Origin: a virus
DNA length: 64,000 nucleotides
IMG/VR virus record: IMGVR_UViG_3300032893_000012
Coordinates: 1 to 64,000 of that record
Direction: 5' to 3' (one strand)
The notes under the pieces were generated by a model that made no database searches, was not told the origin of the DNA, and saw only the letters and a program-made list of their open reading frames with translations. This document shows positions 1 through 64,000 of the stretch, piece by piece. The stretch's first letter is position 1. The number at the start of each line of letters is the position of its first letter. Made by a program: the position numbers and the translations under genes.

Positions 1-93
1 CATTACTTGTGTAATCACAGACGTGGCGACAATGTGATTCCCAGAGTCGAACCGAAGCACCCAGCGGAACCGCCGGAGAAGGTCGAATTTCCG

Positions 94-122
94 TTGCCAT
101 TCCCGTGGCCGAGATAGATACT
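94..122 (+). promoter_or_regulatory. Putative tmRNA promoter
   Basis: TTGCCA at 94-99 (5 of 6 to the sigma70 -35 consensus) and GATACT at 117-122 (4 of 6) are separated by 17 bases. The -10 ends 11 bases before the first base of the tmRNA acceptor stem, consistent with a short precursor trimmed by RNase P. Seen by eye only. Confidence 0.4.
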
Positions 123-133
123 TTTACCAACAC

Positions 134-487
134 GTGGCCGACCGGCTTCGACGTGGGAATGAAAGGATGGTCTGCGCGTCAGGAACGCCGCTCACTTCAC
201 GAGGGCAAACGTCAGTTGCGAACGACAACGCAATCGCTCCCGGCCGCATCGCGGCTTGAGCTGTTCACCGAGCAAGGAACTCGAGTAGCGCGGTGAGCAC
301 GAACCCACACGAGTCCGGACTTCGCTAGGTAGCTCGGAGCGAAGTCGGTATTAGAGCAGCGAAGAACGCTCGTCTCCCGCGCCGATGGGGCGAGCAACGG
401 CGCCGGTGACGTTCACCGGCTACGACGCGTGAACGAAGACTGTGCAGACATCTCGCGGACCGGGGTTCGATTCCCCGCGGCTACACC
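134..487 (+). ncRNA. ssrA: tmRNA (transfer-messenger RNA)
   Basis: This is a one-piece tmRNA that rescues stalled ribosomes by adding a degradation tag. The 5' acceptor arm GTGGCCG (134-140) pairs with CGGCTAC (478-484), with one G-U pair. The conserved CTTCGACG segment follows the 5' arm. The T arm is CGGGG-TTCGATT-CCCCG, close to the 3' end. The tag frame begins at the resume codon GCG (218-220) and reads ANDNAIAPGRIAA, ending at TGA 257-259; the ANDN start and the AA end are typical of bacterial tags. The 3' end reads ACC with CCA incomplete in the DNA, so the final A would be added after transcription. The length of about 354 nt is normal. It may be carried by the element or be the host ssrA gene, a common integration site, at the element's edge. 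Confidence 0.9.
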
Positions 488-502
488 GACCCTTCGGGGT
501 CG
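487..502 (+). terminator. UUCG-tetraloop hairpin after tmRNA
   Basis: A perfect 6-bp stem CGACCC/GGGTCG closes a TTCG tetraloop directly at the tmRNA 3' end. No T-run follows, so it is more likely a processing or stability element than a complete terminator. Confidence 0.5.
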
Positions 503-530
503 TGGTGGAGGGCATAGAAAGCCCCCAGAG

Positions 531-564
531 ACGGCTCGGTGATCCCGGGCCGTTTCGCTTTCTT
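531..564 (+). terminator. Rho-independent terminator candidate
   Basis: ACGGCTCGG pairs with CCGGGCCGT across a short loop with one G-U pair, and is followed by the T-rich stretch TTTCGCTTTCTT. It would end rightward transcription of the tmRNA before the leftward operon. The rest of 488-646 shows no gene that I can support. Confidence 0.6.
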
Positions 565-646
565 AGCGGAGGCTCTCAAGCTCCTCACACCACCTCCCCA
601 CCGTCTCCTCCTTCTGTGCCGTAAGCACGACAATTTGCCGCTGGCG

Positions 647-997
647 TTACGCACGACATAGCTCAGCGAGCTCGAGGCACCATCGCTCCACTGTCTCTTC
701 CGTTGTCTCGTTCTTCTTCGCCCGTAGCACAACGTGCGGCACTTCCCATTCGATGCACCACGCTCGCCACGTCCTCTGATCCGCAGAAGTAGGCGTATTA
801 ACACCTTTGAGCTCTACTTCAATGTGACGACCGCCGCGGGTGATCGCATAGAGATCGCATTGCCCTTTTATACCAGCCCGGACCAACCGATCTTCGATGC
901 GAACCTTGACGATATTTCGTCTGAATAAACGCACGTTCGGCAAGCGCTCGGGAGCGGCAAGGAGGAGAGCGGCCTGAAGGGTGGACTCGAGACTCAT
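647..997 (-). CDS. VRR-NUC domain nuclease
   Basis: A 116-residue stand-alone VRR-NUC protein, a small member of the PD-(D/E)XK nuclease fold that in phages acts on branched or flapped DNA. The diagnostic core lies at about residues 43-80: GQCDLYAI supplies the catalytic Asp, and HIEVELK supplies the E-x-K pair. It is followed by the conserved ADQRTW segment. The length suits a single-domain member. The start ATG overlaps the stop of the upstream gene by ATGA, so the two are translated together. It is the last gene of the leftward operon. Substrate and cleavage pattern are inferred from the family only. Confidence 0.8.
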   Translation of the reverse strand: MSLESTLQAALLLAAPERLPNVRLFRRNIVKVRIEDRLVRAGIKGQCDLYAITRGGRHIEVELKGVNTPTSADQRTWRAWCIEWEVPHVVLRAKKNETTEETVERWCLELAELCRA

Positions 998-1374
998 GCA
1001 GGGATCCTGACTGTAGGCACCATGGCCGCCAGAGCGCGCTCGACCATGTCGTTGGTGCCGCTCCTACCAGGGAAGGCAGCAACGAGCGTCGGCCGCCCCT
1101 CGTGCAGCATTTTGACGTTTCGGGCGAAGCCCGCCATACGGCGCCCGTAACCCCGCCACTGAGCGGGGAACGGGAGCGTCGGAACGCCGTGGTCACGCGC
1201 CCAATCGTCGGCGAGGGTGTCTGCGCCGGGCGCTGCGCCGTGGATGATGAGGGCCGGCCTCAGGAGGTACAGCACCTCGGAAACACGCCCACGGTCCGCG
1301 TAGAGCTGGCCCCCGCACACGAGAAGGCGGGAGGCGTCGACGGGGGCGGTGAGGGGCCAGGCGAACTCAGTCAA
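994..1374 (-). CDS. DUF2493 / SLOG-like protein
   Basis: A 126-residue protein with the DUF2493 (YspA-type, Rossmann-like SLOG) pattern: LLVCGG near the N terminus, IIHGAAPGADTLADDWA in the middle, then FPAQW, and a late AFPGRSGTNDMV glycine loop. SLOG proteins bind nucleotides or nucleic-acid-like ligands; the phage role is unknown. The start is TTG, overlapping no other gene. It overlaps the VRR-NUC gene by four bases. Confidence 0.8.
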   Translation of the reverse strand: MTEFAWPLTAPVDASRLLVCGGQLYADRGRVSEVLYLLRPALIIHGAAPGADTLADDWARDHGVPTLPFPAQWRGYGRRMAGFARNVKMLHEGRPTLVAAFPGRSGTNDMVERALAAMVPTVRIPA

Positions 1375-1400
1375 GCGAGCAACTCCGAAGCGAACGAGCG

Positions 1401-1520
1401 TTAGCGGTGTCGCGTCGGCCAGATCTGGGATTCGCCATTGGTCTTATTACCCAGCCGCACGGAGCCGACATATCGCCTTGTACATCCCGTACCCGTTGTG
1501 ACACCAACCACCTGGATCAT
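1401..1520 (-). CDS. Possible 39-residue ORF
   Basis: Fills the gap between the two neighbouring leftward genes. It starts with ATG but has no clear ribosome binding site and no recognisable motif. Listed only because the operon is otherwise gap-free. Confidence 0.25.
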   Translation of the reverse strand: MIQVVGVTTGTGCTRRYVGSVRLGNKTNGESQIWPTRHR

Positions 1521-1555
1521 GCGCCAACGCTCGCTCGCTTCGAAGTTGTTCTTCT

Positions 1556-1912
1556 TCAAAATGCCTCCCGAAGCCGACGAAACAGGTCGCGTATCCCCCA
1601 CCGCGGCCGATCTTCCGACTCGATGATTCTCAGCTCGTCTGTTTCTTTCACCCCTTGAGTCAGTAGTCCTTCGACACCGTGATGGACCGCGATGTCGAGC
1701 ATGCAGCGGTGATTGAATACACCGAGCGGAGGACAGTCGTAACACAGTGGCTTGTCACGAGCTCCGGCGAACTGTACGAACACCTGAGACTTCGGAACCG
1801 TTTCGACTATCACGAACGGGTGAAGGTCGCCATCTTTGGAGATGAGGCGACGAAGTGCTTCAGTGAGCGGCGCTTCCAGCTCGGAAAGTGTTGTTGTCAT
1901 TGCAGCTTTCAT
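1556..1912 (-). CDS. Hypothetical protein, about 118 aa
   Basis: The frame is open further upstream, but the ATG at 1912 overlaps the stop of the upstream gene as ATGA, which favours this start; an ATG at 1900 (MTTTLSELE) is an alternative. The protein starts with an amphipathic helix, then a beta-rich middle with PFVIVETV and FVQFAGA, then a C-terminal basic helix (RDLFRRLREAF). I do not recognise the family. It probably shares regulation with its operon neighbours. Confidence 0.6.
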   Translation of the reverse strand: MKAAMTTTLSELEAPLTEALRRLISKDGDLHPFVIVETVPKSQVFVQFAGARDKPLCYDCPPLGVFNHRCMLDIAVHHGVEGLLTQGVKETDELRIIESEDRPRWGIRDLFRRLREAF

Positions 1913-2130
1913 AGGTAGGGCCCAGAGCATCCAGGAAACGAGGACCCGTTCCCACATACGCATCGAGAGACGGTCTCTATTGTAGACGCTCCGCACGCTA
2001 GCCAGATGAACGGAAAAGAAGTGATCAATAGCACTCTCAGGTAACAGGAGAGTCCGCAAGAACAGAATGGAGCTCTATCGTGCCGACAGTTTTTGAGGGG
2101 TGCATCAACCCAAGAAATCAACTCTTTCAC
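1909..2130 (-). CDS. Small Cys-rich, possibly membrane protein
   Basis: A 73-residue ORF coupled at both ends: its ATG overlaps the upstream stop (ATGA) and its stop overlaps the next ATG in the same way. This is the main support that it is real. It has a hydrophobic stretch (YLRVLLITSFPFIWLACG) flanked by CSCGLSC and CVCGNG. Function unknown; a membrane or lipid-attached protein is possible. Confidence 0.5.
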   Translation of the reverse strand: MKELISWVDAPLKNCRHDRAPFCSCGLSCYLRVLLITSFPFIWLACGASTIETVSRCVCGNGSSFPGCSGPYL

Positions 2131-2480
2131 GAATGCCTCTTTACCAACTCGATGGCTTTTCGAGTAACTGCGTCGACCTTCGCAATTGCGTTTGACACGT
2201 CGGAGAGCTGTCGATCCTTCTCTGCGCAGAGAAGAAGAAAAAGTTCGTCGACCTTCTCGGCGGCAAGAACTCTTGTTGACCGATCCGTCGCTAGTAGATC
2301 GGTCGATTCTTCCTGGATATCTACTATGAGTTTCCAGCCGCTGTTGGTTCGTCTGAACGAAAGCGATTTTTGTGGTGCAAGCTCGACGCTCACAGAGACT
2401 CCGAAGTTGAGCGCAGTCAGCGCCCCCTCGAGCTGTTCAAAGCTCTCGTTGAGTCGATCTGTCTCTTCTCCTAGATCCAT
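2127..2480 (-). CDS. Hypothetical helical protein, 117 aa
   Basis: A charged N-terminal helix, a central beta region (SGWKLIVDIQEE) and a long C-terminal helix. No family recognised. It shares an ATGA overlap with the next gene and lies five bases after the one before it. The coding register and absence of competing frames support it. Confidence 0.7.
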   Translation of the reverse strand: MDLGEETDRLNESFEQLEGALTALNFGVSVSVELAPQKSLSFRRTNSGWKLIVDIQEESTDLLATDRSTRVLAAEKVDELFLLLCAEKDRQLSDVSNAIAKVDAVTRKAIELVKRHS

Positions 2481-2484
2481 TTTT

Positions 2485-2745
2485 TCACCTTATTCTACGC
2501 GGCGCTCTCCGACCAGGCTGACCCGGACGAGGTACCGGTACCTGCCAAACCGGTTTTCCAGCCTTCAGTTCGCCGTTTACGCTCCAAATCGAGATGCGAG
2601 CAGCGACCTTCTCCACCGCAAGAAGTCGCGCCTCTTCGTCGTTCTTGGCTGTCACGCTCACGCCGTAGATCGTGACATTGAGTTTCACGGGCACTGTGTA
2701 TTTCAAGGTTGCCTCAATTTTTCGATCGTGTAGTAAACTCACCAT
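2485..2745 (-). CDS. Hypothetical protein, 86 aa
   Basis: A beta-rich protein (YTVPVKLNVTIYGVSVTAK) followed by a helix and a basic, Pro/Arg-rich tail. The start at 2745 overlaps the upstream gene by 32 bases; no nearer start exists in frame. No family recognised. Confidence 0.6.
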   Translation of the reverse strand: MVSLLHDRKIEATLKYTVPVKLNVTIYGVSVTAKNDEEARLLAVEKVAARISIWSVNGELKAGKPVWQVPVPRPGQPGRRAPRRIR

Positions 2746-3019
2746 CGAAATTCATACTGTAGTGCATCGCCTCGTCGTCTGATCCCATTTCGGGGGGCGG
2801 AAGGCCATAGCTCTCCGCTAACCGGTCGATCCATTCACCGAAATCGCGTCGAGCTTTATCAGGAAGCCATACACCGTCCACTTTTACGATCGGAGTGTCG
2901 GCGACGATCTTCGCGCGCTTGATCGCCATCAGTCGGTGTTCATCTGACATAAAAATACCGGTACCCACGAATATAGCGTTCTTTGGATCATTAACATCTA
3001 TTTTCATTTTCGGTTCCAT
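2714..3019 (-). CDS. Hypothetical protein, about 100 aa
   Basis: Begins MEPKMKIDVND; the second Met is an equally good start. It contains an IFVGTGIFMSD segment and a Trp-containing acidic helix (RRDFGEWIDRLAESYG). No domain recognised. It belongs to the leftward operon by orientation and spacing. Confidence 0.65.
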   Translation of the reverse strand: MEPKMKIDVNDPKNAIFVGTGIFMSDEHRLMAIKRAKIVADTPIVKVDGVWLPDKARRDFGEWIDRLAESYGLPPPEMGSDDEAMHYSMNFDGEFTTRSKN

Positions 3020-3034
3020 TGTTCACTTTCTTGC

Positions 3035-3244
3035 TCATTTCGTCCCTACCCATCCACACATCTTGCACTGCCCCACCCGCGGCGGCCCCGTAACCAAAGC
3101 CAACGCCCGCGCAAAATCATCCCCAGTGAGCCGACAGCCGCAGCCTGGGCAGGTATTACGGACGCGGGTCTCAAGCGGGAGGGCCATGAAGATTTGGCGG
3201 TCGCGTTGGGCTTCGATGCCGGCTAGAGCATTGGTCGCCTTCAT
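3035..3244 (-). CDS. Small zinc-ribbon protein, 69 aa
   Basis: Two Cys pairs, CPGCGC near residue 32 and CKMCGW near residue 60, form a likely four-Cys zinc ribbon. It starts by ATGA overlap with the upstream zinc-ribbon gene. This is the first of three adjacent zinc-binding proteins (3035-3716). Such proteins often bind nucleic acid or RNA polymerase, but the target here is unknown. Confidence 0.7.
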   Translation of the reverse strand: MKATNALAGIEAQRDRQIFMALPLETRVRNTCPGCGCRLTGDDFARALALVTGPPRVGQCKMCGWVGTK

Positions 3245-3462
3245 TCTGGTTTTCCGGTCATCCTATGTCCGATACCAGCGCGTTTACGACTCCAGTCTTC
3301 CCAGTATCCGCACGCTGGTGTTTGCTCAGTATCGGTTCCGAGACTTGCTCCGTGACAGTAGTAGACTTGGTTAGAGCTACCAAAACAATCGCCGCCGCAA
3401 TTCGGGCAACGCCAACGCTTTCCGCCAAGTTTCGTTGGATCCCGTATCCAAGCGCTTCTCAT
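3241..3462 (-). CDS. Small zinc-ribbon protein, 73 aa
   Basis: The ATG at 3462 is chosen because it overlaps the upstream stop as ATGA; the longer open frame upstream is a shadow. RCPNCGGDCF and the pair YYCHG and ACGYW supply zinc ligands. Function unknown. It is tightly coupled to both neighbours. Confidence 0.65.
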   Translation of the reverse strand: MRSAWIRDPTKLGGKRWRCPNCGGDCFGSSNQVYYCHGASLGTDTEQTPACGYWEDWSRKRAGIGHRMTGKPE

Positions 3463-3716
3463 TTTTTTTCCTTGTGCGAGCAGTCCGGACAACACTTCTT
3501 CTGCTCGGGCCATAGGTGTGAGCAGTTGGGGGCGCCGCAGCCGGTGCAGGTATCTTTCTTGGCGGCTTCCCATGCACGGTTCGCCGCCCACGCGATTGCC
3601 TCGAGAACGGATCCGTCACGATGCGCGGTACGGTCGTAACTTCGCTTACACGACGTACACCAATGTCCGCCAGGAACTGGCCTACGGCAGATTGGGCAGT
3701 GATCTTTTTTAGTCAT
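3459..3716 (-). CDS. Double zinc-finger small protein, 85 aa
   Basis: Two Cys clusters: CPIC with WCTSC at the N terminus, and CTGCGAPNC with CCPDC at the C terminus, separated by an alanine-rich helix. The start MTKKDHC overlaps the end of the helicase gene by a few bases. Likely a nucleic-acid or protein adaptor, given its place directly after a helicase; this is inference. Confidence 0.65.
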   Translation of the reverse strand: MTKKDHCPICRRPVPGGHWCTSCKRSYDRTAHRDGSVLEAIAWAANRAWEAAKKDTCTGCGAPNCSHLWPEQKKCCPDCSHKEKK

Positions 3717-5340
3717 CCGGCTCCTCAATCTTCGCGAGCTCCTTCTTCATCTTCTCGATCTCCCTCTGCCTCTTCCGACTCGAATTCGCCTCGTAGTTCG
3801 TCTGCCACTCCGGATCACTAGCGAAGCTCGCCTTCACCGCCTCGCTCCAGTCCCACGGCGGCCATCCTCCGTACCGTTCCTTGTACCGCGCGCCGGCGAA
3901 GCCGGGCTTGTAGCCCTTCGCGCGAGCGACCCGGACCATCGTGTCGAAAAACATCCGGCGCATCGCCTCGGGGCTCGTGTCGAGCCCTTGGAGCCGCGCT
4001 GTGGTCTCGTCCGGAATGAGCCCTTCATCGTCCGGCGGGGGCGCCTCGGTGTTGCAGTACGGGCAGATGCGCCTGTACGCCTGGATGTAGGCGAAGCAGC
4101 CCTTGCAGATGCGAACCGCGATCTTTTTCTCGATTTGGCGAGCGCTGGTCGTGAGCTCCCAGAACAGATCCTCGTGAGGGAAACCGAGGCGCGGGATATT
4201 GTTCGCGTGATCCAGGAGCATCGGGACGAGGCTCGGGTGCGCGGTGCATCCACGACGGCAGCCGGGGTGCCAGGGTCTCAAAATTCTGCCAGCGGACTGC
4301 CGCCACAGAACCATTGACTGCGTCGGGCGCGCGTGCACGACGCACTTCGCGCTCGGTATGTCCACGCCTTTCAGGAGCACGCCCACCGAGGTGATCGCGT
4401 CAAGTTCACCAGTGTCGAGAGCCGCCATGATGCGTCGCCGTTCAGTCTCAGACGTTTTTCCGTCGAGGTGCGCGATGCGAACACCGTCGGCTTCGAACCT
4501 CGTACAGATGTCGAGCGAATGCTGAATTCCAACCGCGAAGATGAACGTCCGGCGGTACGGACCCTCAACCAAACTAGGGTTCTCTTTTGATCGTGGATAC
4601 TGGTTCGCGAGCTTCCGCCAATGCTCGAGGAGGCTCCCAACGAGCGAGGCGTCGCGCATCACGTCGCCTAGAGCGGCCTCGTCGTAGTCGCCGCCAATGG
4701 TTTTGATCTGAGATAGGTCGAGTTCCGCCGGACCGCTGTAGCAGAGAGGCGCGACGATGAATCCGAGTTTGATGAGCTCCTCGTACGTGGTAACGACCTC
4801 GAGACACTCGTAGAGATTTCCGAGTGGACGTCCGTCGAAACGGGTCGGGGTGGCAGTGAAGCCGAGGATAATGGCGTGCGGGTAAGCGTCGAAGACATGT
4901 TTCCGGTAGGAGTCGCTTGCGGATAGATGAGCTTCGTCGACAAGCAGGAGTCCAGCCGGCGGCTTGTCGCGACGGGCAAGAGTCTGGATAGAACACACTT
5001 GCACTGTGGCGTGCGGGTTTGTTCGCTCGTCGTTTCCGCGGATGACGCCGACATTTGTGATGCCGACGCGAGCCAGCTCCAAAACACACTGGTCGATCAA
5101 CTCGAGCGCGTCGCATACGAAGAGCACCGGTACAGACGACGTCCGGATGATGGCCGCGATCATCGTGCCCTTGCCGGCGCCGGTTGGGGCCACGAGCAGG
5201 ATGCGTCTCTTGCCTTCGCGCACGCGGTTGCGAAGGGTCTGGATAGCCTTCTGCTGATAGGGACGGAGCTTCGGCGGAGCGGACTCGAAGAGAGCAGCGC
5301 CTGTGCTGAAGAGGGGGAGGGTGGAGGAATCGTGTTTCAT
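3709..5340 (-). CDS. SF2 DNA helicase (XPB/type-III-restriction-like)
   Basis: A 543-residue superfamily 2 helicase, likely unwinding DNA for replication or recombination. In order it has: the Q-like LRPYQQKAI (about 25), Walker A APTGAGKGT (about 50), motif II LLLVDEAH (about 135), motif III GFTATPTRF (about 160), and motif VI QSAGRILRP (about 350). A C-terminal four-Cys zinc finger, CKGC with CPYC, follows at about 415-440, and the protein ends in a charged helix. The ATG at 5340 (MKHDSSTLP) is chosen because the 74 residues upstream look like a shadow frame and lack motifs. All core motifs are intact, so it should be active. Confidence 0.85.
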   Translation of the reverse strand: MKHDSSTLPLFSTGAALFESAPPKLRPYQQKAIQTLRNRVREGKRRILLVAPTGAGKGTMIAAIIRTSSVPVLFVCDALELIDQCVLELARVGITNVGVIRGNDERTNPHATVQVCSIQTLARRDKPPAGLLLVDEAHLSASDSYRKHVFDAYPHAIILGFTATPTRFDGRPLGNLYECLEVVTTYEELIKLGFIVAPLCYSGPAELDLSQIKTIGGDYDEAALGDVMRDASLVGSLLEHWRKLANQYPRSKENPSLVEGPYRRTFIFAVGIQHSLDICTRFEADGVRIAHLDGKTSETERRRIMAALDTGELDAITSVGVLLKGVDIPSAKCVVHARPTQSMVLWRQSAGRILRPWHPGCRRGCTAHPSLVPMLLDHANNIPRLGFPHEDLFWELTTSARQIEKKIAVRICKGCFAYIQAYRRICPYCNTEAPPPDDEGLIPDETTARLQGLDTSPEAMRRMFFDTMVRVARAKGYKPGFAGARYKERYGGWPPWDWSEAVKASFASDPEWQTNYEANSSRKRQREIEKMKKELAKIEEPDD

Positions 5341-5407
5341 GAATCGGGTCTCGTAAAGGTTCGACAATCGGCCGGTGCGGTCGCCTACCGTCGGCCGTCG
5401 AGCGGAG

Positions 5408-5653
5408 TCACTTCGGCACCTCCGTTTCCCCCCGCTCCACGCGGTTGGCGAGCGACTCAAGCTTGCGCCAGCTTCCCATTGCCTCAACGCTTGCCCACCG
5501 AATCGCCCGCGCCTGCATCTCGCGATCGACGTACGCCCGCTCTTCGGCGATACGACGAGCAAGCGCCTTCCGCAGTAGCTCTGGCGATAGAGTCCGCCAG
5601 CAGGCCCATTCGACGAATCGCTCCCATTCGGCGTCGAGCATTGCGCGCGTCAC
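5408..5653 (-). CDS. Hypothetical helical protein, 81 aa
   Basis: Starts at GTG 5653, overlapping the stop of the coiled-coil gene as GTGA. All-helical, with two Trp-rich stretches (WERFVEWACW, RWASVEAMGSW). Function unknown. A 67-base gap separates it from the helicase, with no clear terminator. Confidence 0.6.
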   Translation of the reverse strand: MTRAMLDAEWERFVEWACWRTLSPELLRKALARRIAEERAYVDREMQARAIRWASVEAMGSWRKLESLANRVERGETEVPK

Positions 5654-7560
5654 GTTTTCCCCTCCCGCTTGACGCCGTGCTCGGGGCAGTCCGGATCGAG
5701 GCACTCCCTCGGGAACGTCGCTTCGTCCCACGCCCGCTTCCATACGGCTTCCGGCGACTCCCGCCCGCGCAGGTCGGCGAGTTCGGATTCAGCCTCGATA
5801 CAGCGAGCCTTCTCGCGCTCAGCCCGCTCGTGGTGAGCCTCGCCATGCTCCCTCCAGTGGCGGACTCGTTCACGCTCGAGGCGCAACGCGGCGTCGAGTT
5901 GCCGGATGCGGGCGTTCCGGCGCTTGATGGCTGCGAGCAACGGTATCGCCGGGACCATGTCGCTCATGAGGAGCTTGTTGCATTCGTCGTCGGTGAACTC
6001 GTCGCCCGCTTCCGCCTCGCCCTCTTCGCCCTCCGGCTCGCGAATCCCTCGCACGCTGCCGACTCGCGAGAAGTCGATCGGCGCGCGGGCGGAGGGGTGG
6101 GGCTGTTCGATTGGGGGCGGGGCGGTGAGCGTAACGCCGGTCGATGCGGGCGACGCTTGTGCGATGTGCAGCTCACAGCTGCCGTCCTGATGACGCGACG
6201 GACGCCCACAGAAACACTGTGATCCGCTCGGTGCGTCCGTGACATTCGCGCCGATTTCGCTCGAAGTCTTCTCTTGCGGGAGGGTCGCGAGTGTGACGAG
6301 GAGACTCTCCGTCCGCCTTCGGATCGCGCTCGCGGTGGCGTTCCAGGATAGATCCATGTCCGGGTCGGCCTCCAGAAAGGAGATGACCGAGGCCAATTGC
6401 GCCCTCGCCGTCCGCTCGACGATGGTGGCGAGTTCGCCTTTCAGTTGCTTACGTTCCGCTTCCGCGAGCTTGGCGCGAAGAGCGTCCCGCTCCGAATGCC
6501 ATTCCGTCGTGTAAAGGTCTTGCATCTCCACGAACAGGTCGCGCCGCGCATCCGCGGAGAGCGCTGCTACAGCGTTCAAAGCAGGAGCCAGATTCGTTGT
6601 CGCGTCAGCTGGAAGCCCCGCATCGGGCGAGGCGTCGGGGGCGCGGAGGGCGGAATAAACGGCGCTCAGGTCGAGCACGCCATTCACCATGCCGGTGCCG
6701 TCGTCGGGAAACTTCGCGGCCAGTTGCCGCGTCGCCTCGACGACAGGACGATAGCGAGCCGCATCGGCGCGAGCCTCCTTCGCCATTGCCCACCTGTGGT
6801 TGCTCTCCTCTCTGGCTAGCGCGGCGTCCTTTTCCGCCCTCTCCGCACGCTGGTTGGCGGCGTCGCGCTCGGCCTTAGCGTCATTGCGCTGTTGTTCGGC
6901 AAGGTTCATGCGTCGCTCTGCCAAGTCTTTAGCGATATGTGCCTCATCGGTCGCGTCTTCCAGACGGTCGATCTGTTGGGATGCGGCATTGACAAAGTTT
7001 GCGTGGTCTTTGGCCGAGGCAGCGAGTTCAAGTTCCGCCGTTTCCTTTGCTGCGATTGCGGCGTCACGCTCTTCCTCCGCGGCAGCGAGCCTTTGGCGGA
7101 GGGAGTCGCGCTCGGCCATGAGCCTGCCGCGAGATAGCAAAATGTCCTCTCGAATCGGATGAAGCACTGTAATCAACGCGAATTTCTGCTCCGTCGTGAG
7201 CTTCGGGATTGCGGCGAGAAAGTCTTTCCACGGAACCTGCATCTGGTAGAGCCCTTCGCCGAACAGGACCACCGGCAACTCCTGCCCCGCTTCCTTCGCG
7301 GGCTCGGCCTGCGACGAAGCATCCCAGGAAGCTAATTCAGCCGCGACTCGCTGTTCCGGAGGCCCCTGCTCTTTGGACCAAGTACTCGGATGCCGACCGA
7401 GCAGACCGAGCCAGTATTGTGGCAACCCCTCGTCGAGAGAGATTAACGCATCACGGAGGTCTCCGCGCGCATTGGCCATCGCTATACCGCCATCTAGCGG
7501 TAGATCTAGTATTACGCGCGCAGCTTTAACGACAGCAGTGAACCGATCGAGTTTAGTCAT
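5650..7560 (-). CDS. Long coiled-coil protein, 636 aa
   Basis: After a globular N-terminal region (about 1-140) there is a long heptad-rich coiled coil (about 145-280), a second coiled region (about 350-380), and a Cys-containing linker (CFCGRPSRHQDGSC, about 440). A third charged helix then leads to a C-terminal CLDPDCPEHG zinc-like motif. No enzymatic motif is visible. A scaffold or DNA-bridging role (SMC- or RecF-hinge-like) is conceivable but unproven. It is coupled to both neighbours: its ATG overlaps the end of the SF1 helicase gene, and its stop overlaps the next GTG. Confidence 0.75.
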   Translation of the reverse strand: MTKLDRFTAVVKAARVILDLPLDGGIAMANARGDLRDALISLDEGLPQYWLGLLGRHPSTWSKEQGPPEQRVAAELASWDASSQAEPAKEAGQELPVVLFGEGLYQMQVPWKDFLAAIPKLTTEQKFALITVLHPIREDILLSRGRLMAERDSLRQRLAAAEEERDAAIAAKETAELELAASAKDHANFVNAASQQIDRLEDATDEAHIAKDLAERRMNLAEQQRNDAKAERDAANQRAERAEKDAALAREESNHRWAMAKEARADAARYRPVVEATRQLAAKFPDDGTGMVNGVLDLSAVYSALRAPDASPDAGLPADATTNLAPALNAVAALSADARRDLFVEMQDLYTTEWHSERDALRAKLAEAERKQLKGELATIVERTARAQLASVISFLEADPDMDLSWNATASAIRRRTESLLVTLATLPQEKTSSEIGANVTDAPSGSQCFCGRPSRHQDGSCELHIAQASPASTGVTLTAPPPIEQPHPSARAPIDFSRVGSVRGIREPEGEEGEAEAGDEFTDDECNKLLMSDMVPAIPLLAAIKRRNARIRQLDAALRLERERVRHWREHGEAHHERAEREKARCIEAESELADLRGRESPEAVWKRAWDEATFPRECLDPDCPEHGVKREGKT

Positions 7561-8858
7561 GTGAGTACCGTCAATCTCTCAGAGGCTCGAGTTACCGCCG
7601 TGTACGCAAGCCTCTTCGTGTTCTCGTTGGAGTAGTCAGGTCGCCAATCCGCGACGACGACCGCGTGTTTAAATTGCGATCCTTGGCTCTTATGCACAGT
7701 CATCGCATACCCGAAATCATACAGCTTTCCAGCTCCTCCCATCGAGTGCACCTGAATCCCCGCTTTCTTCAGATCCTCGACCGACTCAAACGGTCTAGCG
7801 CGATGAAACTGATCTCGACAGATCTCTTGATCTGTTGCCGGTAGCCCCTCGTCCGGAAATTCCAGTCGAGTCTTCATGAGCCACCACTCGTCTTTGAACG
7901 GAGACGTCGCCTCTTCAGTAACGAGCCCGCGCATCCCGTTGAAAATCGGAGCGTGGTTCTTGAGCGCCACGAGCGGCTCTCCGACCTGCGGCGGCTTGCC
8001 GGCGTACCCGAGGTGCTCGCGAACGGTTTTGTTCACGTGCACCCGCGTGGCGTTACGCCAACACAGGACTGCGGCATCGAGCTTCTCGCGCGAGAGTAAC
8101 GCAGCGAGTGACGGATGCGTCATGTCTTGGGTGCTTCTGAACCGAAGCTGATCACCGTCGGCGAGCTCGCGCGCTAGGCGTCCTTCCTCGCGCAGGATGC
8201 GCGACAGTTGAATGATCGGGGAGCCTTCGGCTTGCCGGTGGATTTTTTCGAGACACAGCATCGGCCGCGTGACCAGTGAGCCATCGCCCATCACCGGCGG
8301 AAGCTGTCCGTGATCGCCGACAGCCATGATGCGAACGCCGTGGGCGTTGAGGTCTTCGACAATGGCGCCCGAAACCATGGAGGCCTCGTCGAGAACGACC
8401 AGATCGTAGTTCCGATCGAGTTCCTCGCGCTTCTTCCAGCCGAGGAGCTCCTCGGTGGTGTCGTCGATGACCGCGCGATAGAGGAGCCGGTGAATAGTGC
8501 CGCAGAACGGTTTTCGAGACTCGTCGCTGCCGCGGGAGTAAAAGAGGTGCCCCCACGGACCGGCAAGCTTGTCTTCGTCGTCTGTGCAGGCTCGGTTGGT
8601 GGTCGCAACGCCGCACGCAGTGAGCTTTCGTTGGAGGACGCTCGAGGCGCGGCCGGTGAAACAGATGTATGCGATGCGGAGATCGGTCATCTCGGAAGCA
8701 AAGAGACCAAGAAGCGTGCTCTTGCCACTTCCAGCGACCCCGCCGATCGTAAGTAGGTTGCTCGCCGGCGTTCGCACCCAGTCGAGCATCGACTCGTAGA
8801 CGCGACGCTGGTCGGGGGAGAGGTCGGAGCGTGTGAGGCGGTGATCGGAATTGGTCAT
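7557..8858 (-). CDS. SF1B helicase (RecD2/Dda/Pif1-like)
   Basis: A 433-residue superfamily 1B helicase expected to move 5' to 3' on ssDNA. Motif I is IGGVAGSGKST (about 38). Motif Ia-like ICFTGRA follows. Motif II is VVLDEAS (about 155). Motif III is VGDHGQLPPV (about 177). Motif V is MTVHKSQGSQF (about 385) and motif VI is AYTAVTRASERL (about 420). The set is complete. The TVHKSQG sequence is typical of RecD2 and Dda proteins. Its size is close to T4 Dda (439 aa), with no large N-terminal extension. The start overlaps the upstream stop by ATGA. Confidence 0.88.
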   Translation of the reverse strand: MTNSDHRLTRSDLSPDQRRVYESMLDWVRTPASNLLTIGGVAGSGKSTLLGLFASEMTDLRIAYICFTGRASSVLQRKLTACGVATTNRACTDDEDKLAGPWGHLFYSRGSDESRKPFCGTIHRLLYRAVIDDTTEELLGWKKREELDRNYDLVVLDEASMVSGAIVEDLNAHGVRIMAVGDHGQLPPVMGDGSLVTRPMLCLEKIHRQAEGSPIIQLSRILREEGRLARELADGDQLRFRSTQDMTHPSLAALLSREKLDAAVLCWRNATRVHVNKTVREHLGYAGKPPQVGEPLVALKNHAPIFNGMRGLVTEEATSPFKDEWWLMKTRLEFPDEGLPATDQEICRDQFHRARPFESVEDLKKAGIQVHSMGGAGKLYDFGYAMTVHKSQGSQFKHAVVVADWRPDYSNENTKRLAYTAVTRASERLTVLT

Positions 8859-9070
8859 TTTCTAAATACTCGACCTGCTCGTCTCAAGGCCGACCACGGG
8901 TCTTTGTATTTGTTGCCCCAGTGCCCATACGCTCCTCCTCCGGCATATTTTGGTAATGGAATTCCAGACAGGAATGTAAGCCCGCAGATTAGGTCTTCCA
9001 GTCTGTCTTTGAAGACCCGCGGATGCAGGCGTCGGTCGGAGGGGGAGAGGTCGGAGCGCTTCACCCCCAC
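8855..9070 (-). CDS. Hypothetical protein, 71 aa
   Basis: Coupled to the helicase gene by ATGA and overlapping the upstream gene by ten bases. It contains HPRVFKDRLEDLICGL and a glycine/aromatic stretch (YAGGGAYGHWGNKYKDPW). No family recognised. Confidence 0.6.
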   Translation of the reverse strand: MGVKRSDLSPSDRRLHPRVFKDRLEDLICGLTFLSGIPLPKYAGGGAYGHWGNKYKDPWSALRRAGRVFRK

Positions 9071-9333
9071 ACGTCCTTACGGTGCTCCTGGAGAGCCCTA
9101 ATGAGCCTGTCGAGGGTACCGGGACCCTTGAACCGATACACGATCGTCGCGCCGGCGATGGGGATGTGGAGGTGCACCTGAGTCGGCGGCACCGTCGGCT
9201 CCGGAGTTGGACACCACGAGAAGATATGGAATCCTTCCGGGTTCGCCTCGAAGTAGTCGATCTGGTTCTTTTCGTGTTTTCGTCCAGCCACTTGGTCACC
9301 TGTGCGCGCGGTAGGCTTCTTTGATCGTGGCAT
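9061..9333 (-). CDS. Hypothetical protein, up to 90 aa
   Basis: Ends in a beta/alpha unit (IVYRFKGPGTLDRLIRALQEHRKDVWG). The start is uncertain: 9333 overlaps the upstream gene by 38 bases, while GTG 9291 sits just after the upstream stop. Function unknown. Confidence 0.6.
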   Translation of the reverse strand: MPRSKKPTARTGDQVAGRKHEKNQIDYFEANPEGFHIFSWCPTPEPTVPPTQVHLHIPIAGATIVYRFKGPGTLDRLIRALQEHRKDVWG

Positions 9334-9520
9334 TGACCTGATTGCGAAGAATCGCGTTTGGACATCCGTTTGCCGCCGCGATGTGAATCCCAGTCTTGAT
9401 CAAAAATCCGGCAACCGTTCCGTTGAACTCTACGGGAGTCATGTTCGCGGTCTTCCTGAGATCCTCGACAACTGCGGCGATTCGTTCATCCAATAGGTCG
9501 TTGAGTTCTTTAGTGGTCAT
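9296..9520 (-). CDS. Hypothetical protein, 74 aa
   Basis: A small helical protein (ELNDLLDERIAAVVEDLRK ...) with a central hydrophobic helix around FLIKTGIHIAAANG. No motif recognised. It starts MTTKELN at 9520. Confidence 0.6.
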   Translation of the reverse strand: MTTKELNDLLDERIAAVVEDLRKTANMTPVEFNGTVAGFLIKTGIHIAAANGCPNAILRNQVNATIKEAYRAHR

Positions 9521-9529
9521 TGTTACCTG

Positions 9530-9931
9530 TTACGGTTTTTCCAGGATGAGAGTGAGACTGACGTGCTGCTCGAAGCGCCCGTTCGCGATGCGAATCAGAT
9601 ATGGCGTATGGGCGCGCAGCATCGGGCGAACGGACTCGAGTCCAGAAAGAATCGACGCGCCCTCGGAAGCGTCTAGCTCGTGTCCTACCACGACCGAATC
9701 TAGCGGCACCGTAAACACGAGCTGGCATTTTCGCCAGGCGCCAACCGGTTCCGAAGTGGTCATCGTGATCTGGTTCGGTTGGTTCTCCAGCGAATCATTG
9801 CGCGCCCTCGCAACCACGTTTCCGTATCCATGCGCCCGCAGCGCCTCGACGACGTCGTGTCCCGTTAGGTCATCCATCTTGAGCGCCATGGTGGCGAGCG
9901 TGACGAGCATGTCGTGTTCGGTGAGTTTCAC
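9530..9931 (-). CDS. Hypothetical protein, 133 aa
   Basis: The N-terminal half is helical (DMLVTLATMALKMDDLTGHDVVEALRA); the C-terminal half is beta-rich (CQLVFTVPLDSVVV, HVSLTLILEK). It overlaps the upstream gene as ATGA. Function unknown. Confidence 0.65.
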   Translation of the reverse strand: MKLTEHDMLVTLATMALKMDDLTGHDVVEALRAHGYGNVVARARNDSLENQPNQITMTTSEPVGAWRKCQLVFTVPLDSVVVGHELDASEGASILSGLESVRPMLRAHTPYLIRIANGRFEQHVSLTLILEKP

Positions 9932-10248
9932 GCTTTTCCACGTCCCTTCTCCCCCATGATCTCGTCATAGAAGCCATCTCCAAAAAATTGAGTCGCAAGC
10001 AGACGCAACTCCTCTTTCTGAGCAAGAGTCGGTTGCTCGTCGTCGTACGCGCCGTCGATCGTCTTCTGCGCCAAGTCTTCGAAGCCGGCCGCGCGTAGCT
10101 CGGTCACGAGTTGGACCTTCGGCGTCGCGAGCGGGCTATCGAAGTCGTGATAGTAGCCGCGCTCGGCGCGCCTCAGGATGGTTGTGCGGGCGAGCGAATA
10201 CGGCTTTCTCCAAAGATCTTCGAGTAGGTCTTTTTTGGTGGTGCCCAT
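9928..10248 (-). CDS. Hypothetical protein, 106 aa
   Basis: A charged helical protein with tandem helix pairs (TELRAAGFEDLAQKTIDGAYDD). It starts at ATG 10248 in a TAATG overlap with the previous small ORF. No family recognised. Confidence 0.65.
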   Translation of the reverse strand: MGTTKKDLLEDLWRKPYSLARTTILRRAERGYYHDFDSPLATPKVQLVTELRAAGFEDLAQKTIDGAYDDEQPTLAQKEELRLLATQFFGDGFYDEIMGEKGRGKA

Positions 10249-10415
10249 TACACCGCTCGCTCCTCTCTCAGTTCTTCGCTAGCCAGTTCGACGAGTTCCT
10301 CTGCTTCCCGTGAAGAACATCCGTCTCTTTCGAGTGTGTCGATCACGTCAATGAACTCTGCGCCGTCAAGCAGTTCTCGCTTGGCGACTTGAATCCAGTG
10401 GATTCTGCCGCTCAT
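10248..10415 (-). CDS. Small acidic protein, 55 aa
   Basis: A short ORF read directly from the sequence: it begins MSGRIHWIQVAKRELL and ends EELREERAV. ATG 10415 overlaps the upstream stop (ATGA) and its TAA overlaps the next ATG (TAATG); this double coupling is the evidence. The C-terminal half is a strongly acidic helix. Confidence 0.6.
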   Translation of the reverse strand: MSGRIHWIQVAKRELLDGAEFIDVIDTLERDGCSSREAEELVELASEELREERAV

Positions 10416-10606
10416 GATCGCACCTCGTCAAATATCGATCCATGCTCACGAGTTCCACACACGCAATCCGCAAGTCGTTCTTTGCACGTCGGACACCATC
10501 CGCGCCCCCGAACCTCCTTCGGTCTCTCACCGTGAAGTGGCTCGAATGGACAATGATTGAGTTGGTCTTCGCGACGATGGCTCTTGCCGCATTTGCAGGC
10601 GGTCAT
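10412..10606 (-). CDS. Small zinc-binding protein, 64 aa
   Basis: Start ATG 10606 overlaps the upstream stop as ATGA. The ligands are CKCG, HCPF, WCPTC and CVCGTREH, a plausible zinc ribbon or double knuckle. Function unknown. Confidence 0.6.
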   Translation of the reverse strand: MTACKCGKSHRREDQLNHCPFEPLHGERPKEVRGRGWCPTCKERLADCVCGTREHGSIFDEVRS

Positions 10607-10872
10607 TTTCGCGCCCCGTACGGCGCCCACGCGAGTATCAGACGACAATTTTTACTGTGTGGTCCCTCGCGGCCGCCGCCGCAGTCGCAAAGAGTCGTTT
10701 CTGGAGCAGGTTTCTTTGATTTAAAGGTCACCTCTGCCCAGACCGCTAGCGAGCCAATGAGGCCCGATAGTGCCATTCCTGCAATAGCACTATGTAGCAC
10801 CCAACCGAGATTGAACGCAGAAAGATGGATCGCGGTGATTCGGAGCCACCAGTAGAACGTGTCGCGAGTCAT
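10603..10872 (-). CDS. Small membrane protein, 89 aa
   Basis: Two predicted membrane helices, about residues 7-28 (WWLRITAIHLSAFNLGWVLHS) and about 28-50 (AIAGMALSGLIGSLAVWA). A cytosolic tail with CDCGGGREGPHSKNC could bind zinc. The start overlaps the upstream stop by one base. A membrane role early in infection is possible. Confidence 0.6.
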   Translation of the reverse strand: MTRDTFYWWLRITAIHLSAFNLGWVLHSAIAGMALSGLIGSLAVWAEVTFKSKKPAPETTLCDCGGGREGPHSKNCRLILAWAPYGARK

Positions 10873-11327
10873 CAGACATCGTCTTCCTGCGCCGCGAACT
10901 TCTCCTCCGGCGCATCCAGCCTCTTCGCCATATCCTCCGGAGTCTCCGGGTGCATGTGCCAGCGCTTGCAGAGGCGTAGGTAGTACTGGTTCCAGATACT
11001 GCGCCGGTTGAAGTCTGGATGATGGAACGCGAGAACCTCGATCGCGTGGATGAGGTGCGAGACGTAGTGCGCCGGAAGTTCGTCCTGTGCATCGCAGACC
11101 GCGGGGAGCATATCGACGAGCTCTTCGTGGAAAAGCGGTTTGATGTACGTCGCCGCTTTCCTCGGGTCGCCACAGTGAGCGTTGAGGCAGTCAGCGCGGA
11201 GCCCGCGCACGAGTAGCTTCGTGATGTGGTTCTTCGGCACCGTGTCGCAGCCGCGGATACCGGAGAGCAGCGTACCCTGCTGGCGGAGGCCGATGTTCAT
11301 GACCCAGTCTTGGAGGATGCTCTTCAC
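10872..11327 (-). CDS. Hypothetical phage protein, 151 aa
   Basis: Soluble, His- and Trp-rich protein with PLFHEELVDML and a C-terminal RWHMHPETPEDMAKRL segment. Its overall pattern is one I associate with conserved phage proteins of unknown role; I cannot name the family. It overlaps the RHH gene's stop by four bases. Confidence 0.65.
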   Translation of the reverse strand: MKSILQDWVMNIGLRQQGTLLSGIRGCDTVPKNHITKLLVRGLRADCLNAHCGDPRKAATYIKPLFHEELVDMLPAVCDAQDELPAHYVSHLIHAIEVLAFHHPDFNRRSIWNQYYLRLCKRWHMHPETPEDMAKRLDAPEEKFAAQEDDV

Positions 11328-11500
11328 TTTTTTCTCCCGTTCGCCTCGAGCCCCTTCTCGATGAGCATCCTCACGGTTTCGTTGATACTCGGTTTGATTC
11401 CGGTAGTTTTCGTGATTCTCTGCTGCTCGGCGATGATTTTCGCGTGAAGCTGTTTGCTGACGCGAGCGCCGAGCACGATTTCGTAGCGTTCCTGCTGCAT
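11324..11500 (-). CDS. Ribbon-helix-helix regulator
   Basis: A 58-residue DNA-binding protein. A beta strand (RYEIVLGARVSKQLH) leads into two helices, ending NETVRMLIEKGLEANGRKK, the usual layout of Arc/CopG-type dimers. It is the first gene of the leftward operon and sits against a divergent promoter region, so it is likely to autoregulate and control the rightward replication operon. ATG 11500 is favoured; a TTG at 11536 is possible. A promoter-like -10 ends only eight bases before this ATG, so the message may be leaderless. Confidence 0.7.
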   Translation of the reverse strand: MQQERYEIVLGARVSKQLHAKIIAEQQRITKTTGIKPSINETVRMLIEKGLEANGRKK

Positions 11501-11552
11501 GCTACCTATCGTAGCGAAAGTTGTTGACTGGCGCAAGCGCGTGGCGTAGGGT
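11501..11552. promoter_or_regulatory. Overlapping divergent promoters
   Basis: Rightward: TTGACT (11524-11529), 17 bases, TAGGGT (11547-11552), serving the DnaQ operon. Leftward, read on the minus strand: TTGCGC, 17 bases, TACGAT ending at 11508, serving the RHH operon. The -35 boxes overlap, so the two promoters should exclude one another. Derived by eye. Confidence 0.5.
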
Positions 11553-11595
11553 CTCGCCGAGAGAGAGTCGGTAGAGAGAGAAAGGTCTGGTGACG

Positions 11596-12294
11596 ATGGC
11601 GGACGATAAGCGTTCCCTGCGGTTCTGTGCGCTCTTGGATACGGAGACCACGGGGATGAACCCCGCGTCCGACAGGACGATCGAAGTCGCGGTGATGCTC
11701 TTCGACCTGAAGCACGCGCAGCCGGTCATCAGTTTCGCGAGTCTGATCAAGGGGGAAGCCGACAACGCCGCGTTTCCCGTCAACGGCATTCCGGCGGCGA
11801 TGCTCCCGGAGGCGCGCGAGTCGGAGCGCGTTTGGGCGGCGGTGAGATGGGTCATCGAACCAGCCGCCGTGATCGTGGCTCACAATAGTGATTTTGATCG
11901 GCAGTTTACGCCCGATCTCGGCAAGCCATGGGTGGACAGCGAAAGCGACATCATATGGCCCGGTAGCCAGAAAGGCGGCCGCGGGGGCTCGCTGTCTCAC
12001 CTGGCGCTCTCCATGGGGGTCGGCGTTGCGAGCGCGCACAGAGCGATGTGCGACGTGGATACCCTCTCACGCATCCTGACTCGGCTCGCCGAAAAGGGTC
12101 ACGACCTCGAAGCGATGCTCATGCACGCGATGCGACCGAAGGCGATGTTCCACTCGCTCGCGCCGTTTGAGCAGAAGGATATCGTGAAGGAGGCAGGCTT
12201 CCGATGGGACCCAGACCGGAAGGTGTGGTGGCGTCGGATGGCGATCGACGATGCTAAGGAGCTGCCGTTCAAGGTGAGGCAGGTGGGGGCGTGA
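11596..12294 (+). CDS. DnaQ-like 3'-5' exonuclease
   Basis: A DEDDh exonuclease of 232 residues. ExoI is LLDTETTG (about 14-21), ExoII is VAHNSDFDR (about 93-101), and ExoIII is HRAMCDVDTL (about 148-157) with the His five residues before the Asp. A short C-terminal module follows (EQKDIVKEAGFRWDPDRKVWWRR) like the DUF5710-type domain seen on phage and plasmid proteins. It is the first gene of the rightward operon and probably processes DNA ends for replication or recombination. ATG 11596 is preferred over GTG 11590. The stop overlaps the next GTG. Confidence 0.85.
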   Translation: MADDKRSLRFCALLDTETTGMNPASDRTIEVAVMLFDLKHAQPVISFASLIKGEADNAAFPVNGIPAAMLPEARESERVWAAVRWVIEPAAVIVAHNSDFDRQFTPDLGKPWVDSESDIIWPGSQKGGRGGSLSHLALSMGVGVASAHRAMCDVDTLSRILTRLAEKGHDLEAMLMHAMRPKAMFHSLAPFEQKDIVKEAGFRWDPDRKVWWRRMAIDDAKELPFKVRQVGA

Positions 12295-12500
12295 GCAATA
12301 AATTCATCCGTGCCGCATCGAACGAGGACAGCGAAGCCTGGCGAACACTCGGCAAAATTCGCAGAGAACCAGGAGCCGGTAACCCGAAGTGCATGGCGTG
12401 CAGCATCGAAGCGGAGATCGGAACCGAGGAGAATCCGCATCCGGTTCCGGAACGCTTCCACACGTGTCCGCCGGTTGGCGCGAAGGGGAGGAGACCATGA
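12291..12500 (+). CDS. Small Cys-containing protein, 69 aa
   Basis: Starts at GTG 12291 in a GTGA overlap and ends overlapping the next ATG (ATGA). It has CMAC at about residue 35 and FHTC near the end, a possible minimal metal site. Function unknown; the double coupling supports it as a gene. Confidence 0.6.
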   Translation: MSNKFIRAASNEDSEAWRTLGKIRREPGAGNPKCMACSIEAEIGTEENPHPVPERFHTCPPVGAKGRRP

Positions 12501-13561
12501 AGTGCTACCTGTTGGAGACGAAGACCGCCGGCGAGGACATCTCCTTCGGCTCGACTTTCTGGAAGCGCACCACCCTCGACCCGCAGCTCTCGCTCTATCT
12601 TCCAGCGATCCGAAAGCTCGGTCACGATCCGCGCGGTTGTATTTATGAAGTGCTGAGGAAGCCTGACCAACGCCCCGGCACCGTCCCTCTCCTCGATGAG
12701 AACGGTTTGAAGATCGTGCTCGATGCCGACGGACAACGCGTGCGCACAAAGGATGGTAAGAAGTGGCGTCAGACCGGCGATACCGAGCTCAAGTACGCGC
12801 TTCAGACTCGTCCGGAGACGCCGGAGGAGTACGGACAACGGTGTCTCGATGCTATCGCGGAGGCGCCTGACAAGTACTACGCCCGCGGTGTCGTAGTCAG
12901 GCTCGAGGCCGACGAGCGCGAGGCGGCGCAGGACATGTGGAACACGGCGTCGTTGATGCGCGATGCGCGGCGGCTCAACATGTATCCGAGAAACGCCGAC
13001 GCCTGCATCTCGTGGGGCCGCGAGTGTGACTATCTCAACGTGTGCGCTGGCGTGATGGATCTCAACGATCCATTGTTCTTCCGCTTCGAAGAAGACATCC
13101 ACGAAGAACTCGCCGAAGAAGGCGTCGCGACGACCCTGACCGATGACGCGAGTCTCCTCACACAGAGCGCGATGCGCGCTTACCGCTCGTGTCCGCGAAA
13201 GTTTCAGCTCCGCTACGTACTCCGGATGCGTCCGCTCAAGAAGTCGGAGGCGCAGTCGACCGGTCATAGCGTCCACGCTGCCCTCGATGTCTATCGCCGG
13301 ACCGGCGGCGATCTACCGGCGGCGCTTGCGGCGCTAGAGACCGAGGATCCCTACGTGCGCGCCAAGGAGGAAGCAATGCTCATCGGTTACGCTACACGAT
13401 GGGGGAAGCCGACTGGAGTCATCGCCATCGAGAAGACCTTCCGAATAAATTTGGTGAATCCAGAAACTGGAGCAGCTAGTCGCACATTTTCTCTTGGCGG
13501 CAGAGTCGATGCAATCGTTCAGGCCGAATCGGTAACTGAACTGATAAATCCGGTGGGTTGA
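12497..13561 (+). CDS. Circularly permuted PD-(D/E)XK iron-sulfur nuclease
   Basis: A 354-residue protein of the RecB/Cas4/AddB-like class, but with its halves in swapped order. Residues about 1-205 carry what is normally the C-terminal half: the E-x-K motif at the very start (LLETKTAGED), then LDPQLSLY, ETPEEYGQR, and the cluster CISWGRECDYLNVC. Residues about 215-354 carry the normal N-terminal half: CPRKFQLRY (first cluster Cys), GHSVHAAL, and the catalytic Asp in LGGRVDAIV, after which the frame ends. All catalytic and cluster residues are present once. The start has a good AGGAG site and ATGA coupling, so the permuted form is probably expressed. A homing endonuclease gene begins one base after the stop. 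Confidence 0.75.
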   Translation: MKCYLLETKTAGEDISFGSTFWKRTTLDPQLSLYLPAIRKLGHDPRGCIYEVLRKPDQRPGTVPLLDENGLKIVLDADGQRVRTKDGKKWRQTGDTELKYALQTRPETPEEYGQRCLDAIAEAPDKYYARGVVVRLEADEREAAQDMWNTASLMRDARRLNMYPRNADACISWGRECDYLNVCAGVMDLNDPLFFRFEEDIHEELAEEGVATTLTDDASLLTQSAMRAYRSCPRKFQLRYVLRMRPLKKSEAQSTGHSVHAALDVYRRTGGDLPAALAALETEDPYVRAKEEAMLIGYATRWGKPTGVIAIEKTFRINLVNPETGAASRTFSLGGRVDAIVQAESVTELINPVG

Positions 13562-13562
13562 T

Positions 13563-14201
13563 ATGAGCAGAAAGCCTATTCACGGAATGTCAGGTTCTCG
13601 TGAGTATCGCATTTGGATGGGAATGCGCAAAAGGTGTTCTCAGAGGTTGGGGTCGGATAGTTATTTGAACCGTGGGATAAAGGTTCATTCACGATGGGAA
13701 TCATTTGGAAATTTTATTCATGACATGGGCTTGGCGCCAAGCGACAAGCACCAGCTAGATCGAATTGATAGCAATGGCGACTACGAGCCATCTAATTGTC
13801 GATGGGTTACTACGGTAGAGCAGCAAAGAAACAAGCGCAGTAACGTTAGACTGTATTTTAACGGTGAAACACTGACACTTACTGAGTGGGCGGAGCGATT
13901 GGGTATAACGCCGCAGGCGATTAGTCACCGTCTTCGTCATCTTGGTTGGTCTACAGAGCGCGCCTTAACGGAAACAAAGAAAAGCATTAATGGTGGTCCA
14001 CATCCGCGGGCTAATGCGGTGATGCTTGAAGTAGACGGGGTGAATCTAATCGTTTCCGAATGGGCTCGAAGGATCGGTGTACGCCCAGGTGTTCTATACC
14101 ATCGCATTCAAATGAACTGGCCCAAAGATCGCATCCTTGAAAAACCGATAAGAGGAAGAAAAGTAGTCCCTGAGGGAAAATTCTTAGGGGTCGCGTCGTA
14201 G
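13563..14201 (+). CDS. Putative homing endonuclease (HNH-like)
   Basis: A 212-residue protein whose N-terminal half has the pattern EYRIWMGMRKRC ... GIKVHSRWESFGNF ... LDRIDSNGDYEPSNCRWVT, common in free-standing phage homing endonucleases. The C-terminal half carries two similar modules (GETLTLTEWAERLGITPQAISHRL and VNLIVSEWARRIGVRPGVLYHRI) that look like duplicated helix-turn-helix DNA-recognition units. It begins one base after the broken edge of the nuclease gene, exactly where the nuclease's catalytic E-x-K would be expected, so it probably marks an insertion. Its base composition is lower in GC than its neighbours, consistent with later arrival. Confidence 0.7.
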   Translation: MSRKPIHGMSGSREYRIWMGMRKRCSQRLGSDSYLNRGIKVHSRWESFGNFIHDMGLAPSDKHQLDRIDSNGDYEPSNCRWVTTVEQQRNKRSNVRLYFNGETLTLTEWAERLGITPQAISHRLRHLGWSTERALTETKKSINGGPHPRANAVMLEVDGVNLIVSEWARRIGVRPGVLYHRIQMNWPKDRILEKPIRGRKVVPEGKFLGVAS

Positions 14202-14233
14202 CATCGACGGACCCCAATCAGGAGTTAGAAAAA

Positions 14234-15088
14234 ATGCCGAAAGCCTCAAGAGATTCGCTGAACGCCAAAGGGAAGCGCGACGCCTACATGTTCGACCCGG
14301 ACGATCTGGTCCTGGTCACCGACGAGAAGTCCCCGATCTACGACGAGCGTGTTCACCTGCCCGTCGACGAGGCGCTCGTCCTCAACCTGCTACACGCCCC
14401 CGACGGGGTGCCGCAGGGCGTCATCGAGCCAATCACCGTCATCCGCAACCCGGAGACGGGGAAGGTGGAGGTACTCGTCGGGCGTCAGCGCGTGAAGGCC
14501 GCACGCGAAGCAAACAAGCGTTTGAAGAAGCAGGGCCTCGAACCGATCCGGGTGCCTGCGATGATCCAGCGTGCGAACAATTACCGCGCGATGGGGATCC
14601 TGATCAGCGAGAACGAGCTTCGTCAGGACGATACGCCGCTCGGGCGTGCCAAGAAGGCACAGCGGTACCTCGATCTCGGTCGCAGCGAAGACGAGGTGGC
14701 TGCTCTCTTCGGGATCAGTAAAGCGTCCGTGAAGAACATGCTGGCGCTCCTCGATGCGCCGGCGGCCGTACGCAACGCGGTCGAGGCGGGGAAGATCACG
14801 ACTTCGGAGGGGTACAAGCTCTCGAGGCTCGAACCGGCGGAGGCAAAGGAGAAGGTTTCCGAGCTCATAGAGCACGCTCCGCGTACGCCGGGCAAGAAGC
14901 GTCGTAGCAACTCGACGAAGGCTCGAGAGATCGTTGGCGGCAAGAGCAACGGGAAGATCTCGAAAAAAACCGAGGACGCGGTCGCGACTGACATCGCGGC
15001 GTGGATCGATGCCAATTGGGACGACTGTGCGGAGATTACCAGGAAGCTCCGCGGTGGGGAGTGGAGGAAGGTGAGAGGAGAGTCGTGA
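14234..15088 (+). CDS. ParB/Spo0J-like DNA-binding protein
   Basis: A 284-residue ParB-family protein. Residues about 50-110 give the ParB/Srx-like fold: QGVIEPITVIRN, then VLVGRQRVKAAREAN (the GxxR nucleotide-binding motif), then a helical stretch with ENELRQDDTPLGRAK. A helix-turn-helix follows (EDEVAALFGISKASVKNML, about 160). It may partition a plasmid-like prophage or regulate transcription; no ParA is visible next to it. RBS GGAG lies just upstream. The C-terminal third is basic and linker-rich. Confidence 0.8.
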   Translation: MPKASRDSLNAKGKRDAYMFDPDDLVLVTDEKSPIYDERVHLPVDEALVLNLLHAPDGVPQGVIEPITVIRNPETGKVEVLVGRQRVKAAREANKRLKKQGLEPIRVPAMIQRANNYRAMGILISENELRQDDTPLGRAKKAQRYLDLGRSEDEVAALFGISKASVKNMLALLDAPAAVRNAVEAGKITTSEGYKLSRLEPAEAKEKVSELIEHAPRTPGKKRRSNSTKAREIVGGKSNGKISKKTEDAVATDIAAWIDANWDDCAEITRKLRGGEWRKVRGES

Positions 15089-15393
15089 AAGAAAACTTAG
15101 TGCGCGACTGTGTTTTTATGGCCGAGGCTCTTTCCCCAGAGAACGGATCGCAAGGTTTAACTGTTTACATCATTCGCGCAGGAACTGAATTTTCTCATCC
15201 TCACGCAGACCTGATATCTGATCGTGATAGGTACATTGTCACAACTACGGATGCCGACGGTGAGGAGACTTTCGGCTCCGTAGTTAATGAGAGTCTGAAT
15301 GAAGCGTTGAACAAATTGCATGAGAACATGAGGAAAGACTGTCTGGATACAGCTGAGGATTTGCTCCGAATATCTGGAACCAAGAGTACCTGA
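15085..15393 (+). CDS. Hypothetical protein, 102 aa
   Basis: Starts at GTG 15085 in a GTGA overlap with the ParB-like gene. A beta-rich middle (LTVYIIRAGTEFSH, RYIVTTTDADGEE) and a helical end. No family recognised. Its last base is the first base of the next ATG. Confidence 0.6.
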   Translation: MKENLVRDCVFMAEALSPENGSQGLTVYIIRAGTEFSHPHADLISDRDRYIVTTTDADGEETFGSVVNESLNEALNKLHENMRKDCLDTAEDLLRISGTKST

Positions 15394-15563
15394 TGGCGTG
15401 GAGATACACTCAGGCAGGCAAAGAGATGAACCGTCCCGACAATGAGCATGGTTTCTCCGTAGAGGAACCGCTCACTGTCGAAGACTGGAAGAACATCCTG
15501 GAAGACATCGTCGCTGAGATTTGCGAGCAGGCGAAGAAAGAAGCCAAGGAGACAGGCAGATGA
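15393..15563 (+). CDS. Small acidic protein, 56 aa
   Basis: Read directly from sequence: MAWRYTQAGKEMN at the start and an amphipathic helix (EDWKNILEDIVAEICEQAKK) at the end. TGATG and ATGA overlaps on both sides support it. Function unknown. Confidence 0.6.
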   Translation: MAWRYTQAGKEMNRPDNEHGFSVEEPLTVEDWKNILEDIVAEICEQAKKEAKETGR

Positions 15564-15808
15564 GCGAACAATATGTGTTGATCATAACGTCCGAGGATGG
15601 GGATGTCTCTGTCGAGGTACTCGATCGTGAGGCCCTGCTGGGTCGACTGAACTCCGGGTACTACGGCGAGGGGGCTTACCAGCCGAAATTTCACAAGGGG
15701 GCACCGCCGAGGGACCCGATGACGTGGGGTAACACGAGGGCGCTCCTGGTGCGCGGAACCATCGTCGTGCCTGGCGCTGAGAGGGTCGTCGAGAAGTTCA
15801 CCCTCTAA
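15560..15808 (+). CDS. Hypothetical protein, 82 aa
   Basis: Beginning MSEQYVLIITSEDGDVSVEVL, it is beta-rich with a PMTWGNTRALLVRGTIVVP segment. It resembles small phage proteins of unknown role. ATGA overlap with the gene before. Confidence 0.65.
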   Translation: MSEQYVLIITSEDGDVSVEVLDREALLGRLNSGYYGEGAYQPKFHKGAPPRDPMTWGNTRALLVRGTIVVPGAERVVEKFTL

Positions 15809-15825
15809 GGTGAGAGAGAAGAAGG

Positions 15826-15978
15826 ATGCCTAGAGCTCGTCGCCGCCGCTTGAAGCGGCAAAGGAAGAAGTGGGGGGGTGCGACCAAAGCTTCCGACAGC
15901 TATGCATACGCTCCCATCCAGACACGGAGGGACGGGTGCCGGTGGCTCATCTCCTGTTGCTCAGGAGACGTCGCGTAG
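15826..15978 (+). CDS. Possible small basic protein, 50 aa
   Basis: ATG after a purine-rich AGAGAGAAGAAGG stretch. It starts MPRARRRRLKRQRKK, strongly basic. It overlaps another small frame (15878-16087), and only one may be translated. Confidence 0.35.
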   Translation: MPRARRRRLKRQRKKWGGATKASDSYAYAPIQTRRDGCRWLISCCSGDVA

Positions 15979-16087
15979 CGTATCCACCCTCTCTAGCACC
16001 GACATCCTAGCTCTCGCTGCGTCTGCGAAGGATCCGAGTGAGAGGAGGCGATACCGAAGGATGCTAAAGGAGTCTGCAAAGACGTGA
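15878..16087 (+). CDS. Possible small protein, 69 aa
   Basis: GTG start; its stop overlaps the next GTG (GTGA), which is the main support. The C-terminal helix STDILALAASAKDPSERRRYRRMLKE looks protein-like. Function unknown. Confidence 0.4.
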   Translation: MRPKLPTAMHTLPSRHGGTGAGGSSPVAQETSRSVSTLSSTDILALAASAKDPSERRRYRRMLKESAKT

Positions 16088-16359
16088 CGGCGCGTCTGGA
16101 TCTTGTGGGTAACCGCTTCGGTCGTCTCGTCGTTGTGGCACGGGCGTTGGCACGCAATACAGGCAGACATAAGTGCGTATGTGATTGTGGTTCGATTACG
16201 ATAGTATGGCCTGACCAGCGGAAGCACTATTTCCTGCGGATGTCGCCGAAGGGAACATTGGAATTCATTCAGTCGAAGGCATGGAAAAACAAATACACCC
16301 ACACATCGCTCGTGGATGTCGATGATCACACGTGGAACGCGCGCTCACTCAGCCGGTAG
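16084..16359 (+). pseudogene. Truncated homing-endonuclease-like fragment
   Basis: The first 45 residues (LVGNRFGRLVVVARA ... HKCVCDCGSITIVWPDQ) match the N-terminal zinc-binding part of phage HNH/AP2 endonucleases, which normally continues to a GxxxSCGC motif. Here that part is missing, and the frame jumps to a segment (SLVDVDDHTWNA) that resembles a later part of such proteins. I read it as an internally deleted remnant. Start GTG 16084. Confidence 0.5.
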
Positions 16360-16387
16360 ATCACAGAAAAGGAAAGAAGGCAGCCGT

Positions 16388-17308
16388 ATGATCGATTTGA
16401 AGAGAATCTCTGAAGGAAAGCAACAGCGAGAGCCTAGAGTGCTTTTGTACTCGGCCGATGGTCTGGGTAAGACGAGGTTCGCGGCCGGGGCTCCCGATCC
16501 GTTCTTCATCGACGTGAACCGAGGGAGCTTCCAGTACGACGTCAAGCGGGTCGTGCCGGAGACATGGAGCGAAACGCTCGAGTGGATCGGTGCCGTGGAA
16601 AGCGGCGCGGTGAAGTGCAAAACGCTCGTGATCGACTCGGTAAGCGATCTCGAGCATATGGGTAACTCGGAATTCTTTCCGAACACGACGATCGACAAGT
16701 ACGACGGTGGCTACGGCAAAGGTGACACGTATTCGCTCACGCGCTGGCGAGAGCTTCTGAGCGCACTCGAGCGAGTATGGGCGTCCGGTAAAGGGGTCGT
16801 TCTGATCGGTCATGCAACGGTGAAAAGGTTCGACGATCCAATGGGGGCCGGATATGATCGCCATGAGCTCTCGTTGAGACAAAAGCTCGCCGGGCAACTT
16901 AGACAGTGGGTCGACTTCGTGTTCTTCGCCACCCTCGACGTTGCTCAGCAGAAAGTTGGCGGAGAAACGAAGGCCGTTACTACCGGCACCCGCTGGATTC
17001 ACACGCAACGCTCTCCGGCCTTCGATGCCAAATCTCGCGGCACGACGATGTTTCCAGAGAGGATTCCGCTCTCGTGGGATGACTTCGCCCGCGCCCGCAC
17101 CGCCGACTCGGAGCGCGCCGAAGCGCTCCGCAAAGAGATCGAGGCGATGCTCGTCGAGATCGCTGACAAGAACCTCGACGCGATGGTCAAGGAGTACCTG
17201 CGCGCCAATCCGGGCATGGTCGTCGAGGCCAGGAATCGAGTAGCCGCACGCCTGGAAGAGGCGCGCGCCAGTAAGACAACGACTGCGAAGCAAGGAGAAG
17301 AGAAATGA
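16388..17308 (+). CDS. Sak4-like RecA-fold ATPase
   Basis: A 306-residue P-loop ATPase of the phage nucleotide-binding/Sak4 type, which pairs single strands in recombination together with a phage SSB. Walker A reads SADGLGKTRF (about 25-34), a GxGKT variant lacking the first Gly. Walker B is KTLVIDSVSDL (about 80). A sensor-like VVLIGHATV follows (about 138), then a C-terminal helical region. ATG 16388 has an AAAGAAGG site upstream; the open frame before it is not needed. The next gene is SSB-like, the known partner arrangement, and shares an ATGA overlap. Confidence 0.75.
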   Translation: MIDLKRISEGKQQREPRVLLYSADGLGKTRFAAGAPDPFFIDVNRGSFQYDVKRVVPETWSETLEWIGAVESGAVKCKTLVIDSVSDLEHMGNSEFFPNTTIDKYDGGYGKGDTYSLTRWRELLSALERVWASGKGVVLIGHATVKRFDDPMGAGYDRHELSLRQKLAGQLRQWVDFVFFATLDVAQQKVGGETKAVTTGTRWIHTQRSPAFDAKSRGTTMFPERIPLSWDDFARARTADSERAEALRKEIEAMLVEIADKNLDAMVKEYLRANPGMVVEARNRVAARLEEARASKTTTAKQGEEK

Positions 17309-17784
17309 TCACTGCTAGGGATTACGAAGGTCAGGCAATCAAGGGCAAGGTTCAGCTCGGGGAGACCACGAACGGTGGTCTTCAGATCGCGATCGACATG
17401 AACCTGTTCGACAAGGACCAGTTGGTCGGACAGATGACAACGCTTCTGTATTTCACGGAAGCGGCGGCCGTGTATTCGTACGAACGTCTGCGCTTGCTCG
17501 GTTGGAAAGGGCAAGGTCCGGACGATATCGACAAGATGGACGACATCTTCGAGAAGCGGGTTCCGGTTCGAGTGACCGCTCCGGAACCGTTCACGGACAA
17601 GGACGGAACCAAGAAGATGGGCTCACCGAAGCTCGAAATCATTACCGGTGCCGGCACTCTAGTGCTCGCCAAGCCTCTCGACGCTGGTACGTTCAAGGCT
17701 CGGCTTCGAGCACTGGGCGGCGGCGGGAGCGCCGGATCGGCGCCGCCGGCGGGTGGAAACGGAGGGACGGCGCCTCCGTTTTGA
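17305..17784 (+). CDS. Single-stranded DNA-binding-like protein
   Basis: A 159-residue protein with a beta-rich body (ARDYEGQAIKGKVQLGETTNGGLQIAIDMNLF) and a Gly-rich, disordered tail ending GGTAPPF. A flexible tail ending in a hydrophobic Phe is the hallmark of SSB proteins (the classic ending is acidic then IPF); here the acidic residues are missing. Position directly after the Sak4-like ATPase supports the call. The OB fold is inferred, not demonstrated. Confidence 0.6.
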   Translation: MITARDYEGQAIKGKVQLGETTNGGLQIAIDMNLFDKDQLVGQMTTLLYFTEAAAVYSYERLRLLGWKGQGPDDIDKMDDIFEKRVPVRVTAPEPFTDKDGTKKMGSPKLEIITGAGTLVLAKPLDAGTFKARLRALGGGGSAGSAPPAGGNGGTAPPF

Positions 17785-17902
17785 TTTTTTTGAGGTGACC
17801 TAGAGAATCCGGGGGAGACTTCTCCCCCGGAAGGTGTACAAGAAGGTGTACGGAAGTTGTACGGGACGGAAATTCCGTCCGGATGGGAAAAGGAGATCCC
17901 GA

Positions 17903-19336
17903 ATGACGATCAAAAACCCGAGCAAGTATCAGCTGGCCCTCTTTGAGAACGTTGCCAACGGAACCGGACATACCGTCGTTAAGGCAGTGGCCGGAGCTGG
18001 GAAGACCAGTTCAATTGTCGAGGCGCTTACTTATGTCCCACATGGTCTTCGAACCCTCTTCGTCGCCTTCAATAAGTCGATTGCGGAAGAGCTCAAGAAG
18101 CGCGCGCCGCACGGAGTCGAAGTCTCAACCCTTCATTCCTACGGCCTCAAGGTTATCACGCGGTCACTGGGGCGCCTACGCATCGACTCGCATCGAGTGG
18201 ACGACATGGTCAGCGCCATGCATGGCAAAGATTCGAAGACATGGGACATGCGTCGCGATCTCGCGAAAACCGTTTCGCTCGCAAAGGGGCAGCTCGCCAG
18301 CGACGAAGCCGATATCGACGCGATCATCGATACCTTCGGCATCGAGTCGGCTCGGAACGGATCTCGCGCTGCGTTCATCCAGGATGTGCTCAAGATCCTG
18401 ATCCAATGCACCGACGTCTCCGACGGCCGGATCGATTTCGATGACATGATCTGGCTTCCGGTCGTGTTGAACCTTTCTCAACCGAAGTACGACCGGGTGT
18501 TCGTCGACGAGACCCAAGACCTGAACGCAGCACAGATCGAGATGACGCTGCGCGCGGTCAACGACAATGGTCGGATCTGCGCCGTGGGCGACCCTAGGCA
18601 GGCCATCTACGGGTTCCGCGGGGCGGATTCGGCAGCCGTCGACAACGTGGTGAGCCGGCTCAAGGCGACCGTGCTGCCGCTCAGCGTCTGCTACCGCTGC
18701 TGCAAGGCGGTCATCCGGGAGGCGCAGGAAGTGGTTCCGGAGATCGAGTACGCGCCGGACGCAGACGAGGGATCGGTCAGCGAGGTAACCGTATCGGAGA
18801 TGAAGAAGAACGCGCGCGCCGGAGATTTCATCCTGAGCCGAACGAACGCGCCTCTCATCTCGCTCTGTATGTACTTCCTCAAGAACGGACGCCCTGCGAG
18901 TATTCAGGGGCGCGACGTCGGTGCCTCGCTCGCGGCATTCGTCAAGAAGAGTAAGGCGCCGACCGTGGGAGCCCTTCGCGACTACGTCGAGGAGTGGCGC
19001 GGGATCGAGGTTGCCAGGCTCGCCGCCAAACACCGCGATACGCAAGCTGTCGACGATCGCGCGGAGTGCATTCTGGCGCTCAGTGAGGACGCGATGACCG
19101 TGTCCGACGTGCTCGAGAGCATCGAGTCGCTGTTTGCCGACAAGGACGAGCACTCGAGGATCGTACTGTCGTCGACGCACAAGGCGAAGGGACTCGAGCG
19201 AGATCGGGTGTGGATGCTCAACAGCACGTACCGGAGACGACCGGGGGCGGAAGAGGACAACCTGACCTATGTGGCTATTACACGGGCTCGGAAGACTCTC
19301 TTCATTGTCGAGGGTAGCGTGGGGCAGAAAAAGTGA
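17903..19336 (+). CDS. UvrD/PcrA-like SF1A helicase (compact)
   Basis: A 477-residue 3'-5' helicase. Motif I: VAGAGKTSS (about 32). Ia: FVAFNKSIAEEL. Motif II: VFVDETQDLN (about 202). Motif III: AVGDPRQAIYGFRGAD (about 232). Motif IV: SVCYRC. Motif V: STHKAKGLERDRV (about 430). Motif VI: YVAITRARKTLF (about 462). All motifs are present, but the 1B and 2B subdomains are small, so it is about two thirds of PcrA size. ATG 17903 follows AGGAG; a 118-base stretch with TGTAC repeats precedes it. Confidence 0.85.
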   Translation: MTIKNPSKYQLALFENVANGTGHTVVKAVAGAGKTSSIVEALTYVPHGLRTLFVAFNKSIAEELKKRAPHGVEVSTLHSYGLKVITRSLGRLRIDSHRVDDMVSAMHGKDSKTWDMRRDLAKTVSLAKGQLASDEADIDAIIDTFGIESARNGSRAAFIQDVLKILIQCTDVSDGRIDFDDMIWLPVVLNLSQPKYDRVFVDETQDLNAAQIEMTLRAVNDNGRICAVGDPRQAIYGFRGADSAAVDNVVSRLKATVLPLSVCYRCCKAVIREAQEVVPEIEYAPDADEGSVSEVTVSEMKKNARAGDFILSRTNAPLISLCMYFLKNGRPASIQGRDVGASLAAFVKKSKAPTVGALRDYVEEWRGIEVARLAAKHRDTQAVDDRAECILALSEDAMTVSDVLESIESLFADKDEHSRIVLSSTHKAKGLERDRVWMLNSTYRRRPGAEEDNLTYVAITRARKTLFIVEGSVGQKK

Positions 19337-19773
19337 CCTCCCGCTTCGTCCAAGTCCCCGCCTCTGCCATCCGCGAACGGTTGGTGGGGGCGGGCTTCGA
19401 GCTGATGGAAGCTACAAGCGATGAGGAGGTGTACCTCAGGGTGCACGACAAGGACGAGCGGTACGCAATCAAGGTGTACTCGTCGATCCAACACGGAGAG
19501 TCTGCCGTCCGCGAGTGCGGGGCCGACGCTATCCGAGTGGTAGCTCTGTTTCAGCCTCGAGATCAAATCTACCCGATATTCAAGTCCGCGCGTGTGTACC
19601 GAACCGGCAGCGTTGAGGCTGTACTCGATCGCGTGATCGAGCGCGCTAGGGAGGCGTATGCGCGGTGTAACGAGCATCGAAAGAAAAATTCTGGGACGCC
19701 CGAGCGGAACCAGCAGGCGAAAACCCCGTCCCCCGGGAACACGTCTACTGGTTCCACTCGGGCGCCGAGATAG
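19333..19773 (+). CDS. Hypothetical protein, 146 aa
   Basis: GTG start overlapping the helicase stop. The body (FELMEATSDEEVYLRVHDKDERYAIKVYSS) is a compact alpha/beta protein; the last 35 residues are a low-complexity Ser/Thr/Pro tail. It looks like a conserved phage protein, but I cannot name a family. Confidence 0.6.
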   Translation: MTSRFVQVPASAIRERLVGAGFELMEATSDEEVYLRVHDKDERYAIKVYSSIQHGESAVRECGADAIRVVALFQPRDQIYPIFKSARVYRTGSVEAVLDRVIERAREAYARCNEHRKKNSGTPERNQQAKTPSPGNTSTGSTRAPR

Positions 19774-19776
19774 CCA

Positions 19777-20106
19777 ATGTTCAGGCGTGACACATCGAAA
19801 AAATGTGAGCGCTGTGGAGCTCCAGGAGAATCCTATCCAATGGTTGGACTTCCGTGCGTGTTCGTTTTTAGGGTCGATTTCGATCGAATGGAAAATCATT
19901 CTCCAAAGGAGACCAGGCTTCGGGCTATCTTCGCCGGGGAGACTTGTGAGGCAGCCCTGATTCAGTCAGAGCGTTTCATCGCGCTGGAACGCACGGAAAA
20001 TCAGGAATACAAAGGTTACGACGGCAAGACCTATCCCTATTGGTATGTCGAGCATGGCGTTATCGGCGAGCCGATCGATAAAACAAGGACGATCATTGGG
20101 ATATGA
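19777..20106 (+). CDS. Hypothetical protein with CxxC, 109 aa
   Basis: Begins MFRRDTSKKCERCGAPG: a single CxxC with a basic lead. The rest is mixed alpha/beta with a Tyr-rich segment (YKGYDGKTYPYWYVEHG). Function unknown. Confidence 0.55.
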   Translation: MFRRDTSKKCERCGAPGESYPMVGLPCVFVFRVDFDRMENHSPKETRLRAIFAGETCEAALIQSERFIALERTENQEYKGYDGKTYPYWYVEHGVIGEPIDKTRTIIGI

Positions 20107-20128
20107 CTGTTTTCATAGGAAAAAAGAA

Positions 20129-20353
20129 ATGAGGACTGGCGGCCGCATGTCGATCGAACTCTCCGGCGCGGAAGCGCGGGTGCTCTTCAACGAGATCGGT
20201 GACATTCCGAAACTTCTTGTGGGACCAAAGCTCCTCGAGCTCTACGTTCGACTCAGTAATATGCTCGATTTGAACGAAGAGGCTCACACTAAGAGCAGAA
20301 AACTAAAGTCGCCGGTGTCGGGGAATTCAGGGTCCTCGGCGCCGGCGCAGTAA
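20129..20353 (+). CDS. Hypothetical protein, 74 aa
   Basis: ATG 20129 with an AGGAAAAAAG leader; a second ATG (MSIELSGAEARV) follows seven codons later. Helical core (LLVGPKLLELYVRLSNMLDL), Ser-rich tail. Unknown role. Confidence 0.6.
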   Translation: MRTGGRMSIELSGAEARVLFNEIGDIPKLLVGPKLLELYVRLSNMLDLNEEAHTKSRKLKSPVSGNSGSSAPAQ

Positions 20354-20369
20354 CTCTACTGGAGGAAAA

Positions 20370-21365
20370 ATGGCATACGCTTGTCGAATTCTAGCTGACT
20401 CGATCTCTCCCGCTGGCCACCGACTCACGAGCTTTGAAGTTACATTTCCGCGTATTGTGTTGGCCGAATTCAATACTCATTGCATGCTATCGCGCAACAG
20501 CGCCTCGAGTCGTGCCATCCCAGTCGCCAAGCGAATCGATGCTGTCGAGACTGATCCATTCGTTCCGGAATCGTTTGGTCGAAACCAGAAGGGTATGCAA
20601 CCTGGCGAACCTCTCGACAGCAAAGATGCGGCGGCAGCGCAGCTGGATTGGCTAGACGCTCGTGATGAGTGCATCCTTCGGGCGTCGAGTCTTGCTTCGC
20701 GTGGCGTGCATAAGCAGTACGCAAACCGCCTCCTCGAGCCATTTTCGTGGCATACGGCCGTGATCACGGCGACCGAATGGGACAACTTCGAACACCTTCG
20801 GTGCAATCCGATGGCGCAGGGTGAGTTCCAGAAAGCGGCGCAGCTCATGATGGCGGCGCGGACAAACAGCGAACCGCGCGCGCTCAACTGTAATGAGTGG
20901 CACTTGCCGTACGTCGAGCCTGACGCAGAGGTGTTTACTCTCAATTCGGTTGGATTGGATCCTTGGAAAGTCTCTGTCGGACGTTGCGCTCGTGTTTCGT
21001 ACCTCACTCAAAATGGCGTACGAGACCCAGCCGAGGATGTAGCGCTCGCTGATCGTCTCCTCGAAAATGCTCACATGAGCCCTTTCGAGCACGTTGCGCG
21101 ACCGATGACCGATACCGAGCTCGCTATCACCAGATCGTTCGATGTTGCGGTAAGCGATGGACCTATCTTGCGATACGGGTGTCCGCCGTCCATTCCGGCT
21201 CCGCGCGTATGCGGCGCAGCATGCGACGATCCATCGAAAAATCACATCTCTTTCGTGCGTGGCCCGCTCCATTACTCAGGCAAATTGAATGGCTGGATCT
21301 CTAGACGCGCGTTCGTGCATGGTGAGCACGACATCCTCGGGTATCGAAGTCAAGTTCACGGGTGA
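20370..21365 (+). CDS. thyX: Flavin-dependent thymidylate synthase
   Basis: A 331-residue ThyX-type enzyme making dTMP from dUMP with FAD and methylene-folate. The N terminus FPRIVLAEFNTHCMLSRNSASSRAIP matches the ThyX signature region, in which RHRxxSxNxxSxR becomes THCMLSRNSASSR. The middle part (WDNFEHLRCNPMAQGEFQKAA) and the late EHVARPM with HMSPFEH are the ligand-binding elements of larger phage ThyX proteins. Strong GGAGG site at the right distance. It ends four bases before the Cas12 gene, so the two probably share a transcript. The substitution in the first part of the signature should be checked against structure. Confidence 0.8.
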   Translation: MAYACRILADSISPAGHRLTSFEVTFPRIVLAEFNTHCMLSRNSASSRAIPVAKRIDAVETDPFVPESFGRNQKGMQPGEPLDSKDAAAAQLDWLDARDECILRASSLASRGVHKQYANRLLEPFSWHTAVITATEWDNFEHLRCNPMAQGEFQKAAQLMMAARTNSEPRALNCNEWHLPYVEPDAEVFTLNSVGLDPWKVSVGRCARVSYLTQNGVRDPAEDVALADRLLENAHMSPFEHVARPMTDTELAITRSFDVAVSDGPILRYGCPPSIPAPRVCGAACDDPSKNHISFVRGPLHYSGKLNGWISRRAFVHGEHDILGYRSQVHG

Positions 21366-21369
21366 AAAC

Positions 21370-23025
21370 ATGTTGACACTTTCTAGACCAGCATATTTGG
21401 AAACGTCAGAGATCTCGCTCTCTCAGGAGTGCTCGTCCGCACGCTGGACGTACCATCGTCTGCTCGATTTCGAGCAGGAACACCAACGAGTACTCGACGC
21501 CGCAGCGGAAACCATCGCGCCAGGGATCGTGCGCATCGGACGCATCGTGGCACGCCTGGCGAGACGAGCACGTCGAGCAGAACACACGTCCGCAGGAGCG
21601 TGGTGTCCGAACCCGCGACCTGAGCTCGCTGACCGACTCCGTGAAAAGCTCGTGGAGCTACGGGTACAACGCAATGCAGATCCGCGATGGAAAGTCGCTC
21701 TCGGATGGGCTGACGAGGAGGTTGGTGAGTCGAAAGCTGTTCGACGACGGCGTGCGAAATCGCCCGACAAGGTCAAGCGTCGCAAGGGTGAGACTGACGA
21801 AGCATTCGCGAAACGGTTCGAGCTTCTCACGCACGACGAGACCGATGAACACTACGGGGAGAAGCTCACCAGCCAACCGCGCAGGACGCGACGTGAGGCA
21901 TATCGCACAGAGCTCTACGCGACTCGGCGCATTTATTGGGGAACATGGAACGCTTTGGTGCGGAGCGTCGATCAGGCTCGGAAGGATGTCCTGAAAGCGC
22001 GCAAGGTTGGCATGCCGGCGGATTTGCGGCGTCCCAAGTACCGCGATCCGGTGACGCTCGCGGCCGACAAGGGCGGCTTCAGAATCGTGGAACGAGGGTC
22101 CGTTTGGTGGACGATCGAACTACGAATCGGCGTCGCGGACGAGTGGGTTCGCTTCCGCGCGAAGTGCGGAACGTGGCACGACGTACCGAGCGGCGCGAAC
22201 ATCCGTACATTGAAGCTCACCCGCCGGAAGGATGGCGAGCGTTGGGCCTACTCGGTCAGCATGGCGATCGAGATGGAGAAGCAATCGATCCCGCGCGCGG
22301 AGTCACGAATGGTGGCGTTCGACTGGGGCCACCGCGAACATGGACATCCGCGCTGGCGAGAAGGTATTCGTGTCTTCACATGGCTCGGAGACGACGGCGC
22401 AATCGGTGAGGTTCTCATTCCAGCGGAATGTCGGGATGCGCTCGACGAGATCGACTCACTGAAGAGCCGTGTAGATACGGCCTACGACGCGCGCCGCAAG
22501 ACACTCGGACTTTCGCACAAGAATCGATTTTTGTATCGACGCGAACTGATGCGCTCGGGCGTCCGCACTGCCGAGGAGACTGATTGGCTTCGGTGGGAGA
22601 TGCGATACGAGAGAAGGATCGCTGCGCGACGAAAGCGCATCATGAATGTGCGGCGCGAGCTCTATCTGCGAACGGTGCGAGATCTTCGATCTCGTTACGC
22701 GATCTTCGCCTTCGAGGATGAGAGCGTTGCTCAAATCAAGGTAAAGCAGAAAGATGAAGAAATGAAGCGCCGACAGCGGAGCACCAGGGACATCTCGGCG
22801 CGTTACGAGTTCGTGAGTCTGTGCGAGCGGTTCGGTGCCGAGATTTTGACCGTACCTGCTCGCAACACTACGAAGGAGTGTCCGAACTGCGGCGTGCTCG
22901 CGGAAAATGGCCCGGAATTGTTGATCGCGTGTCCTGGATGTGGGGTCGTTCGTGACAAAGATCGCGGTGCTGCGAGGGTCATTCTCGCTCGGGCGACGGA
23001 GGCGCTCGCAAACCGTGCTGCATGA
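21370..23025 (+). CDS. Compact Cas12 effector (Cas12m/type V-M-like)
   Basis: A 551-residue RNA-guided effector. The N-terminal half is helical and basic. At about 185-230, RIYWGTWNALV ... MPADLRRPKYRD resembles the conserved centre of Cas12m (V-U1) proteins. The RuvC motifs are VAFDWGHRE (Asp 318), FAFEDESV (Glu 449) and RDKDRGAARVIL (Asp 529 or 531). A four-Cys zinc finger (504, 507, 521, 524) lies between RuvC-II and RuvC-III. The acidic triad is intact, whereas I recall characterised Cas12m having a degraded RuvC centre. ATG 21370 follows GGTGA; a longer frame overlapping thyX is less likely. No cas1, cas2 or cas4 is adjacent. A TnpB is the alternative, but the array and length favour Cas12. 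Confidence 0.85.
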   Translation: MLTLSRPAYLETSEISLSQECSSARWTYHRLLDFEQEHQRVLDAAAETIAPGIVRIGRIVARLARRARRAEHTSAGAWCPNPRPELADRLREKLVELRVQRNADPRWKVALGWADEEVGESKAVRRRRAKSPDKVKRRKGETDEAFAKRFELLTHDETDEHYGEKLTSQPRRTRREAYRTELYATRRIYWGTWNALVRSVDQARKDVLKARKVGMPADLRRPKYRDPVTLAADKGGFRIVERGSVWWTIELRIGVADEWVRFRAKCGTWHDVPSGANIRTLKLTRRKDGERWAYSVSMAIEMEKQSIPRAESRMVAFDWGHREHGHPRWREGIRVFTWLGDDGAIGEVLIPAECRDALDEIDSLKSRVDTAYDARRKTLGLSHKNRFLYRRELMRSGVRTAEETDWLRWEMRYERRIAARRKRIMNVRRELYLRTVRDLRSRYAIFAFEDESVAQIKVKQKDEEMKRRQRSTRDISARYEFVSLCERFGAEILTVPARNTTKECPNCGVLAENGPELLIACPGCGVVRDKDRGAARVILARATEALANRAA

Positions 23026-23056
23026 TAGCGAAATCACTAGAGGTCTCTTGGGGCCT

Positions 23057-25596
23057 CTATCGACAGCTGCGTGGAGCTTCGAACACCACGACTCCGCCTC
23101 CGAGCGCCGCGCCGCCGTCGCGGCGGCGGCTATCGACAGCTGCGTGGAGCTTCGAACACCACGACGGAGCGCGTCGTCCACCGTGCACCGAGTATGGCAC
23201 CTATCGACAGCTGCGTGGGGCTTCGAACACCACGACAAGTAGCGCCGCTGGCCGGCGGCCGATGCCGATATCATGCTCTCAACAGCTGCGTGGAGCTTCG
23301 AACACCACGACCCGAAGAGCCGACATGCGCGGCCGACGAGCCCGCTACTCTCACAGCCGCGTGGGGCTTCGAATGCCACGACGTCGAGTTCGGCGGACCA
23401 AGGAGGATCGCGCCCGTGGCATTCAACAGCCGCACGGGGCTTCGAGTGCCGTGACGGTGCGCTCGGGGTCGGCATCTGTCTCAACAGCTGCGTGGGGCTT
23501 CGAGTACCACGACGAGGAGTGGTCTCGGCTCATTCCCCACGCCATTGTCTCTCAACAGCTGCGTGGAGCTTCGAGTACCACGACCAGGAGCACGTCGCTC
23601 TAACTCAACAGCTGCGTGGAGCTTCGAATGCCACGACGGAGACGACGAGGAGGCCAATTTTCTCTCAACAGCTGCGTGGAGCTTCGAAAGCCACGACAAG
23701 CCGCAGGTGCAAAGCCACGCTGGCTTGCACGACTCTCAACAGCTGCGTGGGGCTTCGAATGCCACGACCACTGGTGACCCACGGCGAGCGGATAGAGCCG
23801 CTGCGGTCTCTCAACAGCTACGTGGAGCTTCGAGTACCACGACGTGACGCGGGCGGTGTGGCAACAGCCGCGCAGAGCTTCGAATACTGCGACGGGGTCG
23901 AACCCAATGTCCTCCTCAATAAGCTGCGTGGAGCTTCGAATGCCGCGACTACGGGCAGATTCTGGACCTTCAGTGGCCGCGCGGGGCTTCGGGTACCGCG
24001 ACAACGCGATGCATCGTTGGTTTTGCCTTTCCGGCTATCGAAAGCTGCGTAGAGCTTCGAATGCTACGATCAACTCAACTCAGTCAGTCTGATCTATCAA
24101 CAGCTGCATGGAGCTTCGAATGCCGTGATGCAAGCTTGAAGAGCGGACCAATACTGCGACTCGGTGATTCGAGCCACAGCCGCGTGAGGCTTCTAATGTC
24201 ACGACCTCGGCGCTATGCCGTCTCTGCCACTAATAGCTCTCAAATAGCCGTGCTAGGCTTCGAATACAGCAACCAGGACGAAAAGTCCGTGAAGATTTTC
24301 GCGATGTCAATCAACATCAGTATTGGACTTCCTCTCAACAGCCGCGTAGGGCTTCGAATATCTCGACATCTGAAACCTCTCGCGCCAGTTAAAAACAGCT
24401 GTGTGGAGCTTCGAATGCCACGACTCGGTCAGCCACGTCAGTCTTTGGACCCGGATCTAATCAACAGCCGTACGGGGCTTCGAGTGCCGTGGACTACAGA
24501 ACGGAGCGCGTCACGCATTCCGCGACGAGCTCATCAACAGCCGCGCGGGGCTTCGAGTGCCGCGACTTGCTGCCAAGGAGCTATCAACAGCTGCGTGGAG
24601 CTTCGAATGCCACGACACGATGCACCGCCCTTCCCACGCGACCGCGCGACGAGCTCTCAACAGCTACGTGGAGCTTCGAGTACCACGACGCGGCGGGTTT
24701 CCGCGGAACGTTTCCACTTTCGGCACATCTCAACAGCTGCGTGGAGCTTCGAGTACCACGACAGCCGCTCCGTGTAACCGTCCTTCCGGTTCGCGAACTC
24801 TCAACAGCTATGTGGAGCTTCGAATGCCACGACCAGCTGCCCTCGCGCGGACGGATTACCGTCGAGGCCGGCTCTCAACAGCTGCGTGGGGCTATATCAA
24901 CAGAGAGCTTCGAATGCCGCGACTACGGGCAGATTCTGGACCTCAATAGCCGCGTGGGGCTTCGAAAATCACGACCGCGAGCTGATCGCAGCCATCCGAG
25001 ATCAACAGCTGTGTGGAGCTTCGAAAGCCACGACTGCGCGTCGCACACTGGTACCCGTCTCTCAACAGCTGCGCGGAGCTTCGAGTGCCGCGACCACGAG
25101 CGTCACCCCGAAGGCGTGTCTGTCGTGCACCTATCAACAGCTGCGTGGGGCTTCGAGTACCACGACGGCGCGTGGACGGAACGAAGAGATCCCGTGATGC
25201 AGACAGATTCTCAACAGCTGCGTGGGGCTTCGAGTACCACGACATCTCATCTGCGCCGCCCCCCATCGAATTCTCAACAGCTGCGTGGGGCTTCGAGTAC
25301 CACGACACGGCGGCGTCCCATCCCCTGCTATAGAGGCGCGCGTGCTTCTCAACAGCTGCGTGGGGCTTCGAAAGCCACGACAACCGGCGGCCTCTTTCTT
25401 TTGTACCCGGCAGGCCTGACGCCTATCAACAGCTACGTGGGGCTTCGAAAGCCACGACCTAGCGCACGCCCCCCATCTGCGCTTGAAGCGCCGTGCTATC
25501 AACAGCTACGTTTCGAATGCCGCGACCAGGTCCTCCGCGATGGCGTCGCGCCGCTCGGTCCTATCGATAGCTGTGTGGAGCTTCGAATACCACAAC
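23057..25596 (+). CRISPR. CRISPR array: 38 repeats, 37 spacers
   Basis: 36-bp repeats begin CTCTCAACAG or CTATCRACAG and end in CCACGAC, 31 bases after the Cas12 stop. The hairpin arms are CGTGG and CCACG around a loop containing GCTTCGA. Intact copies include 23057-23092, 23130-23165, 23201-23236, 24581-24616, 25131-25166 and 25423-25458. Copies at about 23858-24500 are divergent. One copy (24872-24923) is chimeric at 52 bp, one (25496-25526) has lost part of the stem, and the last (25561-25596) is variant. Spacers: 23 are 31-41 nt, 13 are 14-27 nt and one is about 58 nt. Stem changes are often compensatory (see findings). Transcription is probably rightward, sharing the effector's promoter. 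Confidence 0.95.
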
Positions 25597-25628
25597 TCAG
25601 GGTTCCTTATTTCCTTCCCAGCAAAATA

Positions 25629-26456
25629 ATGAAAAATCAGAATCCAATCGCACACCCATTCCTGAAGTTCGCCGGCGGAAAGACGCAGCTCTTACCTGAG
25701 ATTCTTCCGCGCCTCCCCGCGAAGATTAAAACCTACTACGAACCGTTTCTCGGTGGCGGCGCGGTCTTTTTCGCGTTGGCTGCGGAGAAACGGTTCGAGC
25801 GTGCAGTACTCTCGGACGCAAACAAAGAGCTCATGAATTCGTACGCTGCTATAGCGGCTTCGTTGGATCGCATTATCTCATTGCTACGAGAACACGAGTC
25901 CGCGCACTCCAAGACATACTTTTACGAAGTGCGAGCCTCAGAAATGAAGCTAGCGATATCGAAAGCAGCGAGATTCATCTACTTGAATCGCACCTGCTTC
26001 AACGGTCTTTATCGCGTCAACAAGTCAGGCAAGTTCAACGTACCTTTTGGGGACCACAAGAATCCAACCATCTGCGACGAAGAGAACCTGCGTGCTGTAT
26101 CGGCGGCTCTAGAGAATGCCCACGTCTCGGCATGCGATTTCGAAGAAGCGATTTGGATTGCACGAAAAGGCGACGCGATATACTTCGATCCGCCGTACGT
26201 ACCCATCTCTGCAACATCTAACTTCGCTGCCTACACAAAAGATGGTTTCGGCCCCGACGAGCAAGAACGTCTCCGTCACGTCGCAGAGAAGCTCAGCACG
26301 AAAGGCGTGTTCGTTCTGCTATCGAACTCCGACACTCCGTTCGTGCGTGAGCTATACCAAGGGTTCGTCATCGAGAAGGTGCGCGCTCGGCGAGCGATCA
26401 ACTCAAAAGGAGACAAGCGCGGTGATGTTGGCGAATTATTGATTCGAGGTAGATGA
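25629..26456 (+). CDS. Dam-family adenine-N6 DNA methylase
   Basis: A 275-residue D12-class methyltransferase, likely methylating GATC or a related site. Order of motifs: FLKFAGGKTQL (about 12), YYEPFLGGGAVFF (SAM-binding motif I, about 37), VLSDANKELMNSY, a TCFNGLYRVNKSGKFNVPFG recognition segment (about 120), and catalytic DPPY in AIYFDPPYVP (about 182). ATG 25629 is chosen; the frame is open through the CRISPR array upstream, which is meaningless read-through. It starts 32 bases after the last repeat. Methylation could shield the element from host restriction; that is inference. Confidence 0.88.
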   Translation: MKNQNPIAHPFLKFAGGKTQLLPEILPRLPAKIKTYYEPFLGGGAVFFALAAEKRFERAVLSDANKELMNSYAAIAASLDRIISLLREHESAHSKTYFYEVRASEMKLAISKAARFIYLNRTCFNGLYRVNKSGKFNVPFGDHKNPTICDEENLRAVSAALENAHVSACDFEEAIWIARKGDAIYFDPPYVPISATSNFAAYTKDGFGPDEQERLRHVAEKLSTKGVFVLLSNSDTPFVRELYQGFVIEKVRARRAINSKGDKRGDVGELLIRGR

Positions 26457-26488
26457 GTATCCTGATTTAGGAGCCCTAGTTACATAGC

Positions 26489-26842
26489 ATGTCGTCTTTC
26501 AATATTTCTGGACTCATGCTCTTACCGCAACACAGGAAGAAACTAGAAATACTTGTTGCGGCAATCGCGCATCATCGCGTTCATGGTAGGTTTCCTACCC
26601 GCAGTATGGTTGCGCGCTTTCTAAGCGACGTCACAGGTAAAAAACGTAATCTAGATGACGTTTCACGTCTTGTTCACACTATGGATCGATGGAATGTGAT
26701 TTCCGTGACTACTCCGGTAGGAGAACGACTTCCACTGATCCACGTGTTAAGTCTCGGTTTTGATACGCTCACGGATCTTCTCGGGTATGATCCGCGTACG
26801 GAAGGAAATTCATGTCCCAAAATGCTGCCTCTAGAGGAATAG
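26489..26842 (+). CDS. Hypothetical protein, 117 aa
   Basis: A helical N-terminal domain (HRKKLEILVAAIAHHRVHGRFPTRSMVARFL) that could be a winged-helix DNA-binding unit, followed by a beta-rich end. TAGGAG lies about 20 bases before the ATG. Family not recognised. Confidence 0.55.
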   Translation: MSSFNISGLMLLPQHRKKLEILVAAIAHHRVHGRFPTRSMVARFLSDVTGKKRNLDDVSRLVHTMDRWNVISVTTPVGERLPLIHVLSLGFDTLTDLLGYDPRTEGNSCPKMLPLEE

Positions 26843-27090
26843 CACCTCTAATGGAAGAGCGTCGCAAGCTCGCCGAAGAGAATATTCGTCTGCGCGAACG
26901 TTGCGAGCGACTTCGCAAGGCGATAATTTTAACCGACGCCGATCACTGTCGCTGTGGAGCGTGCGGCGGGGAATGGCAAGCCGGCGCCACAGAATCGCAC
27001 TCATCCGGTTGCGTAGCTGCTTCAGACGAGCCTCGAGCGTCGAGTTCGACCCAGAACTCCCGCGGGGCGGCATCGAAGCGCAGGCGGTAA
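26812..27090 (+). CDS. Small zinc-binding coiled-coil protein, 92 aa
   Basis: N-terminal coiled coil (EERRKLAEENIRLRERCERLRK), then HCRCGACGGEW and SSGC that could bind one zinc, then a low-complexity basic tail. It overlaps the preceding gene by 31 bases and is the last rightward gene before the virion operon. Confidence 0.55.
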   Translation: MSQNAASRGIAPLMEERRKLAEENIRLRERCERLRKAIILTDADHCRCGACGGEWQAGATESHSSGCVAASDEPRASSSTQNSRGAASKRRR

Positions 27091-27118
27091 GCTGCTTCGA
27101 GCATCGCGGCTAACAGCA

Positions 27119-28594
27119 TCATAGAAATGTGATCGGCTGTGCCGAAACAGGCATTGCAAGCGCGAGCGAGAGCGTTCGCGTAAAGAGCCCGCTCAGGAAC
27201 GTCGGTGCTGGTACCGTCCCAGGTGGGAGTGGCGCATTCGGCGGTGGTCCAGCTGTTTCCGGTGCTACGAACTGTCCAAGCGCAGCCGAGAGCTGATCGT
27301 TCGTAGGTGGTACGGCGCTAAGGATCAAAAAGGCTGCAGTCGCCTTCTTATTGACCACGGATCCGATATTGCCTTTCGATCCGGCGTCGCTGTTGGTGCC
27401 AACATTGTTGGTTCCAGTGTTGTTGTTATCGATTCCGGTGAATGGGGCAGTAAGTTTCACGAGACTCGGTGTAACTGAATCGACGACATACGTCACTTCG
27501 ACCACGCCAAAGGCTGTGTTGTTCTGAAGCTGTTCGGCGAATTGAATAATACTCCCGGGAGAGAGTACGCCCGTCTGGTCGACTGTGGTTGGCACGTTCG
27601 TCGAACCTGTTGTGACGATGAAGTCGCCAGCGAGCTGCGGTTTGCTGTTCGACTGTTGAGCGATTGAAAAATACGACGGTGGTAGATATGCCAGATGTTG
27701 CGCAATGAGCAACTGTGCCTGGTCCGTGAGCGGACCTCTGAAATTATCTGGCGTCTTACTCGCTAGCGTTATCGACGGGAGATCCTCTGATAGTTCGACG
27801 AGCGTGATTTGGCCGACGCTGCTCCCGAAACTTCCGGCGGCAAGAATCTGCATTCCGTCGATCTGCGCGATGTCGACACTGCCAACAGCAAGAATCAACT
27901 GTACTGGACGTTTGCCGGTAAGCAACGCCGCCACGTTGAACGGGCCCCCGCCAGTTGAGTCGTGATAGGTCAGGATCACGGTATGTGCACCGGGACCTGC
28001 GGAGATAGCTGGCGACGTTGCGACGGCAGCTGTGTCCAAGGGTGACGTCGAATAGATTGCTGCCTTTGTCACCGGAGCAACAACTTCTTTGAATGCTCCC
28101 GTGTTACCCATCGTTCCTGTGTACGCAGACGAAAGAACGATCTGCGTCGAACTGAGAACTGATGCGACTGTGTAGGAGACACCGGGTTGCGAAAGAAACT
28201 GGATGGTATCGCCAGGATTGATCGACGGTAACTGCGTCGCACTCGTCGCGACTCCGAAAAGTCCTGTTGTCGGAAAGAACGATCCGGGAAGCGTAACCGT
28301 TCGACGTAGCGGATACGGAAGCACCGGCGGACTCGAGGTACGCGGATGGCATGGGAACGGAAACGGCGCAAAGGCTGTGGGACTCATATTGAGCGTCAAC
28401 GTTCGAGTCGCGACGTTCCCGAATGTAGTGGTCTGGTCAGTCGCAACGGTGAGCCCGAAGAGCTGTCCGAGCACCGGATCGGTGTGGATGTTCGTGTAGA
28501 GCGGCACGGCGGCGAGCTTCGTTGCAGCCCCGGCGGCTCCGAGAGAGGTTCCAGCGGCGTCGACGGCCCATGCGAGGATGATTTGGTCCGGCAT
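27119..28594 (-). CDS. Putative virion protein, 491 aa
   Basis: Ala/Thr/Ser/Gly-rich, beta-predicted throughout, with repeated strand-turn units (PGDTIQFLSQPGVSYTVASVLSSTQIVLSSAYTG and later PGSIIQFAEQLQNN). The two similar blocks suggest a duplicated domain, typical of phage surface or baseplate proteins. The C terminus is Pro-rich then hydrophobic (RTLSLALAMPVSAQPITFL). No enzyme motif. It is the last gene of the leftward structural operon, cut off from the rest by the integrase block. Confidence 0.65.
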   Translation of the reverse strand: MPDQIILAWAVDAAGTSLGAAGAATKLAAVPLYTNIHTDPVLGQLFGLTVATDQTTTFGNVATRTLTLNMSPTAFAPFPFPCHPRTSSPPVLPYPLRRTVTLPGSFFPTTGLFGVATSATQLPSINPGDTIQFLSQPGVSYTVASVLSSTQIVLSSAYTGTMGNTGAFKEVVAPVTKAAIYSTSPLDTAAVATSPAISAGPGAHTVILTYHDSTGGGPFNVAALLTGKRPVQLILAVGSVDIAQIDGMQILAAGSFGSSVGQITLVELSEDLPSITLASKTPDNFRGPLTDQAQLLIAQHLAYLPPSYFSIAQQSNSKPQLAGDFIVTTGSTNVPTTVDQTGVLSPGSIIQFAEQLQNNTAFGVVEVTYVVDSVTPSLVKLTAPFTGIDNNNTGTNNVGTNSDAGSKGNIGSVVNKKATAAFLILSAVPPTNDQLSAALGQFVAPETAGPPPNAPLPPGTVPAPTFLSGLFTRTLSLALAMPVSAQPITFL

Positions 28595-28805
28595 GACCTC
28601 GAGAATACCAGAGAGGGGGACGTCCCCGCTTGAAGCCGTCTACTAGCCGCGAAAATGCCGTGTGGCTGCCGATCAGTATGCCGGGGGTGTCCGTATTGTG
28701 TGGCTACGGAATGATGCGTTTTCGCGTCTTAGGGCGAGCTTTATCTGTTTTCTGGACGTCTTTGGCCATGCGTGATAAGCCTCGTTCTCACGCATACCCC
28801 CACGA
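28595..28805. promoter_or_regulatory. Intergenic region with inverted repeat by integrase
   Basis: No gene is visible in these 211 bases. An 8-bp perfect inverted repeat, ATGCGTGA (28768-28775) and TCACGCAT (28788-28795), lies 10 bases before the integrase start, and TGTGGCT occurs twice further upstream. It could be an operator, an integrase arm site, or part of the attachment site. Confidence 0.4.
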
Positions 28806-29891
28806 ATGTCGGATAACCAGATAACTAAAATTGCTGCTTCCGACGCAATTGCGGCGGCGCAGAACGAGTTAGCGGCGCTCGACGAACGAGCGCAGGAAGA
28901 GGTCGACAAGGCCATCCCGGCTAACACCAGGCGTGCCTACGAGTTCGAACTGGCTTGTTTCGCCTCTTGGTGCGCTCGCCATGGTGTTCGCGCGGTGCCG
29001 GTCGAGCCGCGTGTACTTCGGGGCTACCTGCAAGAGCTAGCTGAACGCGGACGCGATCAGGCGGACGTCCCAAAAGGTAGACCGAAGGGTCCGCTCGGGT
29101 ACAGCGCCCTGATGCGCGCTCTGGCGGCAATCTGTCGTAGCCATCAACAAGCAGGTCATCTAAGCCCTTGGAAACACCCAGTTATCGAAAGCGTGCGCGA
29201 TAAGTTCGCTAGAGTTCTAGGGAAAGCACCGAAGAAACAGAAGCAGGCGATTGAGGCTGTTGGGGAAGAACTACTGTTCCGAGTTTGCGACTTGATAAGC
29301 GAAGACATTCGAGGTGTTAGGGATCGCGCAATGCTTCTCGTTGGATGGTCTGGCGGCGGGCGCCGTCGCAGCGAAATAACTGCCGCACGTGTTGAGGATT
29401 TTACCGAGATCGAGGAGGGGATTCGGTGGTCGATCCCGCGCAGTAAAGCGGATCAGGTTGGTAAGGGCCTGGTAGTACTAATGAAACCGTCAGACGATGA
29501 GCGGTACTGTCCTGTCTTGGCGTTGCGGCGCTGGCTCGAAGTCTCGGAGATTAAGAACGGTCCAGTGTTTCGTGGGGTCGACGCAGCCACCGGCAAAATC
29601 ATGGATCTTGCGCTTGCGCCCGAAGGGGTATCGCGTCGAGTGCAGTACTACGTGAAAAAACTCGGTTTGGATCCGGCTGATTTTGGAGGCCACTCGCTGC
29701 GCAGTGGCTTCGTTACAACGGCACATAGGCTAGGGGAAAGTCCGGCTGATATCGCAGTTTCCACCGGACATCATGGCGTGAATCAGGTCAACGAATACAT
29801 CCGACGAGCAGGACTTCAGGATGCGGCTGGCCCCGGGTTACTCAATAAGGCGCTTGCGCGTCGAGGCGAGAAGAAACTGGAGGAGAAATGA
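28806..29891 (+). CDS. int: Tyrosine recombinase / integrase
   Basis: A 361-residue site-specific recombinase. The N-terminal SAM-like core-binding domain (about 35-130) has ANTRRAYEFELACFASWC. The catalytic domain has SGGGRRRSEI (first Arg, about 182), then GGHSLRSGF (HxxR, about 300), GHHG (about 321) and the nucleophile in NEYIRRAG (Tyr, about 328). All active-site residues are present, so it should be functional. It heads a rightward block inserted in the leftward virion operon, coupled by ATGA to the next gene. It could integrate the whole element or only this block. Confidence 0.9.
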   Translation: MSDNQITKIAASDAIAAAQNELAALDERAQEEVDKAIPANTRRAYEFELACFASWCARHGVRAVPVEPRVLRGYLQELAERGRDQADVPKGRPKGPLGYSALMRALAAICRSHQQAGHLSPWKHPVIESVRDKFARVLGKAPKKQKQAIEAVGEELLFRVCDLISEDIRGVRDRAMLLVGWSGGGRRRSEITAARVEDFTEIEEGIRWSIPRSKADQVGKGLVVLMKPSDDERYCPVLALRRWLEVSEIKNGPVFRGVDAATGKIMDLALAPEGVSRRVQYYVKKLGLDPADFGGHSLRSGFVTTAHRLGESPADIAVSTGHHGVNQVNEYIRRAGLQDAAGPGLLNKALARRGEKKLEEK

Positions 29892-30442
29892 GCTTCAGTG
29901 AAGATGACGCTAGAGCGAAGTATTACATCGCCTCGGCACGCGCTCTGCTTAAGGCAGACGCAGAACGATCGATGATCGAAATCGAAGCTGACAGATCGTG
30001 TGTTGTGTACTTCATACAAGAGAGTGCTATCGGCGCTATCAAGATCGGAGCTACGGGCAACTTGAAAAGACGCCTCGATATGTTGCGCGTGCACTCGCCG
30101 CATGAAGTGAGCGTTTTGGCGTGTGTGCCTGGCGATGAGCGCCTGGAAAAGTATCTACACGACCGCTTTCGCAGTTCGCGTATCCGAGGGGAGTGGTATC
30201 GCGCCACACCTGAACTGTTTGTATGTATCGAAGAGTTAAAGGTACGCCGCCCACTGCTTTCCGATTCAGAGCATGCGTTTGTCGAAGAAGCCGGTAAGAC
30301 ATTTGCGCAACCGTTCGCTGAGCGACCCAGGCGGAAAAAACGAAAATGGAAAGACGTTGTTGCGAATCTCATCGAGAATTCGGCTGGGCGTGGGCTTCTG
30401 GATGAAGGGTTCTCTAGCCGTAAAGAGGAGGAACCGACGTAA
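29888..30442 (+). CDS. GIY-YIG-type (T5orf172/MUG113) protein
   Basis: A 184-residue protein with VVYFIQ ... IKIGATGNLKRRLDMLRVHSP ... ERLEKYLHDRFRSSRIRGEWYRAT, the T5orf172/MUG113 form of the GIY-YIG nuclease fold: Tyr, Arg-Arg and the late Glu-Trp are in place. Such proteins are frequent in phages and may nick DNA or accompany mobile elements. The last 50 residues are basic. It begins by ATGA overlap with the integrase and ends at the first base of the next ATG. Confidence 0.75.
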   Translation: MSFSEDDARAKYYIASARALLKADAERSMIEIEADRSCVVYFIQESAIGAIKIGATGNLKRRLDMLRVHSPHEVSVLACVPGDERLEKYLHDRFRSSRIRGEWYRATPELFVCIEELKVRRPLLSDSEHAFVEEAGKTFAQPFAERPRRKKRKWKDVVANLIENSAGRGLLDEGFSSRKEEEPT

Positions 30443-30855
30443 TGCGAAAACGCCTAATCTGCAAACGCTGCCACCGTCTCCGTCCCATCAAAGAGAGGGG
30501 CTATTGCGCCGAGTGCGGTGGTATCTTGCGCGCCGCCGAGCAACCGAAACCGGTCGCCGCGGAAGCTGCCACCGACGACGGATACGAGGAGTTCGCGCAG
30601 GGTCTGATCATGGCACACGCATTTTCTTTCAGCGCGAGTCGCATTGCGCCAGACGAAGATAGGCACGCCAAAGCGGGCCGATACTGCAAATGCGGCAACC
30701 CGTCCACATCCGAAGATGGCAGTTGTGCCGCGTGCATCGAGAAGTGGGCGCAGGAGCTCTCGACCGGGCTCGTCGAAGCCGGTGAGACGCCGGACGGCGC
30801 GTTCGAGCTCGAGGACGGAACCGTGTTCGATCTCAGCGTTACGGGTGAGTTGTGA
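30442..30855 (+). CDS. Zinc-ribbon protein, 137 aa
   Basis: Starts MRKRLICKRCHRLRPIKERGYCAECGG, a four-Cys ribbon, and has a second cluster, YCKCGNP with CAAC, at about 88-105. Acidic C terminus. Related to the shorter protein encoded just downstream, so a duplication is likely. Function unknown. Confidence 0.6.
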   Translation: MRKRLICKRCHRLRPIKERGYCAECGGILRAAEQPKPVAAEAATDDGYEEFAQGLIMAHAFSFSASRIAPDEDRHAKAGRYCKCGNPSTSEDGSCAACIEKWAQELSTGLVEAGETPDGAFELEDGTVFDLSVTGEL

Positions 30856-30894
30856 TCGTGACGGGCGTAGCGCCACTGGTGGTAGACTACATCG

Positions 30895-31104
30895 GTGCGA
30901 TCTCCCGCCATCTGCCGACGCTGTCACCGCGTCCGAGCCGTCGACTGGGCGCGTCTCTGTGATCGGTGCGCACGGGAGCTTGACGCGCTAGGCCGGCCGC
31001 AAATCAGAACCCCCATTCCCCTGCAACCCCCCGCGACGGAGGAAGCGGTGACGGAGGTTGATCCGCCGCCGTCTTCCAACCAGAGCGAACCCCGGCTCCG
31101 ATAG
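30895..31104 (+). CDS. Zinc-ribbon paralogue, 69 aa
   Basis: GTG start. ICRRCHRVRAVDWARLCDRCA matches the first ribbon of the preceding protein residue by residue, so this is a paralogue. The Pro-rich tail overlaps the convergent gene on the other strand by about 100 bases. Confidence 0.5.
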   Translation: MRSPAICRRCHRVRAVDWARLCDRCARELDALGRPQIRTPIPLQPPATEEAVTEVDPPPSSNQSEPRLR

Positions 31105-31168
31105 CGATGACCGCCGACGCAATGAGCGCGAACGGAAACCACTCAGGTAGTTCCGCTTTTTTGGCCAT
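31004..31168 (-). CDS. Small single-pass membrane protein, 54 aa
   Basis: Read as a TAATG-coupled ORF directly after the large protein upstream. One transmembrane helix (WFPFALIASAVIAIGAGV, about 10-27), then a Pro-rich tail. Matches the habit of this operon of making short membrane-anchored proteins. Confidence 0.55.
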   Translation of the reverse strand: MAKKAELPEWFPFALIASAVIAIGAGVRSGWKTAADQPPSPLPPSRGVAGEWGF

Positions 31169-33003
31169 TAGCCGGCACAGGGACGTGCGGTGATCGCCCC
31201 GTTCTCGAAGGCGAAGAGATAGACGACGCCATCCGGTCCTTGGACCATCGACGGCTGCCCTTTGGAGACGCTGAGAGCCACTCGCGCAGCCGTAGCCATC
31301 GCCGGCGGTATGTCGACGGGCGCGCCCCACACACGGCAATTGGCGGGCAGCGATGGTGTGTTTGGGGTGAACGGGACCCCCCACCACGGGGCTCGCCCGC
31401 TCGACCAACGGATCCCTGATGCTGGATGCCGTTCACCGCCAGGCGAGGCATGGAATGCGTGCGCCGGGTGCGGAAGGTGCGGGGGCGCACTGAGCGCGCC
31501 AGGGTAGGGCGGGTAGGCAGGTGTGGCGCCAAGTCCGTGAACACCGGAAGTGAGTGAAGACGGATATGGCGGGTACGGAATATCTCCTGAGGCAGTCGAG
31601 GTAATTGCGGCGGCTGGGACAGTTGCCGCCGGTGCCGATGGTACAGATGCTCTCGACGGTTCGGGCGGCTTCGGTGTTGGCTTTGGCGGCTCTGGTGCAT
31701 GAGGGGCCGGTTTTGGCGGTTCCGGAGCATGAGGTGCTGCCTTTGGCGGCTCCGGCGCATGCGGCGCGACTCTGGGCGGCTCAGGCGCGTGCGGCGCCGC
31801 CTTCGGAGGAACGACCGCGGCAGCAATCGCTGCCTTTGCTGCCATTGGCGTGCTCGCCACTGCCTGCACGACGTTGCCGAGCCATGGGAGATGTTTCTCC
31901 TGCGTCTTCAGGGCAGCATCAAAACCCTGACGTACGGCGGCAGGTAGCTGACTACGTACGGCCGTGAGCGCTTTCTCGTTCATCCCCTCGTGACCGAGTA
32001 AGCCGGCCGCCATCTGAAAACCCCTCGTTGCATCGCCAGGCGCGACGGATTTGATAGCTTCTGCGAGCCCCGGTGTCGACGAAAGCGCTTGCTGTCCGGC
32101 GGCAAGTACCGCCTGAAGCCCTTCAGGCGCGATACCGACGAGTCCTTTCGCAAGTGCGTTTTGGATCTTCTCGCCGGTTGCGACAGAAACGCCGATGTCG
32201 AACGCTTTTCTGGCGGGACCATCCGGAACAAGATTTCGAGCGCTCTCGATTGCGGCCTTGGCGACGTTCTCGCCAGAGGCGACTTTCATCGCAGCGTCGA
32301 AACCGGCAGCGGCGATAGGACCACCCGGGATCGCTCCGCGGATTGCAGCCTTCGCCGCTTCGTCGATACTTTTACCCTCGGCGAGCGCTGCGCCTGCTCC
32401 GATAGCTGCCGCGACTCCGGTACCGATACCCGGGACGAGAGACACGACGGTTTGTGCGTACGGAGCAACGTCTTTGACGATTTTGACCTGATCCTTGAGC
32501 GCTCCAACGAGTGCGTGATCGAGTCGTTCGCCAGTTGCGATGTTTTTTGCGAGATTGAGAGGTGCGACCGCTGCCTCACCAACGATATGCGCCAAATCTC
32601 CTACGACTGGGATGCTCGAGATGGCGTGACCAACATCTGAGATCGCTTTGCCGGGATCGAATCTTGTGGTGATTGTCCAGCTTCGCTTGGCGGCATCGCG
32701 TAGGTAGCGGTCGTGATCCTCTTTCCTCTTCGGAGTCGACTGCCAAAACTTGTCATCCGGGCGCGTGTTGACATCGTTGGGTTTGTCGTAACCGTTCATC
32801 TCCGCAAGTCGTGCGGTACGCGCCGCTATTGCAGCCGTGTCATTGGCTTCGGTCTCTTTTCGAAGCGCAATTCTGTTGGCGTCCACATCCTGAATCACAG
32901 CCATCGCAAAACCGGTCCAGCGCTGGCGGTCGGCGTTGGTCGCATTTTTGATGTGTATCTGAAGCCATCCGGGCCATTCGCTTCCAAGTCCTATTTCGTC
33001 CAT
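31168..33003 (-). CDS. Large Ala-rich protein with Pro-repeat linker
   Basis: 611 residues. About 1-100: charged helical N terminus. About 120-350: Ala/Gly-rich amphipathic segment made of tandem blocks (AAKAAIRGAIPGGPIAAAGFDAAMKVASGENVAKAAIESARNLVPDG), repeated loosely three times. About 400-440: a linker of repeats built on KAAPHAPEPP. C-terminal domain about 500-611 with NCRVWGAPVD. No enzymatic motif is visible. The hydrophobic blocks may associate with membrane. Probably a virion or injection protein, from context only. Confidence 0.6.
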   Translation of the reverse strand: MDEIGLGSEWPGWLQIHIKNATNADRQRWTGFAMAVIQDVDANRIALRKETEANDTAAIAARTARLAEMNGYDKPNDVNTRPDDKFWQSTPKRKEDHDRYLRDAAKRSWTITTRFDPGKAISDVGHAISSIPVVGDLAHIVGEAAVAPLNLAKNIATGERLDHALVGALKDQVKIVKDVAPYAQTVVSLVPGIGTGVAAAIGAGAALAEGKSIDEAAKAAIRGAIPGGPIAAAGFDAAMKVASGENVAKAAIESARNLVPDGPARKAFDIGVSVATGEKIQNALAKGLVGIAPEGLQAVLAAGQQALSSTPGLAEAIKSVAPGDATRGFQMAAGLLGHEGMNEKALTAVRSQLPAAVRQGFDAALKTQEKHLPWLGNVVQAVASTPMAAKAAIAAAVVPPKAAPHAPEPPRVAPHAPEPPKAAPHAPEPPKPAPHAPEPPKPTPKPPEPSRASVPSAPAATVPAAAITSTASGDIPYPPYPSSLTSGVHGLGATPAYPPYPGALSAPPHLPHPAHAFHASPGGERHPASGIRWSSGRAPWWGVPFTPNTPSLPANCRVWGAPVDIPPAMATAARVALSVSKGQPSMVQGPDGVVYLFAFENGAITARPCAG

Positions 33004-33007
33004 GGCG

Positions 33008-33403
33008 TCAAGATCGTATCACCATCTTGAGAAAATGGGGATTGGTCAAACCGTTGCGAATTCGCTGGATTCGCCGCGCGGCTCGAGGTCCAGGAACACC
33101 GAGTTCTACGAGTGCCAGTCCCGCGATGACCCCGGAACGGTTACGCCCCTGCCAACAAGTTACGAGTACGCGTTGTCCGGAGCGAATTTGCCGAGCGACT
33201 TCGTACGCGGTGTCTCTGATCAGTGCTTTCTCTTCTCTGGTCGGCGGAGGGCCGTCGTCGAGCGGTACATGAATGACTTCGTATCCGGGTATCTCCGGTT
33301 GGTATTCGATTGCCGCGAGCACGATAGTATCGAATGGGATTTCGACGCTAATCGGCGGAGCACTTCCTTGCGCTAACCTTTGCGACAGATACGAATACCC
33401 CAT
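33008..33403 (-). CDS. Protein tyrosine/dual-specificity phosphatase-like
   Basis: 131 residues with the Cys-x5-Arg P-loop, VLVTCWQGRNRSG (about 85-97), in the correct place after a beta strand, and upstream VIHVPLDDG, where the general-acid Asp normally lies. The second half is the usual helix bundle (GLALVELG ... ARRIQRIRNG). The usual HC is replaced by TC. Start ATG 33403 overlaps the upstream TGA. Substrate unknown; it is unusual to find one within a virion operon. Confidence 0.75.
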   Translation of the reverse strand: MGYSYLSQRLAQGSAPPISVEIPFDTIVLAAIEYQPEIPGYEVIHVPLDDGPPPTREEKALIRDTAYEVARQIRSGQRVLVTCWQGRNRSGVIAGLALVELGVPGPRAARRIQRIRNGLTNPHFLKMVIRS

Positions 33404-33789
33404 CACGTTGCGGCGAGTAGGGTCACTCCGTGATGCAACCCCCATGGCTTCACCGGCCCTCCAGGCTCATGGTAGTGCTGCTCGATCCATGTAGCGTACA
33501 TTTTCCCATCCGAAGCTGTAAACGGTGCGAGTGTTCCGTACGGCATCGACGTAAATCCAGGGGTACTTCGAAGAGCGTTTGCCTGTGCACGTAGATCTGA
33601 TGTGACCTCAGAACTGGTTACTCGACGCCACCCGGGTGGTACGGCAAGCGAGACTTTTTTAGTTTCTCCGTAAGTAGTGGGTGGTACTGCTGTTGATACA
33701 ATCGGTGTTGCGCGTGATTTTCGCGCAAGAAGAAACACAGCTGTTGCTGCTGCGGCTGCTCCTCCAAATACGATCCAGTTCGATTTCAA
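33403..33789 (-). CDS. Membrane-anchored small protein, 128 aa
   Basis: N-terminal transmembrane anchor (WIVFGGAAAAATAVFLLARKS, about 5-25) followed by a soluble domain containing VPPGWRRVTSSEV and MYATWIEQHYHEPGGP. Overlaps both neighbours by TGATG or ATGA. Likely a minor virion or lysis component; no family recognised. Confidence 0.65.
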   Translation of the reverse strand: MKSNWIVFGGAAAAATAVFLLARKSRATPIVSTAVPPTTYGETKKVSLAVPPGWRRVTSSEVTSDLRAQANALRSTPGFTSMPYGTLAPFTASDGKMYATWIEQHYHEPGGPVKPWGLHHGVTLLAAT

Positions 33790-34346
33790 GCGAACCTTCG
33801 CACTGGTAGTGTTCGGTAGGCTACGTATCCAGCGGTCGCTGCGAGACCAAGAGCAGCGACCACCACAAGCGCATCAGATCCTTTAGTGCGCTGTGGCGCG
33901 ATCACTTGTGTTTCAGGCTGCACGTCTTGAAGTCTAGCAATCAACTTATTCAAAGATGGGTACGTGCTACCGAGATACGAATTCAAAGCGTTCTGCCACG
34001 CGGTTACGTCGCCTGAGTCTGCCGCCACAAGGCCGCCGTATCGATCCAGAGCCTTCAGCATCGAATACGCACCGGATCTCGCGTCTGAGAATGCGCGGAA
34101 TTTCAGTGGCGAGGAAACTTTTGGATTATAAAACCACGATACATCGTCGCGCGACGTGGTCACATTTCCGACGTTCCAGTTGTACATCGATTGCCACTCA
34201 GCTGTTTCGTTTGCGCTGAGCGCTAGTGGCCAAAGCCACGAGCTTTTTGCCGGAAGATCGCGAGATCTCAGCGTACGATACGCCTCGACAATAGCGCCGG
34301 CGACGTGCGGCGCATTACTCGGCGTTAGAGCGGCGGCGACCTGCAT
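33786..34346 (-). CDS. Lysozyme-fold-like peptidoglycan hydrolase with C-terminal TM
   Basis: 186 residues. The core YNWNVGNVTT ... FRAFSDARSGAYSMLKALDRYGGLVAADSGDVTAWQNALNSYLGSTYPSL follows the pattern of phage lytic transglycosylase/glucosaminidase-like domains. The early Glu (NETAEWQ) could be catalytic. A C-terminal membrane helix (ALVVVAALGLAATAGYVAY, about 158-177) is followed by basic residues. A virion-bound wall-opening enzyme is the best guess. Coupled by TAATG to the tiny gene upstream. Confidence 0.5.
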   Translation of the reverse strand: MQVAAALTPSNAPHVAGAIVEAYRTLRSRDLPAKSSWLWPLALSANETAEWQSMYNWNVGNVTTSRDDVSWFYNPKVSSPLKFRAFSDARSGAYSMLKALDRYGGLVAADSGDVTAWQNALNSYLGSTYPSLNKLIARLQDVQPETQVIAPQRTKGSDALVVVAALGLAATAGYVAYRTLPVRRFA

Positions 34347-34468
34347 TAGCGCGAAGGGGTACGACGCGGTTCCGGATCTGGACCTGGCGCGACGGAAGGC
34401 GAACTCGTATCGAGTTTCGTGCTGCGTACGACTTCAAGCTTCGGTGGTTCGTATTTTTCTTTCGTCAT
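34346..34468 (-). CDS. Very small protein, 40 aa
   Basis: MTKEKYEPPKLEVVRST then a Pro/Arg-rich end. ATGA overlap with the fibre gene upstream and TAATG with the gene downstream are the evidence. No domain. Confidence 0.5.
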   Translation of the reverse strand: MTKEKYEPPKLEVVRSTKLDTSSPSVAPGPDPEPRRTPSR

Positions 34469-35904
34469 GGCAACGCGACGACCTCCGAGAGGTTACTGGT
34501 GTTCGCGAACGGAAGCGTCGCCCACGTCTTGTCGGTTCCGGCGATGCGAGCATCGACGGTGGAGCCGGTAAGGGAGGGCAAAATATCGTACTGAAATGCG
34601 GCCATCGAGTAGGTTCGAATCCCGAAGGCGTACCCGCTCGTTGGCCCCCAGAGACGCGCGTTGTTGTGCTGGTAGCTTGCACATCCTGGGTCTACCTCCC
34701 ACGCGACGCCGCCTGAGGCGGTCGCTCCTGCTTGAACCTGCGCGCCGTTCGCTTCGATGAAGCCAGCATCAGTCTGGAGCACGCGGCCGCCGTCGAGCGT
34801 GATCGCGTTCTGCATTTGCAGGGTCGCCGAACCAAAGACGTTCAGCGTCGACTGAAAGACGCAGTCGGCCATTCCCAGGGTCGAATTCAATCCAACTGTC
34901 ATGCTCGACTTGAAGATGGATTGATCAACGTGGCAGGTCGCGTTCACGAAGCCAGCGAAGCAATTCGAGTCGAAGGAACATCCGACGAACTGAACGCCGG
35001 AAACGGTCGACGGATCCGACTGAGGACGCCAATACTGGAACGAGGCGAAACCGCTCGAGGGATCGCTCGTGAAGTTCATGTCCTTCCATAGGAAGCGTCC
35101 AGCGCCTTTGACGCGGAGATCCATGCGCCCCTGAAACGTCGTCTGGAGAGTATCGACGACGTAGGAATCACCCGGGGACGGGTTTACTCCGGTCGCGATC
35201 ACATTGCCCGGCGGCGCGTTCGACGTGAAGCGCGACCACCCGGTCACCTGGGCGACGGTACCGGTCGTACCCCCCTGAGTGTAAGTGATGGCCCCGCTCG
35301 TGGCGCCGCTCGTTGTCCGGAGACGTTGCCCACGTGAGAACGAGCCCGCACCGTCTGTTGCCGTTCCACGGGTGTTCGAGCCTGAAGCAGTTGGCGTGAG
35401 CGCCGAGAAGGTCGACGCGACGCTTGAACTGACGGTCCCCTGGATCGTGACGAGGATGCCGGTTCCGATGTGCAAGTCGAGCGGTCCGAGATCGGTCAGT
35501 GTTCCTGCGGCGACAGTGACAACGACGTTCGAGGAGACGTCGTTCCAGCGCATCCGATTTCCCCATTCGACGAGTGTCTTGAGCGGCGCACCGAGCGTCA
35601 TGCCGCTGTTCCGGTCGTCGCCCGAGACAGGGTCGATGAACCATGTCGTGACGTACTGGGCGAGCTGGTTTCGAATGTATTGCCGGATAGCTAAGGCCCC
35701 TGCGGGCGCCGCCGGTGCGATGACGTTCAGCCCGTCCGCGGCGGGAGTTGGGGAAGGTGCGACGAGGTAGAGATACTGGTCGTTCACTACGCCGACGGTT
35801 ACCACCGTGAGATCGTTCATCGTCGTCAGATCCGCTGCAGCGAGTGCCTGCGGCGACGCGAACGCGGTCTGGGTGATCTGGCTCTGACGAACCTTCTCGG
35901 TCAT
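34465..35904 (-). CDS. Beta-helix fibre/spike protein, 479 aa
   Basis: Residues about 90-430 form repeated short strands (FVGCSFDSNCFAGFV, SIFKSSMTVGLNSTLGMADCVFQST) typical of a right-handed parallel beta-helix, as in tail spikes. The segment TTWFIDPVSGDDRNSG is closely like [17 protein letters not shown] in the giant collagen-like protein, and both share PGDxxVVDTL, so the two are paralogues: this one lacks the collagen arm. Probably a receptor-binding or glycan-degrading spike; no catalytic residues can be assigned. Confidence 0.7.
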   Translation of the reverse strand: MTEKVRQSQITQTAFASPQALAAADLTTMNDLTVVTVGVVNDQYLYLVAPSPTPAADGLNVIAPAAPAGALAIRQYIRNQLAQYVTTWFIDPVSGDDRNSGMTLGAPLKTLVEWGNRMRWNDVSSNVVVTVAAGTLTDLGPLDLHIGTGILVTIQGTVSSSVASTFSALTPTASGSNTRGTATDGAGSFSRGQRLRTTSGATSGAITYTQGGTTGTVAQVTGWSRFTSNAPPGNVIATGVNPSPGDSYVVDTLQTTFQGRMDLRVKGAGRFLWKDMNFTSDPSSGFASFQYWRPQSDPSTVSGVQFVGCSFDSNCFAGFVNATCHVDQSIFKSSMTVGLNSTLGMADCVFQSTLNVFGSATLQMQNAITLDGGRVLQTDAGFIEANGAQVQAGATASGGVAWEVDPGCASYQHNNARLWGPTSGYAFGIRTYSMAAFQYDILPSLTGSTVDARIAGTDKTWATLPFANTSNLSEVVALP

Positions 35905-35914
35905 CGCGATGTTC

Positions 35915-36406
35915 CTACGGTGACTGGTTTACAGTGAGCTGCTGAATGAAAAGTTTCGTGCCGCTCGCGAGAATGAGTCCGCTTGCGCCGATCATGTTCG
36001 CCTGTGCGAAGATGACCGTCGGAAACCCGGCTGGCGTCCCGGAGTAAGGGATCTCATTTCCGAGTCGATTCGCGTTCAGGGTCATGGTGAGGACGGAGGT
36101 GCCCGAGTGAAGATCCGTCACCGAGACGTCAGAGGTCGTCGTCGATGAGCTCGCCAGAGTGACCTGGGTCTCGCTCGGCTGTACGTTCAGAGCAAACTGA
36201 AGCTGGACGAAGTAGAATCCGTACTGGCACGCGAATGCCGGGGAGGCCCCGAAGCTCCCCCCTGGGAAAGCGACGACGCCGAACGAGTCGGAGATAAACT
36301 CGAGCGAGCTGAAGGGGATGATCAACGGAACGCCGCTCGAGAAGGCGGTGTTCGTCGCTAGACCGAGTCTTGCGAAGGGGCGACTGCCGTAGGTTCGATT
36401 GCTCAC
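35915..36406 (-). CDS. Putative jelly-roll-like virion protein, 163 aa
   Basis: Beta-rich, hydrophobic protein (GVPLIIPFSSLEFIS, YGFYFVQLQFALNVQPSETQVTL, SGLILASGTKLFIQQLTV) without helices or charges, resembling a C1q/TNF or fibre-knob type of sandwich. Lies between the two fibre genes, so a fibre tip or adaptor is plausible. Family not proven. Confidence 0.55.
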   Translation of the reverse strand: MSNRTYGSRPFARLGLATNTAFSSGVPLIIPFSSLEFISDSFGVVAFPGGSFGASPAFACQYGFYFVQLQFALNVQPSETQVTLASSSTTTSDVSVTDLHSGTSVLTMTLNANRLGNEIPYSGTPAGFPTVIFAQANMIGASGLILASGTKLFIQQLTVNQSP

Positions 36407-36409
36407 AGG

Positions 36410-39400
36410 TCAGGTTCCTCCCGGACCATACGTCGCGCCGTTCGTCAAATCGACGAACTGATCGGAGTAGGAGTGGAAGACATTGTTCGCTGCCACCTGC
36501 TGTGACGCGATCATGCCTGGGATGGTCGGGGTTGCTCCGTACATGAACGTCGATCCGCCAGACACGTAGATCCCGAACTGTAGTCCGGTATTGTTTGCGC
36601 CCCAGACATACGACGAGGAGCCGTTGAAGACCATCTTCGCGCCTTCGGTGACCAAGATCGCGCCGGCCGGAGGTGTGCCCGAGAGTCCGACAAAGGAACA
36701 GTCGAAGCCGTTCGAGAGCCAGTTGCCGCTCCGGATGGTGAGGCTCGAGGTTCCGCCTCCGACGATTTGCACCGATTCGAGCTGTGACACGTAAGAATCA
36801 ATCGACGTGAGCGAGCCAGATACGACAACGGCTGCAAGTTGAATATTACCGCCCTGCAGGGTCGAGCTGCCTCCGAAGTTACCTCCGAATTTGCTGCAAC
36901 CGATGATCCCTGTCGAGTCCTGGAAAAAAGCCCCGAAGGGGAAGTCGCATCCGTAGACGAATGCCCCGAGAGCGTTTGGATTTTGGTTTGACCAAATCCG
37001 GCAAGCGTCGGTCGCGATAGTGCTCGTATCAAGGAGCGCGATGACGCTACGACTCGTTCCGATAGCACGGATCTGGAATCCAGGAATGAGGCTGTCGAGT
37101 GTATCGACTACGAAGATGTCGCCTGGATCGGGATTCAGTTCGGAAAAGACCGGAGCGATCCCGCCGGTGAGCTTCGCCCAACCGTTCGTGTTCGAATCGG
37201 AACCGTCGATGGTGTGGGTCGTCCAGGTGATAGCGCCGACGTTGTTCGCATTTGCGGCTGCGGTCACTCGAAGGCGTGCGTTCTCTGCGATACTGATCCC
37301 GAGGTAACTGAGGAGCGCACGCGTGTTCGTCGCGCCATTCTGGGGCGTGCTCGAAACCACCGCGTAGTTCGGGCTTGAGGTGACATGCCCTTGGATAAGG
37401 AACTCGATACCGTCGACGTCAGCGAAGATGATGTCGAGATTGATGGCGTCGAAGGTTCCCGCGGCGAGCGTAACGAGCACGCTCTGTTGGATGACACCCC
37501 CCTTCAGACGGTAGCCGAGCTCGCGGAACGTGCGGATGGCAGTGAGCGCGGTCGATCCGTCGAGCTCATCGTTTCCGTTCACCGGATCGATGTACCAGTT
37601 CGTCTGGAGCCACGCCTGATAGTTGCCCCAAAAGAGTCGTACCCAGACGGCTCCTGCCGGCGCGAGCGCGAGGACGACGCTCGTCCCGTCGACGGCGCCG
37701 ATGAGACTCCCGGGCGCGTTCTTCACAAGCTCGTAGCCGTCGTTGATGGTGCGGGTGTAGGCAATGGCTCCGTCGGCGATGCCCGTCGCGTCGGTGTTCG
37801 CCATCTGGTTCACCGAGGCGAACAGGATGCTCGCGCCAGGGCCCGCGGGGCCGGTCGCACCAGTGAGACCTGTTGGTCCCGTGCGTCCCGTGAAACCGGT
37901 TGGTCCGGTTGACCCTAGATTACCCGTGGGTCCCGTGCGTCCGGTTGGTCCAGTAAATCCGGTCGGTCCCTGCGTACCGGTCGTTCCGGTTGGCCCGGTG
38001 CGTCCCGTCGAACCGGTCGGCCCCGTGCCGAGGGCCCCTGTCGGTCCGGTCGGTCCCGTGCGACCCGTCGCGCCCGTCGGACCCGTGCCGACAGCGCCAG
38101 AAGGTCCCGTGGGTCCCGTTCCGCTCGCTCCGGGGACGTCGTAGAAGAAGTCTAGCCGGTAGTTCCCGTCGAGGTTGAAGCCGGCGACGCTCTGGTTCCA
38201 GTAACAGCGATCACCCAGAACGATGGCGCCTTGCGCGCGCGCCGTCGCGCCGCCGTCGCCCGAGAAATAGCAAGAGACGCCGATCTTGGTACCGTTGCCG
38301 ACGCTGTAGAGGACTCCGTCTGCGGCGACTGAGGTGTATCCGATGGGAGTCGCGGCAATCGCCGTCGCGGTCGCGAGATCTCCGTCCGCTGTCGTGACGG
38401 AGGCGACCATCTGTTTGTTCAGGGCGGATGGCGCGTTGGCGATGTTCGCAGGCCCGGTCGGTCCAGTGGCGCCGGTGTTTGCAGCCGTCCCCTGGGGTCC
38501 CGTAGAGCCGGTCGGTCCGGTCGTTCCTGTCGCACCGGTGTTTGCCGCCGTACCCGCGGGTCCTGTCGCACCAGTGACGCCCGAGGCGCCGGTCCACCCG
38601 GTAGGCCCTGTTGCGCCCGTTATGCCGGTTGGTCCGGTACGTCCCGTTGGACCCGTCGCGCCGGTGTTCGTAGCCGTTCCGGCGACGCCGGTCGGACCCG
38701 TGAATCCAGTAGGTCCGGTAAATCCGGTTGCTCCAGTTGCGCCCGTATTCGCCGCGCTTCCGTCCGGACCTGTGAATCCGGTTGGACCAAGCGGCCCTGT
38801 GACACCTGCGGGGCCAGCGGCGCCGACAGGTCCGGTTGTGCCCGTTGGCCCCGTCGTTCCGGTCGCACCCGTATTTGAAGCGGTTCCCGCGGGACCCGTC
38901 GAACCTGTGACCCCAGAGGGCCCTGTCGGTCCCGTGACCGTGCTTGTTGCTCCCGTCGGCCCGGTCGCTCCGGTGTTCGTGGCGCTTCCAGCGGGGCCCG
39001 TTGGACCCGTCGAACCAGAGGGGCCCGTCACGCCGGAGGGACCGGTAGCGCCGGTCGATCCAGTCACGCCTGAAGCACCTGTGGGGCCCGTCGCGCCGGT
39101 GTTCACGGCCGTGCCTGCAGGACCCGTGGACCCAGTCGGCCCTGTATTTCCGGTGGGACCTGTGAATCCGGTCGCGCCCGTCGCGCCCGAGGGACCTGTG
39201 CTTCCGGTGGCGCCCGTCACACCGGAGGGTCCCGTCGCCCCCGTGGCGCCGGTGTTGGTTGCCGAACCGGCAGGCCCAGTAGGACCCGTTCGTCCAGTAA
39301 ATCCAGTTGGCCCGGTTGCTCCGGTATTGGTCGCTGACCCCGGAACGCCGGTCGGGCCAGTGAAGCCCGTGGGGCCCGTCGCGCCGGTGTTTGAGGCGCT

Positions 39401-41854
39401 TCCAGGCAGGCCTGTTGGTCCAGTAATTCCGGTTGGTCCTGTGGGTCCCGTGCGTCCGGTGGCTCCGGTGTTCGAAGCCGTACCGGCGGGGCCGGTCGCG
39501 CCGGTTGGTCCCGTGCGTCCGGTCGCCCCCGTGTTCGCGGCGCTGCCGGCGGGCCCCGTGAGTCCTGTCGGTCCCGTGAACCCGGTGGGTCCCGTGACGC
39601 CGGAAGGGCCCGTGACAGTGCTTGGCGCGCCTGGAATCCCTTGCGAGCCGGTGGGCCCAGTCGTTCCGGTCGCGCCCGTGTTTGTCGCCGTGCCCGCAGG
39701 CCCGGTCGTGCCGGTTGGCCCTGTCGCTCCGGTATTGGTTGCGCTACCGGCGGGGCCAGTTGGGCCACTCGGGCCCGTCACGCCGGAGGGACCGGTCGCG
39801 CCGGTGTTTGTCGCGCTTCCCGCGGGCCCCGTAGATCCTGTGAACCCGGTAGGCCCAGTGCTACCGGTCGACCCTGTCGCTCCAGTGTTCGACGCAGTCC
39901 CCGCGGGTCCAGTCGGACCCGTCGCTCCCGTACGACCGGTCGCCCCCGTGTTCGTCGCGCTACCGGCGGGACCCGTCGCGCCAGTCGGTCCAGTATGCCC
40001 GGTAGTGCCCGTTGGACCCGTGACCGTGCTCGGTGCTCCGGGAGGGCCAACGGGCCCCGTACTTCCGGTCGCGCCGGTGTTCGAAGCGCTTCCCGGGGTG
40101 CCGGTTGGTCCAGTTGCACCGGTCGCGCCGCTTGCGCCAGAAGGACCCGTCGCTCCGGTATTCGTTGCGCTTCCAGGGACTCCGGTTGGTCCCGTGTAGC
40201 CGGTCGGTCCTGTCGCTCCGGTATTTGTCGCTGAACCAGGGACGCCGGTTGGTCCCGTCGCGCCTGTCGGTCCAGTCGTACCCGTCGCACCGGTGTTCGT
40301 TGCACTGCCGGCGGGGCCGGTTGCTCCGGTTGGACCTGTAGGTCCAGTGCGTCCGGTCGCGCCGGTGTTTGCTGCGCTGCCAGCAGGACCCGTTGCGCCA
40401 GTCTGTCCGGTTGGTCCTGTGCGTCCCGTAGATCCGGTTGAAGAAGCTCCAATGGGCCCAGTCGCGCCCGTGGAGCCTGTGAATCCAGTCGGACCTGTTT
40501 GACCCGTCGCTCCGGTGTTCGTCGCGCTGCCAGCGACGCCGGTAGGACCGGTGATGCCAGTGGGACCTGTTGGACCGGTAGCTCCGGTATTTGTCGCGCT
40601 TCCGGCTACGCCCGTCGGTCCAGTGAATCCAGTTGGACCGCTCGCACCAGTGGATCCAGTTGCACCAGTATTTGTTGCTGATCCGGCGGGTCCTGTTGCG
40701 CCCGTCGGGCCTGTTGGACCTGTTCTACCTGTCGCACCGGTGTTTGCGGCGATGCCTGCTGGACCGGTTGCACCGGTTCGTCCAGTTGGACCTGTCGCGC
40801 CTGTCGCTCCCGTGTTCGTGGCAGAGCCGGCGGTACCGGTCGGGCCTGTCGTACCTGTTGATCCGGTAGGACCGGTCGCTCCGGTATTGGTTGCACTTCC
40901 TGGAGCACCAGTCGCTCCGGTGGCACCAGTCGGACCGGTGGCGCCAGTGGCGCCTGTATTCGTTGCTGATCCGGGTGCACCGGTTGCGCCAGTTGGACCA
41001 GTTGAACCGGTCGCTCCTGTGGCTCCTGTGTTTGCTGCGGTTCCGGCGGGACCTGTTGCACCAGTGACTCCGGTCGGTCCTGTTCTTCCGGTCGCTCCGG
41101 TGTTGGATGCACTACCCGCCGGTCCAGTTGCACCGGTTTGTCCTGTTGGACCGGTTGTGCCGGTTGCCCCGGTGTTTGTTGCAGATCCAGCAGTACCGGT
41201 AGGACCAGTGAATCCCGTTGGTCCAGACGGACCTGTAGCACCGGTGTTTGTCGCAGATCCGGCGACACCGGTAGGACCCGTGAAACCAGTTGAACCTGTT
41301 GGTCCAGTTGCTCCTGTATTAGTTGCTGATCCGGCGGGACCCGTTGTTCCGGTTGCCCCAGTTGGGCCAGAGGGACCTGTGGCGCCTGTATTTGATGCGC
41401 TACCAGGAATTCCAGTTGCACCCGTTGGTCCGAGTGCGCCAGTTGGGCCAGTTATACCAGTAGGTCCAGTAGATCCAGTCGCTCCGGTGTTTACGGCTGT
41501 GCCCGCGGGTCCTGTAGCTCCAGTGCGTCCAGTGGGTCCCGTCGCGCCGGTATTCGTAGCCGATCCTGGAGCCCCAGTAGGACCAGTATTTCCGGTCGAT
41601 CCGGTTACACCTGTGGGCCCAGTAGCACCTGTGTTCGTTGCGGATCCAGCCGGACCAGTAGTGCCAGTGGGTCCAGTTTGTCCTGTTGCGCCAGTGTTCG
41701 TCGCAGTGCCGGGAGCTCCTGTGGGTCCGGTAGGTCCAGTTGGACCGGTTGCGCCGGTAACGCCGGACGCACCGGTTGCGCCGGTAACGCTCTTGTGCGC
41801 ATCGGGGTAGGTCTCCCCGTGGTAACGCCCGCGCCTACCGGTGATGTAACCCAT
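36410..41854 (-). CDS. Giant collagen-like fibre protein, 1814 aa
   Basis: After a 22-residue N terminus ([17 protein letters not shown]) come about 1100 residues of Gly-x-Thr/Ala triplets ([20 protein letters not shown]), a trimeric collagen-like stalk. A globular insert of about 100 residues (about 1131-1240; [24 protein letters not shown]) and a second short collagen stretch (about 1240-1335) follow. The C-terminal domain (about 1340-1814) is a beta-helix related to the neighbouring 479-residue spike. The Thr-rich repeats fit bacterial and phage collagens that lack hydroxyproline. Function: long attachment fibre. Codon choice varies between repeats. Confidence 0.9.
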
Positions 41855-41911
41855 ATCCGGAAACCTTTTTTATGTTTGAAGTCGTTCAAGGTCGCACAGG
41901 AGGCAAATGGA

Positions 41912-42151
41912 TCAGCTCGGTGGTCTAGACAGCGGTGTGACCGATCTCAACGAAATCGCGAAGTCGCGAGGCCTGCTCATGTTCGAAATTCCGCTATATC
42001 GCGCATCCCAATGAGGGTTCCCACTGCCATTTGCAACCACGTTGGTGTTGTTGACGGCTTCTCGATAAATGGCTTCATCGATCATCTGTCGAGGAGAACC
42101 ATTCTCCGAATGTCCACTCTTGTTCTTGAGGTTCTTGAGTTTGCGTCTCAT
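41912..42151 (-). CDS. Hypothetical protein, 79 aa
   Basis: Basic N terminus (MRRKLKNLKNKSG) and an Asn-rich polar body with YREAVNNTNVVANGSGNPHWDARY. Separated from the membrane-protein gene by 15 bases. Function unknown; the 57-base gap before the fibre gene holds nothing obvious. Confidence 0.5.
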   Translation of the reverse strand: MRRKLKNLKNKSGHSENGSPRQMIDEAIYREAVNNTNVVANGSGNPHWDARYSGISNMSRPRDFAISLRSVTPLSRPPS

Positions 42152-42166
42152 TGGGAGTGTTTCTTT

Positions 42167-42439
42167 CTATTCGATGACTTCACCGAGTAACGCGACAGTT
42201 ACCCCGCCAGCTAAATGCGACATGAGGCTGACGGCGCACCCGACGAACATCGCGTCCAGGATGCGACCACTGTCAGCTGATACGATGTTGCACGCTCCTC
42301 CAATCACACCGATCCAGAAGCCGACACACTGGTTGCATTTCAACACTGATAGTCGTCGTCTAACTGAGCGAAAGATCGTGCTCTGCGTTACGATGAGAGT
42401 TGCCCCGATCAGCGCCAATACACGGATCAGGGTGAACAT
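42167..42439 (-). CDS. DUF1360-like small membrane protein, 90 aa
   Basis: Helix about 4-20 (LIRVLALIGATLIVTQS), then VLKCNQCVGFWIGVIGG, the CxxCxGFWxG motif of DUF1360 phage/sporulation-type membrane proteins, and a further helix (DAMFVGCAVSLMSHLAGGVTVALLG). Two or three membrane passes. Role unknown; a holin-like or virion membrane part is possible. Confidence 0.6.
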   Translation of the reverse strand: MFTLIRVLALIGATLIVTQSTIFRSVRRRLSVLKCNQCVGFWIGVIGGACNIVSADSGRILDAMFVGCAVSLMSHLAGGVTVALLGEVIE

Positions 42440-42442
42440 CGT

Positions 42443-42631
42443 TCACTTCTTCGCTTTGGACGCGATCTCAGCTAGACGCGCTACGACTTCGGGGCGAATC
42501 TTGATCGTTCCTACCGAACCGTTCTCTTTGTCGTCGTCGGAGATTTCCATCGAACCATCGTCCATTGTCCGCACCGTGGGACACCTCTTTTGTCCGCAGC
42601 ACAGTGTTTCTTGATGGATCGTTTTCGGCAT
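42443..42631 (-). CDS. Hypothetical protein, 62 aa
   Basis: LCCGQKRCPTVRTMDDGSMEISDDD at the front, where Cys could bind metal, and a helical end (RPEVVARLAEIASKAKK). Three bases upstream of the membrane protein gene. Function unknown. Confidence 0.55.
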   Translation of the reverse strand: MPKTIHQETLCCGQKRCPTVRTMDDGSMEISDDDKENGSVGTIKIRPEVVARLAEIASKAKK

Positions 42632-42641
42632 AGCGGACTCC

Positions 42642-43190
42642 TTATCCAGTTGGCGCTGACACCTCTTGCAGATCGAGAGACGATCCTTCCGACAGAATCA
42701 CAATGAGATTGTCGGCGTTTGCGGTCACATGAATGCGAACATCCGCCAGTACACCAACCGGTGTCTGAATTGCCGTTGTCTCTATGAGAAATGGTACCGC
42801 TTCCAAAGCGGTAGTGTTTCCACCGCTACCGATCCCGACTGTATTAGTGAAAATAGGAACCGGAGACGATAGAACAACGTTGTTGATCGATACTTGCACT
42901 TCAACTGATCCGGCGGCAGCAGGATCGTTCGACGTGTTTTTTAGAGACAGTACACCGGAGATGCGAACGATTCCGGTGGAAAGAGGAGTGATTGGTACAG
43001 CAGTTCCTGCAGGAGCGCCGCTAGCGATAATTTCCCAAGGTACCTGCGTTCCAACACCGGTTGACACGACGTCGGTTTGATCCGTTGGCCCGGTTGCGTA
43101 ATTCCGCGCGAAATCATTGTTCGTACCGACGCCACGAGATGTTGGATACACCTCTGGAGACTTGCGCTTACTGTTTGTGAGATATCCCAT
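42642..43190 (-). CDS. Virion protein sharing the fibre's N terminus, 182 aa
   Basis: Starts MGYLTNSKRKSPEVYPTSRGVGT, close to the collagen fibre's [18 protein letters not shown], so the two may share an attachment peptide. The remainder is a beta sandwich (GIVRISGVLSLKNTSNDPAAAGSVEVQVSINNVVL, LADVRIHVTANADNLIVIL). Probably a decoration or fibre-like protein. Confidence 0.6.
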   Translation of the reverse strand: MGYLTNSKRKSPEVYPTSRGVGTNNDFARNYATGPTDQTDVVSTGVGTQVPWEIIASGAPAGTAVPITPLSTGIVRISGVLSLKNTSNDPAAAGSVEVQVSINNVVLSSPVPIFTNTVGIGSGGNTTALEAVPFLIETTAIQTPVGVLADVRIHVTANADNLIVILSEGSSLDLQEVSAPTG

Positions 43191-43193
43191 TTT

Positions 43194-43430
43194 TCAGGTT
43201 CCTCGGAGTGCGTTACGAGCCGCAATGAACTCTTCGGTCGTCATTGGCACGAGTTTTCGAGCTACCAGGAAGTCCAGATACCTAGAGCTGATCCGGTTCG
43301 ACAGCAGACGCATCACTGTCGCGTTCCAATCAGAATACACCAGCGCCTCCCCATTCCATTCCGGAGAGGTCAAGTACACATCACAGGCTCGCGCCGCGAC
43401 GAGTTCTGCTCTGGTGATTATGACTTGCAT
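43194..43430 (-). CDS. Hypothetical protein, 78 aa
   Basis: Helical, with MQVIITRAELVAARACDVYL at the front and a basic middle (NATVMRLLSNRISSRYLDFLVARK). Context suggests a minor structural or assembly protein; no domain known. Confidence 0.55.
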   Translation of the reverse strand: MQVIITRAELVAARACDVYLTSPEWNGEALVYSDWNATVMRLLSNRISSRYLDFLVARKLVPMTTEEFIAARNALRGT

Positions 43431-43439
43431 CTTGGTTGT

Positions 43440-44798
43440 CTATTTTCGCTTCTTCGTCTTCTTTGAAGGCCTCTTGTGAGGTGCGCTTCGCGCACTCTTC
43501 TTTCCTGTAGCCGCAAGCGCAACTACACCGACGAGTGCCGCGACACCGAGACCGCCGGCAACGAGCGCTCCGGTGCTGAGTCCTTTTTGTTCAGGCGCTG
43601 CGACTGTAGGTTGAGAGGGTCCTACCGGGGTGACCGTTGTTGTAGATGTTGCCGTGACTGGCGAAACGCCTGGTCCAGGAGGGGGAGGCGTAGCTTCTAT
43701 AATTGGCTGAACGGGAAGAGAGGGTGGCGTTGCCTGCCATCCTGCAGACGTAGTTGTTGCAGGCGTAGAAGGCGGCGTGAACACGGGAGGCTGCAGTGAT
43801 GCGCCACCGCACTTGTTGTCGGTCGCTTTCCCCCACCACAGCGGCGCTGGGCTGCACGGCGCTGGAGCGCTTGGCAGAAATCGTCGCAGAGCGTTTGCGG
43901 TATTGGCGCCGTACTTACCATCCGCCGGAAGGCCAAGGGCCGCCTGTGCCGCGCACACCATTGCTGCGTTGCCGGAGTAGCAAGGATCGATCGATACGAG
44001 TGCCTGTACGGCGGTCGGAATCGACGTCGGAATGATCGTAGGAACGGTTGAGACCTGTACCGGTGCAGGAACTGGCGGCGGTGGTACCGATGGCGCAGCA
44101 CCGCATCCAGGTGGAGCGGGAATACCGCCTAGAGCAGATGAGAGCGCGGAGGCTACGACCGGTTCGTACTTACCTGTGTTGATCGGTACCGCTTGTCCAG
44201 GATTGGCTGCGTTCCATGCTGCTTTGAAATTGTGGACAGCTGTGTTTACCGGAGTACCGCTCCGGGCGACACTGGAGCAGTAGTTCGGATCGGCCATGAT
44301 TGCCGCAGAAGCCGCAGCGGCCGCTGCCGCAAGCGATGCTGTGGCAGCGATCGGTGTAGCCACAGCAGGGATTGCGGCAGCCGCAGCCGGGAAAGCACCA
44401 CCGAGTGCCGCTCCCCAAGTGTTTGGCCCGACGACACCATCTGGAGCGACTCCGTGCGCGCTCTGCCATTTGCGTGTCGCGGCGTCTGTGCCGGAACCGA
44501 AGATACCATCAGCAGTAACCCCGATGATCGTTTGCCAGAGAGCAACGTCTGGACCAGTGCTTCCTTGCTTGATCAAAGAGTGCGGCGCAGAGGGAGATGC
44601 GGGAGCTATCGCGCCGAGTGCGCCAACTGTGCCAGGTACGTTCAGCGTCTCGCCAGCGTGAAGTGATCGCCAGGTGCGAACCCCTGCTACCACCGTCGTT
44701 GCCTTGTGCGGATTTGCCGCCACCAGTGAACCCAACGGCATACCGAATTTGCGAGCGATGATCGACGGGCTCTCACCGCTTCGAACTGAATAACGCAT
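43440..44798 (-). CDS. LysM + peptidoglycan-binding protein with C-terminal TM
   Basis: 452 residues. About 1-55: LysM (YSVRSGESPSIIARKFGMPLGSLVAANPH). About 75-132: PG_binding_1-type domain (GSTGPDVALWQTIIGVTADGIFGSGTDAATRKWQ). About 165-230: a Cys-containing module (DPNYCSSVARSGTPVNTAVHNFKAAWN) shared with the LysM protein at 52526. A second PG-binding-like unit is at about 270-310. A Pro/Thr linker is followed by a C-terminal transmembrane helix (LSTGALVAGGLGVAALVGVVALAA) and a basic tail. It would hold the particle or membrane to the cell wall; no catalytic residues are evident. Confidence 0.8.
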   Translation of the reverse strand: MRYSVRSGESPSIIARKFGMPLGSLVAANPHKATTVVAGVRTWRSLHAGETLNVPGTVGALGAIAPASPSAPHSLIKQGSTGPDVALWQTIIGVTADGIFGSGTDAATRKWQSAHGVAPDGVVGPNTWGAALGGAFPAAAAAIPAVATPIAATASLAAAAAAASAAIMADPNYCSSVARSGTPVNTAVHNFKAAWNAANPGQAVPINTGKYEPVVASALSSALGGIPAPPGCGAAPSVPPPPVPAPVQVSTVPTIIPTSIPTAVQALVSIDPCYSGNAAMVCAAQAALGLPADGKYGANTANALRRFLPSAPAPCSPAPLWWGKATDNKCGGASLQPPVFTPPSTPATTTSAGWQATPPSLPVQPIIEATPPPPGPGVSPVTATSTTTVTPVGPSQPTVAAPEQKGLSTGALVAGGLGVAALVGVVALAATGKKSARSAPHKRPSKKTKKRK

Positions 44799-44828
44799 CT
44801 CGCATTCTCCTTAAAAAAATCTCGATGC

Positions 44829-45545
44829 TCAGCGCCCGCGGCGCCCCTTCTTCGTAGCAAGCAGAACGATACCGCCGAGTGCGGCCGCCCCTGCCACACC
44901 GATTCCGACCATAGCTCCCGTGGAAAGCTTCTTGTCGGACGCTGCTGCGACTGGAAGCGGCGCTGCACAGTATTGTCCGCTCGGCTCAGGGAACACGTCG
45001 TAGTCCTTTGGGTGCATCTTCGCGATCATGATGAGCGCGCAGAGCGTATCTTCATCGAATGTGCCGTCGGTTCGGAGCGCCTTGCTCGGACCGCCCTGTC
45101 CGGCGTAGTTCGCGTTGTACCAAGCCTGAAAGCAGCCGCCGGCCAGATTGATCGCGGGTCCCCATGTCGGACACGGCTTGGATCCCTGCGCAATGATCGC
45201 ACTGTTCAGCTTGTTCAGCGTATTCGACACCCACATTTGTTGTGGCTGCGTGAGCTTGCTCCAGATCTCCGGATCACTCGGACTGTCGAGCGCGAAGCCA
45301 AGCGCACCTCTACCTCCTATCGAAAGGTGCTCTGCAACGAAACCTGATCCATTACCTCGAACCGGAGAGAGTGATTGCTGTGCCCACATTGGAATTGGTC
45401 CTTCACAATCGACGCATGCTGGTTTTCGCGTCGGCAGTCGTTGCTGTTGAATGCAGTCGGCCGAACGGAGACCCTCATCGGTCGGGCCTTGTACGGGGAC
45501 GTCTGTAACGAAATTCGGATGCCCGTAAGCTTGAGCGGGGGTCAT
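44829..45545 (-). CDS. C-terminally membrane-anchored virion protein, 238 aa
   Basis: Several Cys (ADCIQQQ, PACVDCEG, KPCPTW, GGCFQAW) in a soluble domain, with a Trp-rich centre and a peptidoglycan-binding-like tail (TDGTFDEDTLCALIMIAKMH). The end LSTGAMVGIGVAGAAALGGIVLLATKKGRRGR is nearly the same anchor as in the LysM proteins. Overlaps the next gene by ATGA. Probably part of an entry apparatus. Confidence 0.65.
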   Translation of the reverse strand: MTPAQAYGHPNFVTDVPVQGPTDEGLRSADCIQQQRLPTRKPACVDCEGPIPMWAQQSLSPVRGNGSGFVAEHLSIGGRGALGFALDSPSDPEIWSKLTQPQQMWVSNTLNKLNSAIIAQGSKPCPTWGPAINLAGGCFQAWYNANYAGQGGPSKALRTDGTFDEDTLCALIMIAKMHPKDYDVFPEPSGQYCAAPLPVAAASDKKLSTGAMVGIGVAGAAALGGIVLLATKKGRRGR

Positions 45546-45766
45546 GGGAACCTCGGTGGAGCTAATTGCTGTTGCGGCTGCGGATCAGGCCCGGCGCCGA
45601 TCGCTGCACCGACAAAACCGCCAAAGACCGCTCCGAGTGCGACGCCTGCCTCTTGAGCGTCACCACGGGTTAGTCCTCCAGGGAATCTGGTTGCGAGCTG
45701 TTCACCGACGATCGCTCCCACGATGACGCCAAGTCCGCCGCCGAGTCCAGCTAACGCGCGGCTCAT
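45542..45766 (-). CDS. Glycine-zipper membrane protein, 74 aa
   Basis: ATG 45766 overlaps the upstream stop. Two glycine-rich membrane helices (LAGLGGGLGVIVGAIVGEQLA and AGVALGAVFGGFVGAAIGAG), then a Pro/Gln tail. Like the protein at 60237, it is a glycine-zipper type often found in membrane-bound or membrane-active phage proteins. Confidence 0.6.
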   Translation of the reverse strand: MSRALAGLGGGLGVIVGAIVGEQLATRFPGGLTRGDAQEAGVALGAVFGGFVGAAIGAGPDPQPQQQLAPPRFP

Positions 45767-46650
45767 GGGACATCGCTCCCGATGTTCTGGTCGAACACCA
45801 GCGCTCCGGCGATGGATCCATATTGCGCGAACGTCGGATACGCAGCAACGAACCGATCCTCGGATCCGAGGGCAGCGATCTGTTGCGCCGAGACGGTTGG
45901 ATCGCTGAAAAATGGATTCGTCGACGGATCGTTTTGACGCACACTCGCGAACAGCGCGACGTCGCACGGAACAGGTAGAGGCACATCGAGCACGCGCTCG
46001 CTTCTCGTTGTGCGCCACGGATATCGGAGCTCGTGAATGTTGCCGAGACTAGCCGCGAGAGGCGTACCCCACGGACGTCCACCGTTCGGAGCCGTGTACG
46101 GCGCAAGATTTTGAAAAAGCAACGCAGGTGAAAGAGAGTCCTGGAAGATAAACCCGTCCGTGTTGAACGGATTTCTGGTGTCTCGTTGCACCTTGTTGAT
46201 CACCATCACGTGCCAGGAGATGTCGCCGTCGAGCGGATGCCAAAGCGGGCTCTCGATCTCCTTACGGAAAGTGACTGTGCTGCCCAGCGGTGGCCCAGAG
46301 ATGGCTCCGTCTTCTACAATCGGTATCCGCGCAACGAGTTCGGCGTACTGGCGGATCCCGACCAGACGAACGCCACAATTGTCCGAACTCTGCTCGCCGG
46401 TACCAAAGCTCGCTCGCGCCAGAAGAAATAGATATCGCGCGTCACCGATAGCTGCGCTCGGAACGGATGGGACTACGAGACCCGTGTAGGCGTTCGTGTT
46501 GTACGGATCGCTTCCGATGAATCCGAACTCGGAATTCGGACCTACGGTGACGAGTTCCTGTCTCCCGTTCGCGAGTACCGAACGGATCTGTTCCGCTACA
46601 CCGCCGGGGCGGTATTGCATACGGATCACGTTGTCGGTCTTAGCGGCCAT
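45763..46650 (-). CDS. Putative structural protein, 295 aa
   Basis: Beta-rich with long loops: NTNAYTGLVVPSVPSAAIGDARYLFLLARASF, ESPLWHPLDGDISWHVMVI, CDVALFASVRQND. No enzyme motif. With its neighbour 46653-47324 it forms a pair between the candidate capsid gene and the membrane protein genes, so both may be capsid or vertex proteins. Confidence 0.6.
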   Translation of the reverse strand: MAAKTDNVIRMQYRPGGVAEQIRSVLANGRQELVTVGPNSEFGFIGSDPYNTNAYTGLVVPSVPSAAIGDARYLFLLARASFGTGEQSSDNCGVRLVGIRQYAELVARIPIVEDGAISGPPLGSTVTFRKEIESPLWHPLDGDISWHVMVINKVQRDTRNPFNTDGFIFQDSLSPALLFQNLAPYTAPNGGRPWGTPLAASLGNIHELRYPWRTTRSERVLDVPLPVPCDVALFASVRQNDPSTNPFFSDPTVSAQQIAALGSEDRFVAAYPTFAQYGSIAGALVFDQNIGSDVP

Positions 46651-46652
46651 TT

Positions 46653-47324
46653 TCAGCGCGTGGGTAGAAGCAGTTGCAAATCTGGTGTTTCGATGCCCAG
46701 CTTGCGCAAATTCGAACGCGCGTCTGCGTCTGAGAGATCGTCTATGGTCTTATCTAGAAATTGCCACCCTAGAAACGTGAGCGTCACGGTGTACGGGACA
46801 CTGACCGGCGTCTGCGTGAGGATCGCGCTCACCTTCACGTTCATCTGCTTGTAAAGCGGCCATCCTTGTGGCCAGGTCACAGCGAAGACATCGATCAGAT
46901 TGCCGAGATCCGTGAACGTGTCGTTGATGGCGTACTTCGGGCCTCCGTAAGCGTCCATCCTGATCCCGACACCCGTTTGCCCGCTCTGCTTCAGCTGGTT
47001 GAAGTAGGTCGATTGGAACGGACTTCCAGCGAAACTGTTCTGCTGAAACAGGTTGTACGAGACGCGCTCGATGAGCGTGTCTTGAGTCAGGTTGTTCTGA
47101 AAGCTCTGAACTACCGGCGGTGCGTTCACTGTGCTCGAGGAGAACTGGATCGGAATATCGAGCACGGTCGGCACGCGGGGGACGCCAATGATCATGGCGT
47201 ACGCAAATCGCGGTGCGTAGATAGCGAGATTCCTCACATCGAAATCACGAGGCTGCAAGGCGGGCCTTCTTTCTTTGGCGGTATTTCTCTTGCCGCACAT
47301 TGCTCCTGACAGAAAAATCCGCAT
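46653..47324 (-). CDS. Putative structural protein, 223 aa
   Basis: IPIQFSSSTVNAPPVVQSFQNNLTQDTLIERVSYNLFQQNSF then YAINDTFTDLGNLIDVFAVTWPQGWPLY and a late strand pair. The alternation suggests a beta sandwich, possibly a single jelly roll. ATG 47300 (MCGKRNTAK) is an alternative start. Two bases lie between its stop and the next start. Confidence 0.6.
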   Translation of the reverse strand: MRIFLSGAMCGKRNTAKERRPALQPRDFDVRNLAIYAPRFAYAMIIGVPRVPTVLDIPIQFSSSTVNAPPVVQSFQNNLTQDTLIERVSYNLFQQNSFAGSPFQSTYFNQLKQSGQTGVGIRMDAYGGPKYAINDTFTDLGNLIDVFAVTWPQGWPLYKQMNVKVSAILTQTPVSVPYTVTLTFLGWQFLDKTIDDLSDADARSNLRKLGIETPDLQLLLPTR

Positions 47325-47494
47325 GCGGCTTTACTGTCTTACAGCCGCCGCAAAACTTCTCTACTTGTGTGGCAGTCGACTTCAAAAACTTGTTCTCCTG
47401 AAACGCGACGAGCGGCGCGGCGCTGTTTTCGCCGGCGCCGCTCGCGCTATGTGCTTAGAAAAGGCGATCGACCTTCTTCGGCACTCCTCTCGAA
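47325..47494. terminator. Intergenic gap with long GC hairpin
   Basis: The gap after the candidate capsid gene holds a hairpin at 47409-47444: CGAGCGGCGC pairs with GCGCCGCTCG, with an inner GGCG/CGCC extension. No good T-run follows on the minus strand, so partial termination or protection of the abundant capsid message is more likely than a full stop. Confidence 0.55.
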
Positions 47495-48832
47495 TCAGCC
47501 AGCCTTCTGCACGAGCTGCGGCGCGTTCTGGCTGCAGTATGCCTTCCAGCCGCCGGGCATTTCCCAGCCCTTGATCTTGATACCGATCTTCAGGATGCCA
47601 CCCTTGAAGACCTCTCGGCAGACGTTGACCGACTGCTGGATCAGCACCGGCGTCGCGTCGAGCGTCTGCTCCAACATGACGTTGTTTGCGCCTGAAGCAA
47701 TGGCGCCTGCGGTCGGTACACCGTTGCCTGCCGCAGCCCCCACCTGTGTCGAACAGGAAAGATTCGTGTCCGGCGAGATGTTGACACCGAGAGGCTCGTT
47801 GTTGATCGTGACTGCCTGGAGCATGAGCGCCTGGTGCACGGCGTCCTGCACGACGAACAGCATGCCGATGGGGATACCGCGCTCGAGGAAGCACGGACTC
47901 TCGATCGGCCGGTACATCTGGCCACGGCAACCGTAGCCCTGCCACCGGAGACCGCCCCACGTAACCGGTGCGAGATCGAAGTCGCGCGTCGGGTGGAACA
48001 CGCCGACGTTGTTGGTCGCGCTCGTGCTGTTGACGCTGCCGACGCGCCTGAAATTCACCGGAAGGAAGATCGTCGCCGATCCCTTCGAGCGATAGAGCGC
48101 GTTGACCGCAGCCACGAATTCGATGATCGGCACCTCGCTCGTGCCGCTCGCTTCGGCGTCCGCGAAGGATCCGAAGTACGAGACGTCGGCCGCGAGCTCG
48201 TTCAGTACGAGCTCACGCTGCGAGGTCTTCCATTGGAACTGGTAGGCGTTGATGAAGTTCCAACCTGCACGCCACACGTCGGCACCGAACTCGAACACCG
48301 CCGGAGACGGCGGCGTATCGCTCGTCGGAGTCGCGCCGGCGAACTGTCCACCGAGTGCGCCGTTGAAGAGATCGTTGGCGGTGAACACGTCCGGTGAAGG
48401 AGGCGGAACCTGCGTCGTTGCCGGCGCCGCGAAAGCGTTGCCGATCGTCGAGAAGCTCATTGGTTCGCAGAAGGTGTGCACGCCGACTCCCTGAGCGAGG
48501 ATATCGGTTTGCAAGATCCCGTTGATGAGGAACGTCGAATCGATCGACGCCACTCCGGGCACGCTCGATGAACCGCTGAGCAGGTTCACCGTGTCTCCGA
48601 GAGTGGCGAGCGCCTCCTCGGCAGTGAGCGGCAGAGGGATCGTCCAGACCACCTCTTCGATGACGGGGATGTTGCCGAATGAGCAACGAAGGCACTTGTC
48701 CATCGCGGCTGCGGCGAGCGTGCCGTCGATCTTGTTGGGGTCGAGACCGAGTCCAAACTGCGGACGCGCCACTTTCGGCTGGTCTCCGCCGAAGGTCTTG
48801 ATGGTTCTGCCGATGATGCTTCTCGAGGACAT
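47495..48832 (-). CDS. Candidate major capsid protein, 445 aa
   Basis: Start ATG 48832 has AGGAG about ten bases upstream, the best ribosome site in the region; the frame continues upstream as shadow. The protein is beta-rich with few long helices: GRTIKTFGGDQPKVARPQFGLG, SATIFLPVNFRRVG, ITINNEPLGVNIS, GGILKIGIKIKGW. Size, strong RBS, a downstream hairpin and central position suggest the most abundant virion protein. It shows no HK97 signature; a jelly-roll type capsid is possible. No enzyme motif. Confidence 0.55.
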   Translation of the reverse strand: MSSRSIIGRTIKTFGGDQPKVARPQFGLGLDPNKIDGTLAAAAMDKCLRCSFGNIPVIEEVVWTIPLPLTAEEALATLGDTVNLLSGSSSVPGVASIDSTFLINGILQTDILAQGVGVHTFCEPMSFSTIGNAFAAPATTQVPPPSPDVFTANDLFNGALGGQFAGATPTSDTPPSPAVFEFGADVWRAGWNFINAYQFQWKTSQRELVLNELAADVSYFGSFADAEASGTSEVPIIEFVAAVNALYRSKGSATIFLPVNFRRVGSVNSTSATNNVGVFHPTRDFDLAPVTWGGLRWQGYGCRGQMYRPIESPCFLERGIPIGMLFVVQDAVHQALMLQAVTINNEPLGVNISPDTNLSCSTQVGAAAGNGVPTAGAIASGANNVMLEQTLDATPVLIQQSVNVCREVFKGGILKIGIKIKGWEMPGGWKAYCSQNAPQLVQKAG

Positions 48833-48894
48833 GATTTTTCGAGCTCCTGTTTTGCTTCGCCGTTTCTCTGGGCCGACGCGAAGCGTCTCTGACA

Positions 48895-48931
48895 CCTCAA
48901 CCCCGGGGCTCGAGGCCTACCGGGGCGAGGT
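48895..48931 (-). terminator. Hairpin before the capsid gene
   Basis: CCTC-CCCCGG and CCGGGG-GAGG form an interrupted stem around a short loop in the gap of 115 bases between the Arg-rich protein gene and the capsid gene. Possible attenuator; no T-run. Confidence 0.4.
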
Positions 48932-48947
48932 GTTTCACTGAACGAGT

Positions 48948-50678
48948 TCAGGTGCCGGGCAGGTACGGCAGCTCCTCGCGACTTTCTCCGAGGAAAGCGG
49001 AGTGACCGGCGAGCGGATCGCCTACGCACCCGCACGACGGATCCGAATGCGGTCGCGCCTGTGGCCCGGGACCGACGTCTGAGGGCGGTCCTGGTTGCCA
49101 ATCCTGGCTCACGCCAGGTTGACCCGGATTACCGCGTCCGTACGGCGCTCCGGTCCCCATGGACTGCGCCACGGTCGGGTAGTCGCTTCCGGGACCACCG
49201 GTTCCCCACGTGTTTTGCACGGTGGGGTACTGGGAGTCCTGAATGCCGGTGGCGTTTCGCAGCGCCTGGCCAGCATCCGGGTAAGGCGACTCCGCGGCGA
49301 GCGCGAACGGACCCACGTCGGCTCCGGAGAGCACGCCAGCCACGGCAGTCACCTGCTTCTGCTGCATGTTCAGGGATGCCGCGACCTCCGCTGGATAGAG
49401 GCGCACGATGATGCTCTTCTGGAGCGACGGAGGACTCGTGTCCTTCGGTGTGAGCATCGGCATGAGGAAGTTGTTCCAGAACATCCGGAACAGATTCACT
49501 CCGGCGCCGAGCGCCAGACCATCCAATGCCGCTTTCCCTGTTCGATTGCGGACGGCATACGCCGAGAGCAACGCTGGCGCGGCAGCGACCCCGACTCCGG
49601 CGCCGATGCGCATGAGGTTGGGACGCATGGCCACGTTCAACGTGTTTGCGAGCGTGCCCGAACCATCGCTCGTAAACTTGTCGGTCGGCTTCGGATCTGT
49701 CGAGGACGGATTGTACGTAGCGAGCAAGCGATCGATGCCGTCCGCTAGAATGAAACCGACGCCGCTGGTGACAACCGCCACCGCGAAATCAGCAACACCC
49801 ATTCCGCTTCCGCCTCCGCTAGATGCGTGCATACGCCGACTGTGACGCCGACGAGAATGACGACGACGAGGCGATTCCATCACGTGCGCTCGGCGCCGGC
49901 TGTGGCGCCTGCGACGACGACGCGGAGCTTCGCTCACCACCGCTTCTCGAGTGGTTCGCCTACGCGCGTGCCGGCGCGTCTTCTTGCGACGCCAACCCTT
50001 CTTGGCTGCCTTCCGGTGACCGGAGGGGTTACCGCGCCACGCCTGCACGTTGCTATGCACGCGACGCCGATGCCGGCGACGTCGCCACTTCTGCTGCGGC
50101 GTGAGCACGCGCTTGCGCGTTCGACGACTTGCGCGGGCCTGTGTCTTGCGCGCTCGGCGACGACGCCTCCGCTTGGGGGCTGCCACCGATGTAGCTGCAC
50201 GAACGCGCCGGCGACGCGCGCGCTTGGGCGCACTCTTCTTCTTGCTAGAGCGACGACGACGACGGGGTGAGGATACTTTCGCAGTTCTGGCCATGCTTTC
50301 CTCTCGAGCGACTACGGCGCGGATGCCTTTGCCGAACGGGACGGTCCGTTTGACTTTGGACCCTTTCGGATCGAATTGACGGATGCGGATGTACTGGTCG
50401 GTGACGTCCACCTTCCCGTACCGGTAGCCGTGAGACCTAGCCCACGCTTTCGCCTTGCTCTCGGTCCACCCGGCGCTGCGATGAAACAGCAACGATTGGA
50501 CAGACATCGATTTCGACTCGTGCGGCGCAACGGCGTCCGTACGCGGGTATGCGATCGGAGATGGCCTGTTTCGCGCGACATCACTACGGCGTGATTCGCT
50601 GAGATCGGCCAGTCGATCGTCGTAAAGACCCATGTCACGATGCACTGACAGGCTCTCAGCGCAACCTATTACGGTCAA
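48948..50678 (-). CDS. Arg-rich protamine-like protein with membrane segments
   Basis: Up to 576 residues; start unclear (50678, or ATG 50633 MGLYDDRL). About 58-105: a small domain (RSAGWTESKAKAWARSHGYRYGKVDVTDQYIRIRQFDP) seen in many phage proteins. About 125-285: over 40% Arg/Lys in SPRRRRRSSKKK-type blocks, like protamine. About 290-320 and 355-380: hydrophobic segments (VADFAVAVVTSGVGFILADG; RIGAGVGVAAAPALLSAYAV). A Gly/Pro tail with repeated YPTV motifs ends the protein. It could pack or bind DNA at a membrane. No precedent is known to me. Confidence 0.6.
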   Translation of the reverse strand: MTVIGCAESLSVHRDMGLYDDRLADLSESRRSDVARNRPSPIAYPRTDAVAPHESKSMSVQSLLFHRSAGWTESKAKAWARSHGYRYGKVDVTDQYIRIRQFDPKGSKVKRTVPFGKGIRAVVAREESMARTAKVSSPRRRRRSSKKKSAPKRARRRRVRAATSVAAPKRRRRRRARKTQARASRRTRKRVLTPQQKWRRRRHRRRVHSNVQAWRGNPSGHRKAAKKGWRRKKTRRHARRRTTREAVVSEAPRRRRRRHSRRRAHVMESPRRRHSRRRHSRRMHASSGGGSGMGVADFAVAVVTSGVGFILADGIDRLLATYNPSSTDPKPTDKFTSDGSGTLANTLNVAMRPNLMRIGAGVGVAAAPALLSAYAVRNRTGKAALDGLALGAGVNLFRMFWNNFLMPMLTPKDTSPPSLQKSIIVRLYPAEVAASLNMQQKQVTAVAGVLSGADVGPFALAAESPYPDAGQALRNATGIQDSQYPTVQNTWGTGGPGSDYPTVAQSMGTGAPYGRGNPGQPGVSQDWQPGPPSDVGPGPQARPHSDPSCGCVGDPLAGHSAFLGESREELPYLPGT

Positions 50679-50897
50679 TACGATGGCAAATAACGAGACG
50701 AATCACGCGCGCGTTGCCATCACGCGAATGCGCGTCAACACCCCGACTCAGCACATGTCTAAAAATTTAGTATTCACGCGATGTTACGCATGAACACCCT
50801 CGTGACAATTCGACGCCAAATACCACTACGACATCGGCGTAACTCGAGCACCGTTTCTGTTCAACGAACGTTAAACAATCGTCAAACGATCGTTTGA
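50679..50897. promoter_or_regulatory. Intergenic gap with palindrome
   Basis: No gene in 219 bases of relatively AT-rich DNA. A 14-bp perfect palindrome CAAACGATCGTTTG (50883-50896) lies just after the transglutaminase stop. It may be an operator or a terminator stem. A -35-like TTGACG/TTGACC occurs twice on the minus strand, so a promoter for the Arg-rich protein gene is possible. Confidence 0.4.
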
Positions 50898-52529
50898 TTA
50901 TCGGATGTTCGGGTAGAGCAGATCGAGCAAAGTTGTGCGTTTACGGTGCACGCCGCCGAGCGAGCCTTCGCTCATACCAACGAAGTCTCCCGCACCGATC
51001 TCTTTTGCGGTCTTCCCTGGTTCGACCCACCACTCTTTTGCGTTGGGAGAGACGTGTCCGACGGGATAGTTCGTCGTTCCGTCCATTCTCACCCAATCTC
51101 CGAGGTCATCTTCGAACGCCATGAATACGTGTGTCGGTACTTCATACGGCGCACGGTGACTGCTTCCGATGATCATGGCGTCGATACCGATCGACATCAC
51201 CGCTGCGGCGAGCGTGATAGCCGCTTCGTCACAGTTGCTTACGGTTACGTCGTGCTCTGGGAGGTAGACGTAGTGATCGTCGGTAGAAATATCCCAGCAA
51301 GGGACTTTTCTGACGGATCGATCTATCGATCGAACCGACAGTGTGAGTGATCCTTTCTCCCGTTGACCGACACGCCACAGAGGATGCTTTCCAGCTCCGC
51401 CATGTTGCTCTGGAGTGAGCATTTTAACGCTTGTCATCTTGCCGAACATACGATGCAGTACGCGCACCTGAAGCATGAGTTGTCTGCTAGTCGTCGAATA
51501 CGTACGCGTGGCGGCGCCGGTGTTCTTCGTGCTATCGGCCATCAATCCGCGCAAGGCCGCAGCGGCGCTAGCCTCTTCGAGATTAATCGTTTCCAGATGT
51601 TTAAATCTCGCTCGAGATCCTAGTCCGGCTATCCGTGAAGCCCATTCTCTATCTTTGATCTCGATGTATTTCGCGTGCCAGAGAGTCTCGATCCCGAGGC
51701 GTTCGCAGATGGCCTTGACCTCATGCTTCTGTTCTTCTTTGCGTTTGCCGTCGCGACCGCCAATGCGAAATTTCAGATGCGGCAGATTTTTGTTTTTGCT
51801 CGCTTCCACCCATCCGTCTGCGAGCGTCAGAGCTTCGACGTACATGCGATCCGGATCAACTCGCATCGATCCGAAAACGATACGTTCTGGTTGGAGAAGT
51901 GCGTCTCCCTCCGACAGATCAGTCACGCGGACACGCTCAAATGCGTTGCAATCTTTTTGGTAGCAGGCTCCGTGTGCTGACCGACCGTGCGGACACCTGC
52001 CGACATATACCTTGTGATCGCCGGTCAAATGCATCGTCGAGCCGTTGCTCATCTCGATAGCATCGACCGAAAGCGCTCCTTTTGCCCATTTTTGCGTAAC
52101 TTCGCTCCACTTGTCCTTGCCCCAGATACGATCGCCGATATTGATCTTTTCGATCGGAATGAATTCAAAATCGTCGCGTAGGAGCAGCGTTCCTTCCGGG
52201 AAGCAATCGCCGCCGATGATGCAAAGCCCTCCCTCGTCGAGACAGAGAAGCTGGTTCGGTGTCGCCATAAATTCTCCCATGACTGGGTCAGCGACGTACG
52301 GAACCTTCTTTCTGAAGGCATCGAGAATACACTGCGCCTTTTGACGTTTCCCGCCACGTGACACGCCTTTTTTGTCGAGCTGTTGGAGCACCCAGGCGCG
52401 CAATCTCGGACTCATTCGTGCGGACCATGCGCGGTCGGCCACCTCTTGCAAGGATTTCTTCGCTCCCTTAGCGCCAGCAGGGTGCGGTCCAGCATCTGTC
52501 TTCACTCCATTTATAGGCTTGTCGATCAT
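50898..52529 (-). CDS. Transglutaminase-like protein with in-active-site intein
   Basis: 543 residues. Exteins total 219 residues: 1-108 and 433-543. Spliced, they read GLCIIGGD|CDEAAITLAAAVMSIGIDAMIIGSSH ... VPTHVFMAFEDDLGDWVRMDGTT, the papain-like transglutaminase core with Cys, His and Asp. The intein (109-432) starts CFPEGTLLL (block A), has GSTMHLTGDHKV (block B), EALTLADGW as a weak LAGLIDADG-like motif, and ends VPCWDISTDDHYVYLPEHDVTVSN|C (blocks F, G). Splicing returns the catalytic Cys, which is also the +1 residue. It sits among virion genes, so a capsid-processing or wall-acting protein is possible. Confidence 0.85.
   Translation of the reverse strand: MIDKPINGVKTDAGPHPAGAKGAKKSLQEVADRAWSARMSPRLRAWVLQQLDKKGVSRGGKRQKAQCILDAFRKKVPYVADPVMGEFMATPNQLLCLDEGGLCIIGGDCFPEGTLLLRDDFEFIPIEKINIGDRIWGKDKWSEVTQKWAKGALSVDAIEMSNGSTMHLTGDHKVYVGRCPHGRSAHGACYQKDCNAFERVRVTDLSEGDALLQPERIVFGSMRVDPDRMYVEALTLADGWVEASKNKNLPHLKFRIGGRDGKRKEEQKHEVKAICERLGIETLWHAKYIEIKDREWASRIAGLGSRARFKHLETINLEEASAAAALRGLMADSTKNTGAATRTYSTTSRQLMLQVRVLHRMFGKMTSVKMLTPEQHGGAGKHPLWRVGQREKGSLTLSVRSIDRSVRKVPCWDISTDDHYVYLPEHDVTVSNCDEAAITLAAAVMSIGIDAMIIGSSHRAPYEVPTHVFMAFEDDLGDWVRMDGTTNYPVGHVSPNAKEWWVEPGKTAKEIGAGDFVGMSEGSLGGVHRKRTTLLDLLYPNIR
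51234..52205 (-). other. Intein (324 aa)
   Basis: Encoded within the transglutaminase-like gene. The first residue is Cys (TGC at 52203-52205) and the last is Asn (51234-51236), with the +1 Cys at 51231-51233. The internal part between splicing blocks is about 200 residues, with RMYVEALTLADGWVE and a later helix set, compatible with a LAGLIDADG homing endonuclease that may be partly degenerate. The penultimate residue is Ser rather than the usual His. Confidence 0.85.
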
Positions 52530-53578
52530 CGGCGATTACGCTTTCGGTTTGTCAGATAGATCGCACTTCCTACGACTCCTGCCCCGAGGAGTCCGATTCC
52601 CGCCATCGCTCCGACGCTGAGTCCAGATGATGCAGTCGCTACAGGTGCAGCAGGCGTGATAGGCGCAACAGGTGATACGGTTACATGCGGTGCGCACGCA
52701 GTCGGAGCGCTCCCTAGCGCCTGCGCTAGAGCGCTCGCTGTCGCTTGCTCGTAGTTGCTCGTGTTGATCGGAACTGGGTTAGCGCCGGACGAATTCCAAG
52801 CCGTTTTGAAGGCGTGAACCGCTGCGTTGACGCTGCTTCCGGGGTGCGTCACCGACGTGCAGTAACTCGGATCGGCGACAATGGCGGCTACTGCGGCTCG
52901 TGCGGCATCGGCTACTGAGGTAGGCGGCGCCGGGACATCGCCGTAAAACGCTTGCAGCGCTAGCCTAGCCGATGACATCGCATCCGAGAGATCGTGTAAG
53001 ACGTCCGAACGAACCTGAAAGGAATCGTTGCTATTTCCGGCAACGATTGCAGCACTAAGCGCCGGAAGTCGAGCGCGCGCTTTACTGGTGCTCTTACGTA
53101 CGTCTTGCGCGTACGGGATTGCGTACACCGCAGGGGACCCACTGCCGACGATTTCCGAGACCGATGCATCCACAACATTGGCAGCATTTTCAGCGGCGTC
53201 GCCGAATCCTTGATCTCCCATCGCAGCAAGCGCACTGACCTTCGCATTCGCCGCATCGAGCGCGGCGTAGTCGGCGAGCACTCCAGCGGCCGCATCACCG
53301 AGAGACGATGGCGTGACGCCATCCATATGAGGAAGCGCAGCGAAGTACGCCCGGGGACGCGTATCCAGTTCGCCAGAGAACCACTTCTCCGGTAAGTTGA
53401 GAACCTCGCCCTCGCGTAGATCTTTGAACGTAACGAAACCGTTCGGAAGACGCTTTGCCGCCTTGTGAGGGTTGGCGCGCACGATGTCAATTGCGCATTT
53501 TGGGCAGCCAGCCATGTCCGGCCGACTGGCGATACTAGCCGGGCTATCTCCAGCCTGAACGACGTAAGTCCGCGTCAC
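52526..53578 (-). CDS. LysM protein with C-terminal TM, paralogue of 43440
   Basis: 350 residues. LysM at about 1-60 (TYVVQAGDSPASIASRPDMAGC). A long helical middle (about 90-215). DPSYCTSVTHPGSSVNAAVHAFKTAWNSSGANPVPINTSNYEQ at about 235-280 matches the same module in the 43440 protein. C-terminal anchor LSVGAMAGIGLLGAGVVGSAIYL with a basic tail. A second cell-wall-binding membrane protein of the particle. Overlaps the next gene by four bases. Confidence 0.75.
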   Translation of the reverse strand: MTRTYVVQAGDSPASIASRPDMAGCPKCAIDIVRANPHKAAKRLPNGFVTFKDLREGEVLNLPEKWFSGELDTRPRAYFAALPHMDGVTPSSLGDAAAGVLADYAALDAANAKVSALAAMGDQGFGDAAENAANVVDASVSEIVGSGSPAVYAIPYAQDVRKSTSKARARLPALSAAIVAGNSNDSFQVRSDVLHDLSDAMSSARLALQAFYGDVPAPPTSVADAARAAVAAIVADPSYCTSVTHPGSSVNAAVHAFKTAWNSSGANPVPINTSNYEQATASALAQALGSAPTACAPHVTVSPVAPITPAAPVATASSGLSVGAMAGIGLLGAGVVGSAIYLTNRKRNRR

Positions 53579-53631
53579 GCCTCAAAGACTACGCGCTAGT
53601 CATGAGGGTCGTCCAGCAGCAGCTGGAATCT

Positions 53632-53823
53632 TTAGGCGTATTCGCGCTCTGGCTGGTGTACGACAGGGCTTCCGTTACCGTCCGCGAGCCGGATTCCTTC
53701 ATTTTCGACTGCCATCCGTACGAGCGGACTCTTGAGGAGTTCGAGTAACTTGATCGCTTGTTCAAGCCCCTGATGGTCGTTCGCCGCTTCGATCGCAACG
53801 CTCATTGTGACGCGGTATCTCAC
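53632..53823 (-). CDS. Hypothetical protein, 63 aa
   Basis: MRYRVTMSVAIEAANDHQGLEQAIKLLELLKSPLVRMAVENEG: beta then two helices. ATGA coupling with the upstream gene supports it. A competing frame (53589-53798) is Ser/Arg-rich shadow. Confidence 0.55.
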   Translation of the reverse strand: MRYRVTMSVAIEAANDHQGLEQAIKLLELLKSPLVRMAVENEGIRLADGNGSPVVHQPEREYA

Positions 53824-54095
53824 GCAGAGAACCCCGCATCAGGCTGCGGCTCAGGCGGCTGTGGAGCGTTTTCCTGCGGAGGCGTGTCAGAAGTAATCGG
53901 AGGAGCGCTAGGCGGCGTCGAACCCACAACAGCAGCAGCGAATATTTCTCCAGCTATCCGAAAAAGATTCGGATCGATTCCACGCAAGTGTCTCAAAGTG
54001 TCGTGGATAGCGTTCAGTGTCCAACGCCGCCCTACGTCTTCGGCATACTTGAGCACTTCATCGTCAGTGAGTTCAACTTGAATAGAAAAACGCAT
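53820..54095 (-). CDS. Hypothetical protein, 91 aa
   Basis: Start ATG 54095 in TAATG overlap. MRFSIQVELTDDEVLKYAEDVGRRWTLNAIHDTLRHL is a helical front; the end is a Pro-rich tail. Function unknown. Confidence 0.6.
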   Translation of the reverse strand: MRFSIQVELTDDEVLKYAEDVGRRWTLNAIHDTLRHLRGIDPNLFRIAGEIFAAAVVGSTPPSAPPITSDTPPQENAPQPPEPQPDAGFSA

Positions 54096-55777
54096 TAGGA
54101 GTTTCCTTGTCCAGAAATATTCGGTGGTGCCCACGTCTGTCGCGATGCAGGTGAAGGCGAAATAGGCGGCGGTAGATTCGCTGGCGGAGGAGGAAGCGGC
54201 GCTGCGGTCGGGGGCAATTGATGCGGATCCACCGCTGCCGCAACGAATCCTGGCGGTGGTTGGTAGTCTGGCGGCACCTCTAAGTAGCCTGGCGGCAACA
54301 CGCGCTTCTGTTCTGGAGCTCGATTTTGACTCTTCTGGATCGCCTCGCGTTGTTCACCGAGCCACTTGAGAAAGCTTCCCAGGTTCGCCGCTGCAGATTC
54401 GCCCCAGCGCATAGTGCCATCCGCTTTGCTGTACGCGATCTTGCCGTTGCCAGTATCGAGAATTTTGATCGGACTGTCGTCTTCTTCGGTCGCTACCGGT
54501 TCCGGCGCTTCTCGCTCTTCGTCCGTCCCTAGAATACTTCCAAATTCTTTCGCGGTAGCTACAGCCGTGCGTACCAATGTCAGCGATTCTTTGAGATGCT
54601 CCGCCGCAGTTTGCTGGCGCGGTGGCTGCTCACTGCTGTATCGCGGTGGCGGTGGCGGCGCCTGACCTGGATCTCCTTGCGGGTAATACTGACGCTGAGG
54701 CCCCATGCGCGCGCCCGATCCGGGCCCCATGTTCGGAACGAACAGCGACGCTAGTCGGTCGATCGGTACGAAACCGAGCGGCGTCCACACCGTGCCCTGA
54801 GGAGCAGGTATCGGGGGCGCACCCATCATTCCTGGAACGAAGCTTGGTACCGCTGGCGGCGTCGGCGGCGCTCCCTGCGTTACCTGTTGCGGCTGCATGG
54901 ACTGCGCGAGAGTGAGCATCCGCTGGAACCATTCCATCATCGTCGGCATGTCCGCCCCCGGTGGGGGCATTGGCGGCGGCGGCGGAGGAGGCGGCGGCGC
55001 TTGCGGCGGAGGCTGCATGCTCTGAACTATTTGCTGCATCCGCTGAAACCACTCGAACATCGTACCCATGTCGGGTCCAGCCGGCGCCTGAACAACGACT
55101 GGTACTTGCGGCGGCTGCGGCGACGGAGCTGTCGCAGCTGCGGGCGGATACGCTGGTTGCGGCTGCGGGGGCGAGTAACCAGGTTGAGCTGGATAACCGG
55201 GCAGCGGATACTGTGGTGGATAGCCGGGCGGATATGGATATGACATCGGCTGTCCTTGCTGCGGTCGAGTATCCGGCAATGTGATCTTACCGTTACCGCG
55301 AAACTGCTTGCTATTGGTGTCGAGGATTTTGACCTCGTAGTCGGCCTCACCGTGCTGGCCGTGAATGATCTTGAGCGCGTCGTAGAGTTCCGCCGCGGAT
55401 CTTGGACGACTGATGATTACTTGCTGGACCGGAGTTCCAGTAAGCCGTCTAACGTGTATGTCGAGTGTGTTTGCTGGCCAATACCGAAGAAGCGTCTCGT
55501 ACGTGGTGAGCAGATCACCGGTGTTGAACGAGACCTTGCTCTGGTTCGAGCGCTTCTTGTCGACGATAGCGTCGAGGCGACGGTTTTCACGTACGCTTTC
55601 GGCGTCGACGGCGCCTATCGCGCGAACGGCATCTTCGGATGCTACGAGTTCGCCAGTGTCCTCGTCACGTTCAGCCCCAACCTCGGCCAGGACGTCGGCC
55701 TCGTCCTCCTGCGCAGGTGTATTCGAGGCTGTATGCGCAGGAGGCGATTCACTGCGAATTCGTCTACGTGTTCCCAT
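54095..55777 (-). CDS. Pro/Gln-rich protein, 560 aa
   Basis: About 1-75: acidic. About 80-165: alpha/beta domain (TGDLLTTYETLLRYWPANTLDIHVRRLTGTPVQQVIISRPRSAAELYDAL). About 170-330: Pro/Gln/Tyr-rich, with two nearly identical helices, DMGTMFEWFQRMQQIVQSMQP and DMPTMMEWFQRMLTLAQSMQP, flanking a run of Pro. About 375-475: helical. The duplicated WFQRM helix could be an assembly peptide. No catalytic motif. Possibly a scaffold or particle linker. Confidence 0.6.
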   Translation of the reverse strand: MGTRRRIRSESPPAHTASNTPAQEDEADVLAEVGAERDEDTGELVASEDAVRAIGAVDAESVRENRRLDAIVDKKRSNQSKVSFNTGDLLTTYETLLRYWPANTLDIHVRRLTGTPVQQVIISRPRSAAELYDALKIIHGQHGEADYEVKILDTNSKQFRGNGKITLPDTRPQQGQPMSYPYPPGYPPQYPLPGYPAQPGYSPPQPQPAYPPAAATAPSPQPPQVPVVVQAPAGPDMGTMFEWFQRMQQIVQSMQPPPQAPPPPPPPPPMPPPGADMPTMMEWFQRMLTLAQSMQPQQVTQGAPPTPPAVPSFVPGMMGAPPIPAPQGTVWTPLGFVPIDRLASLFVPNMGPGSGARMGPQRQYYPQGDPGQAPPPPPRYSSEQPPRQQTAAEHLKESLTLVRTAVATAKEFGSILGTDEEREAPEPVATEEDDSPIKILDTGNGKIAYSKADGTMRWGESAAANLGSFLKWLGEQREAIQKSQNRAPEQKRVLPPGYLEVPPDYQPPPGFVAAAVDPHQLPPTAAPLPPPPANLPPPISPSPASRQTWAPPNISGQGNS

Positions 55778-55780
55778 CGT

Positions 55781-56170
55781 TCAAACTTGCGCCTGTCCGC
55801 CCGTCGTCTGCTGCGGTTCTTCCTCTTCTGGTTCGGTTCCGTCAGATTCGGCTGCCTCGAGTTCGTCAGCGAAGACCTCGAGAGGCATCGCCTCTTGTAC
55901 GAATCGAATTCGACCCATTGGAACGAAGTCGCGCATACCTACTGCGTCACCACCTTCAACCGCATCCAAATACGAGAAAATCTCGATTCCTCCGCCCGCA
56001 TCTGTTCCAATGAACATACGTACGACTTTCGCGCCTGGCACGTGCGGATGCTCGCTACCCACCGCCCATCGTGTGGTCTCAGGCTGCCCCGATACGGGAG
56101 CTAGATTGTCACTGATCACGAGTGTGACCATTGGATAGGTCGGAGGCGGAAGCTTAAAAACTGTCGTCAC
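55781..56170 (-). CDS. Hypothetical protein, 129 aa
   Basis: Beta-rich (VTLVISDNLAPVSG, AKVVRMFIGTDAGGGIEIFSYLDAVEGGDAVGMRDFVP) with an acidic Glu/Gln tail. GTGA/ATGA-type coupling with the RadC-like gene upstream. Family unknown. Confidence 0.6.
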   Translation of the reverse strand: MTTVFKLPPPTYPMVTLVISDNLAPVSGQPETTRWAVGSEHPHVPGAKVVRMFIGTDAGGGIEIFSYLDAVEGGDAVGMRDFVPMGRIRFVQEAMPLEVFADELEAAESDGTEPEEEEPQQTTGGQAQV

Positions 56171-56769
56171 AGCGCGTTATCCTCCAAGAATGAGTAGTAG
56201 CTCCGCCTACGAGCGTCGCCGGCGACGATAATGTGGTCGAGGAACTTGATGTCAATGGTTTCGAACGCATCAACGAAGGCGTCTGTCGTTTCGATGTCCG
56301 CCTCGCTCGGTTCGGCTTCGATGCCCGACGGGTGTACGTGGAAGATGATCACCGCGTGCGCCCCGTCCGCTACGGCGGCTTGAAGAGTCGGTAGGATGGG
56401 TGCCATCACGCTGGACGGCTCCCCACGTCCGGTCTCAGCAAGACCCTTGAATCGTAAATGCAGATCAAGCGTCACGACTCCGAAAACCTCATTGACCTCG
56501 TCTTCGATGGCCTCACCGATGAGATGGAAGGCCTTTTCCGGTTCGTCGAGCGGTCCGATCTGATCTGAGAGCGCGTTACACGCCGCGAACCTGTCAGCGT
56601 CCTTCTGAATCGTCAAAAACGGACGGCACCGCGCGCCGCGCTTGCCATCGATGATGAGCGGTTCTACTTCGCGCGGTCGTCGCGGGGCCACCCGATCCCG
56701 TACAATACCGCGGATGGCATGTTCCGAGACTCCGTGCATGCGAGTAAGCGGCCTGCACGCGCAAGTCAC
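56167..56769 (-). CDS. RadC-like JAB/MPN domain protein
   Basis: GTG start at 56769. Residues about 95-200 match the RadC/JAMM metalloprotease fold: EVFGVVTLDLHLRFKGLAETGRG (with its Glu), then IIFHVHPSGIEAEPSEADIETTDAF (HxHPSG...D metal-binding site), and IKFLDHIIVAGDARRRSYYSF. The metal ligands are intact. RadC-like proteins are common on mobile elements, with uncertain substrates. The first 90 residues lack the RadC helix-hairpin-helix and include a Cys-rich start. Confidence 0.75.
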   Translation of the reverse strand: MTCACRPLTRMHGVSEHAIRGIVRDRVAPRRPREVEPLIIDGKRGARCRPFLTIQKDADRFAACNALSDQIGPLDEPEKAFHLIGEAIEDEVNEVFGVVTLDLHLRFKGLAETGRGEPSSVMAPILPTLQAAVADGAHAVIIFHVHPSGIEAEPSEADIETTDAFVDAFETIDIKFLDHIIVAGDARRRSYYSFLEDNAL

Positions 56770-57074
56770 GCTACAGCCGCCTGTATTGATGCGCCTTTCA
56801 GATCGACAAATTCATCTAGCGATACGCCGCGCACGCGGCAGATCGCTTCGTCGATCTTGAAAGTGACGCAATGCCTCTTGAAGGTCATGTCGTACACTTT
56901 TTGTGCCACGACGATGTCTCCCGGCTTGTATCCTGCAGCCTCTGCCGCTGGACCAACCTCGTCGAGCAGGAAACAGCGCGTGACACCTTTCGCGTGATCA
57001 AGCACCAGTTCACTGGTCGGTTTCGGCACAAGAGCGCGTCCGATGACCCAATCGTTAACAGGTTCGAGCTTCAC
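56766..57074 (-). CDS. GroES/Cpn10-like protein, 102 aa
   Basis: VNDWVIGRALVPKP at the start (the Cpn10 beta strand), AAGYKPGDIVVAQKVYDMTFKRHCVTFKIDEAICRVRG in the middle, matching the GroES pattern of GDxVxxxKY...V......RIL. The mobile loop is short and lacks the normal hydrophobic tip. It may form the co-chaperonin for virion assembly. GTG start with GTGA coupling. Confidence 0.55.
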   Translation of the reverse strand: MKLEPVNDWVIGRALVPKPTSELVLDHAKGVTRCFLLDEVGPAAEAAGYKPGDIVVAQKVYDMTFKRHCVTFKIDEAICRVRGVSLDEFVDLKGASIQAAVA

Positions 57075-57655
57075 GTCTGTTCCTCTTCTTGTTCGATAGT
57101 GAATCGATCGTAGAAAGACTGCGAAGGTGACGGAGGGGTTAGCGCAGCGATGGTACCGTCCGTATTCGGCGGAGGTTCGACCGTTGCGCTTTGAAGGCGA
57201 GCCAGTTCCGCTTTCGTTGTTTCGAGCTCGATCTCGAGAGCCATACGCGAGGTTAATACTTCACTGAAATACTCACGACTTGGGGCGAAGTACGGTTCCT
57301 GTGCCGGCGGACGCGCAGCGAGAGGAGCAAACTGTCGTGCGGCGTTCAATACAACGAGAGCGTTCATGCGCTGTTCGCGGTCAGGGCAACCTCGAGTGAT
57401 CAGAACAGCAGGCTTCCCTGAATCTGAAGTGTCGTAGCGATCGTTTACGCACGGTTCCGTTTCATCGTCTTTGCCGGGACAGCCGTTCACGTGCGCGCAT
57501 CGTTCAAGTATTCCGAAGGCAGCGCGCGCCGCAATCTGCCAGCCGACTTTGTTGCGCCACAGAGCGAGCTTGACGGCGTTCCAGTCGCGTACCGATATCG
57601 GTACCTTCTGATCGACTGGAGTTTCGAGCCCCTGCCTTCTTTTTTCGTTCATCAT
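57071..57655 (-). CDS. Hypothetical Cys-containing protein, 194 aa
   Basis: Helical front (RDWNAVKLALWRNKVGWQIAARAAFGILERCAHVNGCPGKDDETEPCVNDRY) with several Cys, then a helical coiled region and Pro-rich tail. First strong member of the leftward operon after the regulator. Function unknown. Confidence 0.6.
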   Translation of the reverse strand: MMNEKRRQGLETPVDQKVPISVRDWNAVKLALWRNKVGWQIAARAAFGILERCAHVNGCPGKDDETEPCVNDRYDTSDSGKPAVLITRGCPDREQRMNALVVLNAARQFAPLAARPPAQEPYFAPSREYFSEVLTSRMALEIELETTKAELARLQSATVEPPPNTDGTIAALTPPSPSQSFYDRFTIEQEEEQT

Positions 57656-57927
57656 CAGATCGTCGCTCCGTCTGGTTCAACGATGCGGATGTACCCGTCG
57701 CTCGGAGGGCGCTTAGCCGCTTGAACAAGGATCGAGCGCATCCACGCGCTCATGCTTAGTCCGCGTTTCTTCGCTCTTTCTTCGATCAAACGGTACTGAG
57801 CCGGCGTGAGCTTGACGCCCGCGGTCTTGGCCTTGAGCGGTAGACGTTCGGTTGGACGTTCGTTTGCCGTTCGTTTGCCTTTCGTTGACGCTTTCGTATA
57901 CTGCTCTCCGTCCGCTAGACGTGTCAA
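57655..57927 (-). CDS. Ribbon-helix-helix regulator
   Basis: The C-terminal half VKLTPAQYRLIEERAKKRGLSMSAWMRSILVQAAKRP has the RHH pattern: beta strand, then two helices, with MSAWMRSIL as the second. The N terminus is a basic Lys/Arg/Thr tail. Starts are non-ATG: TTG at 57927, or TTG at 58002 overlapping the divergent gene. It lies against a divergent control region and is likely to regulate both operons, in the same way as the RHH gene at 11500. Confidence 0.65.
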   Translation of the reverse strand: MTRLADGEQYTKASTKGKRTANERPTERLPLKAKTAGVKLTPAQYRLIEERAKKRGLSMSAWMRSILVQAAKRPPSDGYIRIVEPDGATI

Positions 57928-57939
57928 GACGCTAGACGT
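57842..57939. promoter_or_regulatory. Tandem operator-like repeats and promoter
   Basis: Five copies of GTTCG or TTTCG, starting at 57846, 57858, 57869, 57880 and 57892, are spaced 11-12 bases apart, that is, one helical turn. A second pair, CGCTAGACGT, occurs at 57913-57922 and 57930-57939. A rightward -10 TATACT (57897-57902) lies inside, 53 bases before ATG 57955. On the minus strand there is TTGACA at 57922-57927. The regular spacing fits cooperative RHH dimer binding. Confidence 0.5.
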
Positions 57940-57954
57940 AGACTCAGCGTACGG

Positions 57955-58368
57955 ATGGCACAGTTCGGCATCGGACCTGAACTCGCGGCACAGTGCCCAC
58001 AAGCGTCGACGCCAGACGGTTGGCGTCCGTGGTCACCTGACGCAGATGGGCCAATTCCGGACGCTCTAGCTGCGCGCGCGGCTGCTCTTGTGGGCGATCA
58101 GGCGACCGCGCTCGGAGCGACAGAAAGCTATCCTCTTCCAGGGGTTACGACACTTATTCGAATCGAACCACGTGTCTGGGGACGCGATGCACAGGGCGCA
58201 CTCGTCGAGGGGTGCTTTCGAAGTGGCGGTGTCTATCTACCGTACGGAACCCCGGCAGGCGCAGCGACACCGAGCGACGACAAGCTCGCAAAAACAGTTG
58301 GAGTACTCACCGCGGTGAGCCTGGTGGTCGGAACTGCGGCAACGATTGCTACCTGGGGACGTCGATGA
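57955..58368 (+). CDS. Putative membrane-anchored protein, 137 aa
   Basis: First gene of the rightward operon. Soluble part with PLPGVTTLIRIEPRVWGRDAQGALVEGCF; C-terminal membrane helix (VGVLTAVSLVVGTAATIATWG, about 114-134) and basic end. Coupled by ATGA to the next gene. Function unknown. Confidence 0.65.
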   Translation: MAQFGIGPELAAQCPQASTPDGWRPWSPDADGPIPDALAARAAALVGDQATALGATESYPLPGVTTLIRIEPRVWGRDAQGALVEGCFRSGGVYLPYGTPAGAATPSDDKLAKTVGVLTAVSLVVGTAATIATWGRR

Positions 58369-58547
58369 CCATCGAACGTAATGGTCGTACTGTTGTTGGA
58401 TTCGGAGATGAGGCTGTTTCGCTTCCGATCAAAGCGCCGCCGTCGACGTGGACCGTTGCGCTCGCGACGAGCGTCGTTGGCGCTGCGACAGGATGGGTCA
58501 TCGAGGAAATAGCGAGCAACATCCGAGGTCGAAAGAAGCGCCAATAA
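58365..58547 (+). CDS. Small membrane protein, 60 aa
   Basis: MTIERNGRTVVGFGDEAV then a membrane helix (WTVALATSVVGAATGWVIEEI). The front (NGRTVVGFGD) resembles NGASVVGLGD at the start of the next protein, so the two share a peptide. TAATG coupling with the next gene. Confidence 0.65.
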   Translation: MTIERNGRTVVGFGDEAVSLPIKAPPSTWTVALATSVVGAATGWVIEEIASNIRGRKKRQ

Positions 58548-59170
58548 TGAACGAGCAGATTCGAATCAATGGCGCATCTGTCGTCGGGCTCGGGGACGCG
58601 AAAGTTGTGGCGCCTCCAAGTTCCCGTGTAGCGCAAACACTCGCGGATGCTTTTCTCGGTGCGGCAGCGGGAGCAGGGCTCGGTGGGCTTATCGGAGGGA
58701 AGACTGGCGCACTAATCGGCGTCGCGGTTGGGGGTATCGGTGTGGGAGCAGTTACGTATGCGGTGCTGGGAGAGGATACGTGGAATACATCACCTCTACC
58801 TCCAACAACGACATCTGTCTGGCGCCAGCTCACTCAACCGACTGACAGCGTGAAGGCGGGAGAGGAGATGGCCGTAGCGATCTTAGGACCCAACAGGACA
58901 CCTCTGTCGCCGGATCTGATCGCGCAGCTAGATGCTGCACTTGCATTGATTCCTAGCTACAACGTGACGGCGCTCATAGCGAAGTATCCGCCAGGAACAT
59001 CGCCGCCTGCAAACGATTGGCCCTCAGACTATGTGATACCGCCCGGAATGAGAGATGATTTCGGTCCCGGCGCGTATCGCGTGCTACTTCGTGCGCTTAT
59101 CGATTCCCCTCCGACGTTCTGGCACTCCGTACCATCAAATGTCGGGACGTTCGGAATATGGGCACGATGA
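58547..59170 (+). CDS. Glycine-rich membrane protein with soluble domain, 207 aa
   Basis: INGASVVGLGDAKVVAPPSS, then a glycine-zipper membrane region (FLGAAAGAGLGGLIGGKTGALIGVAVGGIGVGAVTYAVLG, about 35-75), then a soluble domain of about 130 residues with RDDFGPGAYRVLLRALIDSPPTFW. Function unknown. The shared N-terminal peptide suggests it acts together with the preceding protein. Confidence 0.65.
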   Translation: MNEQIRINGASVVGLGDAKVVAPPSSRVAQTLADAFLGAAAGAGLGGLIGGKTGALIGVAVGGIGVGAVTYAVLGEDTWNTSPLPPTTTSVWRQLTQPTDSVKAGEEMAVAILGPNRTPLSPDLIAQLDAALALIPSYNVTALIAKYPPGTSPPANDWPSDYVIPPGMRDDFGPGAYRVLLRALIDSPPTFWHSVPSNVGTFGIWAR

Positions 59171-59721
59171 AGTACGGCGGTTACTCTGAAGCGGAGGCAA
59201 CGATGATCTTTCTCGGCGAAACGGCGTTCCTAGGCGCGTGTCCCGTCATTCGGCCGGAAGGGATCTATCTCGATGGGCAGCGTGTGATTAGATTTGGGCT
59301 CGGTGCCGTAGAACGCAAAAATCCGCTACCTGCAGGAAGATACTGGGTCGATGTTTTCGCAAAAGATTCAGACGCTTTTGGCGCATGGCTCAACTCAAAT
59401 AAAGCCACCGTTCAGGTACGCACAACGGAACATTTTGACTCGGATCCGGTACGTGATTGGTACCTGTTTGAAGTAAGCGTTCCGACTCCGTGGCAGGGAC
59501 CTGGTTTTCCAACTATCGCTGGGCCGCACGTAACGAGTTCGAGCGATACCGCACAACGACCCGATCCAGTACCTTCAGTCGCGACACAGGTTGAAAAAGA
59601 ACTCGCGGATCTGAAAAGCGCAACCAGAACCGCGACATGGATCGGTGCTGCGGTTCTCGTCGTGGTTGGTGGAGCTCTACTCGTCTACTACGTACCTCGC
59701 CCTGCAACGCGATCTAGATGA
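59167..59721 (+). CDS. Protein with C-terminal TM, 184 aa
   Basis: Start ATG 59167 (ATGA overlap), with another ATG at 59158. Beta-rich ectodomain (RYWVDVFAKDSDAFGAWLNSNKATVQVRTTEHFDSD), a coiled helix (ATQVEKELADLKSATRT) and a C-terminal membrane helix (WIGAAVLVVVGGALLVYYV) with basic tail. Probably a virion or envelope protein. Confidence 0.65.
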   Translation: MKYGGYSEAEATMIFLGETAFLGACPVIRPEGIYLDGQRVIRFGLGAVERKNPLPAGRYWVDVFAKDSDAFGAWLNSNKATVQVRTTEHFDSDPVRDWYLFEVSVPTPWQGPGFPTIAGPHVTSSSDTAQRPDPVPSVATQVEKELADLKSATRTATWIGAAVLVVVGGALLVYYVPRPATRSR

Positions 59722-59924
59722 CGCTTCGAGCTCGCATTCAAGAATTGGAAGAACGAGTCGAAGCGATAGCCGCAGAACTCGCTGACGTACGTCAAAATCT
59801 ACTCGAAGCCCTAGCGCGAGCAATCCACGGGCCGTCCCAACCGCCCCCGATACTCTCACTTCAGTCGCAAGACCCAAGCGAGAACGACGATGCCGACCAC
59901 AATCACGAAAAGAATAAACGCTGA
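59718..59924 (+). CDS. Small coiled-coil protein, 68 aa
   Basis: ATGA overlap with the gene before. RIQELEERVEAIAAELADVRQNLLEALARA is a clean heptad coil; the tail is acidic and low complexity and overlaps the convergent gene by 69 bases. Confidence 0.5.
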   Translation: MTLRARIQELEERVEAIAAELADVRQNLLEALARAIHGPSQPPPILSLQSQDPSENDDADHNHEKNKR

Positions 59925-60170
59925 CGGGCGCGCGTTTTTCAATAGGACGCGGAGCCCAGTCGGACGAAGCGAAAACTGCGTTTCGCTCGGCAACTCATCT
60001 CGATAGCGATCGATCGCACTCTGGCTCTGCCGATCCTCTGCCTCGCCCTGCAGTGTCGCAAGTTCGTTTCCGAGTCGTCGTACACGCCCCCAGATCACGA
60101 TAACCTCGGCTTTTAGCTCATCGACTTCCCGCTCCAGGTCGAGTCGGCGCTGGCGTTCATCAGTCGGCAT
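59856..60170 (-). CDS. Coiled-coil membrane protein, 104 aa
   Basis: ATG 60170 with GGTGG upstream. Coiled coil (LEREVDELKAEVIVIWGRVRRLGNELATLQGE) then a C-terminal membrane helix (AFILFVIVVGIVVLAWVLRL). Layout resembles spanin or particle-membrane proteins, but there is no motif for either. Convergent with the preceding rightward gene. Confidence 0.6.
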   Translation of the reverse strand: MPTDERQRRLDLEREVDELKAEVIVIWGRVRRLGNELATLQGEAEDRQSQSAIDRYRDELPSETQFSLRPTGLRVLLKNARPSAFILFVIVVGIVVLAWVLRLK

Positions 60171-60210
60171 ACCCACCAAGGTAGCGCGAACTCACGCATT
60201 TCGCTTGACG

Positions 60211-60226
60211 GTACCGCAAGCGGTAC
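60211..60226. repeat. 16-bp palindrome between two leftward genes
   Basis: GTACCGC-AA-GCGGTAC, almost perfect, with TTGACG just before it on the plus strand. It lies in the 66-base gap between 60170 and 60237. A terminator stem without T-run, or an operator. Confidence 0.45.
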
Positions 60227-60236
60227 TCTCGGGTTG

Positions 60237-60488
60237 TCAGCGCGGTAACTGTTGCGTCGGTACTGGTGCGGGTTCGTCACTTCCGATTGTCCCACCGATG
60301 AATGCTCCGACCACTGCGCCGGTCGCGCCGCCAACCACCATCGCGTCTTCGATATCTGCGCCACGTTGAGCCGCAGTGTATCTGACGCGCGGACGATACC
60401 GCGCTGCGTAATGCCCAGCGGCAGCGCCGGCAGCACCCCCGACTAACGCACCAAGCGCGCTCCAGAGACCAGTCTTGGCGTTGCTCAT
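60237..60488 (-). CDS. Glycine-zipper membrane protein, 83 aa
   Basis: Two glycine-rich helices (LWSALGALVGGAAGAAAGHYAA, MVVGGATGAVVGAFIGGTIG) joined by a basic loop, Pro/Gln tail; similar in plan to the protein at 45542. Unknown role, possibly a membrane-perturbing or virion protein. Confidence 0.6.
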   Translation of the reverse strand: MSNAKTGLWSALGALVGGAAGAAAGHYAARYRPRVRYTAAQRGADIEDAMVVGGATGAVVGAFIGGTIGSDEPAPVPTQQLPR

Positions 60489-60500
60489 GGAATTTTGCTT

Positions 60501-60899
60501 TCAGTTCGTAGCTGTCGTCTCGTACGAGACGGCGAACAACACGGTGTCCATCGTCAAAGTGTCATTACCGCGAGCCACGACGAGCCATAGTGCCTCCGCT
60601 TCCGAGGGAAGGTGCACCATGCTGTGCGCCGACTTGTGGGCGATCGTGAGTGCGCGTAACAATGCGGGCGCTTTCGAACCCATTTTCTCTCGAAACCATT
60701 TCACGTAGGCGGGGCGTGGCATCGCCTGAAAACCACTCGGGTCCTGCTCCGACACTAGAAGAACGAGATCGCTCGTCTTGAACGTATCGCGCGCAACTCG
60801 ATAGGCGCCGAGAATGTCTTCCGGCGCGAACAGTTGCGTGATCAAGCGTTTGCAGTTTTCTGCTGTATTCGGAGCGAAATCGATTCCTGTTCGACGCAT
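60501..60899 (-). CDS. Hypothetical protein, 132 aa
   Basis: Alpha/beta protein with TSDLVLLVSEQDPSGFQAMPRPAYVKWFREKMG and a mainly helical C terminus. Divergent from the endolysin gene, 26 bases away. Family not recognised. Confidence 0.55.
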   Translation of the reverse strand: MRRTGIDFAPNTAENCKRLITQLFAPEDILGAYRVARDTFKTSDLVLLVSEQDPSGFQAMPRPAYVKWFREKMGSKAPALLRALTIAHKSAHSMVHLPSEAEALWLVVARGNDTLTMDTVLFAVSYETTATN

Positions 60900-60925
60900 C
60901 TCCTCATGCTACCATATCTTTCGCC

Positions 60926-61543
60926 ATGGTCGGAATCGCGCAACACGTTCCGCTCTTCACCAAGATGGTCGATAGGTTAGCGCCGATTTCCGCCGAGCTT
61001 GCATCGGCGTTCAAGGCAGCTGGAATAGGGGTCGTCGGACGCTACCTGGAAACGCTTACTCCGTACGAACGCGACAATCTGTTCGAGGTCGGACTCGGAA
61101 TTTTACCCCTCTCGAAGGCGCCCCCTCAACCTCTCTCGGCAGCGTTCGGGCGCGCTCGTGCTGAGGAGCTACTTCAAAAAGCGTCGTTGCTCGGCGTTCC
61201 GGCAGGCGTGCACCTCATGATCGATCTCGAGGCGCAGCAGGGGGATCACACGGATGTCGTTGGCTACGACAGCGAACTTTCAACCGAGATCGCTCGCATC
61301 GGTTACATTCCGCTCGCGTACATCGGAGCCGATCAGCGACTCTCGAGCGCAGAACTGTTCACGCTTCCAGATATCCATCTCTACTGGCGTGGTGGATCGC
61401 TCGGCATTCCGGAACCGGCATGCGGGTTCGCTATTTGGCAAATTCCACCGCTCGAACAGCAGGTATGCGGTTCGATTGTCGACATGAGTCTCACTGGAGC
61501 CGATCTACGCGGACGTCGACCGATCTTCTGGTATCCAGACTAG
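60926..61543 (+). CDS. DUF1906-like glycoside-hydrolase (endolysin) candidate
   Basis: 205 residues. The start AISAELASAFKAAGIGVVGRYLETLTPYERDNLFEVGLGILPL and the later GVPAGVHLMIDLEAQQGD and GYIPLAYIGADQRL match the TIM-barrel DUF1906 family (Rv2525c-like), which in phages carries peptidoglycan hydrolase activity. The Asp-Glu pair in MIDLEAQ is the expected acid site, and GFAIWQIPP is the typical late strand. No signal peptide, so release would need a holin. Convergent with the lipoprotein gene by four bases. Confidence 0.75.
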   Translation: MVGIAQHVPLFTKMVDRLAPISAELASAFKAAGIGVVGRYLETLTPYERDNLFEVGLGILPLSKAPPQPLSAAFGRARAEELLQKASLLGVPAGVHLMIDLEAQQGDHTDVVGYDSELSTEIARIGYIPLAYIGADQRLSSAELFTLPDIHLYWRGGSLGIPEPACGFAIWQIPPLEQQVCGSIVDMSLTGADLRGRRPIFWYPD

Positions 61544-62091
61544 TTCCACTGTTTTCCGTTCACTGGATTCGGACACGCTCCCTCTATGCCGACGTATCCG
61601 GTCGTGTTTCCTTCGTAGCCCCAGACGTAGTTTTTTGGATCGCTCGATGGCGTCTGTACGACATGGATCGCGGTACCGCACCCAGGAGCGACATGACAGT
61701 CTCCGCTTCCTGTGGAGGCAGTGTATGACGAGCATGCCATCAACGCTTGATATATGTTGTACGTACGCAACGGTACGCAGTCGATCCAAACCTGTCCGAC
61801 ACCGTTGTCGTGTATTACGCCCGAACAGGTCTTGGCTGCTCCACCAGTTCCGGAGCCTCCGGCGCCTTCAGACACTTTCCCAGCTTCGTTTTCGCTAGAG
61901 TCGGTGGCGCCACCTGCGGCATCACTGTCGACGGTTACCGCGTCGAACGCACCATCAGCTGGGGTTAAGCCTCCGTCGTTCTGGTCGTTACTTGGACTCG
62001 CGAAACTGGGTTCGAATCCGAACGGGGATCCAGGGTCGCAGCCAGCGACTACCAGCATGCTCAAAACCAGCTTCACCTTCATGTTTTTCAT
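61540..62091 (-). CDS. Lipoprotein with Myxococcota-style linker
   Basis: Signal peptide KLVLSMLVVAGC with a lipobox Cys at residue 18, then a Gly/Ala/Asp/Ser linker (NDGGLTPADGAFDAV) typical of predicted Myxococcota lipoproteins, then a small Cys-containing ectodomain (KTCSGVIHDNGVGQVWIDC). It is likely made by the lysogen or during infection and could change the cell surface. Its role is unknown. Confidence 0.75.
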   Translation of the reverse strand: MKNMKVKLVLSMLVVAGCDPGSPFGFEPSFASPSNDQNDGGLTPADGAFDAVTVDSDAAGGATDSSENEAGKVSEGAGGSGTGGAAKTCSGVIHDNGVGQVWIDCVPLRTYNIYQALMACSSYTASTGSGDCHVAPGCGTAIHVVQTPSSDPKNYVWGYEGNTTGYVGIEGACPNPVNGKQWN

Positions 62092-62447
62092 TTGATCTCT
62101 CCGAGCACTTCCAGATCGAACGATATCGGCAGCTTCAAATCGAAGTTTTCACAACCATCGACATGCTCCGTTCGACCTTCGCAGACAGCGCACGCTGAAT
62201 ATCCAACCGGCGCGTAAGACGAAGGCTCGCGACCGAGTTTCGTGATCACACGCTGGCGCACACGAAGTTCGATGAGTGCTTCATCGGCGGCGCGTTTCGC
62301 GCACTCACGATCGGACGTTCGCATCTCGTAGGCATACGCTCCGGTATTCTTCTGCGTCGCTTCAGACAGCAACCGCGCGAATATGTCGCCCCAAAAACGA
62401 CGCTCGATATCGTCCCTGAACTCGATCTGCTTCATGACGTGACGCAT
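62088..62447 (-). CDS. Hypothetical protein with zinc-like Cys, 119 aa
   Basis: Start 62447 follows GGAGG at eight bases. MKQIEFRDDIERRFWGDIFARLLSEA at the front; ACAVCEGRTEHVDGCENF near the end could bind zinc. Its stop overlaps the lipoprotein start. Function unknown. Confidence 0.6.
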   Translation of the reverse strand: MRHVMKQIEFRDDIERRFWGDIFARLLSEATQKNTGAYAYEMRTSDRECAKRAADEALIELRVRQRVITKLGREPSSYAPVGYSACAVCEGRTEHVDGCENFDLKLPISFDLEVLGEIK

Positions 62448-62472
62448 TCTGGATACCTCCGGCGTCGATGAC

Positions 62473-62730
62473 TTATGCCTTTTCCCGAGTCAACTTCCAG
62501 ATGCTGTACGAACCCCGATCAAACAAGCGCGCGATCTCGCGGTAGCCCATGCTCTTGGTGCCGCGTAGCCATCCGTAAACCGCTCGTCGCGCGGCGATGA
62601 CAGGACCCGTGCGGGGACCCTCGTAGATCTCCTGGAGCGAGACGCGGGTCGCCTTTGCGCGCTTCTCTAGCTCGGGGCGGAGACCGCTTGAGTCGAGTCG
62701 CTTGAGGAACTTTTTGTAGGAACGCGTCAT
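62473..62730 (-). CDS. DnaA domain-IV-like DNA-binding protein, 85 aa
   Basis: SLQEIYEGPRTGPVIAARRAVYGWLRGTKSMGYREIARLFDRGSYSIWKL follows the pattern of the DnaA C-terminal helix-turn-helix (R...AR..A.YL.R......EIG..F..RDHSTV). The AAA+ domain is absent. It could bind origin-like boxes or regulate transcription. ATGA coupling with the next gene. Confidence 0.6.
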   Translation of the reverse strand: MTRSYKKFLKRLDSSGLRPELEKRAKATRVSLQEIYEGPRTGPVIAARRAVYGWLRGTKSMGYREIARLFDRGSYSIWKLTREKA

Positions 62731-63716
62731 CGTGTCGCACTCCTGGTCAGCGCGGAGAGGAGCGCCTCGACGACGGTCGTCATCTCTCTGACATCACCGA
62801 GATCGATCCATTCCCCCGAATCGCTCACGCGGTATGCGTGATACGAAAGTACGTCGATGCCGCACTCACCGAGCTTCCGCCGACGGCGATCGGCGACATG
62901 GTCCCACCAAGAGATCGAGACCGATCCGTCGTCGCCCGCCGTGGCGGTGCCGGCGTAGCCCGCCGTGGCGATGCCGCCGTCGCCCGCCGTGGCGGTGCCG
63001 CGTGCGCCCGCCGTGGCGGTGCCGCCGTCGCCCGCCGTGGCGGTGCCGGCGTAGCCCGCCGTGGCGGTGCCGGCGTCGCCCGCCGTGGCGGTGCCGCGTG
63101 CGCCCGCCGTGGCGGTGCCGCGTGCGCCCGCCGTGGCGGTGCCGTCGTCGCCCGCCGTGGCGGTGCCGGCGTCGCCCGCCGTGGCGGTGCCGGCGTCGCC
63201 CGCCGTGGCGGTGCCGGCGTAGCCCGCCGTGGCGGTGCCGGCGTAGCCCGCCGTGGCGGTGCCGTCGTCGCCCGCCGTGGCGGTGCCGGCGTAGCCCGCC
63301 GTGGCGGTGCCGAACACGCATGCCACGGATGGGTAAGCCCCCTGGATCAGGGCAATCGCACCGGCGCGGTCGCCCGCGAACACCACGAAGCCGCGCGGCG
63401 CCTTCGACTTGCCGCCCCCATCTTCGGTGATCGGTACTACCTCGCTGGCAACGGCGGCCCAGACGAGCCATTTCGCATCGTCATATTTAGAGAGAAGATT
63501 CGCCTTCCCTTCGCCGCGAGGTAGGCCGTGCAGGCCATAGCCGCAGCAGTCTCGCGACGACCAGTCTGGCGCGGAAACAAGCCCGCGTTCGGGCCATGTG
63601 AAGTCGCCGTACGAGCGCATTGCAGCGGAACAAGTGCGTAGAAGGAGGAGTAGGTCATCCGGCGCGCACCTGAGTGCCGCAGCAGCTTCGTGGCGGATTG
63701 ATTTCAGGTCGATCAT
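62727..63716 (-). CDS. Octapeptide-repeat protein, 329 aa
   Basis: Start ATG 63716 with GGAAGG upstream. About 1-130: globular, with CCGYGLHGLPRGEG and KYDDAKWLVWAAV. About 135-262: sixteen tandem repeats of GTATAG plus two residues (YA, DD, DA, AR, DG). About 265-329: globular C terminus (DVLSYHAYRV). Phage proteins with this GTATAG-type repeat are known but uncharacterised; a left-handed beta-helix is likely by inference. Last-but-one gene of the leftward unit. Confidence 0.7.
   Translation of the reverse strand: MIDLKSIRHEAAAALRCAPDDLLLLLRTCSAAMRSYGDFTWPERGLVSAPDWSSRDCCGYGLHGLPRGEGKANLLSKYDDAKWLVWAAVASEVVPITEDGGGKSKAPRGFVVFAGDRAGAIALIQGAYPSVACVFGTATAGYAGTATAGDDGTATAGYAGTATAGYAGTATAGDAGTATAGDAGTATAGDDGTATAGARGTATAGARGTATAGDAGTATAGYAGTATAGDGGTATAGARGTATAGDGGIATAGYAGTATAGDDGSVSISWWDHVADRRRRKLGECGIDVLSYHAYRVSDSGEWIDLGDVREMTTVVEALLSALTRSATR
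62937..63312. repeat. 24-bp minisatellite, about 16 copies
   Basis: Each unit contains GCCGTGGCGGTGCCG followed by a variable 6-base part and CCC. Variation is confined mainly to the codons for the two variable residues. It encodes the octapeptide repeats and gives long spurious ORFs on the other strand. Confidence 0.9.
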
Positions 63717-63744
63717 TACTAACTGTTCACCTTCCGTACAACAT

Positions 63745-63951
63745 CTACGCCACCCGCGCAAGTTTCCTTCCCCACAAAGCCAGCGAGCCCCCTTTTGGAG
63801 GCTCTTTCAAGACGGACTGGATACCGCTGGTATATCCGGTAATTAGCAGGGCTGGCACGACGATATTGACTGCTGCCGCGCAAATGGCAACGGGAAAAAA
63901 TACCCGACGCCTTGACGATCCCCGGATCTCTGCGGGACACTCCTCGTACAA
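63745..63951 (-). CDS. Possible membrane protein, 68 aa
   Basis: TTG start. One membrane helix (VFFPVAICAAAVNIVVPALLITGY) preceded by Arg-rich residues and followed by PPKGGSLALWGRKLARVA. No strong ribosome site. The remaining 49 bases to the window edge show nothing. Confidence 0.4.
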   Translation of the reverse strand: MYEECPAEIRGSSRRRVFFPVAICAAAVNIVVPALLITGYTSGIQSVLKEPPKGGSLALWGRKLARVA

Positions 63952-64000
63952 GATGAGCCTTCCCCCGCGACGCCGAGTCGTTGCGGCTTCCGTCCGGCGG

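What the first reader, a model, noticed from the sequence alone, without database searches (positions are those of the whole stretch)
12497..13561. Naturally circularly permuted PD-(D/E)XK nuclease
The gene begins with the half that normally ends the protein (E-x-K strand LLETKTAGED through the three-Cys cluster) and ends with the half that normally starts it (CPRKF through LGGRVDAIV). The new termini fall in the loop between the two catalytic strands, so all catalytic residues and all four cluster Cys are kept in one frame with a proper RBS and start. The homing endonuclease gene begins one base after the new C terminus. Tandem duplication plus loss of outer halves, driven by endonuclease insertion, would explain it. 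I know of no described permuted member.
Basis: partly seen in the sequence, partly recalled or inferred. Interest (0 to 1): 0.8.

Follow-up and report, generated by a model that had tools for sequence, protein, structure and literature searches.

The report
Repeatedly circularly permuted phage recombination nuclease
This phage gene encodes a DNA-cutting enzyme whose two halves are joined in the reverse of the usual order yet are predicted to form the normal fold, and relatives in other phages show that such reshuffling happened at least three separate times in this one enzyme family.

Summary
The ORF at 12497-13561 encodes a RecB/Cas4-type PD-(D/E)XK nuclease in the order ExK–QxxxY–Cys2-4 | Cys1–H–D, the reverse of the usual order of halves. 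It is not an assembly fault. The same order occurs in about 18 other contigs, with purifying selection across the fusion junction. With a 144-row alignment AlphaFold2 predicts one joined fold (pLDDT 95, pTM 0.90).

The gene belongs to a phage family that sits just upstream of the Sak4 annealing recombinase gene and exists in three circular orders: canonical 1-2-3-4 (27 distinct genes), 2-3-4-1 (55, including Tunturiibacter phages Tunturi_1/2) and 3-4-1-2 (15, including the window). The catalytic and cysteine residues are the same in all three. Trees put permuted genes inside canonical clades. A single origin of 2-3-4-1 is rejected (p 1.5e-5), so at least three independent permutations occurred.

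HNH genes abut one end of half of the 3-4-1-2 genes but almost no others; they are diverse, and HEG-free relatives have the same ends. Nuclease activity, the Fe-S cluster and the role in end resection for Sak4 are inferred.

The parts
12497..13561 (+). Permuted PD-(D/E)XK nuclease CDS, module order 3-4-1-2, 354 aa
12485..12491 (+). Ribosome-binding site GGGGAGG, 5 nt before the ATG
   Evidence: sequence
12509..12673 (+). Module 3 (residues 5-59): E7-x-K9 strand and Q30xxxY34 motif
   Evidence: HMM E 5e-26; columns invariant or nearly so
12860..13111 (+). Module 4 (residues 122-205): three-cysteine cluster C170, C177, C183, ending at HEEL
   Evidence: HMM E 1e-32; Cys 97/97
13112..13150 (+). 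Fusion linker joining the old C terminus to the old N terminus (residues 206-218, 13 aa)
   Evidence: low dN at the junction; the main stretch of the model with lower pLDDT, about 75
13151..13300 (+). Module 1 (residues 219-268): C232 (first cluster Cys), G256, H260
   Evidence: HMM E 4e-23; 97/97 conserved
13352..13519 (+). Module 2 (residues 286-341): E312, NPET motif, catalytic D338
   Evidence: HMM E 1e-26; D 97/97
13520..13558 (+). New C-terminal tail (..QAESVTELINPVG), also present in HEG-free relatives
13563..14201 (+). HNH homing-type endonuclease gene (PHROG 3377), starts one base after the nuclease stop
   Evidence: E 1e-53
16388..17308 (+). Sak4-like single-strand annealing recombinase, partner gene; adjacent to the nuclease in relatives, here separated by the HEG, ParB-like and small genes
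   Evidence: PHROG 124 E 1e-35 and AAA_24; synteny
17305..17784 (+). Likely SSB-like protein (by position and by the annotated SSB in Tunturi phages)
   Evidence: no family match

Best explanation
The gene encodes a working, naturally circularly permuted RecB/Cas4-type PD-(D/E)XK exonuclease of a phage recombination module (nuclease - Sak4 annealase - SSB - helicase). The ancestral canonical order was 1-2-3-4. By in-frame fusion of the old C terminus to the old N terminus (most simply tandem duplication followed by loss of the outer parts) and new start and stop sites in the loop between the catalytic D and ExK strands, the order became 3-4-1-2. Shown: the order, its conservation, purifying selection, syntenic orthology with canonical genes, repeated permutation in the family, and a confident joined fold by prediction. 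Inferred: the old ends lie close together because all four cysteines bind one Fe-S cluster that staples them, which makes this fold tolerant of permutation. Also inferred: the enzyme resects double-strand DNA ends to give single strands that Sak4 anneals, and duplication-deletion was the route.
For: Order, by domain profiles and module HMMs. The same order in about 18 other contigs at 60-86% identity. Nine key residues identical in 97/97 genes over three orders. AlphaFold2 pLDDT 95.0 and pTM 0.90 with a 144-row alignment in which catalytic columns line up; sequential Foldseek finds only partial matches to AddB, RecE and MGME1 and viral PD-(D/E)XK proteins, as a permuted fold should. dN is far below dS in both halves and at the junction. 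Sak4 downstream in nearly all loci of all three orders. Permuted genes nested among canonical ones, with one origin of 2-3-4-1 rejected at p 1.5e-5. Both halves of the gene separately need 4-5 changes of order. Named actinophages outside the set (Theresita, Olihed, Pumpernickel) have canonical order beside a RecA-like recombinase. PHROG 1218 and Pfam profiles are in canonical order.
Against: No biochemistry. The alignment used for the fold contained half-length rows of relatives with other orders. No tandem-fused intermediate or remnant was found, so the duplication route is inferred. Some deep nodes are weak: merging the two large 2-3-4-1 clades is not rejected (p 0.135), and L139 moves between the 3-4-1-2 clade and canonical genes depending on the half used.
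Confidence: 0.92

Rival explanations
1. HEG-driven origin: an HNH endonuclease inserted in the catalytic D-ExK segment of the canonical gene, splitting it into 1-2 and 3-4. Tandem duplication then gave HEG-[3-4-1-2]-HEG and the outer halves were lost.
For: HNH genes abut an end of 9/18 distinct 3-4-1-2 loci, on the 5' side in six lineages and the 3' side in three, against 1/27 canonical and 0/55 2-3-4-1. Both ends correspond to the same site of the canonical gene.
Against: The HEGs are diverse HNH types, so they look like repeated insertions rather than one inherited copy. HEG-free relatives have the same ends. No canonical gene split by a HEG was seen. All 2-3-4-1 permutations lack HEGs.
Confidence: 0.15
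2. Assembly fault, or a chimera of two gene fragments, in this contig.
For: None beyond the odd order.
Against: The same order at 60-86% identity in about 18 other contigs from different metagenomes, with conserved start, stop and neighbours; a purifying-selection signature across the junction.
Confidence: 0.01
3. A permuted intron-exon arrangement: the RNA is circularised or trans-spliced so that the working protein has canonical order, with the HEG as part of a split group I intron.
For: A HEG directly follows the reading frame; in principle a permuted intron-exon gene would look like this.
Against: No intron family at E up to 1 in 11900-14400 or at gathering score in the window. Conserved own start and stop also in HEG-free relatives. 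The joined frame through the 4-1 linker is under purifying selection.
Confidence: 0.02
4. A degenerate, non-catalytic remnant kept for another role.
For: Unusual architecture.
Against: The catalytic residues are conserved in 97/97 genes except that E of ExK is sometimes D; dN is about a tenth of dS.
Confidence: 0.04

Closest known systems
RecB/AddB/Cas4/Dna2-type PD-(D/E)XK nucleases with a four-Cys Fe-S cluster (Pfam PF12705; Cas4-like proteins of pfam12705, PMC5704561)
   Same: H, D, ExK and QxxxY motifs, one early and three late cysteines, predicted compact fold; weak partial structural match to AddB
   Different: Order of the halves is swapped; Cys2-4 precede Cys1, so the cluster ligands lie in one central stretch instead of at the two ends
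PHROG 1218 phage exonucleases, and related exonucleases such as Microbacterium phage Theresita gp43 and that of Micrococcus phage Olihed, encoded near RecA-like/Sak4 recombinases
   Same: Same kind of nuclease and gene neighbourhood
   Different: Profile and these named phages are canonical 1-2-3-4
Tunturiibacter phage Tunturi_1 and Tunturi_2 'exonuclease' (XJP11549.1, XOB77130.1)
   Same: Homologous nuclease, same place upstream of Sak4
   Different: A different permutation, 2-3-4-1, not noted in their annotation
Circularly permuted DNA methyltransferases in phages and restriction systems (for example in jumbo phages, PMC7824862)
   Same: Natural circular permutation of a DNA-acting enzyme, seen in phages
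   Different: Different fold and activity
Phage genes with neighbouring or inserted homing endonucleases (T4-like phages, PMC2988022)
   Same: Free-standing HEG beside a conserved DNA-metabolism gene
   Different: The nuclease here is one intact reordered gene, not a split one

Membership tests
RecB/Cas4-like PD-(D/E)XK nuclease (PF12705) | Catalytic H, D, ExK, QxxxY | tested here: met
   H260, D338, E7/K9, Q30/Y34; H, D, K, Q invariant in 97 genes
RecB/Cas4-like PD-(D/E)XK nuclease (PF12705) | Four conserved cysteines, one before and three after the core | tested here: met
   C232 and C170/C177/C183 97/97; in the chain the three come first because of the permutation
RecB/Cas4-like PD-(D/E)XK nuclease (PF12705) | Linear motif order Cys1-H-D-ExK-Q-Cys2-4 | tested here: not met
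   Order is ExK-Q-Cys2-4-Cys1-H-D; so a permuted variant, not an ordinary member
RecB/Cas4-like PD-(D/E)XK nuclease (PF12705) | PD-(D/E)XK fold | tested here: inconclusive
   One joined, confident fold predicted, but sequential structure search cannot align it end to end and coordinates for a permutation-aware superposition were not available
RecB/Cas4-like PD-(D/E)XK nuclease (PF12705) | Exonuclease activity and bound Fe-S cluster | not testable with these tools
   Needs purified protein
Natural circular permutant | Old termini fused, new termini inside the ancestral chain, both parts homologous to one canonical orthologue | tested here: met
   canonical orthologues L016, L017, L035 and others at the same locus upstream of Sak4
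Natural circular permutant | Inherited and under selection, not an artefact | tested here: met
   About 18 other contigs, low dN/dS
HEG-split gene or permuted intron-exon gene | Gene interrupted by the HEG, or intron present | tested here: not met
   Nuclease frame intact, HEG outside it; no intron RNA

The most novel reading that the evidence does not exclude
In the 3-4-1-2 clade the permutation is a response to homing endonucleases: HNH enzymes target the conserved DNA that encodes the active-site D-ExK segment, and moving that segment to the two gene ends turned a gene-destroying insertion site into harmless intergenic sites, where diverse HEGs now sit on either side.
Probability: 0.15. Interest if true: 0.88.

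Novelty: new variant of a known kind. Interest (0 to 1): 0.74.

Why it matters
Natural circular permutations are usually seen as single ancient events between distant families. Here three circular orders of one enzyme coexist as orthologues at the same gene position in related phages, with at least three independent events and close canonical sisters. That makes the route and the fitness cost of permutation directly testable. It also means that automatic annotation and order-dependent structure search miss or halve such enzymes, and that an Fe-S-stapled nuclease may be unusually tolerant of new chain ends.

Tried and rejected
A first AlphaFold2 job with 12 close relatives gave no usable model (pLDDT 43); the alignment was too shallow. 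Sequence searches of solved structures gave nothing. Vestigial extra modules in the flanks of all genes were sought as traces of tandem duplication: none. A permuted intron-exon reading was considered and dropped. An assembly fault was rejected from relatives. A genome-contig scan gave only four relatives, in metagenome bins, so hosts remain mostly unknown. A single origin of all 2-3-4-1 genes was rejected, but one origin of the two large 2-3-4-1 clades could not be. The idea of one inherited HEG was dropped because the abutting HEGs are unlike each other. Literature searches for a permuted PD-(D/E)XK nuclease found none, but the 2012 superfamily survey (doi 10.1093/nar/gks382) is not held. 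A first Fisher test used slightly wrong counts and was redone.

Full report
What was checked. The ORF 12497-13561 is real, has a good ribosome-binding site, and encodes 354 aa. The HNH gene begins at 13563, one base after the stop. Pfam PF12705 and PHROG 1218, both built in canonical order, match their beginnings to the end of this protein, whereas a canonical relative matches from end to end.

Not an assembly fault. A scan of viral contigs found the same order in 13 contigs at 67-86% identity. A second scan with their alignment added further contigs down to 60%. They start M(K)VYLWETKT or similar and end shortly after GG(R/K)VDAIV. Pairwise dN is about a tenth of dS in both halves and is mostly lower still at the fusion linker, so the fused frame is translated and selected as one protein.

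A family with three circular orders. With four module HMMs (M1 = TxS..C..Y..G...H; M2 = ..W..E..NPET..GK.D; M3 = ExK..Q...Y..YDV..KP; M4 = PRN..C..C..C..HxEL) I classified every relative: 27 distinct canonical genes (1-2-3-4), 55 of order 2-3-4-1 and 15 of order 3-4-1-2. The 2-3-4-1 set includes the exonuclease genes of Tunturiibacter phages Tunturi_1 and Tunturi_2, whose annotation does not mention it. Cys1, G, H, D, K, Q and Cys2-4 are identical in all 97 genes. Whatever the order, a Sak4-like annealase gene follows in nearly all loci, so these are the same gene at the same place. The new 4-1 joint is 7-13 residues long in every permuted clade, while the place where the 1-2 linker was opened differs between clades.

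How many times. Trees were built on modules put back in canonical order. The careful tree needs at least four changes of order. L157/L158 (2-3-4-1) lie inside a canonical clade, and one clade of all 2-3-4-1 genes is rejected (p 1.5e-5). One clade of the other 2-3-4-1 genes is not rejected (p 0.135). The 3-4-1-2 genes are nested among canonical genes (100/99 for the enclosing clade). Trees from modules 1+2 and from 3-4 separately give four and five changes, so mosaic recombination between the halves does not explain it. The safe statement is at least three independent permutations, perhaps up to five (L139 may be a second 3-4-1-2 event). Canonical order as the ancestor follows from the whole superfamily and from outlying named phages.

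Structure. With 144 rows (whole 3-4-1-2 proteins, the 3-4-1 and 2 parts of 2-3-4-1 proteins, and the 1-2 and 3-4 halves of canonical ones) all catalytic columns align, and AlphaFold2 gives pLDDT 95.0 and pTM 0.90, with the fusion linker and the last residues lower. Foldseek, which keeps chain order, finds AddB, RecE and MGME1 only weakly and partially, and viral PD-(D/E)XK models at TM up to 0.53, as expected for a permuted chain.

The homing endonuclease. HNH genes touch an end of 9 of 18 distinct 3-4-1-2 loci, against 1 of 27 canonical and none of 55 2-3-4-1 (Fisher p 4e-4 against canonical; 2e-7 against all others). They are of several unlike types, are usually on the 5' side (the window, L066 and L015 are 3'), and are absent from other 3-4-1-2 genes with the same ends. 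So the present HEGs most likely came after the permutation. Why they favour the ends of this clade is open; one possibility is that their target is the active-site coding segment, now divided between the two gene ends. The scan used three HNH queries, so other HEG types would be missed. No duplicated remnants were found, and no intron RNA.

Mechanism. In AddB, Cas4 and Dna2 the Fe-S cluster is bound by one cysteine near the start and three near the end of the nuclease domain (own knowledge; four-Cys module also in PMC5704561), which holds the two termini together. A short in-frame fusion of the ends is then structurally cheap, and new ends can open in surface loops. I infer that this is why the family tolerates permutation. 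Function as the end-resecting partner of Sak4 is inferred from family, motifs and synteny; Sak4 as a single-strand annealing protein is described in PMC5928155.

Novelty. I found no description of a permuted PD-(D/E)XK nuclease in the open literature available, though the main 2012 superfamily survey is not held. Permuted methyltransferases in phages are known (PMC7824862). I rate it a new variant of a known kind, with high interest because of the repetition and the coexistence of three orders.

Noticed in passing
window 134-488 (+): A tmRNA gene (Rfam RF00023, 77.9 bits) near the start of this phage contig.
   Followed up: no
window 16042-16359 (+): Probable remnant of a second HNH endonuclease (zinc-ribbon-like N-terminal part only) just before the Sak4 gene.
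   Followed up: partly
window 14234-15088; also L009 and L013: A ParB-like gene lies between nuclease and Sak4 in the window, L009 and L013, a place where most relatives have the two genes adjacent.
   Followed up: partly
window 11590-12294: DnaQ-type 3'-5' exonuclease domain joined to a DUF5710 segment, upstream of the nuclease and conserved in most of this clade.
   Followed up: no
L139:4019-4918: Divergent 3-4-1-2 gene whose 3-4 half groups with canonical genes (SH-aLRT 99), possibly a second independent origin of this order.
   Followed up: partly
L137:3310-4330: A 2-3-4-1 nuclease gene broken into two overlapping frames (2-3 and 4-1), either a frameshift or a sequencing error.
   Followed up: no
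L106:4196-4750: The only canonical nuclease with an abutting HNH gene, placed between nuclease and Sak4.
   Followed up: no
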